From NCBI GenBank assembly GCA_003215775.1, contig QCJW01000009.1:1-64000 (forward strand): a stretch of 64,000 nucleotides of DNA, given 5' to 3'. Within the stretch, counting starts at the first letter, position 1; every line of letters begins with the position of its first letter. Below are positions 1 through 64,000 of the stretch, piece after piece. Position numbers and translations under genes: made by a program. A model generated the notes under the pieces. The model saw only the letters and a program-made list of their open reading frames with translations. It did not search any database and was not told where the DNA came from. This DNA is from Prochlorococcus sp. AG-409-G20 (GTDB taxonomy: Bacteria > Cyanobacteriota > Cyanobacteriia > PCC-6307 > Cyanobiaceae).

Positions 1-39
1 CGGCTTGCTGAGTGATGGGGATCACTAAGGACGTCTAGA

Positions 40-62
40 GGGGCCTAAGAGGGTCCCTTTTT
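40..62 (+). terminator. Rho-independent terminator of a gene left of the window
   Basis: A 6-bp stem GGGGCC (40-45) pairs with GGTCCC (52-57), including one G-T pair, around the loop TAAGAG. Five T follow directly (58-62). This is the usual plus-strand intrinsic terminator layout, so a plus-strand transcript probably enters from outside the window. A second small hairpin, GTGAT-GGGG-ATCAC, lies just upstream at 11-24. Confidence 0.6.
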
Positions 63-145
63 CTTGCAATTTCAGATTTACAGATTTCAAAAAGCACAAA
101 CGAGCCAACTTAGCAAGAATGATAAAGAACAGACCTTTGTGGTCC

Positions 146-164
146 ATTCAAACTTTATTCAAAC
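146..164 (+). promoter_or_regulatory. 11-base-period tandem repeat, Pho-box-like (copy A)
   Basis: ATTCAAAC occurs at 146-153 and again at 157-164, a period of 11. It sits 22 bases before micro-ORF A. Copy B at 2289-2310 has the same layout, and the two share the pattern TTTAYYCAAAC. The 8+3 spacing resembles the cyanobacterial PhoB box (8-base repeats of type PyTTAAPyPyW, 3-base spacer). Copy A is the weaker match, so the assignment to PhoB is an inference. Confidence 0.3.
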
Positions 165-186
165 TGCCCATATTCGCTGAGATCCC

Positions 187-228
187 ATGGCACAACAGGA
201 ACCTAGCTACTGGCCAATGAAAAGATAA
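187..228 (+). CDS. Micro-ORF A, 13 codons, YWPMKR core
   Basis: A 13-codon frame, MAQQEPSYWPMKR, follows the tandem repeat at 146-164. Its YW-x-MKR end matches micro-ORF B at 2337-2384 (YWLMKR), and the DNA upstream of both is alignable, so the two loci are related copies. YWLMK is also how EVE-domain proteins begin, so a truncated remnant is possible. No strong ribosome-binding site is visible, and translation is unproven. It may be a leader peptide or part of a small RNA. Confidence 0.3.
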   Translation: MAQQEPSYWPMKR

Positions 229-324
229 AAGCCTTTGATAACAGTCGATCTCAAGGAATCATCAAAACCCATACCAGCAAAATGCTTGTAAGCTATTACT
301 TCCGAGAGATTTAAGGAAGAAAAC

Positions 325-537
325 TCAATCGTCATAAACCTTGCAATGAGAATTGGTTGGATGCTCTTTGCATTCTTCATCCCAAAAATCTAAATTTGGC
401 TCTTGCTTATTTAGCTCGAATTCGAGACCACATTCCTTAATAGGCACTTCAACATCATCGATCGTACAAACGATGTTATCTAGTGGTTTATTCTTCAATG
501 CATCCCTAAGGATGGCGAATGTTGTCGTTAGTTTCAT
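325..537 (-). CDS. Small protein with a CP12-like C-terminal tail
   Basis: This 70-residue protein starts at the ATG that overlaps the stop of the upstream 46-residue gene (ATGA). That overlap decides the start; a longer frame exists but runs into the neighbour. The last 15 residues, ECKEHPTNSHCKVYDD in part, have the CP12 GAPDH-binding layout: two cysteines with eight residues between them, a proline four residues after the first, and a final YDD. The N-terminal 45 residues do not show the CP12 core AWD-VEEL segment. CP12 is a redox-controlled linker that inactivates GAPDH and phosphoribulokinase in the Calvin cycle. A GAPDH-binding role here is an inference from the tail alone. A second, conventional CP12 is expected elsewhere in the genome. 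Confidence 0.7.
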   Translation of the reverse strand: MKLTTTFAILRDALKNKPLDNIVCTIDDVEVPIKECGLEFELNKQEPNLDFWDEECKEHPTNSHCKVYDD

Positions 538-674
538 TGGAAACCTCCTTTGCATGCAACAGCAAATTCACGCCAAAACTCCCGGGCACCTAGAAAAGCC
601 AAGCATCCAAGAGAAATACCAACAGCTATTGGGAGAATAGATTCAAAAACCGTTAGTCCTTCTTGATAGTTCAT
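534..674 (-). CDS. 46-residue membrane micro-protein
   Basis: This gene begins MNYQEGLTVFESILPIAVGI and carries one hydrophobic segment at about residues 10-28, followed by a basic and aromatic stretch (GAREFWREF). A strong Shine-Dalgarno, AGGAGGT, lies a few bases before the ATG at 674. Its TGA overlaps the ATG of the CP12-tail gene, so the two are translationally coupled. A hairpin with GGGGCTT/AAGCCCC arms lies in the leader at about 698-733. The function is unknown. Coupling to a soluble protein with a possible GAPDH-binding tail suggests that the two proteins act together, but nothing in the sequence proves it. Confidence 0.6.
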   Translation of the reverse strand: MNYQEGLTVFESILPIAVGISLGCLAFLGAREFWREFAVACKGGFQ

Positions 675-845
675 TGCAGACCTCCTGAGGAAGTTTTGCG
701 AGGGGCTTGCGACAAAAGCCCCCCTAAAGCCCTCAGAGCATTAACCCTGTATTTATTGCCCATCTAGGCTCTAGTTAATTTTTAATTGTTAATAGCAACA
801 ATGTCTATGGTGCTATTACTAAAGTACTTAGCCTCAATAATCTAT

Positions 846-1238
846 TCATGGAAGCCAAGAACTTGCAGGCAATGGCATAGAAGGCATGTATTCTTGATCC
901 TCAAGAGAGGAGTCCTTTAAATCACACGCCAAATCACATTCGGTCAATTCTGGGTTAGCGAGTCGATCGAGAATTCTTGTCATGTCCACTGCGGAAAGTT
1001 CACCATCTCTGGTCCACTTCAATGTGGTTTTCCTTTGAGGAGAACCCTTATCAGAGATTTCCGTAATCAAATTATTCTTACCTTCCAAATCATCCAAGTA
1101 TGCCTTGGCAGAGTGCAAGTCTCTTGAGTACACACAACGGCTTCTTGAGCATGATCGAAAGATCCGACCAGTATCGCCTCTAAAACAAGTAATTGAACCG
1201 CCTTTAGGGGAAATTAATAAGGGATTTGTCGTAATCAT
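846..1238 (-). CDS. Hypothetical protein, second gene of a coupled pair
   Basis: This 130-residue protein has no family I recognise. The N-terminal third holds three cysteines within about 18 residues (ITCFRG, RSCSRSRC). The C-terminal part is acidic with two more (ECDLACDL) and ends in a proline-rich tail. There is no signal peptide or membrane segment. The start is well supported: GAGGAGG lies 7 bases upstream and the ATG overlaps the stop of the twin-CX3C gene (ATGA). It is clearly co-translated with that gene, and both are cysteine-bearing, so a shared redox or metal role is possible but unproven. Confidence 0.65.
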   Translation of the reverse strand: MITTNPLLISPKGGSITCFRGDTGRIFRSCSRSRCVYSRDLHSAKAYLDDLEGKNNLITEISDKGSPQRKTTLKWTRDGELSAVDMTRILDRLANPELTECDLACDLKDSSLEDQEYMPSMPLPASSWLP

Positions 1239-1396
1239 TTTTTTGCCTCCTCTTTAAGATGAACCTCTATACATTGAGTGACACATTGGATGCCATCATC
1301 AACTAAAGAGCAGGCAGTAATGCATTCAAAATACTCATCAATAGCATCATGTTCGATGTCAACATCTTGCATGTCATAAGATCTTCTTGTAAGCAT
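1235..1396 (-). CDS. 53-residue twin CX3C micro-protein
   Basis: The start is taken at the ATG at 1396 because AAGGAGGT precedes it by 7 bases; an upstream ATG in the same frame lacks this. The protein is MLTRRSYDMQ then a mostly acidic helical stretch, with cysteines spaced C-x3-C (residues 25 and 29) and C-x3-C (38 and 42), eight residues between the pairs. Such a layout can form a helical hairpin held by two disulfides, as in small mitochondrial TIM proteins, but homology is not implied. The stop overlaps the next start, so it leads a two-gene unit. The function is unknown. Confidence 0.65.
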   Translation of the reverse strand: MLTRRSYDMQDVDIEHDAIDEYFECITACSLVDDGIQCVTQCIEVHLKEEAKK

Positions 1397-1465
1397 GACT
1401 TGCACCTCCTTAAGATTGAAGCAGAACCTATCATAAAAAATTTTATTTTTGAGATTTAGTAACAA

Positions 1466-1796
1466 AATATGCAGTGATTAGGTAATCCTTACTAGCCAAA
1501 TATGAATTAATAAAGTTTTGAGATTTAACCATATTTTGGCTATTAAGTATAGTCTGAACTATCCTATATAAAATAACAAAAACCGACCTTCCTTTTCAAG
1601 CAAGGAGGTCGGTTTCGTGTGCATATTTTTAGAAGCTTCTTGCTCTTGATCAACTGGGGCCAAGTGTCTAGGTGTAAGGCTGATAAAACTCAATTAAGGG
1701 CACCTAAGACGATGCATAAGAGTGTCATTAATGCTTAGGAAAGCATCTACGACCAGCCCACTTATAAATTGAGGATGTTGGAGCAGGGACCATGAG
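1466..1796. other. Non-coding stretch with one terminator
   Basis: I see no credible coding frame here. The stretch holds an A+T-rich region that probably contains the promoter for the twin-CX3C gene, a clear minus-strand terminator at 1578-1615, and unassigned sequence up to the 13-codon frame at 1797. Confidence 0.5.
1578..1615 (-). terminator. Strong intrinsic terminator, minus strand
   Basis: The arm at 1602-1615 (AAGGAGGTCGGTTT) pairs with 1580-1594 with a single bulged base, around a short loop. On the minus strand the stem is followed by TTTTTGTTATTTT. It would end a minus-strand transcript that covers the micro-ORF at 1797-1838 and the IF2_N-like gene. Note that the arm contains an anti-anti-SD-like AAGGAGGT. 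On the plus strand the T-run is poorer. Confidence 0.65.
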
Positions 1797-1838
1797 TCAA
1801 TTCGCTTCTATTTGATACTCAGGCGGAGTGTCGATCAT
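1797..1838 (-). CDS. 13-codon micro-ORF with strong SD
   Basis: The frame MIDTPPEYQIEAN is preceded by GGAGGG 5 bases before the ATG at 1838, which is a better ribosome site than most genes in this window have. It lies between the IF2_N-like gene and the minus-strand terminator at 1578-1615 and could be the last cistron of that transcript. It may also be the surviving start of a truncated gene. No function can be given. Confidence 0.3.
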   Translation of the reverse strand: MIDTPPEYQIEAN

Positions 1839-1927
1839 TAATCCCTCCATGTGTTAGTAAAATAATTTTGTATCAACCGTTACAAAACTGCAATCCGCCT
1901 TAATGCCTATTTCTTCTCCAATTCCTC

Positions 1928-2205
1928 TTAGTAGTAAGCCATCAGCTTTTTAATGTGCTTAGTGCTAAGGCAACTAATCCTTGAAGTCGCTGGTATTTCT
2001 AGAAGAATGCAAACAGCTAGCAAGTCATCAGTGCCAACTTTGAGCTGCTCAGCTAGCTCTAAAACATTGGAGCCCATTTGCCAAACTTTTTGAAAAAGCC
2101 TTTTGTTCTTTTTCCTCTGCCATTGATTTCAAAAGAGTCAGACCATTGATTCTTTTTCGGTGGGTTTGATGCTTTTAGCCCTAAGAAATACGGCCATATA
2201 GCCAT
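1928..2205 (-). pseudogene. IF2_N-like small gene, split by a frameshift
   Basis: Two overlapping minus-strand frames look like halves of one protein. The 5' frame (2205 to 2059) begins MAIWPYFLGL and ends in KRTKGFFKKFGKWAPMF. The 3' frame (start ATG 2077, stop 1928) reads VLELAEQLKVGTDDLLAVC and ends HIKKLMAYY. It resembles the IF-2 N-terminal fold (LA-x-LxV-xx-LL, then a serine/leucine-rich helix). A -1 shift at the A-run CAAAAAG joins them into about 95 residues. Small stand-alone proteins with this domain occur in picocyanobacteria. It could be a decayed gene, two coupled cistrons, programmed slippage or a sequencing error. Confidence 0.5.
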
Positions 2206-2288
2206 AACCAGTGGGCGGGTTGGTGTTCCTGTTCTATATGAAATAGTGCATTTAAGTCATACCAAGCACTCTCAGCGAATCGTCCAGA

Positions 2289-2310
2289 TTTACCCAAACT
2301 TTACCCAAAC
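2289..2310 (+). promoter_or_regulatory. Perfect 11-base tandem repeat, Pho-box-like (copy B)
   Basis: TTTACCCAAAC occurs twice in tandem, at 2289-2299 and 2300-2310, ending 26 bases before micro-ORF B. Read as 8-base units (TTTACCCA) with 3-base spacers, each unit fits 7 of 8 positions of the cyanobacterial Pho-box pattern PyTTAAPyPyW. This points to control by an OmpR/PhoB-type regulator, possibly phosphate stress. Copy A near 146-164 has the same period. Confidence 0.45.
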
Positions 2311-2336
2311 CACCATTTTCGCCCAAATCCATTGAT

Positions 2337-2384
2337 ATGACTGAAATTAACTACTGGCTAATGAAAAGGCCCTCGGAAATCTGA
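2337..2384 (+). CDS. Micro-ORF B, 15 codons, YWLMKR core
   Basis: The frame MTEINYWLMKRPSEI lies 26 bases after the tandem repeat. Its start resembles the EVE-domain signature YWLMKSEP, but the frame stops after 15 codons and I see no EVE continuation. It is followed at once by a long stem-loop (2388-2469) and a T-rich tract, so the whole unit (repeat, micro-ORF, hairpin) looks like a short regulated transcript. Either a translated micro-peptide or a small RNA is possible. Confidence 0.35.
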   Translation: MTEINYWLMKRPSEI

Positions 2385-2387
2385 GAC

Positions 2388-2482
2388 AAGAAGAATCAAA
2401 CCTTCGGACGACCTAGAAAGAAGTCCTAAGAGGGACCCATTCAACACTTAGGAAGGTTTGACTCTTCTTCGTTTCTTTTTAG
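2388..2482 (+). terminator. Long bulged stem-loop ending the micro-ORF B unit
   Basis: The arms 2388-2404 and 2453-2469 pair over 17 bases with one mismatch. Inside, TCCTAAG (2424-2430) pairs with CTTAGGA (2447-2453). The 3' arm is followed by CGTTTCTTTTTAG, consistent with plus-strand termination. The hairpin also covers the last codons of the convergent minus-strand gene at 2441, so it may end or stabilise both transcripts. Confidence 0.45.
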
Positions 2483-2662
2483 TGATGGATTCCGATAACA
2501 ACATCGATCAATAATGGGAGCTATACCTTCTTCTAATTCTTGTAGAAGTTCAGTTTTAAATGCTTCTCTATTCTCAAGGGTTGGTGGTTCGTACCCTGAT
2601 TCTTGAACATCTAATAGAAGAGCCAAGATGGTTCTATGGAAAAGGGGGTGACGTAAAGACAT
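2441..2662 (-). CDS. Hypothetical 73-residue protein
   Basis: The ATG directly follows the stop of the DUF1330 gene with no gap, so the two are one transcript. The protein begins MSLRHPLFHRTILALLLDVQ, is acidic in the middle (LLQELEEGI) and ends with a cysteine-bearing tail (DRCCYRNPS and a final C). It has no signal peptide, no clear membrane segment and no family I recognise. Its 3' end overlaps the long stem-loop described at 2388-2482. Confidence 0.55.
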   Translation of the reverse strand: MSLRHPLFHRTILALLLDVQESGYEPPTLENREAFKTELLQELEEGIAPIIDRCCYRNPSLKRNEEESNLPKC

Positions 2663-3034
2663 TTACTTGCCCATTGCTCTTCTTAGTTTTGTTGGTTCAT
2701 CCATCCCTTCCATGATCGTGAAGGTTGCATTCTCTGTAGCAGCTTTGCGAATTTTGCTTAGCTCTTGATACTCCGCTGATTCATAAGCCTCAACAGCTGT
2801 ACGCATTGAAGGGAACTCACAAATAACAGCTAAGTTTGCACCTTCTGTTTGTTCTTTCCCTTGTGGTTCAGTATCTTTTGCGAAGACTAAGCCGCCGACT
2901 TCTTTTAGCCAAGGCCCTACCTTTTCGATGTATTCAGCAAAGAGTTCTTGATTAATAACTGTTGAGGTTGACATCCAATAACCTTTTGCACCTTTTTTGT
3001 CCATAAGAATAAGTGAGTCGAAAGTGCAGGGCAT
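2663..3034 (-). CDS. DUF1330 family protein (dimeric alpha/beta-barrel)
   Basis: The core KGYWMSTSTVINQELFAEY, the later CEFPSMRTAVEAY and SAEYQELSKIRK are the DUF1330 pattern of the ABM/ferredoxin-like barrel superfamily. Members are about 95-100 residues; here it is 123, with a short N-terminal lead (alternative start at MDKK, residue 12) and a C-terminal extension. GGAGGG lies 4 bases before the first ATG and favours the long form. The biochemical role of the family is not settled. It leads a two-gene unit with the 73-residue protein. Confidence 0.75.
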   Translation of the reverse strand: MPCTFDSLILMDKKGAKGYWMSTSTVINQELFAEYIEKVGPWLKEVGGLVFAKDTEPQGKEQTEGANLAVICEFPSMRTAVEAYESAEYQELSKIRKAATENATFTIMEGMDEPTKLRRAMGK

Positions 3035-3072
3035 GTGCCCTCCATCGACATCAAAGAGTTTCTCTAAATCTA

Positions 3073-3231
3073 ATGAACATCACCGAAACGTCTCGTAAGG
3101 AGGAGGTGATTACGGCTGCTTGCGAGTTGGTTGACCAGCAAGACGCAGTAATCCAAGACCTCCAGGAGCAACAGAAAAAACTCTTTCTATTGCTCAGCAT
3201 TATCACGACCATTCACCTCATCGCACCTTGA
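3073..3231 (+). CDS. Small coiled-coil/tail-anchor protein
   Basis: The frame encodes 52 residues starting MNITETSRKEEVITAACELV. A heptad-like helix (DQQDAVIQDLQEQQKK) leads into a short hydrophobic C-terminal segment (LFLLLSIITTIHLIAP). This looks like a tail-anchored membrane micro-protein, a pattern I associate with picocyanobacteria and their phages. The longer upstream frame reads through the DUF1330 gene on the other strand and is not used. The function is unknown. Confidence 0.5.
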   Translation: MNITETSRKEEVITAACELVDQQDAVIQDLQEQQKKLFLLLSIITTIHLIAP

Positions 3232-3316
3232 AAACTAAATGCCACTATCCATCCAACGGCATTCCAAAAAAAAAAAACCCCCATGCAGAAAAGAGGCTCT
3301 CTTATTAAGACCGTTT

Positions 3317-3485
3317 GATCCCCATCACCCGGCCGTTGAAAGGAACCTACACACTGTCAAGCGATTTGTCATCAGTAGATACACGCTATTCATGGGGTTT
3401 CTTAATATGTTTGATAAGAAAAAACGCTACAAATGGGGGTTGATTTTGAGGTGAATCGGTCTTAGAAATAAGATCCCCATCACCC
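3317..3485 (+). repeat. Pair of 14-base direct repeats
   Basis: GATCCCCATCACCC is found exactly at 3317-3330 and at 3472-3485, 155 bases apart. Both are preceded by CTTA-rich sequence. The second copy is followed immediately by the terminator stem at 3486. Confidence 0.6.
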
Positions 3486-3518
3486 AGGTCCGTAGCGTTT
3501 CGCATGGACCTTTTTTTT
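3486..3518 (+). terminator. Intrinsic terminator, plus strand
   Basis: AGGTCC (3486-3491) pairs with GGACCT (3506-3511), partly extended by GTAGCG/CGCAT inside, and eight T follow from 3511. It would end a plus-strand transcript from the 52-residue gene at 3073 or from a small RNA in 3240-3480. Confidence 0.7.
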
Positions 3519-3607
3519 GGCTAAAGAGCTTGCCACATATCTCGCAGACATGGACAACGTTTAAGTCATCATGGGTAGGAGGTGGGTGAACCTTGAAAAC
3601 TGAATAA

Positions 3608-3793
3608 CTAGGTATTAATAGTTCTCTTGTAAATGAAAAAAGCTAAGGCTAGTGACACCAGGGAATCTAAAGCTACGAAAACGTTTGCAGTTGGACTCCC
3701 TGGTTCAAACCCTCCAGCCCAAAAGGTAAAACCGGCATGGCCTAATAGCCATAGAACACACAACCCAATTCCAATAATTGAAGATGCAGTCAC
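3608..3793 (-). CDS. Two-segment membrane micro-protein (last gene of micro-operon)
   Basis: This 61-residue protein begins at a GTG that directly follows the TAG of the DUF2905 gene. Two hydrophobic segments are visible, around residues 4-25 and 37-55, with the linker WAGGFEPGSPTAN between them and a basic end (YKRTINT). This is a helical hairpin topology. The opposite-strand frame at 3633-3866 is treated as a shadow because this one is hydrophobic and in operon register. No family is recognised. It is the eighth and last member of the overlapping minus-strand set. Confidence 0.6.
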   Translation of the reverse strand: MTASSIIGIGLCVLWLLGHAGFTFWAGGFEPGSPTANVFVALDSLVSLALAFFIYKRTINT

Positions 3794-3994
3794 CTATTTG
3801 CTGAGCAAATTAAAAATGACTGAAACCAACAAACTCACAACAATGCAACTCACGATTGGAAAGTAAAAGGTTGAGTTCTCACCCCTTAAAACAATGTCGC
3901 CTGGGAGTTGCCCTAAACCCAAATTCTTGAGATAGGGATAAAGAACTCCGATAGCAGCAATACCAAGCCCAAAAGTAATTAGCAGTTTTTTAAT
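3794..3994 (-). CDS. DUF2905 membrane protein, apparent ATT start
   Basis: The frame reads KKLLITFGLGIAAIG, then LGLGQLPGDIV, then TFYFPIVSC and a second hydrophobic helix. This is the DUF2905 pattern (LG-x-LPGDI and FYFP between two membrane segments) at the usual length of about 66 residues. A TAG lies two codons upstream and no ATG, GTG or TTG is in frame before the conserved region. The codon where Met is expected is ATT. Either AUU is used as the start, as in a few bacterial genes, or the start was lost by mutation. The stop abuts the next GTG. The family's biochemical role is unknown. Confidence 0.65.
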   Translation of the reverse strand: MKKLLITFGLGIAAIGVLYPYLKNLGLGQLPGDIVLRGENSTFYFPIVSCIVVSLLVSVIFNLLSK

Positions 3995-4012
3995 TTCCTA
4001 ATTATGCCGCTT

Positions 4013-4165
4013 TTAAACCAACCTTTCTATTTGCAGAATGACTTCCTGCTGACTGCGGATGCTTTGCTCTTGCTTATCTACTGGTGGCTCAGTGACTGTG
4101 AAGTAAATAAACAGGATTGTGAGCGGGCAAAAAACGATACGAGTGATTGGCCAGAAGTAGCGCAT
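4013..4165 (-). CDS. 50-residue membrane micro-protein
   Basis: The protein starts MRYFWPITRIVFCPLTILFI, a single N-terminal membrane segment, followed by a charged, glutamine-rich helix (DKQEQSIRSQQEVILQIERL). GGAGG lies 5 bases before the ATG, and the ATG overlaps the previous stop as TAATG, so translation is coupled. An antisense frame at 4004-4168 is less plausible. The function is unknown. Confidence 0.6.
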   Translation of the reverse strand: MRYFWPITRIVFCPLTILFIYFTVTEPPVDKQEQSIRSQQEVILQIERLV

Positions 4166-4329
4166 TAGTCCTCCCTGGGTATTCCCATATTTCTGTTCTT
4201 CTTGTCCTTATTGATCTCCTCCTTGACTTTGTTGAAGTAAGCGATCTCTTCAGGATCATCTGAACCAAGCCCGTATCCCATCGTTGCCGCGAGGTAAATC
4301 TTGTGTTGTCTATGAGAGGTAAGAGTCAC
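4165..4329 (-). CDS. Small soluble protein of the micro-operon
   Basis: From a GTG start the frame gives 54 residues (MTLTSHRQHKIYLAATMGYG...). A shorter start at the ATG of MGYGLGSDDPEEIAYFNKV would give 38. The C-terminal half is a charged helix (KEEINKDKKNRN). No membrane segment is visible, unlike most neighbours. Its end carries the ribosome site for the next gene, and its stop overlaps that start (TAATG). The family is not recognised. Confidence 0.55.
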   Translation of the reverse strand: MTLTSHRQHKIYLAATMGYGLGSDDPEEIAYFNKVKEEINKDKKNRNMGIPRED

Positions 4330-4335
4330 CGGTCT

Positions 4336-4458
4336 TTATTGCTTTCCAAAAAACCTTTTGAATTGCCAAACCAGGTAAGCAGTAGTTCCTGCAAATAAAA
4401 ACAAACCGACAGTCCCTACTGCTTGGTTAGCGGCTTCAACAGTTGGCCAGTCATCCAT
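4336..4458 (-). CDS. 40-residue single-pass membrane micro-protein
   Basis: The protein begins MDDWPTVEAANQAVGTVGLF with a membrane segment at about residues 15-33 and a basic C-terminus (QFKRFFGKQ), typical of a single-pass micro-protein with the C-terminal end in the cytoplasm. It overlaps the preceding gene by 8 bases in another frame. Small photosystem and cytochrome subunits have this size and shape, but the sequence matches none that I recognise. Confidence 0.55.
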   Translation of the reverse strand: MDDWPTVEAANQAVGTVGLFLFAGTTAYLVWQFKRFFGKQ

Positions 4459-4651
4459 CCTTTTTACCTTTACCAAATAAGGGCCCCGTAAACAAAAAAT
4501 AACAGATAGCCACTAGAAACAAACCAAAGGCAATGAGGTTTGGGAGTATCCCTCCAATAATTTCAGCCTTAGCGAAATAAGTATTCGCTGCTTCGAGACC
4601 TAGAACACTCATCACGACAAATAATCGGGCGTAATTATCAGCAAAATCCAT
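4451..4651 (-). CDS. 66-residue membrane protein of the micro-operon
   Basis: The start is taken at ATG 4651 (MDFADNYARLFVVMSVLGLE) because it overlaps the previous stop as TAATG; a TTG two codons earlier is possible. Two hydrophobic stretches, about residues 8-22 and 35-55, flank a polar piece (AANTYFAKAE), and a lysine-rich end follows (KGKKDG). No family is recognised. Its last codons contain the start of the next gene. Confidence 0.6.
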   Translation of the reverse strand: MDFADNYARLFVVMSVLGLEAANTYFAKAEIIGGILPNLIAFGLFLVAICYFLFTGPLFGKGKKDG

Positions 4652-4758
4652 TACCAATCTGGGTAGATGAAATCATCACCTATTGGTTCCTCATAGAAGT
4701 CACCTGCTGCGATGCCTCTTTGGTAAGCGTAGAAAAATCTAATGAGTAATCGGCGCAT
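4651..4758 (-). CDS. 35-residue micro-protein
   Basis: A short frame, MRRLLIRFFYAYQRGIAAGD then an acidic end (DDFIYPDW), is joined to both neighbours by TAATG overlaps. The N-terminus is basic and aromatic and could be membrane-associated. Its reality rests on the two exact stop-start overlaps rather than on homology. Confidence 0.45.
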   Translation of the reverse strand: MRRLLIRFFYAYQRGIAAGDFYEEPIGDDFIYPDW

Positions 4759-4931
4759 TAGTTTTCATCTTTCTTTGTAAGCCCTTTCCATACCAGCGGA
4801 TTTTGACCTTTAGTCATCACAGTGATGGCACGTCCAAGGAACCAAGAACCTACGAGAAATCCAACAGCAGCAACCCCATAAAGAAGGTTGGCTTGGTAAG
4901 TAGTCCCTAATAGATAGAAAGTGTTCTCCAT
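4758..4931 (-). CDS. 57-residue single-pass membrane protein (first gene of micro-operon)
   Basis: The frame begins MENTFYLLGTTYQANLLYGV with a membrane segment at about residues 16-34 (VAAVGFLVGSWFLG) and a basic C-terminal part (KGQNPLVWKGLTKKDEN). It is the first of eight closely packed minus-strand genes; its stop overlaps the next ATG (TAATG). The A+T-rich sequence at 4932-4990 should hold the promoter; CATAAT near 4966-4971 is a possible -10, but no convincing -35 is visible. Confidence 0.6.
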   Translation of the reverse strand: MENTFYLLGTTYQANLLYGVAAVGFLVGSWFLGRAITVMTKGQNPLVWKGLTKKDEN

Positions 4932-5161
4932 CCTTCTATTAAAGGTCTAAAAAGTTTTTTATCATTATGCCTTGACTTTTAGCAAACACTAAAAAAGAAA
5001 CATGAACCAGGTCACGACTACTTAGATCAATTTCATCCAAACCATTGGAGATTTATTGATCATTGGTGTTGTTACTTGTCATGTCGCAAGGTCGAATTCT
5101 ACTAGGCCGACTAATATCTCATGAATGGTTCATATCCCAACTACACAAAAGTATTATCAAA

Positions 5162-5497
5162 ATGGGCTCTTCAGTATTACCCGTCAAGGCAAGAATCAAA
5201 TTACTTGTCGAATCTCTTGATGGTGATGCAAACACTAATGAGAAGTTATCTCAATGCAAGAGTTCAGATGCAATGTTAGATATTCTTCTTGATGTCTCAT
5301 CTCAGCAAGAACTCAACCTTACTAGAGATGACCTTATGAAGAATCCACCAATCAGAGATTGGGTTTGGTGGAAGAACAAAGAAGCTTTGGTCAATTTGGG
5401 GGATGACAATCTTCGTTATCAGGGAGACAGCTCAGGTAAAACACGTTGGGATTCCTGGACTATTAGCTTCTTTAAGTTTGTACGAATATGGCGTTGA
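5162..5497 (+). CDS. Nif11-like small protein
   Basis: From MGSSVLPVKARIKLLVESLD the frame gives 111 residues; an upstream start at 5063 would add a hydrophobic lead that looks spurious. Residues 8-45 resemble the Nif11 helix-turn-helix-like domain (a long helix, NEKLSQCKSSDAMLDILLD, then LTRDDL). Picocyanobacteria use Nif11 domains in lanthipeptide leaders, but here there is no double-glycine cleavage site and no cysteine-rich core. Instead the protein ends in a tryptophan-rich part (DWVWWKNKEALV, RWDSWTISFFKF). It is thus unlikely to be a peptide precursor. The function is unknown and the domain call is tentative. Confidence 0.45.
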   Translation: MGSSVLPVKARIKLLVESLDGDANTNEKLSQCKSSDAMLDILLDVSSQQELNLTRDDLMKNPPIRDWVWWKNKEALVNLGDDNLRYQGDSSGKTRWDSWTISFFKFVRIWR

Positions 5498-5816
5498 ATA
5501 AATAATTCGTAATTTACTTAGAAAGCACTTGTTCACAAGTTCGAATTATGACTATACCTATTGACTGTTTGGTGAGCTTGTTTTTCAAAAGGAATTATCC
5601 GATTAATAACAATAGAGTTGTGATTGAGTCAGTTAGCATCTAAAGCCGGCTTTTAATTGAAGGCTCTCCAGAGCTAAGAGTTTAAAAATCCATTAGTCTC
5701 AATTTCTCTTTGAGCTCAACTGTTATCAAGAGACTTTTCAGCATCACTTGTTGAGATTTTTGGTAAAGAACTTATATGAGATTGTCATGAGAACGAAGCA
5801 GCAATAGTCTACTTCT
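5498..5816. other. Non-coding stretch
   Basis: I see no gene in this stretch. It contains a short palindrome (GCTCTCCAGAGC, about 5663) near an AAAGCCGGCTTTT hairpin that may end the Nif11-like transcript, and otherwise A+T-rich sequence. Confidence 0.4.
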
Positions 5817-5993
5817 TCAATCTCTTCTTAATGTCTTGTTCTCCCAATAGCTCTTCGCTGAATCAATCATTTTGATTATCTCACTATCAGGACAGCCTGT
5901 TTGCTTTTGCAGAAAGGCACACTGTGAATTGATGTCCCTCCAGATTTCTCTGATCTCTACAAACTGCTCATCAGTAAAGCGAAAGTCACTCAT
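5817..5993 (-). CDS. Hypothetical 58-residue protein
   Basis: The start is put at MSDFRFTDEQFVEIREIWRD because the six codons before it read like leader sequence. The protein is helical and charged, with two cysteines (QCAFLQKQTGC) and a basic end (KTLRRD). It has no signal peptide or membrane segment. It stands alone between non-coding stretches. No family is recognised. Confidence 0.45.
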   Translation of the reverse strand: MSDFRFTDEQFVEIREIWRDINSQCAFLQKQTGCPDSEIIKMIDSAKSYWENKTLRRD

Positions 5994-6610
5994 TAGAATA
6001 TAGCCAAACAAGCTACATGCTAAAGAGGAAGCCTATTTCGGCATTCTGCCTTCAACTCGATCTATATAAGCTAATAATTTTTGACGTATTTTATTCTTTT
6101 GTCAATGGCACGAAGAGTGCGTGTAAGTTCAAACCTGCGAATACTGCGCAAGAGGCACATAAAAGTATCAGCAATCGGTTTATTGAGAAACATGGCTAAA
6201 ATCTAATAGAATTAAAAGCTACAAACCTTAGGTAAACGTAAACCAAACTACCTATATGATTTGATCGACCTGCTTTCTACTCAACCAACTCTCTTCTTAA
6301 ATCCCTCTCCTGACAGCAATAACTAAGGCTCCTAAAAGAAACTACCCACTCCCGCAACAGAACTAAGTATTATCAATAAACTCCAACCAGACAAAGAAAT
6401 ACCTTAAAGAGCCCTATAAATAGGTCTATTACTCTATTAAAAGACCGAACCCATTAAAAAACGCCCTTGAATAAAACGGACTCTAAAAAACGTGAGCATC
6501 TTCTAAAAAGCTGGTCACGAGTTAATGACTACTTAAAGTCTTGACATCTAAGACTATTTCTCCTTAGTCGATAATAAAGAAGAGGTCGATAAGGCCTCAG
6601 CTATAGGGCC
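5994..6610. other. Long stretch without a supported gene
   Basis: A 60-codon plus frame at 6017-6199 lacks protein-like features. On the minus strand around 6320-6400 there is a hydrophobic frame (GWSLLIILSSVAGVGSFF) with no start codon, followed one frame away by GALVIAVRRGI, which could be a decayed single-pass membrane micro-gene. The last 60 bases hold the leader of the SelO gene. Confidence 0.4.
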
Positions 6611-8359
6611 ATGCCCAGGAAGCTCAAACCTTATAAAAATCTAATGATTGGCCACATGCCAAGCACCAAAAACGCCTTCGAGTCACCAACAACAAAAACT
6701 TTCGCTGAGTTTTCACAACTGGCTGACTATTCTCTCATGGATTCACTCCAAGCAGATCCTCAGGCTACTAGTGATGGCCACGATCACCTCCCTCGACAGG
6801 TGTTCTCAGGTCATTACGTACCCGTAACACCAACTCCTATTCCAGCAGCTGAATACATCTCGCACAGCAAAGACTTATTCAACGAACTAGGACTAAGCGA
6901 TGAGCTTGCTCAAGACGAACAGTTCCGCCGTCTGTTTTCGGGCGACATTGCCGTGGCGCTTGAGCCAATGCGTCCTACTGGTTGGGCAACCGGTTATGCC
7001 TTGTCGATCTATGGCACTGAATATATACAGCAATGTCCATTTGGAACAGGCAACGGATACGGTGATGGTAGAGCTATCTCAGTGTTCGAAGGACTCTTTA
7101 ATGGAAGACGCTGGGAGATGCAGCTGAAAGGAGGAGGCCCGACACCTTTCTGTCGAGGAGCCGATGGACGTGCTGTACTTCGTTCAAGCGTGCGCGAGTT
7201 TCTTGCTCAGGAATACATGCATGCTCTGGGAGTTCCTACCTCACGATCATTGACACTGTATGTGTCCCATTCCGAGAAAGTGCGTAGACCCTGGTACAGC
7301 AAGGACTCCAGATCTTTCGATCCCGATATTCTGGTAGACAGCCCTATAGCGATCACAACACGTGTTGCGCCTTCGTTTATACGTGTGGGCCAGCTTGAGC
7401 TCTTTGCTCGTCGTGCACGCAGCAATGCGAATCAGACTGCGCTGAACGAACTACAAATGATAGTGAAGCACCTTATCGAACGGAACTATAAATTCATGAT
7501 TAATCCGAGTCTTAACTTCGCCGATCAAGTTGTCGAGATGGCATATTTATTCCGCGGACGTCTCACATCACTAGTAGCGAACTGGATACGAGTTGGCTAC
7601 TGTCAAGGAAATTTCAACAGTGACAATTGCGCCGCAGGCGGCTTTACCCTCGACTACGGCCCCTTCGGATTCTGCGAACTATTCGATCCAAGATTTCAGC
7701 CTTGGACAGCAGGCGGCAACCATTTCTCATTCTTCAACCAACCGGTTGCTGCCGAAGCCAATTATCAAATGTTCTGGTCAGCCATCCGACCTCTACTCAT
7801 CGACAACACTGATGCGCTGGCAAGGTTAGATCAAATTCGCGAAGGATTTGCTGAGGCTATGAGTAAAGAGGTCGAAGCCATGTGGGTAAAGAAGCTCGGC
7901 CTGATCAACTACGACACAACTCTAGTGAAGGAACTAATTCAGCTCATGACCCTTTCCAAGGTTGACTACACGATCTTTTTCCGAAAGCTATCTGAAATTC
8001 CTAATCAAATAACAGCGTTGAAAGAGAGCTTCTACTTGGACAGCTCAGAACAGGTTGACGCACAGTGGAGTTGCTGGCTAAAGCGCTGGCGGAGTCACAT
8101 CATGAGTTCGGGCGACCTGAAAAAAATATCCTCAGCAATGAAAGGCATCAACCCCAAGTACACCTGGCGAGAATGGTTGATCGCACCCTCTTACGAGTTG
8201 GCTGAGCATGGAGAATATGATCTCATCAAACAGTTACAAGATGTATTAAGTAATCCATACGACGAGCAATCATTTGAGGTGGAAACAAATTTCAACCGTT
8301 TGATGCCGGAGAAATTCTTCAATACTGGGGGCATATCCCATTACAGCTGTTCATCCTGA
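6611..8359 (+). CDS. selO: SelO/YdiU family protein adenylyltransferase
   Basis: This 582-residue pseudokinase-fold enzyme would transfer AMP from ATP to Ser, Thr or Tyr of target proteins; known SelO proteins act in redox stress. Visible signatures are [20 protein letters not shown] with the catalytic-loop lysine, [19 protein letters not shown], the metal-binding NSDN and LDYGPFGF motifs, and a C-terminal cysteine two from the end (YSCSS), the position of selenocysteine in animal SelO. The length is slightly above bacterial homologues, and the N-terminal 40 residues are divergent. The gene is locally richer in G+C than its surroundings (34 of 60 bases in 7141-7200), which hints at a transferred gene. 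It is isolated, without an operon partner. Confidence 0.9.
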
Positions 8360-8629
8360 CAGGACAAAACCTCTTCAAAATCTGTAGACAAGGAGTCTCG
8401 ACTATCCTAGAGGATTCAAATTAACCAAGATTGTTTTACGAAAAGGAGCCTAAATAGTTACCAATGCACATCCACCACAATTACAGAACTCCATTACCAA
8501 ACAAAAGTAATTTTCAGCAATTCTGTACGTGAATCTACTTATAAAATTTTTTAGTGCAGGCAACTGGAGATTTGCGGCAAAAAAAACTATACGTCAACAA
8601 AATATCTATATTAATGCTCAAAAGTATTT

Positions 8630-8920
8630 TCAGAGCTTTTCTCCAAGGGCCACGCCATACCGCCCTTTCAAGACAGATGAAATAACATTAATATTCCTGT
8701 TAGGTCTAGGATTCTGCAATTTCTGAATAAATGTAGAAAATGCTACAACCAAAGGAGCCGTAAATGCCAAAGCGGTTACTAGCGCACATATTTGAGTTGG
8801 CTTTATCAGTGAAATTCTTACTAAAGGTTCTCCACATTGACGACAAACGATCACACCATTACATGAATCTTTATGGATTTGATAGCTAGGCGAACAATAT
8901 GGGCAATAGTATCTGGCCAT
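8630..8920 (-). CDS. Zinc-ribbon membrane protein, picocyanobacterial
   Basis: The start is taken at MARYYCPYCSPSYQ; a TTG 15 codons earlier is possible. Two cysteine pairs (CPYC and CRQC, about 20 residues apart) form a zinc ribbon at residues 6-30. After the linker PLVRISLIKPTQ comes one membrane segment (ALVTALAFTAPLVVAF), then a basic tail. The same layout is familiar from marine Synechococcus and Prochlorococcus hypothetical proteins. The tail here is about 30 residues longer than the part I recognise. The function is unknown. Confidence 0.65.
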   Translation of the reverse strand: MARYYCPYCSPSYQIHKDSCNGVIVCRQCGEPLVRISLIKPTQICALVTALAFTAPLVVAFSTFIQKLQNPRPNRNINVISSVLKGRYGVALGEKL

Positions 8921-9202
8921 CCTTTGATCTTTTTTTATTACTTGTCTAGGCAGCTTAAGATCCAACTATTTAGAACAAGTAGTTTGCAGGATTAATTTCT
9001 TTCAAGTTGACACAATTTTAAAGGCATAGCAAGATAGGTTCTGAAGAAAACTTACAAGCAACTAAAGAATGTATAATTCTTACTTAGCTATAAGCCATTT
9101 TTGGCAAAAGATTATCAATTAAGTAATTCATTTAGAATGATCTAACTCTCAGGACAATATTTACCTTTGCATAGCAGCAAGTCCTACTGCTAAGAATTCT
9201 TA

Positions 9203-9361
9203 TCACTTCTTTTTAGCAGATTCTGTTTTCTCAATATTCTCATTAGGAACTTCTTTATTGGCTTCTTCCTTTGAATATTGACAGTCACCACCACCCCATG
9301 CGAAAGCAGGTCCTGTAGCAATAGATAGCGCAAATAACAAAGGAAGGATTTTTTTCATCAT
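9203..9361 (-). CDS. Secreted 52-residue protein
   Basis: Tandem ATGs start MMKKILPLLFALSIATGPAF, a classic signal peptide with cleavage after AFA. The mature part is about 30 residues: WGGGDCQYSKEEAN followed by a glutamate- and lysine-rich tail. One cysteine is present. It was too short for routine gene calling. It is divergent from the DUF3721 lipoprotein at 9508 with a palindromic site between them, so shared regulation is possible. The function is unknown. Confidence 0.65.
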   Translation of the reverse strand: MMKKILPLLFALSIATGPAFAWGGGDCQYSKEEANKEVPNENIEKTESAKKK

Positions 9362-9442
9362 AAATAAATGCCTGACTTATCTTAAACTAATTTTAGTCTA
9401 ATCTAGTTTTCTTTTCATCATAATGGCAATAGAGAATCATGA

Positions 9443-9466
9443 GATACTACAATACATTGCAGTATC
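9443..9466. promoter_or_regulatory. 24-base palindromic operator candidate
   Basis: GATACT-a-CAAT-ac-ATTG-c-AGTATC is a near-perfect palindrome; only one inner base pair and the centre deviate. It overlaps a -35-like TTGCAG (9457-9462), which sits 17 bases before a -10-like TAGATT (9480-9485), and the DUF3721 lipoprotein starts at 9508. An 11-2-11 palindrome on a promoter suggests a dimeric repressor; ArsR/SmtB-type metal sensors use such sites, and the downstream protein is His-rich. The regulator itself is not in the window. Confidence 0.5.
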
Positions 9467-9507
9467 AGACAATTCAGAATAGATTCTAAAAGATAAAAGA
9501 CAACTAA

Positions 9508-9771
9508 ATGCTCCAAATCCAAAAAAATCTTTCAACTTTCGTTTTAATTGCTGCTTCCTTTTCTTTAATTGGATGTTCTTCATCTTCAAAAGAGGATGGA
9601 ACCCCAGCTCTTTTCAACACCAAGGCTGAAGCTGAGCAGGCAGCGAAGAATTTCAACTGCACTGGTGCTCACGCAATGGGCGGCAAATGGATGCCTTGTA
9701 AAAGTCACAAAATTCATGAAAATCACCAGAACTATTCTGACAGTAGAGATCATCATCATCACAACCACTAA
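9508..9771 (+). CDS. DUF3721 lipoprotein with His-rich tail
   Basis: Residues 1-23 form a lipoprotein signal ending in the lipobox LIGC. The mature protein holds a DUF3721 unit at about residues 37-64 (NTKAEAEQAAKNFNCTGAH, MGGKWMPC), with the two family cysteines and the KWMPC end. A histidine-rich tail follows (SRDHHHHNH), able to bind metal. It would sit in a membrane leaflet facing the periplasm. It heads a plus-strand cluster with two decapeptide-repeat proteins, the next starting 16 bases downstream. A palindromic site overlaps its promoter. DUF3721 has no established function; metal handling is an inference. Confidence 0.8.
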   Translation: MLQIQKNLSTFVLIAASFSLIGCSSSSKEDGTPALFNTKAEAEQAAKNFNCTGAHAMGGKWMPCKSHKIHENHQNYSDSRDHHHHNH

Positions 9772-9787
9772 GTAGTCTTAGATCACA

Positions 9788-10225
9788 ATGATAGAAAGCC
9801 CTGATCAACAAAAAGCCGAAGGTCCCGCGCATTGCGGGAGCAAGCCAAAAAAAATCGCAATCGGAATAGCCCCACTTGGCATAATATCTATTGGGATAGT
9901 TCCTATGGGTATCATCACCATTGGCATAGTCCCAATGGGAGTTGTCTCTCTTGGAGTTGTAGCAATGGGAGTTGTCAACGCCTCAATTGTAGGCATGGGA
10001 ATATTTTCTGCAGGAATAACTACGATGGGACTCAAAGTGTGGAGTCCAGAAAGTTCTGCTCTTTACCAAACAATTGACAAAACAGGCCATTCATCCATAA
10101 AGAACATTTATGCCTACCCCACAAGATCTCAGGCTGAAAATGAGGCTAAAAAGCTTGGCTGCTTAGGAGTTCATAAAATGGGAACACTTTGGATGCCATG
10201 CGCTACTCATGGCACAACTCAATAA
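9788..10225 (+). CDS. Decapeptide-repeat protein fused to DUF3721
   Basis: This 145-residue protein has about six tandem 10-residue repeats at residues 23-82 of the form IGIxPMGIIS (for example IGIVPMGIIT, LGVVAMGVVN). It then has a linker and a C-terminal DUF3721 unit (SQAENEAKKLGCLGVHKMG, LWMPC). The repeats are glycine- and methionine-spaced and strongly hydrophobic; they could form a beta-solenoid or a membrane-embedded array. There is no clear signal peptide. The DUF3721 domain is shared with the lipoprotein just upstream, and the repeat with the protein just downstream, so this gene links the two. Confidence 0.75.
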   Translation: MIESPDQQKAEGPAHCGSKPKKIAIGIAPLGIISIGIVPMGIITIGIVPMGVVSLGVVAMGVVNASIVGMGIFSAGITTMGLKVWSPESSALYQTIDKTGHSSIKNIYAYPTRSQAENEAKKLGCLGVHKMGTLWMPCATHGTTQ

Positions 10226-10253
10226 TTCCCCAACTTCATAACAATTAACACCT

Positions 10254-10508
10254 TTGGCTTTTAATCCTCCAACAACAGAAACTTCGCCAATCAACAAAAT
10301 TATCAATGACAAGACCAAATTAGTTTCTATTGGCATCGCGCCTCGTGGAATTATAGCCATTGGCCTACTTCCTATGGGAGTTGTTGCAATTGGAGCAGTC
10401 TCTATGGGGATTTTCACAGTAGGGGCAGTCGGAATGGGGTTAATCAATGCTTGTTTAGTTGGCTGTGGATTAATTGTTTACGGAATTCAGGTAATGGGTA
10501 TTAATTAA
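10254..10508 (+). CDS. Decapeptide-repeat protein without DUF3721
   Basis: The frame starts at a TTG (MAFNPPTTETSP); no better start is visible. After a 23-residue polar lead come six 10-residue repeats (IGIAPRGIIA, IGLLPMGVVA, IGAVSMGIFT and so on), ending in YGIQVMGIN. It is a paralogue of the repeat half of the upstream protein and probably arose from it by duplication and loss of the DUF3721 end. It lies 28 bases downstream in the same direction and is likely co-transcribed. Confidence 0.65.
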   Translation: MAFNPPTTETSPINKIINDKTKLVSIGIAPRGIIAIGLLPMGVVAIGAVSMGIFTVGAVGMGLINACLVGCGLIVYGIQVMGIN

Positions 10509-10714
10509 AAAATACACCAAGTCAATGACCAGCAATCTCTATAGAAGTCTCGCAACTAGAGTTTTCCAATTAAAACCGCGCAAGTTAAATAACTAATTCT
10601 TTTATATTCCCGAGAGCCAGCCCCTATCTCTCAAAAATACTAAGAACATAAAAATTTAAAAGCCAGTGAGAGGAATTGCACCTCTCATTCCGCTACAACG
10701 GTCTGACTGAAAGC

Positions 10715-11221
10715 CTACTTAACTACTGAAGCAGTAGTTTTTGTAGCTTTCCTACGTTTTGCAGGCCTTCCAACTGCCTTAGCCTTAGGTGCAGCCTTAG
10801 CAGCCAAAGAAACTGTCGTAGACTTCTTTGCAACTGCTTTCTTGACAGCAGTTTTTTTCAATGCTGCTTTCTTAGTAGATACTTTTGTGGATTTTGCTCT
10901 CTTCTTAGGAGCAGCTTTGGCGACAGCTTTACCTTTACGAGTGCGATGAGACAAAACAAGGGCCCACTCTTCCGCCGATATGTTCGCAGGCTTGTTGCCA
11001 TGCACCTCAGAAACCTTTGCAGCCTTCTCTATATCCTTTATAAGGTTTTTCCAAGAAGCTGCATAACGCTTGTCTGACTGGGACTTTGCTCCGCTTTCAA
11101 CAAGGGATTCAACAACGCCCTGTGCCGTAATTTTCTTACGACGACGATTGAAGATCTCCTTTTGCAATTGAGCGATCATGGCATCTGCCTTTGCGCTCAC
11201 TTTGATCGTTAGATTAGCCAT
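10715..11221 (-). CDS. RHH-like protein with histone-H1-like tail
   Basis: The first 50 residues (MANLTIKVSAKADAMIAQLQ, then RRRKKITAQGVVESLVESG) resemble a ribbon-helix-helix DNA-binding unit. A middle part (EEWALVLSHR) follows, then about 75 residues rich in lysine and alanine (AKSTKVSTKKAALKKTAVKK and similar) like eukaryotic H1 tails and bacterial HctB-type proteins. The tail predicts non-specific DNA or RNA binding. It is a nucleoid-protein candidate in an island, and is transcribed alone. A hairpin (GAGAGG/CCTCTC, about 10670-10688) just after the stop may end the transcript. Confidence 0.7.
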   Translation of the reverse strand: MANLTIKVSAKADAMIAQLQKEIFNRRRKKITAQGVVESLVESGAKSQSDKRYAASWKNLIKDIEKAAKVSEVHGNKPANISAEEWALVLSHRTRKGKAVAKAAPKKRAKSTKVSTKKAALKKTAVKKAVAKKSTTVSLAAKAAPKAKAVGRPAKRRKATKTTASVVK

Positions 11222-11697
11222 CTAAAATAATTGCCTACATACTTACATCTACCACATTTATGGCATAGCAATCAAATAAATCATCATGAAGTTATTCCTC
11301 AAGTCTTGATTTAGTAAACACCTCCAACCCCATACAACATCCCACACAAATCAATGCGTAAGGTAAGACGGTCGACTATTGCAGAGATATCTACGAGATA
11401 GCTCCTACACATTTTTCCTTAATTCTTCTCTTGACTGCATTTAGCACAAAGTCAACTTCTTTGTTACTTCTTGATCAACCATTAGGCAACCCTTTCCTTC
11501 TTCTCAAACAAATCATTTTAAAACGAGTTGAACATCTTGAGATCTCTGCCTGATTTCAGTACTTTTCTTGTCAATCACATCGCATCTATCCTCTCCTTTT
11601 CAGCTAGCTGGACGTCTATGACTTTCATATCCCCATAGGAAAACCAATCAACTCTAGTTTTATTGAATTAACGACCCTAAAATTGCGAATCTACTCA
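11222..11697. other. Long non-coding stretch before the cupin gene
   Basis: I find no coding frame with protein-like composition on either strand. The left end should hold the promoter of the H1-like gene. The right end runs into the structured element at 11698-11757. Nothing else is recognisable. Confidence 0.4.
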
Positions 11698-11757
11698 TGT
11701 TTTGGGTTTGCATAGAAGGAGATGCATGTGACTCATCTAGGAGGCATTCCCAAAACA
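11698..11757 (+). ncRNA. Structured leader or small RNA candidate
   Basis: TGTTTTGGG (11698-11706) pairs perfectly with CCCAAAACA (11749-11757), a 9-bp closing stem. Inside, TGCAT (11709-11713) pairs with ATGCA (11722-11726) around AGAAGGAG. The loop side also holds an AGGAGG-like sequence. The cupin lipoprotein starts 44 bases downstream. This could be a 5' regulatory element or a separate small RNA; no T-run follows, so it is not a terminator. No riboswitch class is recognised. Confidence 0.35.
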
Positions 11758-11800
11758 GATATTCAGCTGATACGGTCTAGGTCTACATACATACTTTCTT

Positions 11801-12244
11801 ATGCGACATTTTTTACTCTTTGCGCTTACTGCTGGAATAGCTCTGCCAATGGCTGCCTGTAATGCAAAAAGGGAAACATCTACAAGTGTTGAGCCTGTAA
11901 TTATTGAAAACATCTTAACTTCTACAAAATCATGGAATGGAGATTCATATAAGTACCCACGAGGTAAAGCACAATTAACACTTCAACGGATAACAGCACA
12001 GCCTGGTTTCAAAACACCTCTGCATTATCATGCTCAACCTGGAATTGCTTATGTAGTCACGGGAGACCTTTCCTGTACAACTATTGATGGTAAAGCACTA
12101 ACTGTAGGTCCTGGAGAAAGCTTCGCTACTCCTCAAAACACTGTTCATCACTGTGAAGTTGTAGGCAAAGAAAGTGCAGTAATCTTTGTCGCCTCATCAG
12201 GAGTCAAAGGGGAAAAAGTAACTATTCCTTATCAAACCAAATAG
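11801..12244 (+). CDS. Cupin-domain lipoprotein
   Basis: Residues 1-20 are a lipoprotein signal ending in the lipobox MAAC. The mature part is a single cupin barrel: motif 1 is GFKTPLHYHAQPGIAYVVTG with the two metal histidines, and motif 2 is PGESFATPQNTVHHCEVVG with a further histidine. The Glu of motif 1 is replaced (AQPG). Metal-bound cupins have very diverse roles (isomerases, dioxygenases, sensors), so the substrate is unknown. The protein would be anchored in the membrane facing the periplasm. It is monocistronic, with a structured leader at 11698-11757. Confidence 0.75.
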   Translation: MRHFLLFALTAGIALPMAACNAKRETSTSVEPVIIENILTSTKSWNGDSYKYPRGKAQLTLQRITAQPGFKTPLHYHAQPGIAYVVTGDLSCTTIDGKALTVGPGESFATPQNTVHHCEVVGKESAVIFVASSGVKGEKVTIPYQTK

Positions 12245-12414
12245 CTCCTTCTCCAACAAAAATTATCAACACTATCACCTAATTTTAACAAGTACCTCAT
12301 TTTAATACAGCTAGATTGCTAGTACATGAATCAATAGTGATCTCGTAAACAAGCTCTCAAAATGTTAAGAGCTAAATCCAAAATAAAAGATCAACATGCG
12401 CACTTAACTATTGG

Positions 12415-13053
12415 TTAAAATAAAGTCATTTGAGAAAAAAAAGTTTGGCCAATTGGCTCTGCTATCCATTCATCCGGACTCCATCCACTCAACATTACTT
12501 GTAATTCCCTCAGCTGAAATTCGTCTTTCTGTGGAGCTATCCAATCCTCTTCCAACCCATTGGGAATAATTACCGGCATTCGATTATGGAGGGGCTTCAC
12601 TAACATATTTGGCTCAGTTGTTAATACACAACAAGTTTCAAGTTCACTGCCTTCATGACTCATCCATCTATTCCAAATACCAGCAAGCCAAAACGGTTGC
12701 AAATCCTTTCTTCTTATGCGATGACCTTTTTCAAAAAATCCACTGGCAGGCAAAACACATCTTTTATGCCTCCAACTTCCTTTGAATAATTTCTTTTCTC
12801 CAATTGTTTCAGACCTTGCATTAAAAGGTCTTGGCAATGAACAATCAAATGGATCTTTAGTCCACTCAGAGATAAATCCCCAAAGCATTAAAGCAGTAGA
12901 TACCTTACCTTCATCCTTAAGAACAAGAACAGGATCTGCTGGCCTAATTACTCTCTGCTCTGAATACTTCTCTTCAAGTCCCTTAGGAAAATCTTTTTTT
13001 AGAATTGGTGGCAGGTTTACAAATTCGGTTGTTAACTCATATCGCCCACACAT
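12415..13053 (-). CDS. SRAP/HMCES family abasic-site crosslinking protein
   Basis: The start is ATG 13053, two codons inside the longest frame, because the family needs Cys at position 2 after Met removal (MCGRYEL). This cysteine crosslinks to abasic sites in single-stranded DNA and shields them. Other key residues are visible: NARSETI, the glutamate of ASGFFEKG, and the histidine of LHNRMPVI. The length of 212 is usual. In bacteria the gene (yedK) is often near SOS genes, and here umuD and umuC lie 1-3 kb away. The gene is probably monocistronic, and I see no LexA box in front of it. Confidence 0.88.
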   Translation of the reverse strand: MCGRYELTTEFVNLPPILKKDFPKGLEEKYSEQRVIRPADPVLVLKDEGKVSTALMLWGFISEWTKDPFDCSLPRPFNARSETIGEKKLFKGSWRHKRCVLPASGFFEKGHRIRRKDLQPFWLAGIWNRWMSHEGSELETCCVLTTEPNMLVKPLHNRMPVIIPNGLEEDWIAPQKDEFQLRELQVMLSGWSPDEWIAEPIGQTFFSQMTLF

Positions 13054-13086
13054 AAGCAAATCAGCAATCTAATCGCAATTGCTTCA

Positions 13087-13248
13087 TTAGTTTATCTCTT
13101 TAATCAATTGGCTAACTTCTACAGGAGTACTGGGAACACATTCAGTGGGATAAGAAATTGCATTCTTTGTTGCAATCCCTAGTCCGATTGATACTAATAT
13201 AATAACAAATATCCACTTAGACCTTTCACTAGTCAACAGATGGTTCAT
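13087..13248 (-). CDS. Small single-pass membrane protein
   Basis: From MNHLLTSERSKWIFVIILVS the frame encodes 53 residues with a basic N-terminus, one membrane segment (about residues 11-27) and a short polar end with a single cysteine (ECVPSTPVEVSQL). An upstream ATG at 13290 would add 14 residues; neither start has a clear ribosome site. It could be a membrane micro-protein or an uncleaved signal-anchor. It lies between the SRAP gene and an unrelated pair; the family is not recognised. Confidence 0.45.
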   Translation of the reverse strand: MNHLLTSERSKWIFVIILVSIGLGIATKNAISYPTECVPSTPVEVSQLIKEIN

Positions 13249-13441
13249 GAGAGAATAACAACTTCTACCTAATTTAACCGAACAATTCATGAGAACCTAT
13301 TAAAATTCCATATTTATTTCGACTACTAGACATTAATCAATAACAAAATTATCTACTTACAAGAGTTATTTTCTTACATGGCTTTTCTCTAACTGTCCAT
13401 CAACCCATTGTCTTTCCTCTCGGAGAAAATCATACTCACCA

Positions 13442-13813
13442 TTAATCCCAAAACAATCCATCAACCGAGAGCTCTCTTCTCATTTCTAGTGATGGATATT
13501 GCTTACTATATAAGCTTACGCCACTGACTAGAGCTATTAGAAGCAGAATCCAAGCAGCTAACAACTTCTTTTTATTAGGCAACCTTGACTGCCTTAAATT
13601 TCGCTTGCTTTGCATTTCAGGGAAGCAAGAAGTCACTTTAATTAAATCCCTGACCTCACCTCGGTCGTACGAAGACAAGTCCTTACCTGGAACCCCACTA
13701 CCTTCCACGAGTCCTTCAACTTTCATCTTTTCCCTAATCAAAGCCTTTCTCTCTTTACTAGACATTGCTTTAAATCGTTTGTGTCTTTCCTGAGGCTTCT
13801 CTTGATTGGCCAT
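13442..13813 (-). CDS. Hypothetical protein with C-terminal membrane segment
   Basis: The start is MANQEKPQERHKRFKAMSSK at 13813, just after the upstream gene's stop (13816); a longer frame would overlap that gene. The N-terminal two thirds are strongly basic (KERKALIREKMKVEG), and one hydrophobic segment (AAWILLLIALVSGVSLY) lies near the C-terminus. This is a positively charged soluble domain on a membrane anchor. It forms a pair with the 65-residue membrane gene. No family is recognised. Confidence 0.55.
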   Translation of the reverse strand: MANQEKPQERHKRFKAMSSKERKALIREKMKVEGLVEGSGVPGKDLSSYDRGEVRDLIKVTSCFPEMQSKRNLRQSRLPNKKKLLAAWILLLIALVSGVSLYSKQYPSLEMRRELSVDGLFWD

Positions 13814-13815
13814 AC

Positions 13816-14013
13816 CTATCTTTTTCCTGACTCCAACCACTTACATACGCAATAAACACCTAGCATCACCAAGAGAGTCAAAGCGTAATGGGACAGGAAG
13901 ATATAGACGCCATACGCAAGCAATGGCAGTAGACAAAACCTTTTAAAATTGACTCTTTCCTGAAGAGACATATTTCTCCAATTGAGATCTTTCCATTGAA
14001 AAATCTTCCTCAT
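13816..14013 (-). CDS. Small membrane protein
   Basis: The 65-residue frame begins MRKIFQWKDLNWRNMSLQER and has a two-part hydrophobic stretch (FCLLPLLAYGVYIFLSHYA and LTLLVMLGVYCVC), then a basic end. A helical hairpin is likely. It is 2 bases from the next gene's ATG and thus co-translated. Its start region is antisense to the longest umuD frame, which supports a shorter umuD. Confidence 0.55.
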   Translation of the reverse strand: MRKIFQWKDLNWRNMSLQERVNFKRFCLLPLLAYGVYIFLSHYALTLLVMLGVYCVCKWLESGKR

Positions 14014-14109
14014 ACCAAGACAGCTCGCTCGTTAGATACACAATTAATACTGAATTCGATGATGTCAAGGAGGCATAGCGACGAAAACTCGATCCAACCA
14101 CTCAACAGT

Positions 14110-14123
14110 GATACTGATGTACT
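14110..14123 (+). promoter_or_regulatory. LexA-box-like site before umuD
   Basis: GATACTGATGTACT fits the cyanobacterial LexA pattern RGTACNNNDGTWCB at all defined positions but one. It lies 31 bases before the proposed GTG start of umuD at 14155 and overlaps a -10-like TACTAT (14120-14125), a position that would block transcription. LexA control of umuDC is well known in other bacteria; here it is inferred from sequence. Confidence 0.5.
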
Positions 14124-14154
14124 ATCATCAGGTGGTTGGATTCTCGCAAGGATT

Positions 14155-14589
14155 GTGGACTTACCGCTTTCGCTAAAAAAAACCTTAACCAAATCATTGC
14201 TACCAGTAGCAAGTGAATCTATATCAGCAGGATTTCCTTCACCAGCTGATAACTATATCGAAACAAGAATCGACCTCAATGAAGAGCTAATCAAGCATCC
14301 AAACTCTACTTTCTTTCTACGAGTAAGCGGTGATTCCATGACTGGAGCCGGGATATACGATGGAGATCTACTTGTTGTGGATCGAGGAATAAATGCCTCT
14401 CCTGGACGAATAGTAGTAGCAATATTGGATGGCTCCTTCACCCTAAAAAGGCTAACTCGTCAGCACAATTCACTTTATCTAGAAGCGGCAAACCCCAACC
14501 ATTCAGCAATCAACCTGAGCAAATACAACAATGTAGAAATCTGGGGTGTAGCAATTTATTCAATTCATAGCCTCAATCATTTCCGATAA
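14155..14589 (+). CDS. umuD: UmuD-like S24 peptidase, translesion polymerase subunit
   Basis: The protein has the UmuD self-cleavage site region SAGFPSPADNYIE, the catalytic serine in GDSMTGAGI and the catalytic lysine in FTLKRL. After DNA damage UmuD cuts itself to UmuD' and joins UmuC to form DNA polymerase V. The longest frame (from 13996) would carry about 53 extra residues overlapping a divergent gene and the LexA-like box. The GTG at 14155, with AAGGA just before it, gives 144 residues, near the usual 139, and is preferred. umuC follows after 5 bases, so the two form an operon. Confidence 0.88.
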   Translation: MDLPLSLKKTLTKSLLPVASESISAGFPSPADNYIETRIDLNEELIKHPNSTFFLRVSGDSMTGAGIYDGDLLVVDRGINASPGRIVVAILDGSFTLKRLTRQHNSLYLEAANPNHSAINLSKYNNVEIWGVAIYSIHSLNHFR

Positions 14590-14594
14590 AGATC

Positions 14595-15872
14595 ATGATC
14601 CAAACTACCGCTCTAATCGATGGGAATAATTTTTATGCTTCCTGCGAACAAAGTCTTGACCCATCGCTAATAGGTCGTCCATTAGTCATACTGTCAAATA
14701 ATGACGGATGCATTATTTCTCGCAATCCCGAAGCTCGCAATCTTGGCATCAAGATGGGAAAGCCATATTTCAAAATCAGTTCTCAGCTAAGAAAACTGAA
14801 AGTTGTCGTGCGTAGTTCAAATTACGCCCTTTACGGCGACATGAGTCAACGCTTGATGAGCCTACTAAGAAAACATTGCGAACAATTAGAGATATATTCA
14901 ATCGACGAAGCTTTTGCAAGCTTTAGCTCCTCCTCCGAACAAGAGCTGCATCAATGGGCTCGCAATCTAAGGATATTGGCCATTCAACAACTAGGGATAC
15001 CAATTGCTATTGGCTTTGGAACCACAAAAGTACAAGCAAAATTAGCAAACTTTCTAGCCAAAACAATTCCCGCCAATGCAGGAATATTTAATCTTCTTAC
15101 AGCTGAAGATCCAGAATACTGGCTCAAAAGAATTGCAATTGAGGACGTTTGGGGCATCGGAAATAAATTGGCTTACTGGTGCCGAATGAAAGGAATCAAT
15201 AATGCATTGCAATTACGCGATATGAATACTCAAGAACTGCAAAGTAAATCAGGAATAACAGGTACCCGAATACAACAAGAACTCCGAGGGGAAAGTTGTA
15301 TTCCACTCACACCAAAGTCAAAGCCAAAACAAGAAACATGCGTAAGCAGAAGCTTTCGCCGGCCAATTACAACCCTCGATGAGTTACTTCAGGCAATGGC
15401 AAGACGGGTCATAATTGCCAGCGAAAAGCTCCGGCGACAAAGACAATTAGCAGGTGCTATTACAATATTTATACGCACCAGTCCTTTTCTACCTTCATTC
15501 TATAGTCAATCTGCTAGCAAGAAACTTGATATTCCTACTGACGACACAAGCATTCTACTAAAGGAAACAATGGAACTAACACGAGAGATATTCGAACCCT
15601 ATAAAGCATTAATAAAAGCAGGAATTATCATGCAGAAACTACAAAGCAAAAAACATATACAACAACATTTCTTTATTAATCACAACAGCAAAATACAAAA
15701 GAAGAGAGAGAATCTAACAAGAGTAATCGATCAATTAAACAATCGATACGGTCATGGAACAGTAACCTGGGCAATATGCGGTTCAATAAACGAATGGCAG
15801 ATGGGTTCGAAGGATCAGAGCAACGTATCAACAACACTGATTAACAAAATCCCAATCATCAAAGCAGAGTAA
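14595..15872 (+). CDS. umuC: DNA polymerase V catalytic subunit UmuC
   Basis: This 425-residue Y-family polymerase copies past lesions with low fidelity together with UmuD'. The palm motifs are visible: LIDGNNFYASCEQ near the N-terminus and YSIDEAFASF with the catalytic acidic pair at about residue 100. These are followed by helix-hairpin-helix-like ISSVWGIG-type sequence (IEDVWGIGNK), the little-finger domain, and a typical C-terminal end (RYGHGTVTWA). The length is normal. It is co-transcribed with umuD and likely induced by DNA damage through the LexA-like site. Confidence 0.95.
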   Translation: MIQTTALIDGNNFYASCEQSLDPSLIGRPLVILSNNDGCIISRNPEARNLGIKMGKPYFKISSQLRKLKVVVRSSNYALYGDMSQRLMSLLRKHCEQLEIYSIDEAFASFSSSSEQELHQWARNLRILAIQQLGIPIAIGFGTTKVQAKLANFLAKTIPANAGIFNLLTAEDPEYWLKRIAIEDVWGIGNKLAYWCRMKGINNALQLRDMNTQELQSKSGITGTRIQQELRGESCIPLTPKSKPKQETCVSRSFRRPITTLDELLQAMARRVIIASEKLRRQRQLAGAITIFIRTSPFLPSFYSQSASKKLDIPTDDTSILLKETMELTREIFEPYKALIKAGIIMQKLQSKKHIQQHFFINHNSKIQKKRENLTRVIDQLNNRYGHGTVTWAICGSINEWQMGSKDQSNVSTTLINKIPIIKAE

Positions 15873-15940
15873 TATAAAATTAATTAGATTAACATAGTCT
15901 AAAAGACTAACATCTCTAAATCACATTATCAACTTAATCG

Positions 15941-16408
15941 ATGCTAGAATTCATAATGTTCCTGAGCGGACAGGACAAAGAAATACTTGAACTAACAAAA
16001 AAGGCAGGGTATTCAATAGAGGAGAATACTCCTTTATGCCTACTAGGAGATAAATTTTTTGGCTTCCTAAAAAGGGAGCAGAGAACAATCGTAATTTGCA
16101 CAAACAATGCAAAGAAGATTGGCGGGTACTCAATACCAAGAGGATTCCAAGATGATGATTTTCAGAAAACTAAAATATATATAAGACGTGCACTAAGACA
16201 TGAAGCAGTGCATGTGGCACAAAACTGTAACCAAGGAAAGGCTATGAATGATTACACAGGAAGAATGTACAAATTACACCCTTACAAAGAAAGTGCTCTA
16301 AAAAGGTCTACAAGCCTTTCAGGCAATAGAGATAAAGAATATGAGGCATATTGGATGGAAGACAAGCCAAAACTTGTGAGGTCATCTCTACTAAAATATT
16401 GTTTATAG
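15941..16408 (+). CDS. Hypothetical protein with HEAVH metallopeptidase-like motif
   Basis: The protein has 155 residues (150 if MFLSGQ is the start). The centre holds RRALRHEAVHVAQNC, an HExxH zinc-protease-type helix, and 50 residues later EYEAYWMED supplies a candidate third acidic ligand. The N-terminal half contains a beta-rich part (KREQRTIVICTNNAKK). No signal peptide is present, so it would act in the cytoplasm. The motif is known in small picocyanobacterial hypothetical proteins. Proteolytic activity is an inference from the motif alone. Confidence 0.6.
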   Translation: MLEFIMFLSGQDKEILELTKKAGYSIEENTPLCLLGDKFFGFLKREQRTIVICTNNAKKIGGYSIPRGFQDDDFQKTKIYIRRALRHEAVHVAQNCNQGKAMNDYTGRMYKLHPYKESALKRSTSLSGNRDKEYEAYWMEDKPKLVRSSLLKYCL

Positions 16409-16420
16409 CAATTACATCAA

Positions 16421-16720
16421 CTAAGTCTCATAAAGAAGCTGAAATAATTTTTTAGGCATGCTCAAAAGAAGAATTACACGATGGGTATTAAAAGAAAGTC
16501 CAGTTTGAGAATGAATTAATTCTGTACTTATCAATCCAATTCCGCATGTTTCCTGAAACAAGACAGGCAATGTCTGTTGATTCCCATGCATGCATTGGAG
16601 GTCAAGAGCCTGTCTAGCAGCAGTTTTTGCCTTTTCTATTCCTAGTTTAGTAACAAAACAAGACCAAAGACTATTATCTGGACTGCAAGTAGAGAGGTCG
16701 AGACTAATAACTTTCTTCAT
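16421..16720 (-). CDS. Hypothetical 99-residue protein
   Basis: The frame begins MKKVISLDLSTCSPDNSLWS and continues with a basic helix (GIEKAKTAARQAL) and a cysteine-bearing middle (LQCMHGNQQT, ETCGIGLIS). There is no signal peptide or membrane segment. It is convergent with the HEAVH gene, with a gap of 12 bases. I do not recognise a family, and the coding call rests on composition and position. Confidence 0.45.
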   Translation of the reverse strand: MKKVISLDLSTCSPDNSLWSCFVTKLGIEKAKTAARQALDLQCMHGNQQTLPVLFQETCGIGLISTELIHSQTGLSFNTHRVILLLSMPKKLFQLLYET

Positions 16721-16893
16721 TGTAGTGGTCTACTGTATAAATAATATATCTACGAAGGGATTTAATCATTAACTTAGAGTAAAGATGTGATTTCTATGTT
16801 AAATGGTTGCTTTCATTACATTGTAAGACTCTTAACAAGACAGTAAATACTAAAAAAGTTAGATAAGAGAATGGATTCAGTAATAGTTAGTAT

Positions 16894-18948
16894 TTAGGCT
16901 GAAGCATGTTCAATCTCTACATAGCCAGAGCAACGTTGTTGATCAAGATGAAGTATATGTTTCCGTTCACTATAATAAAGCTCTTGAAATCTTAATGCAT
17001 CACTATTTAGGTCATTAAACATTTGATCTATCAAGGCATCCATATCTAGAACTTCATCAGGCTTTTGCCTCTCTTCCTCAATCAATGACGCAATGCAGCG
17101 TTCAAGGGTTTCAAGCTGTTGTGAAGACCAAGCTTCAAGAAGATGTCTACAACGTTTAATTGATTTCTGTCGTTCCAAACTTGCCGCTGTTCCCCTTAGT
17201 TGATGGATTGGCTCTGCCATAGCAGCTAAATGGAATTCACCAGGTTCTAATAATGTAGTAAGTCGAGAAAAGAGTTGGCTATTATCCAATGTCAACTGAT
17301 CGGATAACAATCTAGGTAAGTCTATATCCGCAAGTTGATGGCCATCATCTAGCCCTCGACTAATTGATTCAAGTTGACCAACTCCAAGGTTGGTCTCTTC
17401 AAGTTGACTTATTGCTGCCCATAACAAACGATGGTGACTAAAGGCAAAATCTTCTAATTCTCTCTGGCGTAATTCACGTCGAATCTGAGGCCTAATCGTT
17501 GAACAATGTAGATAAAGCCTCAATATTTCAGCTTCACTACGTTCTCTTTGACTAGCCTCTCCTGGTTGCTCATGACGCCTAGAACGACCATGCCAACGCT
17601 CACCTTTTACTTGCTGTCTCAGATCTTCTTCAAGCTGTAAAGCTAAACGACTATGTCCTCCACTCAATCTTTCAGCAACTTGCTGGAGGTAACGTGAACG
17701 AACCGCAGATTTTGGCAATTTGCCAAGCAACTGAACCAATCCACTAACGGCTTTTTGAAAATGATCAGACTTTGACAAATCAAGTCCAACAAGCAGTTGA
17801 TCTATTTGCCAATCAAGCCAAATAGGAGCCTTGTCAAGCAAAGCTCTGTACTGGCCTGAATCATGAGAAGACAAGAACTCGTCAGGATCTTTACCAGAAG
17901 GCAATTGAAGCACTCGCAACTCCAATTGGCCTTGCATTGCAAGCTGTTCAACCTCCCCAATAGCCCGATTAGCTGCACGAACTCCAGCATTATCTGCATC
18001 AAAATTAAGAACTATCCGCTTGCTATCACTACAACGACATAACTGAGTTATCTGCTTACTACTAAGAGCTGTTCCTAATGCAGCAACGGAATTCGTAACT
18101 CCTGCAGCATGCAAAGCAATAACATCAAAATAACCTTCGACAACTACTGCTCGATCATCCTTACGAATTGCACTTGAAGCTTTATCCAAAGCAAATAAAT
18201 GATTACCTTTTTCAAAAACCTCAGTCTCTGGAGAATTGAGATACTTTGGCTCTGAGCCGTCAAGACTACGGCCACCAAAACCAATCACCCTGCCTTGTTG
18301 ATCATGGATTGGAACAATAAGGCGATTGCGAAATCGATCATAAAAACCTTTACCACTTCTTCTTGCAACAATTAGGCCTGCAGCCTCGAGTACTTCAGTG
18401 GAAAAATTCTCTACTTCCTGTAAATATTTAGATAAGCAATCCCACTGATCAGGGGCATAACCTAATTCGAAAGTCTGAATATTTGAATCTTTAAGACCAC
18501 GTTTTTTAGTTAAATATTCAAGAGCAAATTGACCTTTATCACTTCGTAATTGATCAGCGAACCAGGCCTTCGAAAGAGAAAGTGCTCGATAGAGTGTATC
18601 TCTACGAGAAAGTTGTTTACGTAATCTGTCTTGTTGCGGGCCTTCAACTGTCTCAACAGGAAGCTGATACTTTCTAGCAAGCTCAAGGATTACATCACTA
18701 AAACTCTGACGCTTAAATTCCATAAGGAATTTAATTGAATTTCCACCAGCTCCACAAGAAAAACAATAATAAAACTGTTTAGCAGGAGAAACAGTTAAAG
18801 AGGGCTTGCTGTCATCATGAAAAGGACAAACCCCAACAAACTCTCTTCCTCTTTTCTTTAAGACAACATGCTCTCCAACAACATCAACGATGTCTGAGCG
18901 TTCCTTTACGGCGTCAATAGTACGAGGATGGAGACGAGGGTTAGCCAT
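16894..18948 (-). CDS. dnaG: DNA primase
   Basis: This 684-residue primase makes RNA primers at the replication fork. The N-terminal zinc finger is CPFHDDSKPSLTVSP with YYCFSCGAGG (about residues 40-70). The catalytic TOPRIM fold shows VVVEGYFDVIALHAAG and LNFDADNAGVRAANR. A divergent helicase-binding C-terminal domain follows. The start is ATG 18948, one codon inside the longest frame. The C-terminal part is long and glutamine- and leucine-rich, as in other cyanobacterial DnaG. It marks the beginning of the core-genome half. Confidence 0.97.
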   Translation of the reverse strand: MANPRLHPRTIDAVKERSDIVDVVGEHVVLKKRGREFVGVCPFHDDSKPSLTVSPAKQFYYCFSCGAGGNSIKFLMEFKRQSFSDVILELARKYQLPVETVEGPQQDRLRKQLSRRDTLYRALSLSKAWFADQLRSDKGQFALEYLTKKRGLKDSNIQTFELGYAPDQWDCLSKYLQEVENFSTEVLEAAGLIVARRSGKGFYDRFRNRLIVPIHDQQGRVIGFGGRSLDGSEPKYLNSPETEVFEKGNHLFALDKASSAIRKDDRAVVVEGYFDVIALHAAGVTNSVAALGTALSSKQITQLCRCSDSKRIVLNFDADNAGVRAANRAIGEVEQLAMQGQLELRVLQLPSGKDPDEFLSSHDSGQYRALLDKAPIWLDWQIDQLLVGLDLSKSDHFQKAVSGLVQLLGKLPKSAVRSRYLQQVAERLSGGHSRLALQLEEDLRQQVKGERWHGRSRRHEQPGEASQRERSEAEILRLYLHCSTIRPQIRRELRQRELEDFAFSHHRLLWAAISQLEETNLGVGQLESISRGLDDGHQLADIDLPRLLSDQLTLDNSQLFSRLTTLLEPGEFHLAAMAEPIHQLRGTAASLERQKSIKRCRHLLEAWSSQQLETLERCIASLIEEERQKPDEVLDMDALIDQMFNDLNSDALRFQELYYSERKHILHLDQQRCSGYVEIEHASA

Positions 18949-19036
18949 CAAATCATTTAGCTTAAATTCAGTGCGTTGGTCTCTTAATAGGATTCATAAG
19001 AATAAAAACACTTACTAGAAGTTGGGATAAGTCTTA

Positions 19037-19978
19037 ATGAAAAAACTGAAAACGGAATCAATGCTCACTAATCAGTCTGTATTGAACAAGGTAAGTCCTA
19101 ACACAATAAAAGGTTACAGAGCCTTACTTGCGAGCGCGTTCTCTTTCAGCATAATGACAGTCTGTGTAAAGCATCTTGGGACCCGGATACCAATAGCAGA
19201 GATAGTCTTAGCCAGAGCAATGATCAGCATTATTATTACAAAAGTAATGATAAAGAAAGCCAAAGTATGTTCATGGGGTGTAAAGAAAAGACTTTTACTT
19301 TTAAGGGGATTACTTGGAACAACTGCCTTATTCTGTGTTTTCAAAGCTATTAGTTCTTTACCATTAGCAGCGGCAACAGTTCTTCAATACACTTATCCGA
19401 TATTTACGACTATTGCAGCATCTATTTTACTTAATGAGGAAATTGGTAAAAGGATTTTCCTAGGAATAGGTGTTGGCTGGGCTGGCATTACTTTAGTAGT
19501 ACAAACAAATTGGCCGCAATATCATTTCAGTTCACTACCTTTTGAATCCGTATGCATTGCCCTAGGAGGAGCTTTGCTTACGGCCTTAGCATATGTATCT
19601 GTAAGAAAACTCTCAGAAACAGAACATCCATTGGTAATTGTATATTATTTTCCATTAGTATCAATTCCCATTTGTCTTCCTTTATTATCTATCAATGCAG
19701 TCATGCCATCAGGAGTGGAATGGATTTGGTTGCTAGGGGTTGGGATATTTACTCAACTTGGTCAAATCTGGATCACGGAAGGGTTATCTATTCTTCCAGC
19801 AGGCCATGCTAGTTCAATAAATTATTGCCAAGTACTTTTTGCCTCGATTTGGGGAATAATTCTATTCAACGAGCCCATTAGCAGAAATATTATTATAGGA
19901 GCAATACTAATACTTAGCTCTACACTGCTAAGCATTAGTAGCAATAGCAGCAAGCCTCTCAAAAACGAAGGCATTTAG
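19037..19978 (+). CDS. EamA/DMT-family transporter
   Basis: This is a 313-residue integral membrane protein with about ten hydrophobic helices arranged as two EamA repeats. The first repeat ends with the typical LPLAAATVLQYTYPIFTTI and LNEEIGKRIFLGI; the second ends with ILPAGHASSINYCQVLFA and FNEPISRNIIIGA. Such carriers export or import small metabolites, but the substrate cannot be read from sequence. It is divergent from dnaG, and the short gap at 18949-19036 serves both promoters. The start could also be MLTNQS, 15 codons in. Confidence 0.85.
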   Translation: MKKLKTESMLTNQSVLNKVSPNTIKGYRALLASAFSFSIMTVCVKHLGTRIPIAEIVLARAMISIIITKVMIKKAKVCSWGVKKRLLLLRGLLGTTALFCVFKAISSLPLAAATVLQYTYPIFTTIAASILLNEEIGKRIFLGIGVGWAGITLVVQTNWPQYHFSSLPFESVCIALGGALLTALAYVSVRKLSETEHPLVIVYYFPLVSIPICLPLLSINAVMPSGVEWIWLLGVGIFTQLGQIWITEGLSILPAGHASSINYCQVLFASIWGIILFNEPISRNIIIGAILILSSTLLSISSNSSKPLKNEGI

Positions 19979-20142
19979 CATAAGCAGATTAAGATATAAA
20001 CAATAGAAAAACTAGAAAAAAATATTAGTCATGAAAGTTCTAAACTGAAAAGATATAAATACACACATTTCTAAGTAAATTATGAAATCATAGGATAAAG
20101 CAGTAAAGTAAGAAGAACACAACTTAGTTAGCGAGAGTTACC

Positions 20143-20520
20143 ATGAAACTAGTATTAATGACAATAGTTAGCTTGACTAGTGTAATGCCTGCATATGCAG
20201 GCGAGTATCAGCCTGGCTACTCGACCTCTCAGTCATGCACTCGAAATGAATACAGAGAAGAGTATATTCCAGGAAATCAAAGGTCTCCTGGTTATGTAAA
20301 GAGCTGGCATGAAACAATAGAAGTTCCATGTGATTCAGCAATACAAAAACATGTGCAAAAGAATACTGACAATAATGATTGCTCGGAAGGAAGTCTTATA
20401 GGCGGAATACTTGGAGCAGGCTTGGCGACATCAAGCTCAAGAGGTAAAGACAGGTGGTGGGCAATACCTGCAGGAGCAGTTAGTGGAGCAATGATTGGAT
20501 GCCAAGTAGATGGGGGCTAA
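20143..20520 (+). CDS. Secreted glycine-zipper protein
   Basis: A signal peptide (MKLVLMTIVSLTSVMPAYA) precedes a 105-residue mature protein. Its first half is polar with cysteines (SQSCTRNEY, EVPCDSAI). The C-terminal part has glycine-spaced hydrophobic sequence (GSLIGGILGAGLATS, IPAGAVSGAMIGCQ), a two-helix glycine zipper as in outer-membrane lipoproteins such as SlyB. It lacks a lipobox. It probably resides in the periplasm or outer membrane. Its job is unknown. Confidence 0.65.
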   Translation: MKLVLMTIVSLTSVMPAYAGEYQPGYSTSQSCTRNEYREEYIPGNQRSPGYVKSWHETIEVPCDSAIQKHVQKNTDNNDCSEGSLIGGILGAGLATSSSRGKDRWWAIPAGAVSGAMIGCQVDGG

Positions 20521-20796
20521 TTAGTAAAGAGTCAGTATACAAAATAAAATAGAATATAGATTTATATTATAATTGTTGCCAAGGTCTTATTTGAACTAGT
20601 CCCTAACTATTTTGAAAGCAATGTTTAAGAGCGTAGCTATCTCATACTCACAGCAAACCACCATATCAATCAAGTACTTATATTTGCAACTCTTAAAACA
20701 TGCAGATTAATACTTAAGCCCTCATTAATCATATTTAAAAATACATAAATGATATTTTGCATTACTCAAATAACGACTTGACTTAGAAGTTCAACA
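20521..20796. other. Non-coding stretch before the ruvA promoter
   Basis: This A+T-rich stretch has no supported frame. Its right edge meets the ruvA promoter candidate at 20797-20824. Nothing else is recognisable. Confidence 0.4.
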
Positions 20797-20824
20797 TTTA
20801 CCAAATCTAGAACTAAAATATAAT
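20797..20824 (+). promoter_or_regulatory. Sigma-70 type promoter for ruvA
   Basis: A -35 TTTACC (20797-20802) is separated by 16 bases from a perfect -10 TATAAT (20819-20824). The -10 lies within an inverted repeat TAGAAC/GTTCTA. Transcription would begin near 20831, giving a leader of about 100 bases to ruvA. I see no LexA box, so SOS control of ruvA is not supported here. Confidence 0.55.
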
Positions 20825-20933
20825 GTTCTAACAACAAAAAAACGAAAGCAAGAAATATGGCGTCTACCTAATAGCAAGTACCCCGTATGATGGAGTAGAA
20901 AATAAGGCAGTATGGAGGAAAAAGAGCTTATCT

Positions 20934-21617
20934 ATGATTAGCTGGATGAGAGGAGAGAAAATAGACAACTGGAGTCAGGCTGCAAAGCATGGGATTGTAA
21001 TTTCCTGTTCAGGTGTTGGATATGAAGTCCAACTATCAAGACGAAATGAGATCAAAACTCAGGCCACTGAGGTTGTCACACTTTGGATTCATCAAGTTCA
21101 ACGTGATGATGGATATAGCTTATTTGGATTCATAGACCGGAAAGAAAGAGATTTATTCCGCATCATTATCAGTGTAAATGGAGTAGGTCCACAAATTGGC
21201 TTAGCAATACTGGAAAAATTCGATGCAGATCAACTAATAACAATTCTTGCAAACAAAGACATAGATACTTTGACCAGTGCGCAAGGAGTAGGGAAACGAA
21301 CAGCAGAAAGACTGCTGGTAGAGCTAAAAGACAAGCCAAACCAGTTCTTTTCGAACACTGGAGCAGAAGATGGGGGCAAAAAACATAAAGGGCCGCCAAA
21401 CTCCTCTCAATTGGATAGGCCTGTATTAGAAGATTTACGAATTACCCTTTCAAGCCTTGGTTATGAAAAACAGGAAATCGACAATGCTCTAGACGCTTTA
21501 GAACTTAAAAACAATGCATTTAACATTGATCAATCTTTCAAGGGAGCCTTGGTTCAAGATGAAATCGATGCCCTACTCAAAACATGCTTGCTATGGCTAA
21601 ATAAAGAAAAATGCTAA
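20934..21617 (+). CDS. ruvA: Holliday junction helicase subunit RuvA
   Basis: RuvA binds four-way junctions as a tetramer and guides RuvB for branch migration. The N-terminal OB fold begins MISWMRGEKI. The two helix-hairpin-helix motifs read VNGVGPQIGLAIL and AQGVGKRTAERLLVELK, followed by an acidic linker and the RuvB-binding C-terminal helix domain (LGYEKQEIDNALDAL). The length of 227 is slightly above the bacterial norm because of a glycine- and lysine-rich linker. rpsO follows 58 bases downstream. Confidence 0.95.
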   Translation: MISWMRGEKIDNWSQAAKHGIVISCSGVGYEVQLSRRNEIKTQATEVVTLWIHQVQRDDGYSLFGFIDRKERDLFRIIISVNGVGPQIGLAILEKFDADQLITILANKDIDTLTSAQGVGKRTAERLLVELKDKPNQFFSNTGAEDGGKKHKGPPNSSQLDRPVLEDLRITLSSLGYEKQEIDNALDALELKNNAFNIDQSFKGALVQDEIDALLKTCLLWLNKEKC

Positions 21618-21675
21618 AACGGGAAGGTAAGACGCTAAATTAGAGGACCAAAAGTGTTTCACCTGGCAAGAGAGT

Positions 21676-21945
21676 ATGTCGCTTAATACAGAAGAAAAGC
21701 AAAAACTCATCAATGAACACCAAATCCACGCTACTGATACAGGTTCAGTGGAAGTACAAGTAGCAATGCTTAGCGAACGGATCACCAAGCTCAGCGGGCA
21801 TCTCCAAAACAACAATCACGACTTTTCTTCAAGACAAGGATTGCTAAAAATGATTGGACAAAGGAAACGACTTTTAAATTTCGTACGAGATAAAAGCGAA
21901 AAGAGATATACTGATCTGATAAAAAAGCTAGGCATACGTGGTTGA
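21676..21945 (+). CDS. rpsO: Ribosomal protein S15
   Basis: This 89-residue primary 16S-binding protein shows the family signature from [19 protein letters not shown] through [16 protein letters not shown] to [11 protein letters not shown]. It has the exact bacterial length. It lies between ruvA and the PAM68-like gene on the same strand, a common picocyanobacterial order. Confidence 0.97.
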
Positions 21946-21980
21946 AATCAATAATTAAGTAAAGAAAGTTGGAAACTAAA

Positions 21981-22412
21981 ATGGACAACTCTAACAAAAA
22001 AACATCTAATAATATAGATAATAAAATCAATAATTCAAAAGGAATTAAACCATCAAACCTACAACCTAAGAATAATAAGTATAAACAACAAACCGGAATA
22101 CCAAAACAAGTTGCAAACAGGATGGCCAGAAGAGTTATTTTTACTTCTGGTTTGCCAACTGTAAGTGGAATGGGAATATTTATAGCAAGCTATTTGCTAG
22201 TTAGCAAGGGAATAGCTGATATCCCGCCAGGCATAACATTGATAACATCAGCAATTTGCTTCTTACTTGGACTGGCCGGATTAAGTTATGGGATCCTCTC
22301 GGCAAGCTGGGAAGAATCCTCTGGAAGTTTTCTAGGTTTAGAAAATATCAATCCAAATATTACGAGAGTTCGTGCAGCTTTTAAAGCAAATAACAGTGAA
22401 ACATTAAATTAA
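21981..22412 (+). CDS. PAM68-like photosystem II assembly protein (DUF3464)
   Basis: The start is ATG 21981 (MDNSNKKTS). An asparagine- and lysine-rich lead of about 40 residues precedes the conserved part: [13 protein letters not shown], two membrane helices ([19 protein letters not shown] and [17 protein letters not shown]), then [15 protein letters not shown] and the end [13 protein letters not shown]68 helps insert chlorophyll during early photosystem II assembly in the thylakoid. The gene converges with dnaE, overlapping by 4 bases. Confidence 0.85.
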
Positions 22413-25400
22413 GTATTTGAAGCAAGTAAACTTTCACTGAAGTTAGCTTTAAAAGATTTTTCTCTGAGGGAAAGCATTGCCTGTTCTGCATCTCTTACAC
22501 AGAATTGATGACCAAATCTGACATATCTGACATCTTCTCCATCACGAATTGATGCCACCACAGGAACCTTTACGCCATATTCATCTTTAGAAGGGTAATG
22601 TTTCTGCAAACATTCTCTTAATGTGTGTTGAACGGAAATATCACTAGCTTGATTAGGGTGCAGTTCAACTAATAAAAGACGAAGATCATCTATCTCCCTA
22701 CAATCATTAACAATTAATTGAACTCTATCATCTCTGCGATCAACAGAACCCCAAATCAATAAGCGAGACTCAATCATAAGAAAATCTGCTAAGCGAGCAT
22801 AAGTTTTTGGGAACACAACTGCCTCACATGAACCAGTAAGGTCTTCCAATTGAAGAACAGCCATTCGATCTCCCTTACGGGTAGTCACCTGACGAATTTC
22901 AGGAATCATGGCAATAACAGAGACTTTATTTTTATCTGCATGCTCCTCTAAAGAACCTAAGCCAATAGGGGCTAACAACTTAGCCGGACGAGAAAGCTGC
23001 TTTAAAGGATGATCAGAAAGATAAAAACCAACAAGTTCTTTTTCCAATCTTAACTTCTCGGTAGGAGAATAATCAGAAACAGCAGAAGCCTTTGGAGCAT
23101 GAATCAATTCATTATTTATATTCTCACTTTGTGATTCTGAAAAGATTTCAAATAAATTTCCTTGACCACTAAGACGATCACGTGCTCGAGATGAAGCCCA
23201 ATCAATAATCAGATCTAGATCAGCAATTAATTGTGCTCGATTGGTGTCAGGGTCTATAGAATCAAGAGCCCCACAATGTACAAGAGATTCTAATCCTCTA
23301 CGATTTAGAATATTGAGAGGAAGACGGTCGCAAATTTCGGCAAGTGAATTAAAAGGCCCATCTTTTTCTCTACTAGAAATAAGTTGACGAATAGCACCTT
23401 CTCCTAAATTCCTAACAGCAGATAGTCCAAAAAGTATTCTCTTACCATCAGGCGTAAAGTCAAATCCAGAAGCATTTACATCTGGCGGAACAACTTCAAT
23501 TCCTATAGAATTACAATTAGATATATACCGCTGAACCTTTTCGGTTGATCCTGCATTTACTGTTAACAAAGCGGCCATATAGGCAACTGGATAATGTGCT
23601 TTTAAATATGCAGTCTGATAAGTAACCGCACCATATGCAGTGGAATGACTTTTGTTAAAGCAATACTCTGCAAAGAGAACCATCTGATCAAAAAGTTCAT
23701 CTGCAAGTTTTGGATTAACACCTCTTTCTGAAGCTCCATTTACGAAGATTCCTCTATGCTTCTGCATTTCTTTAACCTTTTTCTTTCCCATTGCACGACG
23801 TAATAAATCAGCTTGACCAAGAGAATAACCTGCTAAATCTTGGGCTATCCTCATGATTTGTTCTTGATAAACCATAATTCCATAAGTCTCATTTAGTATT
23901 GGTTTTAAACATTCATGAGCAAACTGAATCGATTCACGACCATGCTTTCTATTAATAAATTTAGGAATCAATCCTGCATCAAGTGGTCCTGGTCGATATA
24001 GAGCCAAAATTGATGAAATATCCTCTAAAGATGTTGGCTTAAGATCTCTAACGATTTGCCTCATACCAGTAGATTCTAGCTGAAAAATACCTTCAAGGTC
24101 TCCTCTAGAAAGCAAGTCATATGTAGCTGAATCCTCTAATGGTAAATCATCTGGATCTATACGTTTGCCAATAGTTTCTTCGACAAGATTCAAGGTTTTC
24201 TCTATCATAGTTAAATTTTTCAAACCCAGAAAATCCATCTTCAATAGGCCCATAGATTCAATATCTTCCATGAAATATTGGGTTATTACCTGACCATCAT
24301 TATTTCTCTGAAGAGGAACTAAATTATCCAAAGGGTCTGCGGCTATAACAACACCCGCTGCATGCACACCAAATGTCTTATTGGTACCTTCAACTCTTAT
24401 GGCCATATCAATCCATTTAGATACTAAATTATCACTTTCGTACTTCTCTCTGAATTCAGGATTAGGTGAATCTTTACTTATCATCTCTGCAAGAGTTGCA
24501 GGTTTACCTCGTACAACAGGTATCAATTTAGCTAATCGATCAGCATCGCCATAGGGAATATCTAAAACTCTTGCAACATCCTTCAATACAGCTTTAGAAG
24601 TCATTCTATTAAAAGTAATAATCTGAGCGACCTTGTCCTCCCCATAACGTTGAGTTACATAATCAATAACTTCTCCTCTTCGCTCTATACAAAAATCTGT
24701 ATCTATATCAGGCATTGATTTTCTTTCAGGATTAAGAAATCGCTCAAAAAGAAGACCATTTTCAACGGGATCAATGTTAGTAATACCTAAAGAATAGGCC
24801 ACCAAAGAGCCTGCCGCAGAACCTCTTCCTGGACCAACAGCAATTCCATTTTCTCTAGCAAAGCGAATATAATCCCAGACAACGAGAAAATAAGTTGGGA
24901 ATCCCATTTGATCCATTATATCTATTTCATAACAGAGTCTTTCATAGTAATTATTCTGTATAGATTCAGTATCTTCTAACTTTAATTTAGACCTTAATCC
25001 TTTCTCTGCAACTTCTCTTAGATAAGTAAGAGGTGTATATCCTTCAGGAATAGGGAATCTAGGCATTTGATAGGCTCGAAGTATATTATATTCTTCAACC
25101 TTATCTGCAACTACAGCGGTATTTTGAATAGCTTTATCTATTATTTCTCTATCAAGATGATCAGCAAATAAACAAGACATTTCATGCTCTGTTTTAATAT
25201 ATTCAGTGCCTGTATACCTAAGACGCTTCTCATCACTTATTAGCTTACCTGTCAATATGCATAACAATGCATCATGTGCCTCAACATCATTTTTAGTCAA
25301 ATAGTGAGCATCATTAGTTGCAATCAGTTGTATATCTAATTCTTTAGCAATCTTGGCAATCTCAACATTAACTATACGATCTTCATTGGAACCATGGTCT

Positions 25401-25933
25401 TGAATCTCAAGGTAAAAATCATTCCCAAATATATCTTTATACCAACTGGCCACATTTCTTGCTATATCAAAACGACCATGCAAAATTGCTTGAGGGATCT
25501 CACCACCCAAGCAAGCAGTTGAAATAATAAGACCCTCACTATACTCCTTGAGCAAGTGTTTATCAATGCAAGCTCTTGAGAATATCCCTCTGCCTCTAAC
25601 TCCACTCAGATGACTAATAGTAGTTAATTTAACTAAGTTCTTATATCCAATATCATTTTTAGCAAGTACAACTAAATGATAACGACGTTCTTTTTTAACT
25701 TGTGGATCATCTATAGAACCATTAATTACATACATCTCATTCCCAATTATTGGCTTAATTCCTGCACTTTTGCATAACTTCAAAAGTTCAATTGCTCCAT
25801 ACATGACGCCATGATCAGTAAGAGCAATCGCTTGCATATTGAGATCTTTTGCTCGCTGCACCATCTTTGGCAATTGACTGGCCCCATCTAGGAGGCTGTA
25901 ATCGCTATGGTTGTGAAGAGGAACGAATGCCAT
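22409..25933 (-). CDS. dnaE: DNA polymerase III alpha subunit
   Basis: This 1174-residue replicative polymerase begins with the PHP domain ([16 protein letters not shown]). The palm carries the catalytic PDIDTDF and [14 protein letters not shown]. The fingers and tau-binding parts follow ([28 protein letters not shown]), and near the C-terminus the OB fold ([19 protein letters not shown]). The whole gene is intact, of normal cyanobacterial length, with no intein. It sits on the opposite strand to the rpsO-PAM68 run. Confidence 0.98.
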
Positions 25934-26004
25934 ATGACAATCCTAAGCCCAAACACAAGATATGGGAGCCTGGATAGGTCTCAACACTATTTGTAGGGTC
26001 AAGC

Positions 26005-27465
26005 TTATGGTATGAATTCCCCAGAAGGACTTGACCCCATTACATTTACAGCCTTTTCATATTGATAAGCGACTCGTAACAATCTTTGCTCATCAAGAAC
26101 ATTCCCAATCAATTGCAAACCTATAGGAAGACCAGTCTGATCAAAGCCGCAAGGGAGGCTAATTGCAGGAATCCCAGCCAAATTAGCCGGTATAGTCAAC
26201 AAATCAGAGAGATACATCGACAAAGGATCATCTGCGTGAGCACCGGCACTGAAAGCTGTTGTTGGTGCAGTAGGAGTCAGTAAAATATCTACTTTAGTAA
26301 AAGCAGCTTCAAAATCTCGACGAATCAAAGTTCGCACCTGTTGTGCCTTCCTGTAATAAGCATCAACATATCCAGCAGACAATGCATATGTACCTATCAG
26401 AATTCTTCGTTGAACTTCACTCCCAAAACCTTCCGCCCTACTTCTTGCAGTCATAATAGCGAGATCCTCTGAAGCTTCAGAGCGATAGCCATACTTAACT
26501 CCATCATATCTAGCCAAATTTGCCGAGGCTTCTGATGGAGCTATTACATAATAAGTAGCAATACCATCGTTAAATCTAGGGCAACTTACTTCAGTTAATT
26601 CTGCACCTAATGTCTCTAGGCAATTAGCAGCTTCCAAAACTGAATCTTTGACTGATTTCGAAAGTCCCTCCTGATCAAAGCACTCTTTAATCAACCCAAT
26701 TCGCAGACCAGAAATCGAATCATTCAAAGAATCCGAATAGTTAGGCACGGGAATATTCAAACAAGTTGAATCTTTTGGGTCACTGCCAGCAATTACCTGC
26801 AAAACTTCTGCGGCATCTGAAACACTCGAAGTAAATGGACCAACTTGATCCAAGGAACTGGCAAATGCAATCAATCCCCATCGACTAACTCGTCCATACG
26901 TTGGTTTTAAACCAACCACACCGCAAAAAGAAGCTGGCTGGCGAATAGAACCTCCAGTATCTGAACCTAGTGCTGCCATACACTGCCCAGAGGCCACTGC
27001 CGCAGCACTACCTCCAGAGCTTCCTCCCGGGACTTTTTTTATATTCCAAGGATTCAAAGTAGATCCAAAAGCCGAAGTTTCTGTTGAGCTGCCCATAGCA
27101 AACTCATCAAGATTTGTTTTACCTAATAAAACCGCACCAGAATTCCACAGTCTCTGAGAAACAGTGGACTCATAAGGGGGGAGAAAGTCTGCAAGCATTC
27201 GACTTGCACAAGTTGTTTTTATCCCTCTGGTACATAGGTTGTCCTTTATTGCAAAAGGAATTCCTGCAAGTGGAGGCAACTCTTGTCCTGCCGCACGAGC
27301 CTCATCTATTCGATCTGCATCTGCAAGAGCCCTATCTGAAGTAACTTCCAAAAAGGAATGCAAAGTCTGATCAAGGTCTTTAATTCGAGAAAGCTTCTCT
27401 TGTGTCAGCTCTCTTGCTGAAACCTTCCCAAGGCTTAGCTGCCTCCGCCATTCGGCGATCGCCAT
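26005..27465 (-). CDS. gatA: Asp/Glu-tRNA amidotransferase subunit A
   Basis: This 486-residue amidase releases ammonia from glutamine so that GatB can convert Glu-tRNA(Gln) to Gln-tRNA(Gln), which cyanobacteria need in place of a glutaminyl-tRNA synthetase. The amidase triad is visible: lysine of IPFAIKDN, serines of [11 protein letters not shown] and [14 protein letters not shown]. The start ATG falls inside a GGCGATCGCC palindrome that resembles the cyanobacterial HIP1 motif. It is 71 bases downstream of dnaE's start and transcribed in the same direction. Confidence 0.97.
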
Positions 27466-27520
27466 TTAACTTTTAGATATATATACACTAAAAGCTATCA
27501 GCTCCATCTTGCCAATGGAA

Positions 27521-27751
27521 CTAAATGGTGAGGGGCTCACCACGCCGACAACGTATAAACACGTGTTTGATTGACTTAGGTCCCTCAGCTGACAATTCAT
27601 CGATGAACTTAGGCAAATTAGTTTTCAAACTCCTCCGAGTAAGGAAAGGACCAAACCAATAAATTGATTCTGGCTCAGAGGTCTCAACCTTGGCCCACCA
27701 AACCAGACCTAGGTTATTTCCTATACCTCGGATGCCCTTGATTGGGCTCAT
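27521..27751 (-). CDS. DUF1816 protein
   Basis: The 76-residue sequence contains LVWWAKVETSEPESIYWFGP and the later FIDELSAEGPKSIKHVFIR with RCRRGEPLTI at the end. This is the DUF1816 layout, a small cyanobacterial family sometimes fused to linker or CpcD-like parts. There is no membrane segment. It precedes gatA on the same strand, with a gap of 55 bases. The function is unknown. Confidence 0.8.
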   Translation of the reverse strand: MSPIKGIRGIGNNLGLVWWAKVETSEPESIYWFGPFLTRRSLKTNLPKFIDELSAEGPKSIKHVFIRCRRGEPLTI

Positions 27752-27956
27752 ATAAATAAAAGGTGTATTTGATATTTTATATTACATATAAACAGTTCAT
27801 TGGAAGAGCTAAAGCATTTAGATCCACAAGTGGAATCTATTCAAATCAAAGTTCAATAGTCTTCTCTGTTGAACCAGACAACAGCTAAAATTCAATGGAG
27901 ATACAAGAGTCTTTATCGAGATATGCATTAATGGAACTACTACTCTTATCTTTGGT

Positions 27957-29282
27957 TCAATCTTGATTTAGCAAATCAACGATTTCTTTTGTGTCTTGTT
28001 CAGAAATAACTTCTTCTGAGGGTTTGTAAGAAACATTGCATTTAGCCCGAATCATTCTTGGAGAAGGCGCCTGACCTGAAATACCCTTCATCCATCCACG
28101 ACGTGCCACTTCATACAAAAGCAGCGCTGTTGCAACCGATGCATTCAAACTATTTGTCATTCCTCGAAGAGGAATCCTCACTAATTGATCACAATGTCTA
28201 CGAGTCACAAGAGATATCCCCTTATCTTCAGAACCTGTTAAGACAACTAATGGTCCTTCCAAATCAACATCTGAGAGAGTTACATCTCCCTCTTCAGCAA
28301 GTCCAATCACTCTATAACCATTCTTCTTCATTTCTTCAATTGATCTGTTCAGATTTACAACCCTTGCCACTGGAAGATGCTCTAGAGCTCCTGCAGCCAC
28401 CTTCGCCACCGAGCCCGTCAATCCAGCACTCCTTCTTTGTGGAAGTATCAATCCATGGGCCCCTAGGGCTTCTGCAGAACGAACTATCGCGCCTAAATTT
28501 TGTGGATCAGTTAATCCATCCAAAGCAAGAAGTAGTGGAGACTCATCCAAATCATTACAACTACTTAAAAGAGTTTTAAGGTCAAGTGTTTCAGCAGAAG
28601 CAGTTTGAAGAGCTATACCTTGATGAACTCCGCCATTAGTAAGTTGGCCAAGCCGTGCCCATGTCACCTCCTCAACCAAAACACCAGAAGACTTTGCCTC
28701 TCTAAGCAATTGGAGAAACCTTTGAGAACTTCGCAGTTCTTGAGTACACCAAATCCTATGGACTGGTCTTCTAGATTCTAAAACTGCCTGAGTTGAGTGT
28801 CTGCCCCAAACAAGATCACTTCTTGAATGATCTTCAAAAACTCCTTGATCGGAAGTAGTGACAGCAAGATCATTGGACTTACGTCTAAAAGAATTAGATT
28901 TAATTGATAAGGTTGATTCAGGATTTTGTCTTAGGGAACTATCGGTACGTTGGGATCCAACAGGCCTAGAACGTCCTTCTGTTCTGAATTTACGTTGTAC
29001 TTCTGACCTTGAGAAATAACTATTCTTACCACTTCTAGAGCCTCCACGTACATCTCTATCAAATTGAGCATACTTATTATCAGATGAAGATGGAATATAT
29101 CTAGAGGAGTCTTTCCTAGTTTGATCTTGATTATCTTTATATGAGTCTTTGTTATATGAGGCTCCATTATTTTTTCTTCTCTCATTGAAAGATTGATTCC
29201 TATTATCTTTTCTACTTGCGCCTGGTCGGCCAGGCCGACCAGGTCGAGAGAAATTTCCAGACCTACGATTGCGAGCAGCCAT
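27957..29282 (-). CDS. rlmB: SpoU-family rRNA 2'-O-methyltransferase (RlmB/TrmH-like)
   Basis: The catalytic C-terminal half has the SPOUT motifs: LALDGLTDPQNLGAIVRSAE, VVLTGSEDKGIS and IPLRGMTNSLNASVATALLL, before it a substrate-binding domain (VWGRHSTQAVLE). RlmB methylates 23S rRNA at G2251 in E. coli. The start is MAARNRRSGNF at 29282, which overlaps the Mini-III stop by none. The N-terminal 140 residues are low-complexity, rich in Arg, Ser, Asn and Gly, and not in the core family. It is co-transcribed with Mini-III and the STAS gene. Confidence 0.9.
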   Translation of the reverse strand: MAARNRRSGNFSRPGRPGRPGASRKDNRNQSFNERRKNNGASYNKDSYKDNQDQTRKDSSRYIPSSSDNKYAQFDRDVRGGSRSGKNSYFSRSEVQRKFRTEGRSRPVGSQRTDSSLRQNPESTLSIKSNSFRRKSNDLAVTTSDQGVFEDHSRSDLVWGRHSTQAVLESRRPVHRIWCTQELRSSQRFLQLLREAKSSGVLVEEVTWARLGQLTNGGVHQGIALQTASAETLDLKTLLSSCNDLDESPLLLALDGLTDPQNLGAIVRSAEALGAHGLILPQRRSAGLTGSVAKVAAGALEHLPVARVVNLNRSIEEMKKNGYRVIGLAEEGDVTLSDVDLEGPLVVLTGSEDKGISLVTRRHCDQLVRIPLRGMTNSLNASVATALLLYEVARRGWMKGISGQAPSPRMIRAKCNVSYKPSEEVISEQDTKEIVDLLNQD

Positions 29283-29295
29283 TGTTTTAAAAATG

Positions 29296-29703
29296 TTAGT
29301 TGAGATCGTTTGCGATCTCTTCAAGTTGATCTAATAGTTGAGCCAAACGTTTGGGATTCTTTAAGAAGAGCCACCCAACAATTGTTTCAAATGCAGTCGC
29401 ACTTGCATATGTTGCAGCATCAGAACTTCGTGGAGGATTTTTTGCACTATTTCGTCCTCTTTTGGCCAAAGTTTTTTCAAAGTCAGAAAGATAAGGCTCT
29501 ATACAACTTAGAGCTTTTGCCTGAGCTGCAGCATGAACTTCTGCGACTACTGCCTTATGTAAATCGCTTGATCTTCTGGGCCTTTGGCAATGCCTAAGCC
29601 TTTGATGCATCTCCCAGACAACATCTCCCAACCAAGCTAACTGCAAGGGTCGAAGCTCATCTGGAGACCCTGACGAACTCTGAGCACGAATCCAATCAGT
29701 CAA
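29296..29703 (-). CDS. mrnC: Mini-ribonuclease III
   Basis: This 135-residue protein is an RNase III catalytic domain without the dsRNA-binding domain: LAWLGDVVWEMHQRLRH carries the metal-binding Asp, and later ATAFETIVGWLFL is the second acidic helix. Mini-III trims 23S rRNA ends in Bacillus. It sits between the rRNA methyltransferase (12 bases downstream) and the STAS gene (4-base overlap), so an rRNA-maturation context is clear. Confidence 0.9.
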   Translation of the reverse strand: MTDWIRAQSSSGSPDELRPLQLAWLGDVVWEMHQRLRHCQRPRRSSDLHKAVVAEVHAAAQAKALSCIEPYLSDFEKTLAKRGRNSAKNPPRSSDAATYASATAFETIVGWLFLKNPKRLAQLLDQLEEIANDLN

Positions 29704-30056
29704 GCTGATAATTGTCTTAAGGCAGTTTTCAAATCAGAAGCTAAGTGAAGGAATTCCTCCAATCGAACAAGCTTTATTGTCTGGACAACTCTTGCATTGC
29801 CAACAAGCCTGAAAGATCTCTTAGTTCCTTTGCAATGTTTAGCAACCTGAACTAAAGCTCCTAAACCAGAGGAATCAATGAAATCGATATTGGTCAAATC
29901 GATTATCACTGGAAATGGATTGGCTTCTAAAACATCGTTCACATAGGTAGTGAAATGCTTTTCTGAATAAGCATCTAGCTGCCCAGTAAAAGAAAAAACC
30001 AAAGACCCTTCCCGGCGCTCAAAGCCACCTCTTAGGGAAACGGTCAGACGCTGCAA
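29700..30056 (-). CDS. STAS-domain anti-sigma factor antagonist
   Basis: This is a single STAS domain of 118 residues. Strand 1 is LVFSFTGQLDAYSEK, and the phosphorylatable serine motif is NIDFIDSSGLGALVQVAK. Such proteins bind and release anti-sigma factors or act in partner-switching pathways. No kinase or sigma factor is adjacent. It overlaps the Mini-III start by 4 bases, a rather unusual partner, and is divergent from nothing, with carA next on the same strand. Confidence 0.88.
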   Translation of the reverse strand: MQRLTVSLRGGFERREGSLVFSFTGQLDAYSEKHFTTYVNDVLEANPFPVIIDLTNIDFIDSSGLGALVQVAKHCKGTKRSFRLVGNARVVQTIKLVRLEEFLHLASDLKTALRQLSA

Positions 30057-30129
30057 TTCTGTTATGGGTTTAAGCCCCCTTTACGCCATCGAAAGAAGTG
30101 TAGTAATCCAAAAGGAACTCAACCACGCT

Positions 30130-31275
30130 TCATCGACGTTTTTCCATCAGAGATATAAATCTCGAGAAGTGATGATCTGCATCATGCGGGCCTGGACTGG
30201 CTTCAGGGTGATATTGAACTCCAAAAATTGGTCGATCAATAAAAGTTATTCCTGCAACAGTTCTGTCATTTAGGTTTAAATGAGACACTCTGACGACATT
30301 TTCTGGAAGTGTTTCTGCATCTAATGCGAAACCATGATTTTGACTCGTTATTTCCAAATGCCCACTAGTGCCACATGGGTGATTTAAGCCACGATGGCCA
30401 TAAGTCATCTTGAAAGTTCTTGCACCCAAGGCAAGTCCAATAATTTGATGTCCCAAACAGATCCCAAAGATTGGCAACTGTGTTGTTTCAATTAGATCTT
30501 TAGCTAACTGAATACCTTCAGTAACTGCTGCAGGATCTCCTGGGCCATTAGACAAGAAAATCCCTTCTGGCTCTTGATCAAGAACCTTGGAAATATTCGA
30601 ATTTGAAGGAAGAACGGTAACTACACATCCGTAAGAAGCTAAACGCTGAAGAATTGATCTTTTAATCCCAAAATCAATTGCCACAACCCTATAAGGCAAA
30701 GAAGATGATTTGTTCAGTCGTTGATCGAATTCAACACATGAAGGCTGATTCCAGCGATATAAATTAGAAGTTGAAACTTTTTTAGCCAAGTTCATTCCTT
30801 CCATAGAAGGAGCTTTCTTAAGTTTCTTAAGAAGTTCATATTCTGAAAACTCTCCATCTGAACTAATCACACCATTCATAGAACCAAACTCTCTTAGATG
30901 TCTTACCAACGCACGTGTATCAACTCCAGAAATCCCAACTACTTTATTTTCTGATAGCCAAGATTGAAATGTCTTCTCAGCACGCCAACTACTTGATATT
31001 TCAGAAAACTGTCTAACAACTATCCCTTTTGCTGAAGCCTTAACAGCCTCAGCATCATTTTGATTCACACCTGTATTTCCTATTTCAGGATATGTGAATG
31101 TAATCAATTGGCCAAAATAACTTGGATCTGTAATAACTTCTTGATAACCAGTCATACCAGTATTAAAAACCAATTCTCCATAAACAGTTCCACAATATCC
31201 AAAAGCATTACCCTCTAACAATGTGCCATCAGCCAAAAGCAAAAACGCAGATTTACGACTAAAGGAGCTTTTCAT
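30130..31275 (-). CDS. carA: Carbamoyl-phosphate synthase small subunit
   Basis: This 381-residue subunit hydrolyses glutamine and feeds ammonia to CarB for arginine and pyrimidine synthesis. The class-I amidotransferase motif [15 protein letters not shown] has the nucleophile cysteine, and the partner His/Glu lie in [13 protein letters not shown]. The N-terminal interaction domain ([20 protein letters not shown]) is intact. trpD lies 30 bases upstream in the same direction. Confidence 0.97.
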
Positions 31276-31305
31276 AAGGAAAATATATCTGACTTGTTTA
31301 AGGTT

Positions 31306-32352
31306 TTACTCTAGTGTTTGATTATCAAGAGCATTTTTAAGATCTAGAAGTTTTTGCCAAGGCTTTCCTTCCTTCATAGCGCTTAAGGCCACAGTTACTC
31401 CATCGACTAGTTCATCACTAATTCCGGCAGCCCAAAGGACCAGTGCAGTATTTAATGCAACAACTTCTGTTTGAGCTTGAGTACCTTTACCTTGGAGAAC
31501 TGAAATAAGAATTTGCCTATTTGTACAAAGATCACCTCCCTTCAAGGATTGAATTGAAGAGTTCGTAAGGCCCATCTCTTTGGGATCAACATTGGATTGT
31601 CTAACTACTCCATCTTGAATTAATCGCAAAGAATTCTCTCCATCTAGAGAAGCCTCATCCAAACCTCCTGCACCATGGACAACAACTGCTCGATGAAGAC
31701 CAAGTGATTGCAAGGCAAAAGCCATTGGATCTAACAATTCAGCTTTTGCAACCCCAAGGACCTGGGCACTTGGCCTTAAAGGGTTAACCAATGGACCCAA
31801 AAGATTAAAGACAGTTCTCACTCCCAACGCTCGCCTTAAGGGGGCTAAATTAGCCAGAGATGGATGCCAAGCAGGAGCAAACAGAAAAGTTACTTGAACT
31901 TTTGATATAGATTCCACAACGAGCTCTAAAGGAGCCTTTAACTGAAGATCAAGACTTTCTAAAACATCGGCCGAACCAACCTTCCCACTAGCACTCCTAT
32001 TACCATGTTTAGCAACATTGGCACCACATGCTGAGGCTACAAAAGCTACAGCTGTAGAAATATTGAACGTTTCTGCACCATCACCTCCTGTTCCACAAGT
32101 ATCAACCATAGGGATCTCAGGAACTGGGCATGGCAGAGTTACAGCATCACGTAAAACCGTTGCCATTGAAGAAAGTTCATCTCCTGTTAACCCCTTAGAA
32201 CGAAGTGCAGCTAAAAAAGCACCTGTTTGTACGGGCATTAATTCTTCGTCAAGCCAAGCCCGCATAAGCAAAGTCGACTCAAGCCTGGACAGGTTGCCTC
32301 CATTAAGCAATCTCTCGAGAATTTCGGACCATGATGGTGTATTACTGGACAT
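31306..32352 (-). CDS. trpD: Anthranilate phosphoribosyltransferase
   Basis: This 348-residue enzyme transfers phosphoribose to anthranilate in tryptophan synthesis. The PRPP-binding loop is [19 protein letters not shown], followed by [18 protein letters not shown] and [18 protein letters not shown]. It has normal length and is unfused. It is in line with carA, and a 117-base gap separates it from the DUF3288 gene. Confidence 0.97.
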
Positions 32353-32469
32353 TAGTTAGAAAAAGATATTTGCATAGCGAAAAGGGCCAAGCAACAAAGA
32401 CAAATCTACTATTACCTATATTATTTTCGGAAGGGACAAATAAAGAGAAAGTACTTTGATTTAATTGAT

Positions 32470-32802
32470 TTATTCATCAGTGGTGTCAAACCCAGAGCCA
32501 AGTCCAGCTTGTATATTTCTTCCAGGTCGATAGCCTTCTTGCCATAGCTTCTTGGCTTTTTCATTAAGCATCTCTCCAGAAAGGTTCCACGATGTCATAA
32601 CTTTCTTGATATCTTCTTGAAGATCTAAAACCCCTGGGAACCCCCTGTATCGAATAAAAAGTCTTGCCAAGTCGACTATATCTGAGCTATCAGGCGAATC
32701 TTTAGCAAGCAAACGATCAAGATGATCTCGATCTATTGAATACAAAGGGTGATTCTGCCCACCCATAGACTTAAAGTCATCAAGAAAATCAGCCACAATC
32801 AA
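32470..32802 (-). CDS. DUF3288 protein
   Basis: The 110 residues match the cyanobacterial DUF3288 pattern: QNHPLYSIDRDHLDRLLA, then LARLFIRYRGFPGVLDLQED and the final IPR-like end. There is no membrane segment, and the C-terminal tail has an extra GSGFDTTDE. The role is unknown. It is divergent from the ABC transporter at 32848, with 45 bases between them for both promoters. Confidence 0.8.
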   Translation of the reverse strand: MIVADFLDDFKSMGGQNHPLYSIDRDHLDRLLAKDSPDSSDIVDLARLFIRYRGFPGVLDLQEDIKKVMTSWNLSGEMLNEKAKKLWQEGYRPGRNIQAGLGSGFDTTDE

Positions 32803-32847
32803 CTTGCCTTTACGTTTACCTTATACAACCTGACTTCCCAAAAATAA

Positions 32848-34599
32848 ATGGCGAAATTTCGATTAGATCTAATTTGGCGATATTTAAAACCTCATAAGAA
32901 AACTATATTCTTTGGCGGCATAGCCCTTCTGATAGTAAATATACTTAGTGTAACTATCCCAATGGAGGTAAGACGAGTAATAGACGAGCTTCAACCGGGG
33001 TTTGCAATAAATGAAATACTCAGACAAGCAGGATCAATAATTGTCCTTGCAACTGCTATGGCTTTTGCAAGGCTTATCTCAAGACAACTTGTATTTGGTG
33101 TAGGTCGACAAGTTGAAGTTGACCTCCGACAACGGTTATTTGACCATATGCTTTCCCAAGAACCTAATTGGGTTCAAGAGATTGGAAGCGGCGAAGTTAT
33201 AAGTAGAGCAACTAGTGACGTTGAGAATATTCGTAGATTACTTGGTTTCACAATTCTCAGTCTTACCAATACAGCATTGGCTTATGGATTCACGCTTCCA
33301 GCAATGTTGGCAATAGATCCCTGGCTAACCATTTCAGCTATAACTCTTTATCCAATAATGCTAGGGACGGTCGGTCTTTTTGGTGGAAGAATGGTTCGCC
33401 AAAGGAAACGTCAACAAGAAGCGCTCTCAAGACTTAGCGAATTAATCCAAGAGGACCTTTCTGGAATAAGTGCTATCAAAATCTATGGTCAAGAGAAGGC
33501 TGAAGGAAAAGCTTTCTCAAATAAAAACAATCAATATAGAGATGCTGCTATAAATCTTGCTCGAACTGCAAGTACTCTATTTCCCTTACTTCAAGGAATC
33601 TCATCTATATCTCTATTGCTATTGATTGCATTAGGGAGCATTCAATTGGAAAGGGAGGCTATAACAATTGGAGGTCTAGTTGCACTAATTCTCTATGTCG
33701 AAAGACTTGTATTCCCAACAGCATTACTCGGCTTTACACTAAACACTTTCCAAGTAGGGCAAGTAAGCCTAGAAAGAGTAGAAGAAATATTAACTAGAAA
33801 ACCAAAAATAATTTCTAATAAAAAAGCCTTAGTCTTAACCAAACCGATATTAGGGCAAATAAGAGCCGAAAATCTAACTATTAGATATGAAAATAGTAAT
33901 AGAGAAATACTTAAAGATTTAAATTTCCTAATCAACCCAGGAGAATTAGTAGCAGTAGTTGGTCCAATTGGATGCGGAAAGACCACACTAGCTAGAGCTT
34001 TAGGTCGAATGATCGAAGTGCCTAAGAATCAACTATATCTTGATAATTATGATGTCAATAATTTAAGACTAGAAGACCTTAGGAAAAATATAGCTCTTGT
34101 TCCTCAAGAGGGATATCTATTTACTTGCAGTCTCGCAGATAACTTACGCTATGGGCATCCAAAAGCTTCTATTGAGAAAGTAGAAGAGTTTGCTGCTCAA
34201 GCTCAGCTTTTAGATGATGTCAAAGGCTTTCCCGATGGATTTGAAACACTAGTGGGAGAAAGAGGAATCACTCTCAGTGGTGGGCAACGCCAACGAACTG
34301 CATTAGCAAGAGCTCTATTAATGAATTCACCAGTAATTGTCTTAGATGATGCACTTGCAAGTGTTGACAATAAAACAGCTTCTGGAATCCTCAAGTCAAT
34401 TAGAGCTCAAAGGAATCGCACCATTCTGATGATTAGTCACCAACTTTCTGCAGCAGCAGCCTGTGACCGCATATTAGTTCTTGAGAACGGGAAACTAATG
34501 CAAGAAGGAAATCATTTAGATCTTATAAATAAGCAAGGGACCTATAAGCGACTCTGGGAACGAGAAAAAGCTGTCGAACAATTAGATATCATCTCCTAA
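32848..34599 (+). CDS. ABC exporter, fused membrane and ATPase domains
   Basis: This is a half-transporter of 583 residues with six membrane helices (1-300) and an ATPase domain. Walker A is VGPIGCGKTTLARAL, the signature is LSGGQRQRTALARAL, Walker B is PVIVLDDALASVD, and the H-loop is MISHQLSAA. It is closest to MdlB/multidrug-lipid exporters, works as a dimer, and the substrate cannot be predicted. It is transcribed alone. Confidence 0.9.
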   Translation: MAKFRLDLIWRYLKPHKKTIFFGGIALLIVNILSVTIPMEVRRVIDELQPGFAINEILRQAGSIIVLATAMAFARLISRQLVFGVGRQVEVDLRQRLFDHMLSQEPNWVQEIGSGEVISRATSDVENIRRLLGFTILSLTNTALAYGFTLPAMLAIDPWLTISAITLYPIMLGTVGLFGGRMVRQRKRQQEALSRLSELIQEDLSGISAIKIYGQEKAEGKAFSNKNNQYRDAAINLARTASTLFPLLQGISSISLLLLIALGSIQLEREAITIGGLVALILYVERLVFPTALLGFTLNTFQVGQVSLERVEEILTRKPKIISNKKALVLTKPILGQIRAENLTIRYENSNREILKDLNFLINPGELVAVVGPIGCGKTTLARALGRMIEVPKNQLYLDNYDVNNLRLEDLRKNIALVPQEGYLFTCSLADNLRYGHPKASIEKVEEFAAQAQLLDDVKGFPDGFETLVGERGITLSGGQRQRTALARALLMNSPVIVLDDALASVDNKTASGILKSIRAQRNRTILMISHQLSAAAACDRILVLENGKLMQEGNHLDLINKQGTYKRLWEREKAVEQLDIIS

Positions 34600-34697
34600 G
34601 CAATATTAAAAATAAAATGTTTGAAAACTTTTAAAAAATTTCGAAGACAAATTGGAAATTCCTAGCTATTCCTAAAGAAATCCTAGATGCCCATCCC

Positions 34698-34949
34698 ATG
34701 ACACCTGGCACTAGATACGCCTTGAGCTGCAATCTCACTTTTGGAGATATCTACGCACAAGTTTTAGCCTGGATGGCTGTAATTTTTGTAAGTCTTGCTG
34801 CAGGATTAGGCCTTATGGGCTCATCTAGACCAGTTTTCGCCTTAGTTGGTGTGGGACTAATACTGGTGCTTAGTCTTCCTTTCTTACTTTTTGCTTTTGT
34901 AACAACACTCTTAAACCATATAGAACTCTCCCCAAAAGAACCAAGTTAA
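34698..34949 (+). CDS. Two-segment membrane protein, picocyanobacterial
   Basis: The 83 residues begin MTPGTRYALSCNLTFGDIYA with two long hydrophobic segments (VLAWMAVIFVSLAAGLGLMG and VFALVGVGLILVLSLPFLLF) and a short tail. It is a helical hairpin of unknown role, of a kind widely conserved in marine picocyanobacteria. It is likely co-transcribed with msrA, 23 bases downstream. Confidence 0.7.
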   Translation: MTPGTRYALSCNLTFGDIYAQVLAWMAVIFVSLAAGLGLMGSSRPVFALVGVGLILVLSLPFLLFAFVTTLLNHIELSPKEPS

Positions 34950-34972
34950 ACTACCTCAGCCTTTGTTTTTTC

Positions 34973-35689
34973 ATGTTTTCCTGGCTAAATACCAACTCAT
35001 CCAAGAATGAACAAACCCCAAACAAAAACAACAATCATTTAATCCTAAAAACTCCGCTCAACCACCCCCTGACAAATGATCAAGATGAAATTCTTTTTGG
35101 CTGCGGATGTTTCTGGGGGGCAGAGAAAGGCTTCTGGAAATTACCTGGAGTAATAACTACATCAGTTGGCTACGCAGGAGGTCAATTAGAGAATCCTAAT
35201 TACAATCAAGTTTGCTCCGGCAAAACAGGTCATGCAGAAGTTGTTCGAGTTGTTTGGAATAAATCAAAAATCGATCTTAGTGATTTACTTAAACTTTTCT
35301 GGGAATGCCATGATCCTACACAAGGCAATAGACAAGGGAATGATCATGGAACTCAATATCGATCAGCTATATATTGCAAAAACAATGATCAGCTAAATCT
35401 TGCAAAAGATAGTAGAGATGCATACCAAGAAGTTCTTAGTAAACAAAATTTTGGAGCAATCACTACTGAAATAAAGTCCTATCAAACCTTCTACATAGCA
35501 GAAAACTATCATCAACAATATCTAGCAAGACCTGGTAGTAGGCCTTACTGCTCTGCAATGCCAACAAAAATCAAATTAAATGATTTCCCTAATTCAAATT
35601 TTATTTTAGACAAACAAGTCTGGAGCGAGTACAACTGGGAAGTGAACCATTGTGTTCTTCGAAGTGATAACAATCCAATAGCTAAATAA
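34973..35689 (+). CDS. msrA: Peptide methionine-S-sulfoxide reductase
   Basis: The 238-residue protein repairs oxidised methionine. The catalytic cysteine is in FGCGCFWGAEKGFW, followed by the family motifs TSVGYAGGQ, HAEVVRVVW, DPTQGNRQGNDHGTQYRS and AENYHQQYL. A resolving cysteine is likely near the end (VNHCVLR). The N-terminal 40 residues are asparagine-rich and not in the family core. Thioredoxin would be the electron donor. Confidence 0.95.
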   Translation: MFSWLNTNSSKNEQTPNKNNNHLILKTPLNHPLTNDQDEILFGCGCFWGAEKGFWKLPGVITTSVGYAGGQLENPNYNQVCSGKTGHAEVVRVVWNKSKIDLSDLLKLFWECHDPTQGNRQGNDHGTQYRSAIYCKNNDQLNLAKDSRDAYQEVLSKQNFGAITTEIKSYQTFYIAENYHQQYLARPGSRPYCSAMPTKIKLNDFPNSNFILDKQVWSEYNWEVNHCVLRSDNNPIAK

Positions 35690-35790
35690 ATAAAAATCAT
35701 GACTTCTAAATACTTAATAATATAATTTGATGAATAATCTCAAAAAACTAAAAAATATTCTATAATTAAACAAAGAATGCCTAATCAGTC

Positions 35791-35955
35791 TTGAAAGATC
35801 CTTTTTCAGACCAGACAGTTATCATAGCAATATTATTGGCTCTGTTGATTGTGTTTACTCTTATCTTCTCTACAAAGCCTCAATCTAATCAACTCCAACC
35901 ATCTATTCAATGGAAGGAAATCCCATCCGATTCATCAAGGTCTTTACAGATATAA
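35791..35955 (+). CDS. 54-residue single-pass membrane micro-protein
   Basis: A TTG-started frame, MKDPFSDQTVIIAILLALLI, continues with a hydrophobic helix to about residue 27 (VFTLIFS) and a polar tail (KPQSNQLQPS). It lies in the gap between msrA and tRNA-Pro. No ribosome site is evident. The composition is that of a real membrane micro-protein, but the coding call is moderate. Confidence 0.5.
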   Translation: MKDPFSDQTVIIAILLALLIVFTLIFSTKPQSNQLQPSIQWKEIPSDSSRSLQI

Positions 35956-36115
35956 ATTCATATTTACTAACGTATGCAATGATTTCGATCCAGCCTTATA
36001 TCACTTAGTTTAGAAGTTAAGCGGAGAATTATTTTTAAAAGTCATATCTAAATGAAATATAAATTCCTATTTTCAAGTAGGTACTCAGTAATGTCTTATG
36101 TTAGCTTCCTTTTAT

Positions 36116-36189
36116 CGGGGCGTGGCGCAGCTTGGTAGCGCACCACTTTGGGGTAGTGGGGGTCGTGGGTTCAAATCCCGCCGCTCCGA
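36116..36189 (+). tRNA. tRNA-Pro (GGG)
   Basis: The 74-base cloverleaf closes with CGGGGCG/CGCTCCG (one G-T pair) and discriminator A. The D arm GCGCAGCTTGGTAGCGC, the anticodon arm CCACT-TTGGGGT-AGTGG and the T arm GTGGGTTCAAATCCCGC are complete. With the standard 5-7-5 arm the anticodon is GGG, reading CCC and CCU proline codons. No CCA is encoded. No integrase or attachment-site repeat is visible nearby. Confidence 0.92.
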
Positions 36190-36192
36190 TAA

Positions 36193-36221
36193 TTCACTTT
36201 TTACCTCCTTAGAAAAGTGAA
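36193..36221 (+). repeat. 9-bp inverted repeat after tRNA-Pro
   Basis: TTCACTTTT (36193-36201) pairs exactly with AAAAGTGAA (36213-36221) around an 11-base loop. It starts 4 bases after the tRNA, so it could help 3'-end formation or terminate transcription, although only AGG and scattered T follow. Confidence 0.5.
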
Positions 36222-36329
36222 GGAAATAATATTTCTTTTAACTCAAAACAATTTGCAAAATAATACTAGAGCTTCCTTGTCCTAGAAGAGAATCTTTCTC
36301 TCAATAAGTTCAATCTTATCTTTCCCATC

Positions 36330-37160
36330 TTATTCAGGTTCAACTAAAACCACAGGGAAATCAAGGCTGGAAGCTTCTCTATCACTCAGCCTGCGAGTCC
36401 AAAATCCTTTTACAGGATCATTCCAACGAAAACCTGCCTGTTTAGCCAAATTTCTTTCTTCATAGGAAACCTGAGCTCGCATCAATCTGCGAGGTTCAAG
36501 CCCATGCAACAATAAAGTCTCTAAGTCTTCACAACGTCTAAAGACCTCTGACAGATAAATACAATCAGTTAATGCTCGATGAGCTGACCAAACAGGGATT
36601 TCATACGCAAGAGCAAGATCACGTACTGATGGCTTTGGACGAAGTTGACGTGAGGAAGGCCATGTAATGTCCTCCATACTGCAAAGCCATGGCTTATTAA
36701 CTTTGGGTAAAGGAGACTTGAGAAACCACTGCTTATCAAATGACACATTGTGAGCAACTAAAAGTTCAGCTGTATCCAATAGGGCCACAAAATATTTAAT
36801 TGCCTCTTCCCATGGTTGTTTCACTCTTGTCACTTCAGCGGGAATACGGTTAATGCTCTCAGCAGAATTCGAAGCAACTGGTAAAAGGAAAGATTGCTGA
36901 GCTAAAACTGATCGAGTTGGTACATGAAAAAGAATCGCTCCTATCTCGAGGCAGAAATCTTTTACTGAATCAAGCCCAGTAGTTTCAGTGTCGATAATCA
37001 ATAGGGTTTCAGGAATAGAGTTCAGAGAAAAGTTGTTAGCAATATCCTGTTCAGAAAAAGCTGATTCTTTTTTCTTTGATGAAATATAAGAGGGTGGAGA
37101 TATGGCACCCATCAAATCCAACTGACCGTCTTCAATCTGATGCTCTCTCTCAATGACCAC
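36330..37160 (-). CDS. DEDDh exonuclease, DnaQ/polymerase III epsilon-like
   Basis: The 276-residue protein starts at GTG (MVIEREHQ). The exonuclease motifs are visible: IDTETTGLDSVKDFCLEIGA (exo I), HNVSFDKQWFL (exo II) and HRALTDCIYLSEVF (exo III with the H and D). The N-terminal 50 residues and a C-terminal 60-residue part (WNDPVKGFWTRRL) flank the domain. It may act as a proofreading or repair nuclease; the genome's dnaE lies 10 kb away. The exact role is uncertain. Confidence 0.88.
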   Translation of the reverse strand: MVIEREHQIEDGQLDLMGAISPPSYISSKKKESAFSEQDIANNFSLNSIPETLLIIDTETTGLDSVKDFCLEIGAILFHVPTRSVLAQQSFLLPVASNSAESINRIPAEVTRVKQPWEEAIKYFVALLDTAELLVAHNVSFDKQWFLKSPLPKVNKPWLCSMEDITWPSSRQLRPKPSVRDLALAYEIPVWSAHRALTDCIYLSEVFRRCEDLETLLLHGLEPRRLMRAQVSYEERNLAKQAGFRWNDPVKGFWTRRLSDREASSLDFPVVLVEPE

Positions 37161-37343
37161 TAAAATACCATCAATGACTTAATCTTAATTCTCCCGCATA
37201 CTGCAAGATACTTATTAAGGTGAAAGAAATTTCAATGATCATCCTAAATGTCTTTGAAACGTCGTAACAACTCACTTCACGAAAAACTCAGATAGAAAAA
37301 TCATGTTTAGCACAAGTAAAAAAAGCGAAACGCCAAAGAAGCA

Positions 37344-38072
37344 ATGACTCGCTGGAGACAAATTGGGGAGACATGGTGCAAATGGCCACCTCAACCAGTA
37401 GGGCTCATTGAGATAATCGGTGGGAGCTATCTAGCCACTAATCCTCAAATAAGTTATCGACGTTTACTAGACAATCTTGCCGACAGAAATCTAGCTATTC
37501 ATGCTTGGTCATACATCCCCGGATTAGATCATCAAGCACAGGCAAATCATGCTTGGAGAAATTTGCGTAGTTGCAAAAAAGATCTCGAATGTCGCATATC
37601 CAAATCACTAAACCCAATACGTTTAGGTCATAGTCTTGGTTGCAAACTACATTTACTAGCACCTGATGGAGGCAGAAATAGCAAGGCCTTAATTACAATG
37701 GGGTTCAACAATTATGGGGCAGCCAGATCTATACCAATGCTAGGAAGACTAGCACCAAAGCTAGGATTTTCTTCCGAATTCAGCCCAAGCCCAAAAGAAA
37801 CCTTAAGATTAATCCACCAAAGATATCTTCAACCAAAGAACTTATTAATTAGCTTTGGAGACGACCTCCTTGATCAGACACCTATTTTACTTAATTGTCT
37901 ACAAAAAAGACAAGATGATGCAAGTAAGCACCTACATTTAAAAGGCGACCATCTAACTCCTGCGAGTGCAGGATTTCGTCAAGAATTTCTTGGCGAGTGG
38001 GCTGATGACAAGATAAAAAGAGAAAGTCTAAATAATGTTGTCAATAAGATCTCTATATTAGCTTCTGAGTAG
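37344..38072 (+). CDS. DUF1350 alpha/beta-hydrolase-fold protein
   Basis: The 242-residue protein has a typical DUF1350 layout: LIEIIGGSYLATNPQISYRR near the start, then RLGHSLGCKLHLL with the nucleophile-elbow GHSLG, and MGFNNYGAARSIP. The conserved DHLTPASAGF near the end provides the histidine. The family is found in cyanobacteria and plastids; the substrate is unknown. Its stop meets the acs stop with no gap. Confidence 0.82.
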   Translation: MTRWRQIGETWCKWPPQPVGLIEIIGGSYLATNPQISYRRLLDNLADRNLAIHAWSYIPGLDHQAQANHAWRNLRSCKKDLECRISKSLNPIRLGHSLGCKLHLLAPDGGRNSKALITMGFNNYGAARSIPMLGRLAPKLGFSSEFSPSPKETLRLIHQRYLQPKNLLISFGDDLLDQTPILLNCLQKRQDDASKHLHLKGDHLTPASAGFRQEFLGEWADDKIKRESLNNVVNKISILASE

Positions 38073-40049
38073 CTATGACCTTAATTTGTCTAAGACTGAC
38101 CTATCTTCCAAAGTACTTGTATCACCACTAACTTCTTGTCCAGACGCAAGGGATCTAAGAATTCGACGCATAATCTTTCCACTTCTTGTCTTTGGAAGTG
38201 CATCACTACATCTAATTTCATCAGGCCTAGCGATTGGTCCGATTTCTTTTCCAACATGTTCTCTAAGTGCCTGAATCAAACCATCATTAACTTCTCTTCC
38301 TGTTTCGAGAGTAACAAAAGCAACAATCGCCTCACCCTTAAGATCATCTGGTCTCCCTACTACAGCGGCTTCTGAAACAGCGGGATGACTAACCAAAGCT
38401 GATTCAATTTCCATTGTTCCAAGTCGATGGCCGGAAACATTAATAACATCGTCAACTCTCCCCATAACCCAGAAATAACCATCATCATCCCTTCGAGCAC
38501 CATCACCAGCAAAATAAATCAAGTTTCCATCCGAAGGATGAAGGTATTCCCAATAGCTTTCTCTAAAGCGCTTTGGGTTCCCGTGAACAGTCCTCATCAT
38601 GCCTGGCCATGGACGTCTAACAACTAAGTATCCTCCTTCATTGGCCTTCACGGAATTTCCATTTGCATCTACTACATCTGCAACTATTCCAGGTAATGGC
38701 AAAGTTGCAGAGCCTGGTTTAGTTGATGTTGCTCCTGGCAAGGGGCTAATCATGACTCCACCAGTTTCTGTCTGCCACCATGTATCAACAACAGGACATT
38801 TGCTTTTGCCTATAACGTCTCTATACCACATCCAAGCTTCTGGATTAATGGGCTCCCCTACAGTTCCTAATAGTCTTAAGCTGCTCATATCATACTTATC
38901 AGGTATAGCTCTTCCACTTTTCATAAAAGCTCTTATAGCTGTAGGCGCTGTATAAAAAATAGTGATCCGATGCTTTTGTATTAATTCCCAAAAGGCTCCT
39001 GGTTTAGATGGTCTTGGAGCACCCTCAAACATAACTGTCGTAGCTCCATTTGAAAGTGGGCCATAAACGATGTAGCTATGACCTGTAATCCATCCAACAT
39101 CAGCTGTACACCAGTAGATATCATCGTCACGAATGTCGAAAATCCATTTAAATGTCAAATGTGCCCATAAGTTATAACCCGCGGTTGTATGTACTACACC
39201 TTTTGGCTTCCCTGTAGAACCTGAAGTGTAAAGAACAAAAAGGCGATCTTCGCTATCCATCTCCTCAGGAGAACAATCTGAATCCTGACAAGGAACAAGA
39301 TCATGCCACCAAAAATCTCTCCCGGATTTCATGTCAACAACATCCTTGGTTCGTTTGACAACTAGAACTGAACTAACCATTGGACATAATCCGTTTGCCA
39401 AGGCAGCATCTACAGCCGGCTTAAGAGGCACAGCTTTATCCTTGCGGAAACCACCATCTGCTGTGATAACTGCTTTTGCCTCTCCATCAACCAACCTGTC
39501 TCTGAGGGCTTCTGCAGAAAATCCTCCAAAAACAACTGAATGAGGAGCCCCTATTCGTGCGCATGCAAGCATTGCAATAGCAGCTTCTGGGATCATTGGC
39601 ATATACAAAGCCACCATGTCTCCTTTACTTATTCCAAGCTGTTTAAGGGCATTAGCAGTACGGCAAACTTCTTTATGCAGCTCTCTGTAGGTAAATCGCC
39701 GGACATCGCCTGGCTCTCCTTCCCATATCAAAGCTTCCTTATCTGCTCGTCCGTCATCGAGATGCCTGTCAAGACAATTAAAAGAAAGATTAGTCTTACC
39801 TCCATCAAACCATCTAGCAAAAGGTGGATTTGTCCAATCCAAAACCTTCTGAAAAGGTTGAAACCAATGCAATTCTTCAAGTGCCAATCTTCCCCAAAAG
39901 CTTTCGGGGTTATCTTGCGCCTCCTGAACCAAATGTTGATAGTCATTCAAACTAGGAATTCTGGCCTTACTTGAAACATCTGCAGGAGGAGGAAAAACTC
40001 GATGTTCATCCAAAACAGATTCAATTGTGTTTTTTTTATCAGAAGTCAT
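38073..40049 (-). CDS. acs: Acetyl-CoA synthetase (AMP-forming)
   Basis: The 658-residue enzyme activates acetate to acetyl-CoA by an acetyl-AMP intermediate. The AMP-binding motif is [16 protein letters not shown]; the adenylate core has [11 protein letters not shown], and [11 protein letters not shown] is the hinge. The catalytic lysine, a known acetylation switch in the family, lies in [14 protein letters not shown]. Length and domains are complete. It is transcribed alone and converges with the DUF1350 gene. Confidence 0.97.
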
Positions 40050-40136
40050 AAGAGAAAGTGCAACGATTTGATATATCCATTCAAGCTATTTAATAGCCAA
40101 GACCCCATAAAGGTGACACGCTTATTTAAATGAGCA

Positions 40137-40823
40137 ATGCAAGAATTTCCGATGAAATTACCAGAAGCCTGTCTGTTTGATATGGACGGTCTACTTATAG
40201 ACAGTGAGCCATTACATGGAAAAGCATGGTCTGAAGCCGCTTCTGTTTTAGGTGGGCATTTAACGGATGATAATTTGTTGCAATTAAGGGGTAGACGAAG
40301 GCTTGAATGTGCACAACAAATTTCCCAATGGATTGGGAAACCCACACAAACAGAAGAAATACTCAAGATCCATCATCCAATAGCAAAAAGAATACTTATT
40401 CATGCAAAGGCGATGCCCGGAGCAGAAGCTTTAGTGCGTTGGTGTCTTGAAAACGATCTACCAATAGCATTAGTAACAAGCAGCACTTCATCGTCTGTTG
40501 CATATAAAAGCAGTCCTCATCCATGGATAAATATGATTGAAACAAGGGTATTAGGAGATGACCCTGAACTCTTAAAAGGGAAACCAGCTCCAGACCCTTT
40601 TTTATTAGCCGCAAGAAAATTAAATGTTAATCCTAAAAAGTGCTGGGCACTTGAAGATTCCGAATCCGGCACAAAATCAGCACTTCAAGCAGGGTGTTTA
40701 GTTTGGGTTTTACAAGAAAATGACTATGTATTAAATCTAGCCCAAAAGAATCCTAAGAATATAAATAATCTAATATTTGTACTAGAAGAACTGAAGAAAT
40801 GTCATTCAGCAGGCAAGAGTTAA
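40137..40823 (+). CDS. HAD-superfamily phosphatase/phosphomutase
   Basis: This 228-residue hydrolase has FDMDGLLIDSEPLHGKAW with the two catalytic aspartates, ALVTSSTSSSV as motif II and ALEDSESGTKSALQAG as motif IV, typical of the beta-phosphoglucomutase-like subfamily with an alpha-helical cap. Substrates may be sugar phosphates. It lies divergent from acs, and its stop (TAA) directly abuts the sds stop at 40824 in convergent orientation. Confidence 0.88.
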   Translation: MQEFPMKLPEACLFDMDGLLIDSEPLHGKAWSEAASVLGGHLTDDNLLQLRGRRRLECAQQISQWIGKPTQTEEILKIHHPIAKRILIHAKAMPGAEALVRWCLENDLPIALVTSSTSSSVAYKSSPHPWINMIETRVLGDDPELLKGKPAPDPFLLAARKLNVNPKKCWALEDSESGTKSALQAGCLVWVLQENDYVLNLAQKNPKNINNLIFVLEELKKCHSAGKS

Positions 40824-41795
40824 TCAGTAAAGTCTACCAAGGATAAATTGAGGCATTTCAAGAAGTGATTTCTTCCAAGGAGATTCAGGAATCCATTCAA
40901 TTGCATCCTTAGAATCTCTACATAGACTTTCAGCAAGTTCTTTTGTCTTAGAGATTGCATTAGATTTAGCAATTAAATGTCTTGCCTGGTCAAGATCTCC
41001 ATCACAACTAAACTCTCGCTCTATAAGAGTAGCTAAAGAAGGTTCTTCTTCAAGGGCAAATAATACAGGAGCAGTAAGATATCCATTTAACAAATCATTA
41101 GCAACAGGCTTACCTAGCTGATTCTCGTCTCCAGTGAAATCAAGAATATCATCAACAATTTGGAAGGCCAAACCAAGCTGCTTACCAAAATGGTTAAGAT
41201 TAGAAAGATTAGATTCTCCAACTTCACTTAAAACACCTGCAGCTTCCACACTATTTGCAATTAAAGAAGCAGTTTTACAATAACTTTTCTCTAAATATTG
41301 CGTGAAGGTTTGTCCAGAATCAAATCTAAACAAGCCTTGCTTAACCTCACCATCAGCAAGGTCCATAATAACTCGACTAAGCAGTTTAACTACAACTAAA
41401 TCATCAAGATTAGCCAAATGCCAGCTTGCCTGCGCAAAAAGAAAATCGCCAGCCAATACAGCAACTCTATGGTTAAAACGACTATGTACGGTTGCGACTC
41501 CTCTTCTTGTTTCAGCCTCATCAACAACATCATCATGAACTAATGAAGCCGTATGGATCATCTCAGTAATTTCAGCCAATCTTTTATGACGAGAAGTCAA
41601 TTCATGACTTGGAGATAAAGCCCTAGAAACTAAAAGTACTATTCCAGGTCGAATTCGTTTACCTCCAGCACTGAACAAATGCTCAGCTGCTGCCTGCAAG
41701 ATTGGATGACCAGCACCAATCAAACTACGTAAATCGTTGAGCAGATCTTCAAGATCTTGCTCAACTGGTTGCAATAAGTCAGTGACAGTGCTCAT
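40824..41795 (-). CDS. sds: All-trans polyprenyl diphosphate synthase
   Basis: The 323-residue prenyltransferase has the first aspartate-rich motif LVHDDVVDEAETRRG and the second DDILDFTGDENQLGKP, plus GGKRIRPGIVLLVS and the helix HTAS before FARM. The length matches plastoquinone side-chain (solanesyl) synthases in cyanobacteria. It would supply the isoprenoid tail for plastoquinone. It overlaps murI by 4 bases, a linkage known from picocyanobacteria. Confidence 0.9.
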   Translation of the reverse strand: MSTVTDLLQPVEQDLEDLLNDLRSLIGAGHPILQAAAEHLFSAGGKRIRPGIVLLVSRALSPSHELTSRHKRLAEITEMIHTASLVHDDVVDEAETRRGVATVHSRFNHRVAVLAGDFLFAQASWHLANLDDLVVVKLLSRVIMDLADGEVKQGLFRFDSGQTFTQYLEKSYCKTASLIANSVEAAGVLSEVGESNLSNLNHFGKQLGLAFQIVDDILDFTGDENQLGKPVANDLLNGYLTAPVLFALEEEPSLATLIEREFSCDGDLDQARHLIAKSNAISKTKELAESLCRDSKDAIEWIPESPWKKSLLEMPQFILGRLY

Positions 41796-42619
41796 AAACC
41801 TCTCGAAGTACCAATCCTAGAAGAAACCTGGTTTCCTTTAAGAGAGACCAAATGAATTTCCGGACATTGGCCCAACCAAGCAGAAGCACTCCTAGAGAAA
41901 GACTCAGACTTAGCGGTAACACAAAAACGAGTCATTGAATAAGTCAATTGATTATTTGATAACGCTTTAGGGCTACCTAGAAAATCATCCAATTGAAGAG
42001 CCAACCCAATTGCAGGATCAATAATACGAACCCCCAAAGGAAGCAAAGTTTTCAATAAAGGAACTATCAACGGATAATGTGTACAACCTAAAATAATTGC
42101 TTCTACCCTAGCCTCTATCAAAGGGCTTAAATATTGTGAGATAGCTTGCTTGATTTCTAAATTATCTAATTGACCTGATTCAATTAATGGAACCAATCTA
42201 GGACAACCTTGCTCAATAACAAAAGTTCCCGGTCTCTTAGACGTAATGAACTGTGTATAAGCTAGTGAAGCTGCAGTAAGTGGAGTTGCAAGGACACCAA
42301 TCCTTTTTTCATGAAGCATATTCGTTGCTGCATTGATCAAACCAAAAACTGGAATATCTAATGATTTCTCAACTATATCCAATGCCAAGGAATTGGTTGT
42401 ATTACAACCAATAACTACAGCAGAAACTTCTTTATCACTAAACCAATGCATAATTTCTCGTGCAATATTACGAATCTCAGAAGGTGTTTTCTCACCATAA
42501 GGAACTCTTGCTGTATCTCCTAAATACAAACATGGAAGATCACCATGGCGCTCCAAGATTCTTTGGAGAACAGAAAATCCACCTACACCACTATCAAAAA
42601 TTCCCAAACAAATGTTCAA
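41792..42619 (-). CDS. murI: Glutamate racemase
   Basis: The 275-residue enzyme makes D-glutamate for peptidoglycan. The catalytic cysteines sit in IGCNTTNSLALD and LGCTHYPLIVPLL, and the substrate loop is FDSGVGGFSVLQ. The start is TTG (MNICLGIF). It overlaps the sds start by 4 bases and the amidase stop by 4 bases, so three genes are read together. Confidence 0.96.
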   Translation of the reverse strand: MNICLGIFDSGVGGFSVLQRILERHGDLPCLYLGDTARVPYGEKTPSEIRNIAREIMHWFSDKEVSAVVIGCNTTNSLALDIVEKSLDIPVFGLINAATNMLHEKRIGVLATPLTAASLAYTQFITSKRPGTFVIEQGCPRLVPLIESGQLDNLEIKQAISQYLSPLIEARVEAIILGCTHYPLIVPLLKTLLPLGVRIIDPAIGLALQLDDFLGSPKALSNNQLTYSMTRFCVTAKSESFSRSASAWLGQCPEIHLVSLKGNQVSSRIGTSRGL

Positions 42620-43710
42620 CGGACCCCCTTTAAATACAACAAAATCCCTTCAGCAATTGCAAATGCCAACTTCCGTCTATGAGATGAATTGGCTAAACGG
42701 GGAGAGTCAATAGAGCCAGTAAGAAAGCCAATTTCTACTAAAGCAGCAGGCATATTTGTCCTTCTAATAACAAAAAACCTTCCTCTCCTCACTCCTCGAT
42801 CAGGACTTCCAGGAGACACTTGTAAAACCTGATTCTGAATATGACTTGAAAGCCTTAATCCTCTAGAACCAGAGAAATAAAATGTTTCAATACCATTGAC
42901 ATCACCACGTCTACTTCTAGAGGCATTAGCGTGAATACTTACAAATGCATTAGCACCCAACCTATTTGCAATCGCAACCCTAGGCGGAAGATCTAAATCA
43001 ATCTCAGATTTTCTAGTAAGTTTAACAATAACACCTTTAGATCTTAATAAACTTGCTACTTTTAAAGAAACATCTAGTACTACATCTGACTCCCTGACTC
43101 CGCCCAATCCTAATGCACCGGGATCAGGACCACCATGACCAGGATCAATAACTACCTTATATCTTCCCTTATACACATCTGTAAGATCTGATGAATTTAG
43201 ATAATTAGATCCTCTAATAAAATTGTTAGACCTGAATGCACTTCTAGAAGGAGAATACAGTAAGCTTCCTTCCCCAATTCTCTTAAGTCCATTAACAGGT
43301 AGGCCGACAAAATCTAGCTTCCAACGATCAGAAGAAACTCCTATTAATTTGAGTCTTGAAGGGTCTAAATCAACAGATTTATTAAATTCAACAACTAGAC
43401 GAGTAAATCCAATATTTGGCTTCCCTAATCGAATTTCACGAACAGGCCCGCTTCCAAGAAACTTTCTAGGAGTCAACAATTCCCCAGGAAAATCTACCCA
43501 AACTCTTGCACCTACAAGATCATCTGGTGCCTGAAAAAAAGCTTTCAAGGATGAATTAGATGATGTACGAAGATGCAACACCCCATCACTTCCCAATGCC
43601 CATGCAGCTAAAGCACTTGCTGCGCTAGAAGGTAGGGCATTCAGAAGAAATACTATTGGCGCAAATCCTGCCAAAAAAGGTGAAAGATGGCGTGTAAGAG
43701 CCGAACCCAT
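42616..43710 (-). CDS. N-acetylmuramoyl-L-alanine amidase with AMIN domain
   Basis: The 364-residue protein has an N-terminal signal-like hydrophobic stretch (FAPIVFLLNALPSSAASA), an AMIN-type beta domain (residues about 45-130) and the Amidase_3 catalytic domain. The zinc ligands are in VIDPGHGGPDPGALG, the Glu of VRESDVVLDV and the second histidine in VSIHANASRSR; the catalytic glutamate is in ALVEIGFLT. It cleaves septal peptidoglycan in the periplasm for daughter-cell separation. Confidence 0.92.
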   Translation of the reverse strand: MGSALTRHLSPFLAGFAPIVFLLNALPSSAASALAAWALGSDGVLHLRTSSNSSLKAFFQAPDDLVGARVWVDFPGELLTPRKFLGSGPVREIRLGKPNIGFTRLVVEFNKSVDLDPSRLKLIGVSSDRWKLDFVGLPVNGLKRIGEGSLLYSPSRSAFRSNNFIRGSNYLNSSDLTDVYKGRYKVVIDPGHGGPDPGALGLGGVRESDVVLDVSLKVASLLRSKGVIVKLTRKSEIDLDLPPRVAIANRLGANAFVSIHANASRSRRGDVNGIETFYFSGSRGLRLSSHIQNQVLQVSPGSPDRGVRRGRFFVIRRTNMPAALVEIGFLTGSIDSPRLANSSHRRKLAFAIAEGILLYLKGVR

Positions 43711-43717
43711 CTGAAAA

Positions 43718-44539
43718 TCAGAAAAATTGAGTTTTTCTATGATTCAGACTTGGCATTTGTTCTCGTATTCGCCCTACATGCTCTGTATCAACTGGTGCAA
43801 TTGCTGCTCCCTGAAGCACACCTGCATCCGCCAAGACAGTGCCCCAAGGATCAATAACCATTGCGTGACCATGAGTTTGCCTACGTCCATAATGGATTCC
43901 AGTTTGTGCTGGAGCTAAAACATATGACGTATTCTCAATTGCCCTAGCCTGAAGAAGAACTTGCCAATGATCTTTTCCAGTAAAAGCTGTAAAAGCAGCA
44001 GGAATCATAAGTAACTCAGCTCCTTGATCTATCAAGTAGCGATATAGCTCTGGGAAACGTACGTCATAGCAAATCGATAATCCGACCTTGCATAAGCCTG
44101 GCACGTCAATAACAGGAGGCAATTCATTACCTGAATCAAATGTTTCTGATTCTCGATAAGTATTTCCATCAGGCAAATCAACATCAAAAAGATGAATCTT
44201 GTCGTATCTAGCTAACAGTTGACCATCTCGACCTAAAAGCTCAGATCTATTAAAAGTACGTTGACCGTCTCCTGCTGGGACAGGGAATCCACCCCCCAAA
44301 AGAGCAACCTGATACCTCCTAGCCATAGTCACAAGAAATCTGCTGCATTCCTCTGCAAGGGATGAGGAGATTTCCAGTCGCTGTTGGTCGTCACCCATGA
44401 AAGCAAAATTTTCAGGCAGACCTATTATTTCTGCACCTCTACGAGAAGCCAGTTCTATTTGCTCCTCAGCCGCTGCAAAGTTGACCTCTGGCTGCGAGGT
44501 GCTGGTTAGCTGAACAGCTGCCGCCAAAAAGTCGCTCAC
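43718..44539 (-). CDS. Nitrilase-family carbon-nitrogen hydrolase
   Basis: The 273-residue protein carries the Glu-Lys-Cys triad: LPENFAFMG, ARYDKIHLFDV and LSICYDVRFPELYR. This sequence is close to the NIT2/omega-amidase branch, which repairs deaminated glutathione or hydrolyses alpha-ketoglutaramate. The start is GTG (MSDFLAAAVQLTST). It is 7 bases from the amidase gene on the same strand. Substrate specificity is not certain. Confidence 0.9.
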   Translation of the reverse strand: MSDFLAAAVQLTSTSQPEVNFAAAEEQIELASRRGAEIIGLPENFAFMGDDQQRLEISSSLAEECSRFLVTMARRYQVALLGGGFPVPAGDGQRTFNRSELLGRDGQLLARYDKIHLFDVDLPDGNTYRESETFDSGNELPPVIDVPGLCKVGLSICYDVRFPELYRYLIDQGAELLMIPAAFTAFTGKDHWQVLLQARAIENTSYVLAPAQTGIHYGRRQTHGHAMVIDPWGTVLADAGVLQGAAIAPVDTEHVGRIREQMPSLNHRKTQFF

Positions 44540-44571
44540 AAAGTTAATTCGTAGAAATGAACTTTAAAGAA

Positions 44572-45303
44572 TCATCTTGCACAAAGCACCCCTTCTTGTT
44601 TTTGAGTGGGCACAATAGATAGCTGATCAAGTCCTGCACAACATCGAAAATCCTCATCATGATCACCAAGATTAATCAATCTTTTCCCATGAGTGGCAGT
44701 TCGAAGACATCCTTCAATATCCTTTTCCCAGTTTTTCCATAAAGATAATGCTGCAGTCATTTCATCATTACCTAAATTAACGAAAACTGAAGAATGACTT
44801 CCTATTAATTCTGCAAGGCCTCCAGCAGCAAGACTATCTTCTAAAGAATATGCTCCTTCCCATCCACTTCCTACTATCCATACATTCTCAGGTTGATCCT
44901 CTATTAACCTTTCTGCAACAGCCCTTCTATTTGGTAAAGCCATTGTGTATAAATGTTTGGCTTTTCTAACTGAATGAAGTGATTTAGTGCCATTAGTAGT
45001 ACTCATGAATAATCTTTTATCATTTACAACATCTGGAGTAACTCCAATTGGTGAGTTTCCAAGATCAAATCCATCTAGTTTTTTACCTCCGCGTTCACCT
45101 ATCAAAAGCCTCGATGAAGAAGGGAACAATGAAGCTCTTTCCCTTAGATGTCTTAAATCAGCAAATGTTTCTATTGCCTCAGCACCATTATGTAATGCCC
45201 AAGCAATTGTGGTAGTAGCCCGAAGCACATCAATTACTACAGCAGTCTCAGGGACAACTCCTTGAGGCACATCAGAACCAACATGAAAATAAGAAAGTTT
45301 CAT
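44572..45303 (-). CDS. comB: Probable 2-phosphosulfolactate phosphatase
   Basis: The start is MKLSYFHVG at 45303; a TTG six codons earlier is not preferred. Signatures of the ComB family are visible: [16 protein letters not shown] near the N-terminus, [17 protein letters not shown], then [10 protein letters not shown] and [19 protein letters not shown]. ComB removes phosphate from phosphosulfolactate in coenzyme M synthesis in archaea; its job in cyanobacteria is not established. Its start lies 58 bases from ubiD in divergent orientation. Confidence 0.9.
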
Positions 45304-45361
45304 CAGCTCAGAAACAGGCAAAATACATTAAAGAGATCATGAACATAAACGTTCCACGCTG

Positions 45362-46927
45362 ATGGCTCCAATGCGTCCACGAACTAAATCAAATGATTTA
45401 AGAGGATTCCTTTCTTTACTTGAAGACAGAGGGCAACTTCGTCGAATAACCGCGCCCGTCAATCCAGACCTCGAACTTGCTGCAATTAGCGACCGTGTAA
45501 TGGCTATAGGTGGACCTGCTCTGCTTTTCGAAAACGTCATTGGCTCAGAGATACCAGTAGCAATAAATCTTCTTGGGACAATGGAAAGAGTTCTATGGAG
45601 CATGGGACTTGAGAAAGAAGAAGAGCTTGAAGATTTAGGCACTCAATTAGCACTCTTAGAGCAACCAAGACCTCCTAAAGGGCTTACTCAAACAGCTAAC
45701 TTTGCAAAAGTTCTCTTTAACCTTGTTAAAGCGCGTCCCGATATAGACCTAACTCCTTCGTGTCACCAAGAAATAATTCGAGGAGAAGATGTCAATTTGT
45801 ACGAACTACCTTTAATTCGACCATGGCCTGGTGACGCAGGCAAAGTCATCACATTAGGTCTAGTAATTACTAAAGACCCAGAAACAGGGGTCCCAAATGT
45901 AGGGGTCTACAGACTTCAACTCCAAACAACCAAAACAATGACTGTTCATTGGCTCAGTGTTCGAGGAGGTGCACGCCATCTTCGCAAGGCAGCTGCTATG
46001 GGGAAGAAACTCGAAATTGCCGTAGCCATAGGAGTTCATCCCCTCTTGATAATGGCAGCAGCAACCCCTATTCCAGTTCAAATGAGTGAATGGCTGTTCG
46101 CTGGCTTGTATGCAGGTAAAGGCGTACATCTAACTTCTTGCAAAAGCATTGATATTCAAGTTCCAAGTCATAGCGAAATAGTTCTTGAAGGAACTATCAC
46201 TCCTGGAGAAGAGTTAATCGACGGTCCATTTGGCGATCATATGGGTTTCTATGGAGGAGAAGAAGTCTCTCCTCTTATTAACTTCCATTGCATTACCAAA
46301 AGAAAGAATCCCGTTTTCCTAGCAACCTTTAGTGGTCGTCCTCCAAAAGAAGAAGCATTACTGGCAATCGCACTAAATAGAATTTATACACCAATTCTTA
46401 GACAGCAAATTCCTGAAATAAAAGACTTCTTTTTACCAATGGAAGCCCTAAGTTACAAACTGGCAATAATATCTATCGACAAAGCATATCCAGGACAAGC
46501 AAAAAAAGCAGCCATGGCATTTTGGAGCGCATTACCACAATTTACATATACAAAGTTTGTAGTAGTTGTAGATTCAGAAATAAATGTAAGAGACCCAAGA
46601 CAAGTGGTATGGGTCATAGCAAGTCAAGTAGATCCACAAAGAGACCTATTTGTTCTCGAAAACACACCTTTCGATAGTCTGGATTTTGCCAGTGAAAGAA
46701 TTGGGCTGGGGGGCAGACTTGCCATTGATGCCACAACAAAAATAGGTCCAGAAAAACATCATGAATGGGGAAAACCTCTTCATAGACCAAATGATTTGGA
46801 ATCAAAGGTCGAAGCAAGATGGAAAGAACTTGGTCTAGATGATCTCAAAGATAAAACTCCAGACCCTAATGTTTTTGGTTATGTAATGGAAGAGCTATTA
46901 CTGCTTAGACAAAGAGCTAGGCAATAA
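45362..46927 (+). CDS. ubiD: UbiD-family prFMN-dependent decarboxylase
   Basis: The 521-residue protein has GVYRLQLQTTKTMTVHWL with the conserved arginine, RGGARHLRKA and IDGPFGDHMGFYGGEE with the acidic catalytic residues. It uses prenylated FMN from UbiX to decarboxylate an aromatic acid. In cyanobacteria it is the candidate for the decarboxylation step of plastoquinone synthesis. The length is normal. aroA follows 57 bases downstream in the same direction. Confidence 0.9.
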   Translation: MAPMRPRTKSNDLRGFLSLLEDRGQLRRITAPVNPDLELAAISDRVMAIGGPALLFENVIGSEIPVAINLLGTMERVLWSMGLEKEEELEDLGTQLALLEQPRPPKGLTQTANFAKVLFNLVKARPDIDLTPSCHQEIIRGEDVNLYELPLIRPWPGDAGKVITLGLVITKDPETGVPNVGVYRLQLQTTKTMTVHWLSVRGGARHLRKAAAMGKKLEIAVAIGVHPLLIMAAATPIPVQMSEWLFAGLYAGKGVHLTSCKSIDIQVPSHSEIVLEGTITPGEELIDGPFGDHMGFYGGEEVSPLINFHCITKRKNPVFLATFSGRPPKEEALLAIALNRIYTPILRQQIPEIKDFFLPMEALSYKLAIISIDKAYPGQAKKAAMAFWSALPQFTYTKFVVVVDSEINVRDPRQVVWVIASQVDPQRDLFVLENTPFDSLDFASERIGLGGRLAIDATTKIGPEKHHEWGKPLHRPNDLESKVEARWKELGLDDLKDKTPDPNVFGYVMEELLLLRQRARQ

Positions 46928-46984
46928 CACTTCATTAGTGACGCCAGAAGCATAAAATTATCTTATAACGATCATTTCTAATCC

Positions 46985-48313
46985 TTGAATATCAACTCTC
47001 AAAAACAAATAACTCGTGATCTCAAGTCAGGAGGTCGATTAGTTGGCAATGTTCAAGTACCAGGTGACAAGTCAATATCTCATAGAGCTCTTCTATTTGG
47101 TGCAATAGCTGAAGGCGTAACAACCATTGAAGGATTATTACCTGCAGAAGACCCTATAAGTACCGCCTCCTGTCTAAGAGCGATGGGAGTTGAAATTAGC
47201 AATATTGAAAAGAATAAACGTGTTGAGGTTCATGGTGTTGGCCTATATGGACTAAAAGAGCCTGAAGAAATACTTAATTGTGGAAACTCTGGGACAACAA
47301 TGCGTTTAATCCTAGGGCTTCTTGCTGGGCAGCCAGGTCATCATTTTGTCCTTACAGGCGACTCATCTTTACGAAGACGACCAATGAAACGTGTTGGTCA
47401 ACCACTCAAATTAATGGGAGCACAGATCAACGGAAGATCAAATGGCGATTTAGCTCCGCTTTCAGTAGCAGGACAAAAACTTCATGGCGCAGTTATAGGG
47501 ACACCAGTTGCAAGTGCTCAAGTTAAATCTGCAATTCTTCTAGCTGCTCTTAGAGCAGAAGGCTCAACAACAGTTATCGAGCCCGCACATTCTCGAGACC
47601 ATAGCGAGAGAATGCTTAAAGCTTTCGGAGCTCAAATAGAAATAGGAGGTGAAATGGGTCGTCACATAAATGTTCGACCAGGTTCGACACTTAGGTGCCA
47701 ACAAGTAGTCGTACCTGGTGACATAAGCTCAGCAGCCTTCTGGTTGGTAGGAGCTTCTCTTATCCCAGGATCTGAAATAACTATTGAGAATGTAGGACTT
47801 AACCCAACAAGGACAGGCATCCTGGAAGTATTAAAACAAATGGACGCTCAAATAGAAATACTTAATCCTAGAGATGTCGCAGGTGAACCAGTAGGCGATA
47901 TTCATGTAAAACACAAATCATTACTGAGAGCATTCACAATTAATGAAGAAATGATTCCTCGACTCGTCGATGAGGTTCCTGTACTCGCAGTTGCAGGCTG
48001 TTTTTGCCAGGGTGAAAGTAAAATCACCGGGGCAGCTGAGTTACGAGTCAAAGAGACAGATCGATTGGCAGTAATGGCCAAACAATTAAGAGCCATGGGA
48101 GGCAATATCATTGAGAAGCCTGATGGATTAATTATTCAAGGAGGACATGAGCTGCATGGGACAACTCTTGACAGCGAAACAGACCATCGTGTTGCAATGA
48201 GCCTTGCAATCGCATCAATGCTCGCGAAAGGCAACTCAAGCTTAAAAAACAGCAACGCGTCAGAAGTTTCTTACCCTGATTTTTGGACAGATCTTGAAAA
48301 GCTCAGAAACTAA
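46985..48313 (+). CDS. aroA: EPSP synthase
   Basis: The 442-residue enzyme joins shikimate-3-phosphate and [18 protein letters not shown] is the phosphoenolpyruvate site, and [18 protein letters not shown] and [11 protein letters not shown] complete the active site. The second-domain signature is [17 protein letters not shown] is the start; no ATG is in range. The last 20 bases overlap the next gene. Confidence 0.97.
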
Positions 48314-49235
48314 AGCAAAGTACTATAGTCATGAACTTGGGGAGCTTAATACTTTAATAACTACAGATGGGAGTATTACCCTTCACAGTAGCAAGTTCAA
48401 AGAGTCATTCCATAACACCTTAGGCGCCAAATCAGAAGCACAAGAGAAGTACCTAAATCCTTCTGACCTTTCTCGCTTTAATGACAAAAGCCACCTAAAT
48501 ATTCTTGATGTCTGTATAGGACTGGGATATAACACAGCCTGTATTCTTGAGTATTTAATAAAGGCATCAGTTTCTCTCGATTGGTTTGGTTTAGAATTAG
48601 ATAAAAGACCAATTAAAATCGCACTTGGCAATAAGAATTTTAGAGAATACTGGTCACCTAAGGTTCTAGAAATCCTCCAATCAATAGACAGCACAGGGGA
48701 ATGGGATATGCACTCCAGCAAAGGGAAAATACTATGGGGCGATGCAAGAGAAAAATTCAAAGAACTACCAACTTCAATGAGTTTTGACTTGATACTTCTA
48801 GATCCATTCTCACCTAATCAATGTCCAGAACTATGGTCAGAAGAATTTCTTTCGGCCTTATCTGAGAAGTTAGCACCTAATGGTCGTATCCTGACCTACT
48901 GCCGCGCCGCTGCAATAAGGGCAACTTTACGGAGAGCAAATTTAGAAATTCAATCACTAAAAGTTGCCTCTAGAAGTCAAAAGAAATGGAGTGAGGGAAC
49001 AATAGCAATAAGATCAGCTAATCCAAGCAAAGAAGATTCAAAAGTAAATTATCGGTCATTAAATCAAATGGAAGAAGAGCATTTATATACTCGGGCAGCT
49101 GTTCCATACAGAGATTTCACGGGCAAAGACTCCAAAACGAAAATACTTAATCGTAGGAAAAACGAGCAGCTAATAAGCAAATTAGAAATAACAAACTCAT
49201 GGAGAAAGAGATGGAATCAGGCAATAAGCAACTAA
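48294..49235 (+). CDS. MnmC-like SAM-dependent methyltransferase
   Basis: The 313-residue protein has the DUF752/MnmC methyltransferase layout: [20 protein letters not shown], then [16 protein letters not shown] with the SAM-binding glycines, [14 protein letters not shown] and [17 protein letters not shown]. In E. coli MnmC completes the tRNA wobble modification mnm5s2U; here only the methyltransferase part is present, without the oxidase. The C-terminal 80 residues are polar. It overlaps aroA by 20 bases, with a TTG start. Confidence 0.82.
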
Positions 49236-49271
49236 AGCCTGTAGATTCCGACCTATTGACTATTTTTTTAT

Positions 49272-50627
49272 ATGCTAGCTATCGCAATATTGGCTGCCGG
49301 GAAGGGTACCCGGATGAGAAGCTCTCTACCAAAAGTACTGCAGCCACTAGCAGGCAAAACCCTACTAGAGAGGGTTCTTAGTAGCTGTGATCAATTAGAA
49401 CCTCAAAAATGTTTAATCATTATTGGACATGAAGCAAACAAAATAAAACAAAAATTGAGCTATAAAGATAAAATAGATTTTGTACTACAAGAACCACAAA
49501 ATGGAACAGGGCACGCCATCCAGCAGCTACTAAAGGTGCTAAAGGACTTTGACGGCGAACTAATTGTACTTAATGGTGATGTACCTCTTCTTCAACCAGA
49601 AACAATAAAAAGACTTTTAGAAGCACACCGTTCTAGCAATGCCGACGCAACTCTATTAACTGCAAGATTTTCTGATCCGTCTGGATATGGAAGAGTATTT
49701 ATAGACAAACAAGGTCAGATAAGCAAAATCATTGAAGAATGTGATTGCGATGCTAAGCAGAGAAAAAACAATTTAACTAATTCAGGTGTTTATTGTTTTA
49801 ACTGGAATAAATTGAACAAAGTTCTACCTGAATTAGAATCAGACAATGCACAAGGTGAATTATACTTAACTGATACGATTAGATTATTAGACAAAGCCAT
49901 TCATATTGAGATAGAGAATCAGGAAGAAGTCAAAGGTATTAACAATCGAATACAAATGGCAGAATGTGAGGCATTAATTCAACAGAAGTTACAAAATTAC
50001 TGGCTCCAGGAAGGTGTCACATTCATAGATCCGAGAAGTTGTACCCTTAGTGAAGATTGTTCATTTGGGAAGGATGTAATTATTGAGCCTCAAACTCACT
50101 TCAAAGGCTCTTGCAAAATAGGAGATAGATGCCACTTAGGACCAGGAAGTCTTCTTGAAGATGTAGAAATTGGAAATGATGTACAAGTAATCTATTCAGT
50201 AATTAATTCTACAAAGATAGCCAATAGAGTTAGTGTCGGTCCGTTTGCGAATCTACGTCCAGAAAGTAAAGTCTCAAACGACTGTAAGATTGGTAACTTT
50301 GTAGAACTAAAGAAAAGTACAATTGGAGAAGGGAGCAAGGTCAATCACCTCTCATATATAGGCGATTCAGAATTAGGACAAAGAGTGAACATAGGCGCAG
50401 GTACGATTACTGCTAACTTTGATGGGTTTGAAAAACATAAAACTGTAATAGGAGATTATTCTAAAACTGGTGCTAATTGTGTATTAGTAGCACCAATTAA
50501 TCTTGGCAAAGAAGTCACAGTTGGAGCTGGATCAACTCTTACAAAGGATGTCCCGAGTGGTTCTCTGGCGATAGGACGAGCAAAGCAATTAACAAAACAA
50601 GGCTGGTCTATTAAAAAACCTGGTTAA
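49272..50627 (+). CDS. glmU: UDP-GlcNAc pyrophosphorylase / GlcN-1-P acetyltransferase
   Basis: The 451-residue bifunctional enzyme makes UDP-GlcNAc for peptidoglycan and LPS. The nucleotidyltransferase half begins [20 protein letters not shown], has [11 protein letters not shown] and LNGDVPLLQ. The acetyltransferase half is a left-handed beta helix of hexapeptides ([48 protein letters not shown]). It ends normally and overlaps murF by 4 bases in convergent orientation. Confidence 0.97.
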
Positions 50628-52027
50628 GTCTCACCAGAGATAAGAGGAATTAATCTCTCTAAAGAAATAGCTCTACTTGCTTTGAGCAACACATAATCTC
50701 CAGATCGTAACCAATTATTGAGAGGCTTAACTGCCTCTTCAGGAGAAGGAACAACCATAAATCGAGACAGATCTTTAGCCTCTTTTTTCATTACCTCTGC
50801 CTCAGATCCATTAGAGACAATTACCAACCCATCAAGTCCAATATCGACTAAATATTTAGCCAAATAACGATGAATTTCTACACTTTCTTCTCCTAACTCC
50901 AACATTGTACCCAAAACCGCAAAATGTCTACCAGGTAGGCTTACCAAATAATCTAATGAAGCCCTAACAGCCTCAGGAGATGAGTTATAAGTTTCATCAA
51001 TGAAAGTAATTCCTCTGACTTCTAAAAGATTACTCCTTCCAGTAGGCATAACCAAATCTAAATCTCTCAGACTAATCATCGGAATTCCTAGTTCCCTCGC
51101 AACCGCTATAGCCAGTAATTGATTCCTTGCATTATGTCTTCCATTCAAGGCTAAGTTAAATTTCTCACCATCAATGGCAATAGTTCCACTAGCTAGGTCG
51201 ACAATTCCAACCAAATCTGGTGGAGGTATAAGTTTACATTCATTAGAGCTAACTTCAGATCTAAGAATAGGTTGGTCATCTTGCAATCCAACTCTAATTA
51301 CTCGACCATGCCAACTATCTTGAAGTGTTTGCTCTAACAAAGGATCTCCCGATGGAATAATTACAACCCCATCAGATGTTAAACAAGAAGTAATCTCACA
51401 CTTTGCTTTAGCAATTTGTATTCGACTACCTAACAACCCTAAATGAGCACTGCCTATGTTTGTAATAACAGCAATATTTGGTTCTGCACAGCAAGAAAGA
51501 CGTTTAATTTCACCCATACCCCTCATACCCATCTCAAGGACAATTGCCTTATCAGAAGTATCAGCCTCTAACAAAGTCAAAGGAACTCCCACATCATTAT
51601 TATTGTTCCCAGATGTAGTTACAACAGATCCCAAGGATTTAAGAGAGGCTCCTATTAATTCTTTTGTTGTGGTTTTCCCCGTGGAACCTGTAACAGCAAT
51701 AACAGGTGCATTCAAAAAGCGGCGATGTAGTCGAGCAAGCTCTTGAAAAGCAGCTTGTGTATCTTCTACAATCCAATGAAGAAAGCCTTTTGGCACTTCA
51801 TACCTAGATTTACTAGAAACAACTGTTCCTTGAGCCCCTAAATCAAAAGCCTCTTCAAGAAATTTGTGACCATCATATCTATCTCCAATCAACGGAATAA
51901 AAAAGTTTCCTTTTTCTAGCTTACGACTATCAGAACAAACCTTGCCTAAAGGTTTTTTAAGCTTAGACATGTCTATAATACTAGGGTCACCCCAAAGTTG
52001 ATTAAGCTGAGAAAGAATTAAATTCAT
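50624..52027 (-). CDS. murF: UDP-MurNAc-tripeptide-D-Ala-D-Ala ligase
   Basis: The 467-residue ligase adds D-Ala-D-Ala to the UDP-MurNAc tripeptide. The ATP loop is [17 protein letters not shown]; the N-terminal domain has [20 protein letters not shown], the central [13 protein letters not shown], and the C-terminal domain carries [15 protein letters not shown]. The length is normal. It converges on glmU, so cell-wall precursor genes meet tail to tail. Confidence 0.97.
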
Positions 52028-52119
52028 TAACTATAATTTGTAGACATGAACATATGAACAAAAACTTAATGTATTAAAAAGAGCAACTACGAACATATCT
52101 AGATCAAAAGGTCTTAGCA

Positions 52120-53592
52120 TTAATCTATTCCATCAAGGGTTTTGCCTAGCCTTAAGGATGGGTCTGCATCTTGCCCAAAAGATAGCTTCTCAATAACATC
52201 TACATCAGGGGATGGTTCTTTAATACCACAAACATCCCTATATAACTGATCATATTCAATAGCAGACTTATCCCAACTATAAACCTGTTTCATAGCTCTT
52301 ACTTGTAATTTCCTCCAACTTTTACGATGTCTGAAAGCCTCCCAAGAGCGAACTAAAGCTGTAAAGAAATCAATAGCTTCATATCTATCAAAACAGAACC
52401 CAGTTCCAGATTCTTTCATTGGGTCATACTGAAGAACAGTATCAACGAGCCCCCCAACTTTTCTAACCACAGGTATTGAGCCATAGCGCATTGCAAGCAT
52501 TTGGCTTATTCCACAAGGCTCAAAACGACTAGGCATTAAGAAAGCATCACTACCTGCATAAATAAGACGAGAAAGGGCGTCGTCATATGTAAGGAAAACA
52601 GCAAAGCGCCCAGGGTATTCAGTTGCCAATTGCCAAAGACTTGACTCATATCCTCTTTCACCAGTTCCAAGAACAACTATTTGCGAATCTGTATATGCAA
52701 GTAATCTTTTTGCAACTTGAAGTAACAAGTCAACTCCTTTCTGATCAACCAAACGACTTATCATACCAAGCAAATATTTTTCCGAAGAAACTTCTAAACC
52801 CATACATTCCTGCAAAGCACGCTTATTAATCTCGCGGCCAGAAAGATCATCACTACTAAATGTTGCAGGCAAAGTTTTATCCGTTTCAGGATTCCACTCT
52901 TCTAAATCAATACCATTGAGGATTCCTCGCAATTTCCCTGAAATGTAATTAAGCAAACCATCTAGGTTCTCCCCATACTCTGTCGTGCAAATCTCTCTGG
53001 CATATGTAGGAGAGACAGCATTCACTCGATCCGCATACAACATTGCTGCCGCCATAGTGTGATCTCCGTGCATATACCAAGGGCACCAAGTCATTCGATC
53101 TAATTTCCAGCGCCAGGGGCCTTGATACTTCAGATTATGAATAGTGAAAACTGTGCTTATTTCTGCATCCTGATGCATCCATACCGGAATCATTCCGGTA
53201 TGCCAGTCATTACAATGAAGTACGTGTGGTTTCCATACATTCCAAGCAAATTCAGCAGTTGCGCTCGCAAAAAAAGTAAATCTCCAATCCTCATCATCTC
53301 CTCCATAAATCCTCTCAGGATCAAATACAGGGTGTCCTACTAGGTATAAGGGCAATCCATTTAAAGGATGCTTTGATTCATATATAGCGAACTCAGAATC
53401 CATAGTTTGAGCCCTAAAAATAGGCTCTTCAGAGACATCCAACAAACTCCATAGCTTGCTATATCCAGGAATAATTATCCGTACATCGTGGCCAAGTCTT
53501 TCTAAAGCAGGAGGAAGTGAGCCAACTACATCACCCATTCCTCCAACTTTTATCATCGGCGCGCATTCGGCCGCAGCAAATAACACGCGCAT
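52120..53592 (-). CDS. glgA: Glycogen synthase
   Basis: This 490-residue GT5 glucosyltransferase extends glycogen from ADP-glucose. The donor-binding loop is [15 protein letters not shown]-like ([20 protein letters not shown]). The later catalytic region [20 protein letters not shown] is complete. The C-terminus is slightly long (about 25 extra residues). It is transcribed from its own promoter, head to tail after menB. Confidence 0.96.
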
Positions 53593-53644
53593 TTCAATTA
53601 GTTCATTCGCCGATGAACTCTATAGGCACACGATGCCCTTTCAT

Positions 53645-54523
53645 TCATGGGAGCCATCCAGAATCAGAAAAGTCTGGAGGTCGCTTTTCTAGAAATGCAT
53701 TACGACCTTCCAAAGATTCTGTTGTCCTATAAAAAAGATGGGTTGCCTGACCCGCAAGCTCCTGCAGACCAGCCAATCCATCAGTTTCAGCGTTAAAGGA
53801 AGCCTTCAAACATCTGATTGCTGTAGGACTGTGTTCAAGGATTTCCTTCGCCCATCTCAGGCCTTCAATCTCTAATTCTTCTAGCTGAACTACTTTATTG
53901 ACTAAGCCGATTTCTAGAGCATCTTTAGCGCTATAACGACGACACAAAAACCAAATTTCTCTGGCCTTCCTTTGGCCAACCAAACGAGCCAAATATCCAG
54001 CCCCAAAACCGCCATCAAAACTTCCTACTTTCGGTCCAGTCTGTCCAAAAATCGCATTCTCAGCAGCAAGACTTAAATCACAAAGAAGATGTAAAACCTG
54101 TCCACCCCCTATGGCATATCCAGCTACAAGTGCTATTACCACCTTAGGAAGACTTCGAATAATTCTTTGCAAATCAAGAACATTTAAACGTGGTAGTCCT
54201 TGATCATCAAGATAGCCACCATCACCTCTCACACTTTGATCACCACCGGAACAAAAGGCATATTTACCATCTCTAGAAGGACCTTTACCAGTAAATAGAA
54301 CAACTCCAATATTCTTATCATCTCGAATCTTAGTAAAAGCATCACAAAGCTCCATAACAGTCAAAGGTCTGAAAGCATTACGTTTTTCGGGTCTATTAAT
54401 TACAACCCTTGCTATACCACCTTGATCTCTATCAACTAAAATATCTTTATAACTACCCCAAGGTTCCCATTCAGCAGAAACCTCACCTGGTAAAACTTTT
54501 CTTGAAGAAGATGAAGAAGACAT
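53645..54523 (-). CDS. menB: 1,4-dihydroxy-2-naphthoyl-CoA synthase
   Basis: The 292-residue crotonase-fold enzyme closes the naphthoquinone ring on the way to phylloquinone for photosystem I. The oxyanion loops are [17 protein letters not shown] and [36 protein letters not shown] and the [10 protein letters not shown] end are typical of MenB. It lies 19 bases from menD's stop in the same direction, forming a menD-menB pair. Confidence 0.97.
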
Positions 54524-54542
54524 TTTCTAATTAACTGGCAAA

Positions 54543-56303
54543 TTAATTTTTCTTTATAGATTCAATATAATCAGTCAAATCTTTTCGAAGTTGAATACGA
54601 AGAGAAGCGTCCTTAATTGCATCAGTAGAGACTCTCAACAAAGCAGGTCCATCTTGAGATAGTCCCCACTGCAAAGCACAGTTCAAGTCTTCCAAGCAAG
54701 CAATCTGCCTATGAGGGATGCCATAGGCATCCGCTAGGGCAAAGCAATCAACCTTCTGAGGCATCGAAAAAAGCTTATCAATATGACCTTCCGGATAAGT
54801 ATCAATATTCATTTGATGAAAAATGCCTCCACCTCCATTATCGATCAAAAGGACTAGCAATGGTGATTCATTCGGACGAGCCATCAGCCAACCATTACTG
54901 TCATGAAGGAATGCCAAATCACCTGTCACCAAAACCATTCGGCCAAGAACCATAGACAAGCCAATTCCTATAGAAAGAGTCCCGTCAATGCCAGAGGCTC
55001 CACGAAAACCAAAATTCCTACGAATTCCTAATAATTCACCTGCATAAGACAACCAATCTCTAATAGGACTACTTGCTGCAAGCATTACAGGTAGTGATTT
55101 AGGCAATAATCTTGGCAACCAATAAGCCAAAGAAGGTTCTGAGATAGATCCCTGCAAGGGAAACTTTTCACGAATCCAATCATTCATTAAATAATCAATT
55201 TTAGTTAATTGATTCAATGGACCTCCTAATACTAATTCCTTTTCATTCTGGAGATATATAGAGAATTTTGACCTCATCTTAATCCAAGAAGCGAATCCAT
55301 TACTCCATTGATTTGCCAAGCCTAAAGGATCAAGATTACGCGGTTCCCCCTCAGTGATAAGCAATTGATTTCCGCCTAAAGTTTGTAAGCATGGGCCAAG
55401 TTTTCTGCTTGCGGGGAGGGGGCCTAATCTTAAAACCTGTAATCCAGGTTGAAGTAAATTAGAACTACACTCTAAAAGCAATTCCCAATTATGTATCAAG
55501 CCACATTGATCTTCTAAGACTACAGATAATGGATCCGCAAATATCTTCCACCCACTAATCAAATGCCATTCCCTAAGTGCATCCTGAAAAGATTGAATAT
55601 TGTCAACCGAACCTCTCCAAGGACCTACAATAACAATGCCCGGGAGAGAATGATCTAAATCATATTTGGAGCCATCCCAATTCTGATAAAATCTTTCTTC
55701 TACTAAATTTAACTTCTTAGATTTATCTATGAAAGAACTTCCTAAATCATTATCAATATCCTTTTGTTCAGAAGAAGACGAATGCAAAGGTTCCTCTATA
55801 GGAAGATTTATATGAACAGGTCCTGGATAATCAAGGATTTTTGCCCACGATTCGTCTACTAATGTTTGTAATTGATTATTAGTTAGCAAATGAATTCCAT
55901 CTTTATGACCATTGATGAAAAAGCGACAAACTGAACTTAAGAATTCTTCTTGGTTAACAGTCTGATTCGAACCACAATCCTTCAATCTAAAAGGTCTATC
56001 TGCCGTAATCATTATTAATGGATGACATGATCTATCAGCTTCCACAGCTGCTGGAAGCAGATTCGCAACTGCACTTCCAGAAGTTGTTATCACTATTGGG
56101 GCTTTACCACTACCAGAGCTAATGCCTAAGGCCAAGAAGCAAGCAGACCTTTCATCAATGGCTGTCCTTAGAATAATCTCACCTGCATCTGCAAGTATTC
56201 CTGCAGCAATCGCCAAAGGGCCAGAACGACTTCCAGGGCAGAGCACTATTTGCTGAGTTCCCTTTGAGCTAAAAGCCCTTAAGAGGTCTAAGCATCTAAG
56301 CAA
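54543..56303 (-). CDS. menD: SEPHCHC synthase MenD, start uncertain
   Basis: The 586-residue ThDP enzyme joins isochorismate and 2-oxoglutarate in phylloquinone synthesis. IVLCPGSRSGPLAIAAG, TTSGSAVANLLPAAVEA and the ThDP part (ASGIDGTLSIGIGLSM, VTGDLAFLHDSNGW) are intact. The start is unusual: the frame opens with TTG (MLRCLDLLRAF), about ten residues shorter than homologues. The 13 codons upstream (VGTLTLSLARTN) read as protein but have only non-standard starts, and a TGA precedes them. An ATG in another frame at about 56340 could be the old start after a frameshift. Confidence 0.88.
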   Translation of the reverse strand: MLRCLDLLRAFSSKGTQQIVLCPGSRSGPLAIAAGILADAGEIILRTAIDERSACFLALGISSGSGKAPIVITTSGSAVANLLPAAVEADRSCHPLIMITADRPFRLKDCGSNQTVNQEEFLSSVCRFFINGHKDGIHLLTNNQLQTLVDESWAKILDYPGPVHINLPIEEPLHSSSSEQKDIDNDLGSSFIDKSKKLNLVEERFYQNWDGSKYDLDHSLPGIVIVGPWRGSVDNIQSFQDALREWHLISGWKIFADPLSVVLEDQCGLIHNWELLLECSSNLLQPGLQVLRLGPLPASRKLGPCLQTLGGNQLLITEGEPRNLDPLGLANQWSNGFASWIKMRSKFSIYLQNEKELVLGGPLNQLTKIDYLMNDWIREKFPLQGSISEPSLAYWLPRLLPKSLPVMLAASSPIRDWLSYAGELLGIRRNFGFRGASGIDGTLSIGIGLSMVLGRMVLVTGDLAFLHDSNGWLMARPNESPLLVLLIDNGGGGIFHQMNIDTYPEGHIDKLFSMPQKVDCFALADAYGIPHRQIACLEDLNCALQWGLSQDGPALLRVSTDAIKDASLRIQLRKDLTDYIESIKKN

Positions 56304-56391
56304 ATTGGTTCTTGCTAAAGACAGAGTAAGAGTTCCAACTCATACAATCCTCGGATAACAAGCACCAAGTAAGAAAATCTGAAATGATTTA

Positions 56392-56997
56392 ATGTCAAAT
56401 CCGCACCCAGAGACTCACAAAAACAAGAACATTGGTTGGCTGAATTTGGCTACATGGATACTTATTGCTGTTCTCATCAGATGGCAGGTAGTTGAACCCA
56501 GATGGATTCCATCTGGGTCAATGCTTCCCACACTTAGACTTAAAGACAAAGTATTGATCGAGAAGGTAAGGCCTCGTCTATTAAGACTTCAAGGAAAAAG
56601 CCTCCAAGATGAGACTATTGTTGTCTTCAGACCGCCTTTAAATCTTGTTGAAGCTGGATACGATCAAAATTCAGCATTGATCAAAAGAGTAGTTGGGACG
56701 CAAGGGGAAACAATTGCTGTCCACAATGGCCAATTAATTCGAAATGGAATCATCGTTAAAGAGCCATGGCTACCAGAACCTATTGAATATGAAATGGAAT
56801 CAGTAACCATTCAAGAGAATGAACTTTGGGTATTAGGTGATAATCGCAACAATAGTCTTGATTCTCATTTATGGGGAGCATTACCCGATGAAAACGTTAT
56901 AGGGACAGCAGTTTGGAGATATTGGCCTCTGCAAGCTTTTGGACCTATACGGTTCCCTACCCTCAAAAAATATAGCGATCGGCCCTTACTGCGATAA
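56392..56997 (+). CDS. lepB: Signal peptidase I
   Basis: The 201-residue protease removes signal peptides at the outer face of the cytoplasmic or thylakoid membrane. One N-terminal membrane segment (LATWILIAVLIRWQVV) precedes the catalytic serine in IPSGSMLPTLRL; the lysine is in ALIKRVVGTQGE, and GDNRNNSLDSHLWG is the box E. It is divergent from menD and followed by the DUF760 gene. Confidence 0.96.
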   Translation: MSNPHPETHKNKNIGWLNLATWILIAVLIRWQVVEPRWIPSGSMLPTLRLKDKVLIEKVRPRLLRLQGKSLQDETIVVFRPPLNLVEAGYDQNSALIKRVVGTQGETIAVHNGQLIRNGIIVKEPWLPEPIEYEMESVTIQENELWVLGDNRNNSLDSHLWGALPDENVIGTAVWRYWPLQAFGPIRFPTLKKYSDRPLLR

Positions 56998-57026
56998 GGT
57001 CTATAGGTGATAAAGAGCACACTGGG

Positions 57027-57377
57027 ATGATTAACCCGGAGTTTCTGACTACTGATAACAACGATGGGCATGAAGGCAATGCTTTAATCCAGTACCTTCA
57101 GGACCAATCTCCTGATGTTTTACAGCGTGTTGCCAAATCAGCCAGCAGTGATATTCAGGACATTATTCGCCACAATGTCCAAGGTCTTCTAGGTATGCTC
57201 CCTGGCGAGCAATTTGAAGTCAAAGTCAGTTCTAGTAGAGATAACTTTGCCAGCCTTCTTGCTTCAGCAATGATGACTGGCTATTTTCTCAGACAAATGG
57301 AACAAAGAAAAGAACTTGAAGAGTCAATGTTCTCTGACGAAGCAATGGAAGTTGATCCTGAGGATTTGGATTTCTAG
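57027..57377 (+). CDS. DUF760 protein
   Basis: The 116 residues match the cyanobacterial/plastid DUF760 family: LIQYLQDQSPDVLQRVAKSA, DIQDIIRHNVQGLLGMLP, and ASLLASAMMTGYFLRQMEQR. It is helical and soluble. Its stop overlaps that of the DUF4336 gene by 4 bases in convergent orientation. The role is unknown, and the family is widespread in oxygenic phototrophs. Confidence 0.85.
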   Translation: MINPEFLTTDNNDGHEGNALIQYLQDQSPDVLQRVAKSASSDIQDIIRHNVQGLLGMLPGEQFEVKVSSSRDNFASLLASAMMTGYFLRQMEQRKELEESMFSDEAMEVDPEDLDF

Positions 57378-58573
57378 AAACCTTCCAAAGGATTTTCTGG
57401 AACAATTCCAGCTCTCAGAAGATTTTCATCTAATCCATTCAAGAAACTAAAATCACCTTCTCCATTAGCCCAAGAACGTTTAGCAATATCTCTTCTAAGA
57501 TTCCTGGCTTTTCTTGAAGAAAATTCAGTTAAAGGTGAGTAATGAGCTGAGATTAACCAACGCAAACCTCTTAAAGAAGCAATCAGATCCAACCATTCGA
57601 GGAAGACTTCTTTAGCTCTAGGGAAAATCAACCTCTCAACAACAGGGGGAACTTGTATTAATGGCTTATCTCTTCCTAAAAGCTTTAAAGCAGATTCATC
57701 CCAACCTAATTTCCAAGAAAAGGGATATATACCAAAATGAGATTGAGGAGTTCTTAAATTGGGATTAAAAGCATTATTAAAGACCTCAGCGACTGATGGA
57801 ATATCTAATTTCTGGGGTCTTAGGAACAAAGAAAATAATACTAATCTTGCCCATCCCTTTTTCCTTGCTTGATATGAATCTTGAAGAGGTTCATTCCCTT
57901 TCTCCCGGGCATGAAACAAAAGAGGGACTGGATCTTGATTGAATAATTCAGGAGGTTTGCTTTCTATTCCAACAAGAGCATCCGTTACAAGTAATGAGCC
58001 AGATGGTTTATGGAAACAACTTATCTCCTGAAATCTACCCAAACCTATATTTAATGGCCCCAAGGAAAACCATTCACAACAATCTTGATGAGGGAATCCA
58101 TCATTAACTAAAACTTTAGTCCTGTTTCCAGGTATTCCTAACCATCCCAAAGGTAATCCAATAGGGAAACTCCACTGCCCAGGACAAATCCACAACTTTG
58201 CCTTAGGAAATGACCTAGAAAGAGCAGGCAATGAAATCTTATGTTCTAAGCCAGATGCTGTTGGAAGTACAATTGTAAGTACAGAACCATGTTTCTTTTC
58301 AATAGAGGATATTGCACTAATCAATTCACCAGTTGGAGGCAGTGGATTAATAAGCATCAATCCACCAGATACTTTTACAACTGTTAAGCGAATTGGTACA
58401 GCAACGTAATAGAGACCTTGAAGCTGATCAAGACTCCAAATCTGGTTTGGAATTAATTCACGGAAACAAGTACGGCGCTGGCCATATGGATACAAAGGAA
58501 GTAATGGCCACCAAGGCCATTTACGCTCGAGAGAGGATTCTTCTTGATGATTAGATACTTTTTCTTTATTCAC
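57374..58573 (-). CDS. DUF4336 protein (metallo-beta-lactamase-like)
   Basis: The 399-residue protein starts at GTG. It has a DUF4336-type body: the tryptophan- and proline-rich WPWWPLLPLYPYGQRRTC near the start, then RLTVVKVSGGLMLINPLPPT, VLPTASGLEHKISLPALSR and LLVTDALVGI. The family shares a beta-lactamase-like fold but lacks a clear HxHxDH metal motif here. It lies 3 bases from the permease gene, so it may be co-transcribed with the metal transporter. Confidence 0.8.
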   Translation of the reverse strand: MNKEKVSNHQEESSLERKWPWWPLLPLYPYGQRRTCFRELIPNQIWSLDQLQGLYYVAVPIRLTVVKVSGGLMLINPLPPTGELISAISSIEKKHGSVLTIVLPTASGLEHKISLPALSRSFPKAKLWICPGQWSFPIGLPLGWLGIPGNRTKVLVNDGFPHQDCCEWFSLGPLNIGLGRFQEISCFHKPSGSLLVTDALVGIESKPPELFNQDPVPLLFHAREKGNEPLQDSYQARKKGWARLVLFSLFLRPQKLDIPSVAEVFNNAFNPNLRTPQSHFGIYPFSWKLGWDESALKLLGRDKPLIQVPPVVERLIFPRAKEVFLEWLDLIASLRGLRWLISAHYSPLTEFSSRKARNLRRDIAKRSWANGEGDFSFLNGLDENLLRAGIVPENPLEGF

Positions 58574-58576
58574 AAT

Positions 58577-59449
58577 TTATGAATTAATAGAAACCTGAGT
58601 TTTAAGGACACCATATCTTGGCGCAAACAAAAATGCCAAAAGAAAAATAATAGTTTGCACAAGAACTATAGACCCTCCAGTTTCAATATCCCACCAATAA
58701 CTTAAATAAACACCAATAACACTAGACATAGAACTGCTAGCTATAGCCAGTAAATTCATTCTATCAAAACGGTCTGTAAGCAAATAAGCTGTAGCACCTG
58801 GCGTAATCAACATCGCAACCACAAGAATAATTCCAACAGTTTGGAGTCCAGCTACAGCAGCAAGAGAAAGCAAAGACAAAAGCATATAATGTAAAACTCC
58901 GGTATTAATTCCTATTGACCTTGCATGAGTCGCATCAAAACAATATAACATTAAATCCCTTCTAAATACAATCAGAATAGTTACAACTAATCCAGAAATA
59001 ATAAGGGTCTGTCTTACATCAGATCCCGAGATACCTAAAGGACTTCCAAACAAAATATGCATCAGATCAATATTACTTTTTATTTTTGAAACCAAAACCA
59101 ATCCCAAAGCAAAGAATCCTGTAAAAACTAATCCAATGACAGTATCTTCTTTTACCCTTGATTTCTGCTTTACAAAACCAATTAAGGCTACAGAACCAAC
59201 TCCAAAAACAAAAGCACCTATCGAGAAAGGGAGGCCAAGTGCATAAGCTACAACTACTCCAGGCATTACAGCATGAGAAACAGCATCACCCATAAGAGCC
59301 CAACCCTTAAGTGTCATGTAACACGAAAGAAGGCCACAAACAGCACCGACAAGAGCACTTACCATCAAAGCTCTTCTCATAAAATCATGACTTAAAGGTT
59401 CTAAAAGCCACCCAAAAGGTTGAGCAGAAAAAATAATTAACTCATTCAT
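58577..59449 (-). CDS. Mn/Zn ABC transporter, membrane subunit
   Basis: The 290-residue permease has 8-9 membrane helices of the ABC-3 family (ZnuB/MntB), with WALMGDAVSHAVMPGVVVAY as the signature loop and VGIILVVAMLITPGATAYLL later. It works with the ATPase and binding protein encoded upstream in the same operon. Overlap with the ATPase gene is 4 bases. Preference for Mn or Zn cannot be read from the permease. Confidence 0.92.
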   Translation of the reverse strand: MNELIIFSAQPFGWLLEPLSHDFMRRALMVSALVGAVCGLLSCYMTLKGWALMGDAVSHAVMPGVVVAYALGLPFSIGAFVFGVGSVALIGFVKQKSRVKEDTVIGLVFTGFFALGLVLVSKIKSNIDLMHILFGSPLGISGSDVRQTLIISGLVVTILIVFRRDLMLYCFDATHARSIGINTGVLHYMLLSLLSLAAVAGLQTVGIILVVAMLITPGATAYLLTDRFDRMNLLAIASSSMSSVIGVYLSYWWDIETGGSIVLVQTIIFLLAFLFAPRYGVLKTQVSINS

Positions 59450-60243
59450 GATTGTTTGAAGTCGTCTGAAGGAGCTTGCCCTGACAAGAGTTCTGGTGGC
59501 ATTCCGCCAAATGTCAACGTTAAATTCTCTGGGGTAAAGATCTCTGATGTTTCGCCATAAGCAAGTACAGTTTTATTAATTAGAACTACTAAGTCACAAA
59601 AATCTCGTACATGGCTTAAATCGTGAGTTGAGATCAATATGGTTCTTCCTTCATTTCTAAACTGAATAAACAATTCAGACATAAGCTTTTCAGTCCGAAC
59701 ATCAACCCCACTAAAAGGTTCATCCAATAGAAGAACAGAAGCACGTTGTGCAATTGCTCTTGCAAGAAACGCCCTTTTACGCTGACCGCCAGAAAGAGCG
59801 CCAATAGGTCTTTTTGACAATTCCAAAAGCTCTACTCTCTCAAGTGCATGAAAAACTGCTCTCTTGTCCGACTCCCTTGGAATCCTAAAAAGATTCATAG
59901 ATCCATATCGTCCCATCATCACTACATCCCAAACACTCACAGGGAATGAGTAATCAATACCTTCATTCTGAGGAACATACGCAACTGCTTGATTCCTTTG
60001 AGCTCTATAGACCTCTGAACCATTTATTTTAATTAACCCTCTAGAAGGACGAACAAACCCCATTAAAGCTTTGAAAAATGTAGATTTTCCAGCACCATTC
60101 ATTCCTACAAGTCCGCATATACTTCCAGCTGGCAATGAAAGGCTAGCGTCATAGAGTGCCACTGTACCGTTGTAATCAACACAAACATCTTCTGCCTCAA
60201 TCCGCAATAATCTTTGAACGATATCTCTCTTATTTCTATCCAT
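59446..60243 (-). CDS. Mn/Zn ABC transporter, ATP-binding subunit
   Basis: The 265-residue ATPase has Walker A GLVGMNGAGKSTFFKAL, the Q-loop in YVPQNEGIDYSFPV, the signature LSGGQRKRAFLARAIAQ and Walker B VLLLDEPFSGVD. It powers metal uptake with the flanking permease and binding protein. It overlaps the permease by 4 bases and the binding protein's stop by 1 (TAATG). Confidence 0.93.
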   Translation of the reverse strand: MDRNKRDIVQRLLRIEAEDVCVDYNGTVALYDASLSLPAGSICGLVGMNGAGKSTFFKALMGFVRPSRGLIKINGSEVYRAQRNQAVAYVPQNEGIDYSFPVSVWDVVMMGRYGSMNLFRIPRESDKRAVFHALERVELLELSKRPIGALSGGQRKRAFLARAIAQRASVLLLDEPFSGVDVRTEKLMSELFIQFRNEGRTILISTHDLSHVRDFCDLVVLINKTVLAYGETSEIFTPENLTLTFGGMPPELLSGQAPSDDFKQS

Positions 60244-61187
60244 TAATTTTCTCCTTCCTTCAAAGTAAGTCCATTAACAATTAAACGAACATTATGCCTT
60301 TGAAGCTCTAGCAATGTAGGTGCAGGTCCATATGGGCCAGAAAGAGAATCTACATAGAAAACACCACCAAATTTAGATCCACTAGACTTAGCAACTTCTC
60401 TCTGAGCTTTGGAGCTTACAGTACTCTCACAAAAGATTGCAGGGATTTTATTAGTCTTGATTTTATTAATTAAATTAACCATTCTTTTTGGAGTAACCTG
60501 ACTCTCTGCATTTACTGGCCATAGATAAGCCTCCTCTAAACCATAATCACTAGCCAGATAACTAAATGCTCCTTCACAGGTAACCAAGACTCTCTTCTCC
60601 TTTGGAATTAATGACAAAGAAGAATTTAATTCATCATCAAGAGCTTTGAGTTTAGCTTTATATACTAAGGAATTACTAGTAAATACGTCCTTACCTTCTG
60701 GATCGAGTTTTATAAAGGCCTCTGTCAATCTATCTACATATTGCATTGCTCTGAGAGGTGACATCCAAACATGAGGGTTTGGTTTTCCTGAATAGAGGTC
60801 TCCTTCAATTAAAAGGGGCTTTATACCCTTAGATAAAACAACAGTTGGAACATCACCTAATGATAGAACAAATTCCTTAGCCCAAAGTTCAAGACCAAAG
60901 CCATTCTCAACAATCAAATCAGCGCGTGAAGCTCTTACAAGATCACTAGGTGTTGGCTTATAACCATGAATCTCTGCACCCTGTTTAGTAATTGAATTAA
61001 TAGTTATTCTTTGTCCTGCAACATTCCTTGCCATATCAGCAAGAACAGTGAAAGTAGTAAGAACAATAGGTTTCTGTTTCTGGGATACATTAATAGAAAC
61101 ATTTCTTGGAAATTCACAGCCAAAAGAAATTATCCCAACAACTAAAATTGGAGAAAACTTAAGCAAGAACTTTTTTAGAAAAATCAT
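60243..61187 (-). CDS. Mn/Zn ABC transporter, metal-binding lipoprotein
   Basis: The 314-residue A-I-cluster binding protein has a signal ending in a lipobox-like SFGC. The four metal ligands are visible: HGYKPTPSD, PHVWMSP, the Glu of FCES-type region (IFCESTVSS) and the Asp of FYVDSLSG. There is no histidine-rich loop of ZnuA, which favours manganese, a nutrient photosystem II needs. It is first in the three-gene operon; no Zur or Mn box was recognised upstream. Confidence 0.88.
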   Translation of the reverse strand: MIFLKKFLLKFSPILVVGIISFGCEFPRNVSINVSQKQKPIVLTTFTVLADMARNVAGQRITINSITKQGAEIHGYKPTPSDLVRASRADLIVENGFGLELWAKEFVLSLGDVPTVVLSKGIKPLLIEGDLYSGKPNPHVWMSPLRAMQYVDRLTEAFIKLDPEGKDVFTSNSLVYKAKLKALDDELNSSLSLIPKEKRVLVTCEGAFSYLASDYGLEEAYLWPVNAESQVTPKRMVNLINKIKTNKIPAIFCESTVSSKAQREVAKSSGSKFGGVFYVDSLSGPYGPAPTLLELQRHNVRLIVNGLTLKEGEN

Positions 61188-61341
61188 TTCAGGAGTACAA
61201 GTCCATTACCGAATTTAATGATCGATCCAGGATATGAATTCTATAGCTTCTACTTCTAGCAATAAATTGCTGCGTTAGGAAGATTTCTGTCAAATCATTT
61301 CTTAATTGTGAAATTATTAATTAAAAAGATTGATTATAGTT

Positions 61342-62727
61342 CTAGTTTCCAACTTGGCTAGAAATTGAACGAGAAGATAAGCCCTCAGAAGCATTTTGAC
61401 TAATCCATTCTGCCGATTGCTTCAAGAAGCCTGCCCAATCAACACGTTCTGCATTTGCAGCATTCTTAACTAGCTTTGGCGCGTCAAGTTTCAATGATTC
61501 CAAGTTAAGCTCAGTCACTCCATTATTCAATGCCATCCAATCAGCCATAGATCTTCCTACTACTCTTGTCAAATAAGCAGCACTTAAAGCTTGCAGCGTT
61601 CCAGCTGCGATCCAACTACTGCCATGAAACTTAGCGACACTAAATAAAGCTTGACCACTCCATTCGACCACACCCTGAGCAAGTGCTGCCCCAACAAGTT
61701 GCTTTGCAACTATCTGCAGAACTTCAGGTTTTATTGAGCACTGCCATATCTGAGCCATTTCTGTAATCATTAATCCATTTACAACTGTTACAGCCAAGAG
61801 ATCTGTTGTAGGGACAGGCGAAGCAAAGACTGTTCCAGCTACTATCCATTGATTACGTTTCTGAATATTTCTAAATTTCTCTCTTCTTAGCATTTCCAAT
61901 TCTGTTTGCCAAGAAGAGTGCAGTCTTTCAAGCAACCTAAGACAAGTATGTTGTTTGTTTTGATTAGACTTATTTAATAGAGTTTGAAGATTATTACTTT
62001 CAGATAAAACTACTTCATTATCTTCATCCAATCTTAATAACTTATCATTCCATCTGGCAGGCAGTTGGGCCTTAAGAGCCTTTGATTCTTCATCCCATAT
62101 CACATGATTAGAACATGATGCAAATATCCATGAAGGTTGGTCTTTCGGGACTTTCTTCAACCACAACAGATCAGCTGCTTTCAAAGGAAGAGTTAAATAA
62201 TAAATAAGGATATCGTTGCTATGAAATTGATCTGGCCATACCCATGATTCATCTTCTAAAGATAATGGAGCTTGCCACGAAAGATCTATCATGCTGTTTT
62301 TGGTTTTAATATAACCTTCTAATTTCAACTTTAATTCATTTGAACAAGTGGTCGTATCTGAAGAGATAACAGCAACTTTCTGTGGACCTGAAGCATTAAG
62401 AATCTGCTTTATAGACTCATTTCTTTTTTGACAAAGAGTCTCAGACTGAGCAGGATCATCAAAATCCTTAAATTGAATAAGAACTTCTTTGCATCTATTG
62501 ACCCAACCTTGAATAGTAGATGGACTTTTAAATTCGGGAGTTACTGGTTTCATTAGCCACCAAACACCAGCCCCAGTAATCAGCAAGCCAAGTCCCCCTC
62601 CTGGCAAGTTGAAAACATCAGATGCTAACCAATTCCCCAACAGAATTGATCCGCAAAAAAAACCAATCTTTCCAATAGGAAGAGAAGAAACTGTTAAAGG
62701 AATTTCGATACTCTTAGGAATCTTCAC
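61342..62727 (-). CDS. DUF697 membrane protein with degenerate GTPase part
   Basis: The 461-residue protein starts at GTG. Two N-terminal membrane segments (GKIGFFCGSILLGNWLAS and GLGLLITGAGVWWLM) precede a region that in relatives is a GTPase. Here the P-loop GxxxxGKS is not visible (only VAVISSDTTTCSNELK at its place). The C-terminal DUF697 part is clear (IVAGTVFASPVPTTDLLAV, VAKQLVGAALAQGVVEW, AAYLTRVVGRS). The function is unknown; loss of nucleotide binding is suggested. Confidence 0.75.
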   Translation of the reverse strand: MKIPKSIEIPLTVSSLPIGKIGFFCGSILLGNWLASDVFNLPGGGLGLLITGAGVWWLMKPVTPEFKSPSTIQGWVNRCKEVLIQFKDFDDPAQSETLCQKRNESIKQILNASGPQKVAVISSDTTTCSNELKLKLEGYIKTKNSMIDLSWQAPLSLEDESWVWPDQFHSNDILIYYLTLPLKAADLLWLKKVPKDQPSWIFASCSNHVIWDEESKALKAQLPARWNDKLLRLDEDNEVVLSESNNLQTLLNKSNQNKQHTCLRLLERLHSSWQTELEMLRREKFRNIQKRNQWIVAGTVFASPVPTTDLLAVTVVNGLMITEMAQIWQCSIKPEVLQIVAKQLVGAALAQGVVEWSGQALFSVAKFHGSSWIAAGTLQALSAAYLTRVVGRSMADWMALNNGVTELNLESLKLDAPKLVKNAANAERVDWAGFLKQSAEWISQNASEGLSSRSISSQVGN

Positions 62728-62975
62728 GGAATTAAATTAAAAAGACCTCTCTATAGCCTTCTTAGCTCAGTTAATGATCAAAGCAAATTCTTTAGGTCTA
62801 AATCCTTACAATGACAAGCTTTTCAAAGTAATCTTTCTCACGAAACGACTCCAAAACCAGAATAAATTGGGCAGATTAAAAAATACTGGGATGTGAATCT
62901 GCTAAAGGAGTGACCCAAAAGCATCACTATCTACCCTCAATGCGTCACACTTGCTTGTGATAACAACAGAAGACG

Positions 62976-63566
62976 ATGAGCGATTCTTACAGCGATCCTC
63001 AAATGAACGGAAGAGAGCATGAAGGTTCCAGGGATAGTGGACGCTCAAATTTCCGAGGTGGGAGAGGCCCTGGAAGAAGAGATGCCGGCGGATTCCGCAT
63101 ACGCCTAAGTGATAATGAAATGCGAGCAGCAAGATCACTTCAGGAAGCTTTTGACCTTCGCTCAACAGTTGCAGTATTGGGTTTCTCAGTCAGGACTCTG
63201 GCTCAAATGCTTGAAGATGGAAAGCTAAATGAAGTTATAGAGCAAATTAAAAGTCAATCAAACAAAGGTAGCAATCGTCGAGGAGATGAAGGCCCTCATC
63301 AATCAAGAAAAAATCGCTACAGCAATGGAACTCAAGCTGATTCCCGAAGAGGTCCTAAACCAAATCCATTTGCAAGGCCAGAGAAACCTCAACCAGCACA
63401 AATAAAAGAAGAAGAAACTACTCCTCAAGAAGAAAATCTTGACTCGGGTCATCTCAATTCAGAAGAATCAATTAATCAATCCAACCAAACCCCTGTCGAA
63501 ACTCAAGAGACCGAAATTATCAACAAAGAGAATGAATCAAATTCAAACTCCCCTTCACAAGTCTAA
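62976..63566 (+). CDS. Arg/Gly-rich protein preceding trpS
   Basis: The 196-residue protein has an RG-rich N-terminus (RGGRGPGRRDAGGFRIRLSD), a conserved central helical part (MRAARSLQEAFDLRSTVAVL, FSVRTLAQMLEDGKL) and a long acidic, asparagine-rich disordered tail. The centre resembles a small DNA- or RNA-binding helical unit; the flanks suggest nucleic acid association. It is conserved in marine picocyanobacteria next to trpS, whose ATG follows 6 bases after its stop. The function is unknown. Confidence 0.7.
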   Translation: MSDSYSDPQMNGREHEGSRDSGRSNFRGGRGPGRRDAGGFRIRLSDNEMRAARSLQEAFDLRSTVAVLGFSVRTLAQMLEDGKLNEVIEQIKSQSNKGSNRRGDEGPHQSRKNRYSNGTQADSRRGPKPNPFARPEKPQPAQIKEEETTPQEENLDSGHLNSEESINQSNQTPVETQETEIINKENESNSNSPSQV

Positions 63567-63572
63567 GAATCT

Positions 63573-64000
63573 ATGGCACTCAAACGAGTTCTTTCTGGGG
63601 TTCAACCAACTGGATCCCTACACTTAGGTAACTGGCTTGGTGCAATTAGGAATTGGGTAGAACTCCAAAAAACTCATGAAACTTACTTTTGCGTAGTTGA
63701 CTTACACGCTATAACAGTTAGTCAAGATCCACAGTTATTGGCAAAAAACACACTTTCAACAGCAGCACTTTATATTGCATGTGGGATTAATCCTGATATT
63801 TCTTCAATATTTGTACAAAGCCATATCTCAGCACATAGTGAACTCTGCTGGTTGCTTAATTGCATAACCCCATTAAATTGGATGGAAAGAATGATTCAAT
63901 TTAAAGAAAAAGCCATTAAGCAAGGAGACAACGTATCTATTGGACTATTTAATTATCCAGTACTTATGGCTGCTGATATTCTTCTTTATGATACAGATCT
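63573..64000 (+). CDS. trpS: Tryptophanyl-tRNA synthetase, N-terminal part
   Basis: The frame from ATG 63573 runs out of the window after about 142 codons. It begins MALKRVLSGVQPTGSLHLGN, in which the class-I HIGH-like motif (PTGSLHLGNWLGA) is clear, followed by CVVDLHAITVSQDP and the dimer region (SHISAHSELCWLLNCITP). The KMSKS part lies outside. It charges tRNA-Trp. Confidence 0.96.
   Translation, partial: MALKRVLSGVQPTGSLHLGNWLGAIRNWVELQKTHETYFCVVDLHAITVSQDPQLLAKNTLSTAALYIACGINPDISSIFVQSHISAHSELCWLLNCITPLNWMERMIQFKEKAIKQGDNVSIGLFNYPVLMAADILLYDTD

Follow-up and report, generated by a model that had tools for sequence, protein, structure and literature searches.

The window analysed here, a stretch of 64,000 nucleotides (positions 1 to 64,000 of contig QCJW01000009.1; G+C 39.6%), belongs to a fragmented draft genome of Prochlorococcus sp. 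AG-409-G20 (1.5 Mb, 83% complete) and carries near its beginning a row of eight very small genes on the minus strand, designated A to H from position 4931 down to 3608. Its closest named matches are single-cell genomes of Prochlorococcus, from plates belonging to a published set (PMC6122165). The array opens with gene A (4758–4931; 57 amino acids, one transmembrane helix), which shares a −1 overlap of the TAATG type with gene B (4651–4758; 35 amino acids, without a transmembrane helix), and B overlaps in the same manner with gene C (4451–4651; 66 amino acids, one or two transmembrane helices). Gene D (4336–4458; 40 amino acids, a borderline transmembrane helix) overlaps C by 8 nucleotides (−8) and is followed after a gap of 6 nucleotides (+6) by gene E (4165–4329; 54 amino acids, soluble, GTG start), to which gene F (4013–4165; 50 amino acids, one transmembrane helix) is joined by another −1 overlap (TAATG). 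After a gap of 18 nucleotides (+18) comes gene G (3794–3994; 66 amino acids, two transmembrane helices), and gene H (3608–3793; 61 amino acids, two transmembrane helices, GTG start) directly abuts G (spacing 0). The original prediction had placed eight frames of 35–66 codons exactly at these positions and had called them overlapping, which applies to four of the seven junctions, G/H being an abutment and D/E and F/G short gaps. It had also assigned a hydrophobic helix to at least six of them. The proteins are indeed mostly membrane proteins, but a threshold of KD ≥ 1.6 over 19 residues is reached only by A, C, F, G, and H; D is borderline (1.55), and B and E have no such segment.

The array lies within a mosaic island (1–5071), which consists mostly of segments 84–94% identical to different genomes, with homology junctions at 2065/2066, at 3226–3248, and at about 3585–3592. 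The comparison extended to 16 kb, and beyond the island, from about 5071 onwards, it gave a single 60-base match of this quality. The region upstream of A (4932–5002, minus strand) is conserved with the relatives G052, G027, and G019 and is presumed to be a promoter region common to A and a small divergent gene; no consensus promoter was found in it. Of this divergent gene, which encodes a 48-amino-acid membrane protein of family f36, only a remnant with an internal TAG is left (5003–5071, plus strand), and it is at 5071 that G052 and G027 cease to match the window in BLAST. Downstream of H lies a probably non-coding element of about 360 bases (3226–3600), which contains two copies of the motif GATCCCCATCACCC, the repeat ACCTTGAAAACT[AG]AA at both ends, and, as read by eye, a terminator-like hairpin on the plus strand at about 3487–3520. 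The element occurs alongside the array in G027, in G057 (with two copies), and in G035 and has no match in Rfam. Scans for sigma-70 promoters and terminators performed no better than on shuffled sequences.

The eight frames are genuine genes, each of which is under purifying selection. The original prediction was to fall if the frames were absent from related genomes; all eight were found again in further Prochlorococcus genomes, the pooled pN/pS ratios, computed from uncorrected and partly saturated distances, being 0.32 (A), 0.37 (B), 0.31 (C), 0.23 (D), 0.27 (E), 0.46 (F), 0.27 (G), and 0.31 (H). Gene A, for instance, has homologs in 15 of the 61 genomes searched, and a paralogue family of gene C with about 65% identity occurs elsewhere, e.g. 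on contig C22 of G000. The row of frames is also improbable by chance, as had been claimed: chains of at least six same-strand open reading frames joined at spacings of −8 to +18 appeared in none of 1000 dinucleotide shuffles with a minimal length of 35 amino acids and in one of 1000 with a minimal length of 30 amino acids, the observed chain scoring 6 by this criterion because it is broken by the ATT start of G. It is the conservation of each frame in other genomes, with these pN/pS ratios, which is conclusive and outweighs the chance test. That the frames are remnants of larger, broken genes which merely read as short frames is therefore scarcely credible. Some copies elsewhere (G025, G027, and G057) do show stops within the frame, split frames, or a fusion of C and D in frame, but across lineages each frame keeps a start and a stop codon of its own, the pN/pS ratio is low for each frame alone, and, apart from a fused and truncated C-D copy, no longer homologue spanning two frames was seen. 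In this copy (G025, L127:9981–10286), C and D are fused in frame and a stop truncates D; it is probably decaying. The internal stops in some homologues indicate that parts of the system turn over fast.

As originally predicted, only gene G belongs to a named family. It matches Pfam PF11146 (DUF2905) with an E-value of 5.4e-24 and 84.6 bits (cut-off 22.2), residues 3–64 being aligned to positions 2–64 of the 64-position profile, and the other seven proteins gave nothing significant in Pfam, NCBIfam, PADLOC, or PHROGs. Gene G thus covers the full domain of a family of unknown function, but differs from this family in general by its position among lineage-specific micro-genes and by the lack of an ATG in the window genome: its frame is open over 66 codons, and it begins at 3994 with ATT in place of the ATGCA(A/G)A present in nearly all close relatives. 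To judge from this substitution, if it is no sequencing error, G may be weakly made or decaying in the window genome. Searched as profiles against the PDB, A, C, D, and H yielded nothing convincing and no likeness to known photosystem subunits; a match of C to a pentatricopeptide repeat protein (E=0.0011) covered only 16 residues and was judged to be due to chance. Small proteins of less than 80 amino acids, several of them with one transmembrane helix, have been described in cyanobacteria (PMC5126843) and resemble those of the array in these respects, but the five examples tested there are single Synechocystis genes rather than modular arrays, and DUF2905 is not mentioned.

Five of the seven junctions (−8, −1, or 0) have the geometry of translationally coupled operons, in which the stop codon of one gene overlaps or adjoins the start codon of the next on the same strand. 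Among overlapping neighbours, spacings of −1, −4, and −8 are enriched, and they are associated with translational coupling (PMC12548453), so that the downstream frames of the array are probably translated by termination and restart. In this mechanism, A to H would be carried by one transcript, and ribosomes terminating at one stop codon would restart at the overlapping or adjacent start codon, which is the most likely route for the downstream genes. The array shares its spacing classes and its expected termination-reinitiation mechanism with the operons described (PMC12548453), but differs from them in that the partners at its joints swap between genomes while the geometry of the joint is often kept.

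This exchange of partners became evident when A, C, E, F, G, and H were used as queries and 40 regions of up to 20 kb were then inspected, the relatives, many of them incomplete single-cell assemblies, being sampled mainly one per genus. Members of the eight families were found in about 25 genomes, in differing combinations, either as separable modules (BCD, EF, GH) or as single genes, and the full order ABCDEFGH was found in the window only. G052 has ABCDEF, and G035 and G041 have BCDEF. In G027, about 12 kb separate ABCD from DEFGH, and G057 has ABCDE together with EFGH, the latter about 4 kb away on the opposite strand. In G019, AFGH occurs besides CDE with a truncated F, with B located elsewhere. 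BCDG is present in G025, G030, G013, G045, and G056 and, in shortened versions, in G001 and G049, and on one contig of G030, A, BCDG, E, and H are located at separate places. Conservation of the gene order in relatives, which the original prediction had proposed as a check, was thus not observed as that of a fixed block, but as subsets, scattered single genes, and duplicated members. The proposed conservation of the overlaps was borne out for C-D (−8; 19 of 20 C-D pairs) and E-F (−1; 20 loci), the most stable pairs, whereas across the other joints the partners vary.

The changed pairings are themselves often exact. A|F, A|G, f35|F, G|C, and D|G are all joined at −1, as are A|B (9 loci), E|F, and B|C, and gene G alone has five different partners directly after it, each at −1. 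When neighbouring small genes were sorted into 64 types of pairs, the modal spacing was most often −1 (14 types), followed by −4 (8) and 0 (7), the starts in this approximate count being set by the median length of the family. The loss of gene order is no special feature of small genes, an idea that we rejected: neighbour conservation was 0.20 for families of 28–80 amino acids and 0.08–0.25 for longer families in the same loci, which argues that reshuffling is a property of the islands and not of small genes alone.

These combinations bear on the suggestion that the eight proteins form a membrane complex or a fixed set of modulators of the photosynthetic membrane, encoded together because they assemble together. 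The tight coupling, the presence of five or six membrane proteins, and the stability of the C-D and E-F joints in nearly all occurrences would fit with such an assembly, but all eight genes are joined in the window only, with subsets, scattered singles, and duplicates elsewhere and modules that are separable across about 25 genomes, and the PDB searches with A, C, D, and H gave no likeness to known photosystem subunits. We therefore consider an obligate, fixed eight-protein complex unlikely. Since no other genome was found that keeps all eight genes, the proteins would rather act as separable units, and the gene order points to B-C-D and E-F as the probable working sub-units.

For rpoB (1013 codons; identified by Pfam PF00562), pS between the window genome and 17 others is 0.70–0.79 and thus saturated, and for the neighbouring gene selO it is 0.60–0.74 (0.65 for G057). 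For the array, pS is only 0.157 (G052), 0.161 (G035), 0.142 (G027), 0.134 (G057), 0.126 (G041), and 0.300 (G019), compared with rpoB values of 0.71–0.76 for G052, G035, G027, and G057 (rpoB was not found in G041). The array genes are not inherently slow, since in G045, the sister of the window genome in the rpoB tree, C, D, and G have a pS of 0.57. The array is therefore too similar for ordinary descent and has moved laterally; lateral exchange between distant Prochlorococcus lineages is the simplest account. The arrangements of the array are scattered over the rpoB tree, in which the deeper nodes are weakly supported. The ends of the homology blocks often coincide with gene boundaries, namely the starts of E (five genomes), B, and F and the stop of G, or lie near the start of D; others lie inside F, at 4060. 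Among relatives, the C-terminus of F exists in two alternative versions, which switch at this one place, as if the 3′ end had been exchanged.

Lateral spread, decayed copies, and the tyrosine recombinase genes or fragments present in the islands of several relatives might also be expected of selfish or defensive cargo, that is, of peptides that resemble toxins or antitoxins or act against phages and that travel with island elements. We regard this as improbable, because PADLOC gave a single generic match below threshold (C, E=0.019), PHROGs gave none of note, and no paired toxin-antitoxin layout was seen; moreover, phage records contained no relatives of the island DNA or of E, and viral contigs, which were searched with the proteins A, C, E, and H, contained none of C, E, and H. 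A phage origin was rejected on the strength of these phage and viral-contig searches, in which gene A had only four short and weak matches in viral contigs, confined to residues 33–55.

The reading that we favour, and consider probable, is that of a mobile, mosaic micro-operon which is translated by termination and reinitiation, encodes partly independent small membrane proteins, and resides in a laterally exchanged island. The array would be a composite of smaller modules (A; B-C-D; E-F; G-H), and new combinations would be retained when coupling is preserved. A further step, that the stop-start joints serve as interchangeable connectors, is put forward tentatively: the micro-genes would be cassettes re-joined at TAATG-type junctions, a transfer or deletion would yield an operon that can be translated at once, and lineages would thereby recombine their sets of small membrane proteins. 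This is possible, though we would not count on it. The A/B and E/F joints share the short identity ACTAATGCG, at which the A|F fusion in G019 may have formed, and exact new joints may stem either from recombination at short identities such as ACTAATGCG or from selection for coupled products. The sequence CTAATGC was considered as a dedicated recombination motif at the joints and rejected: its observed/expected number is 184/103 in island loci, but an excess was also found in rpoB loci (38/13), so that it is not specific for the islands.

Coupled arrays of small genes, lateral islands, and the rearrangement of operons are each known, but no description of interchangeable micro-genes with recurrent exact joints, or of the A–H array, was found in the open-access literature searched. 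In bacterial genomes, small proteins tend to escape notice, and Prochlorococcus ranks among the most abundant photosynthetic organisms. If its islands exchange whole sets of coupled micro-genes between distant lineages, part of this exchange goes unnoticed in gene-content surveys from which short frames are discarded, and the assembly of operons could be studied in snapshots, several intermediate combinations being present in living genomes. A testable question is whether the joint geometry persists through recombination at the joints or because only coupled products are kept.

With respect to its mobility, the island resembles the tycheposons and flexible islands of Prochlorococcus, of which PMC10872708 gives a second-hand account, in being laterally variable and in the occurrence of recombinase genes or fragments and of tRNA-Pro(TGG) at some of the relatives' loci. 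It differs from them in that neither a recombinase gene in the window island nor a tRNA gene near it was found and that the shared segments go down to single micro-genes. It was therefore not classed as a tycheposon: the first 12 kb of the window yielded no member of the relatives' recombinase family, and there is no tRNA gene within 30 kb of the island, the sole one in the window being located at 36115. The island touches the contig end, and a tRNA gene beyond position 1 is conceivable. In five of the 40 regions (L124, L133, L137, L141, and L142; 15–20 kb each), tRNA-Pro(TGG) lies near the micro-gene loci and is a possible integration site. At 2065/2066, the window has a sharp breakpoint in homology at the start of family f11, which in relatives is directly preceded by a recombinase gene or a fragment thereof, several of them having the end of such a gene at this place. 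A full-length integrase-like gene encoding 406 amino acids is located on contig C22 of the same genome (G000; L116:6686–7906), about 1.4 kb from family f25 and a paralogue of C, and copies and fragments of its family occur in 14 other island loci.
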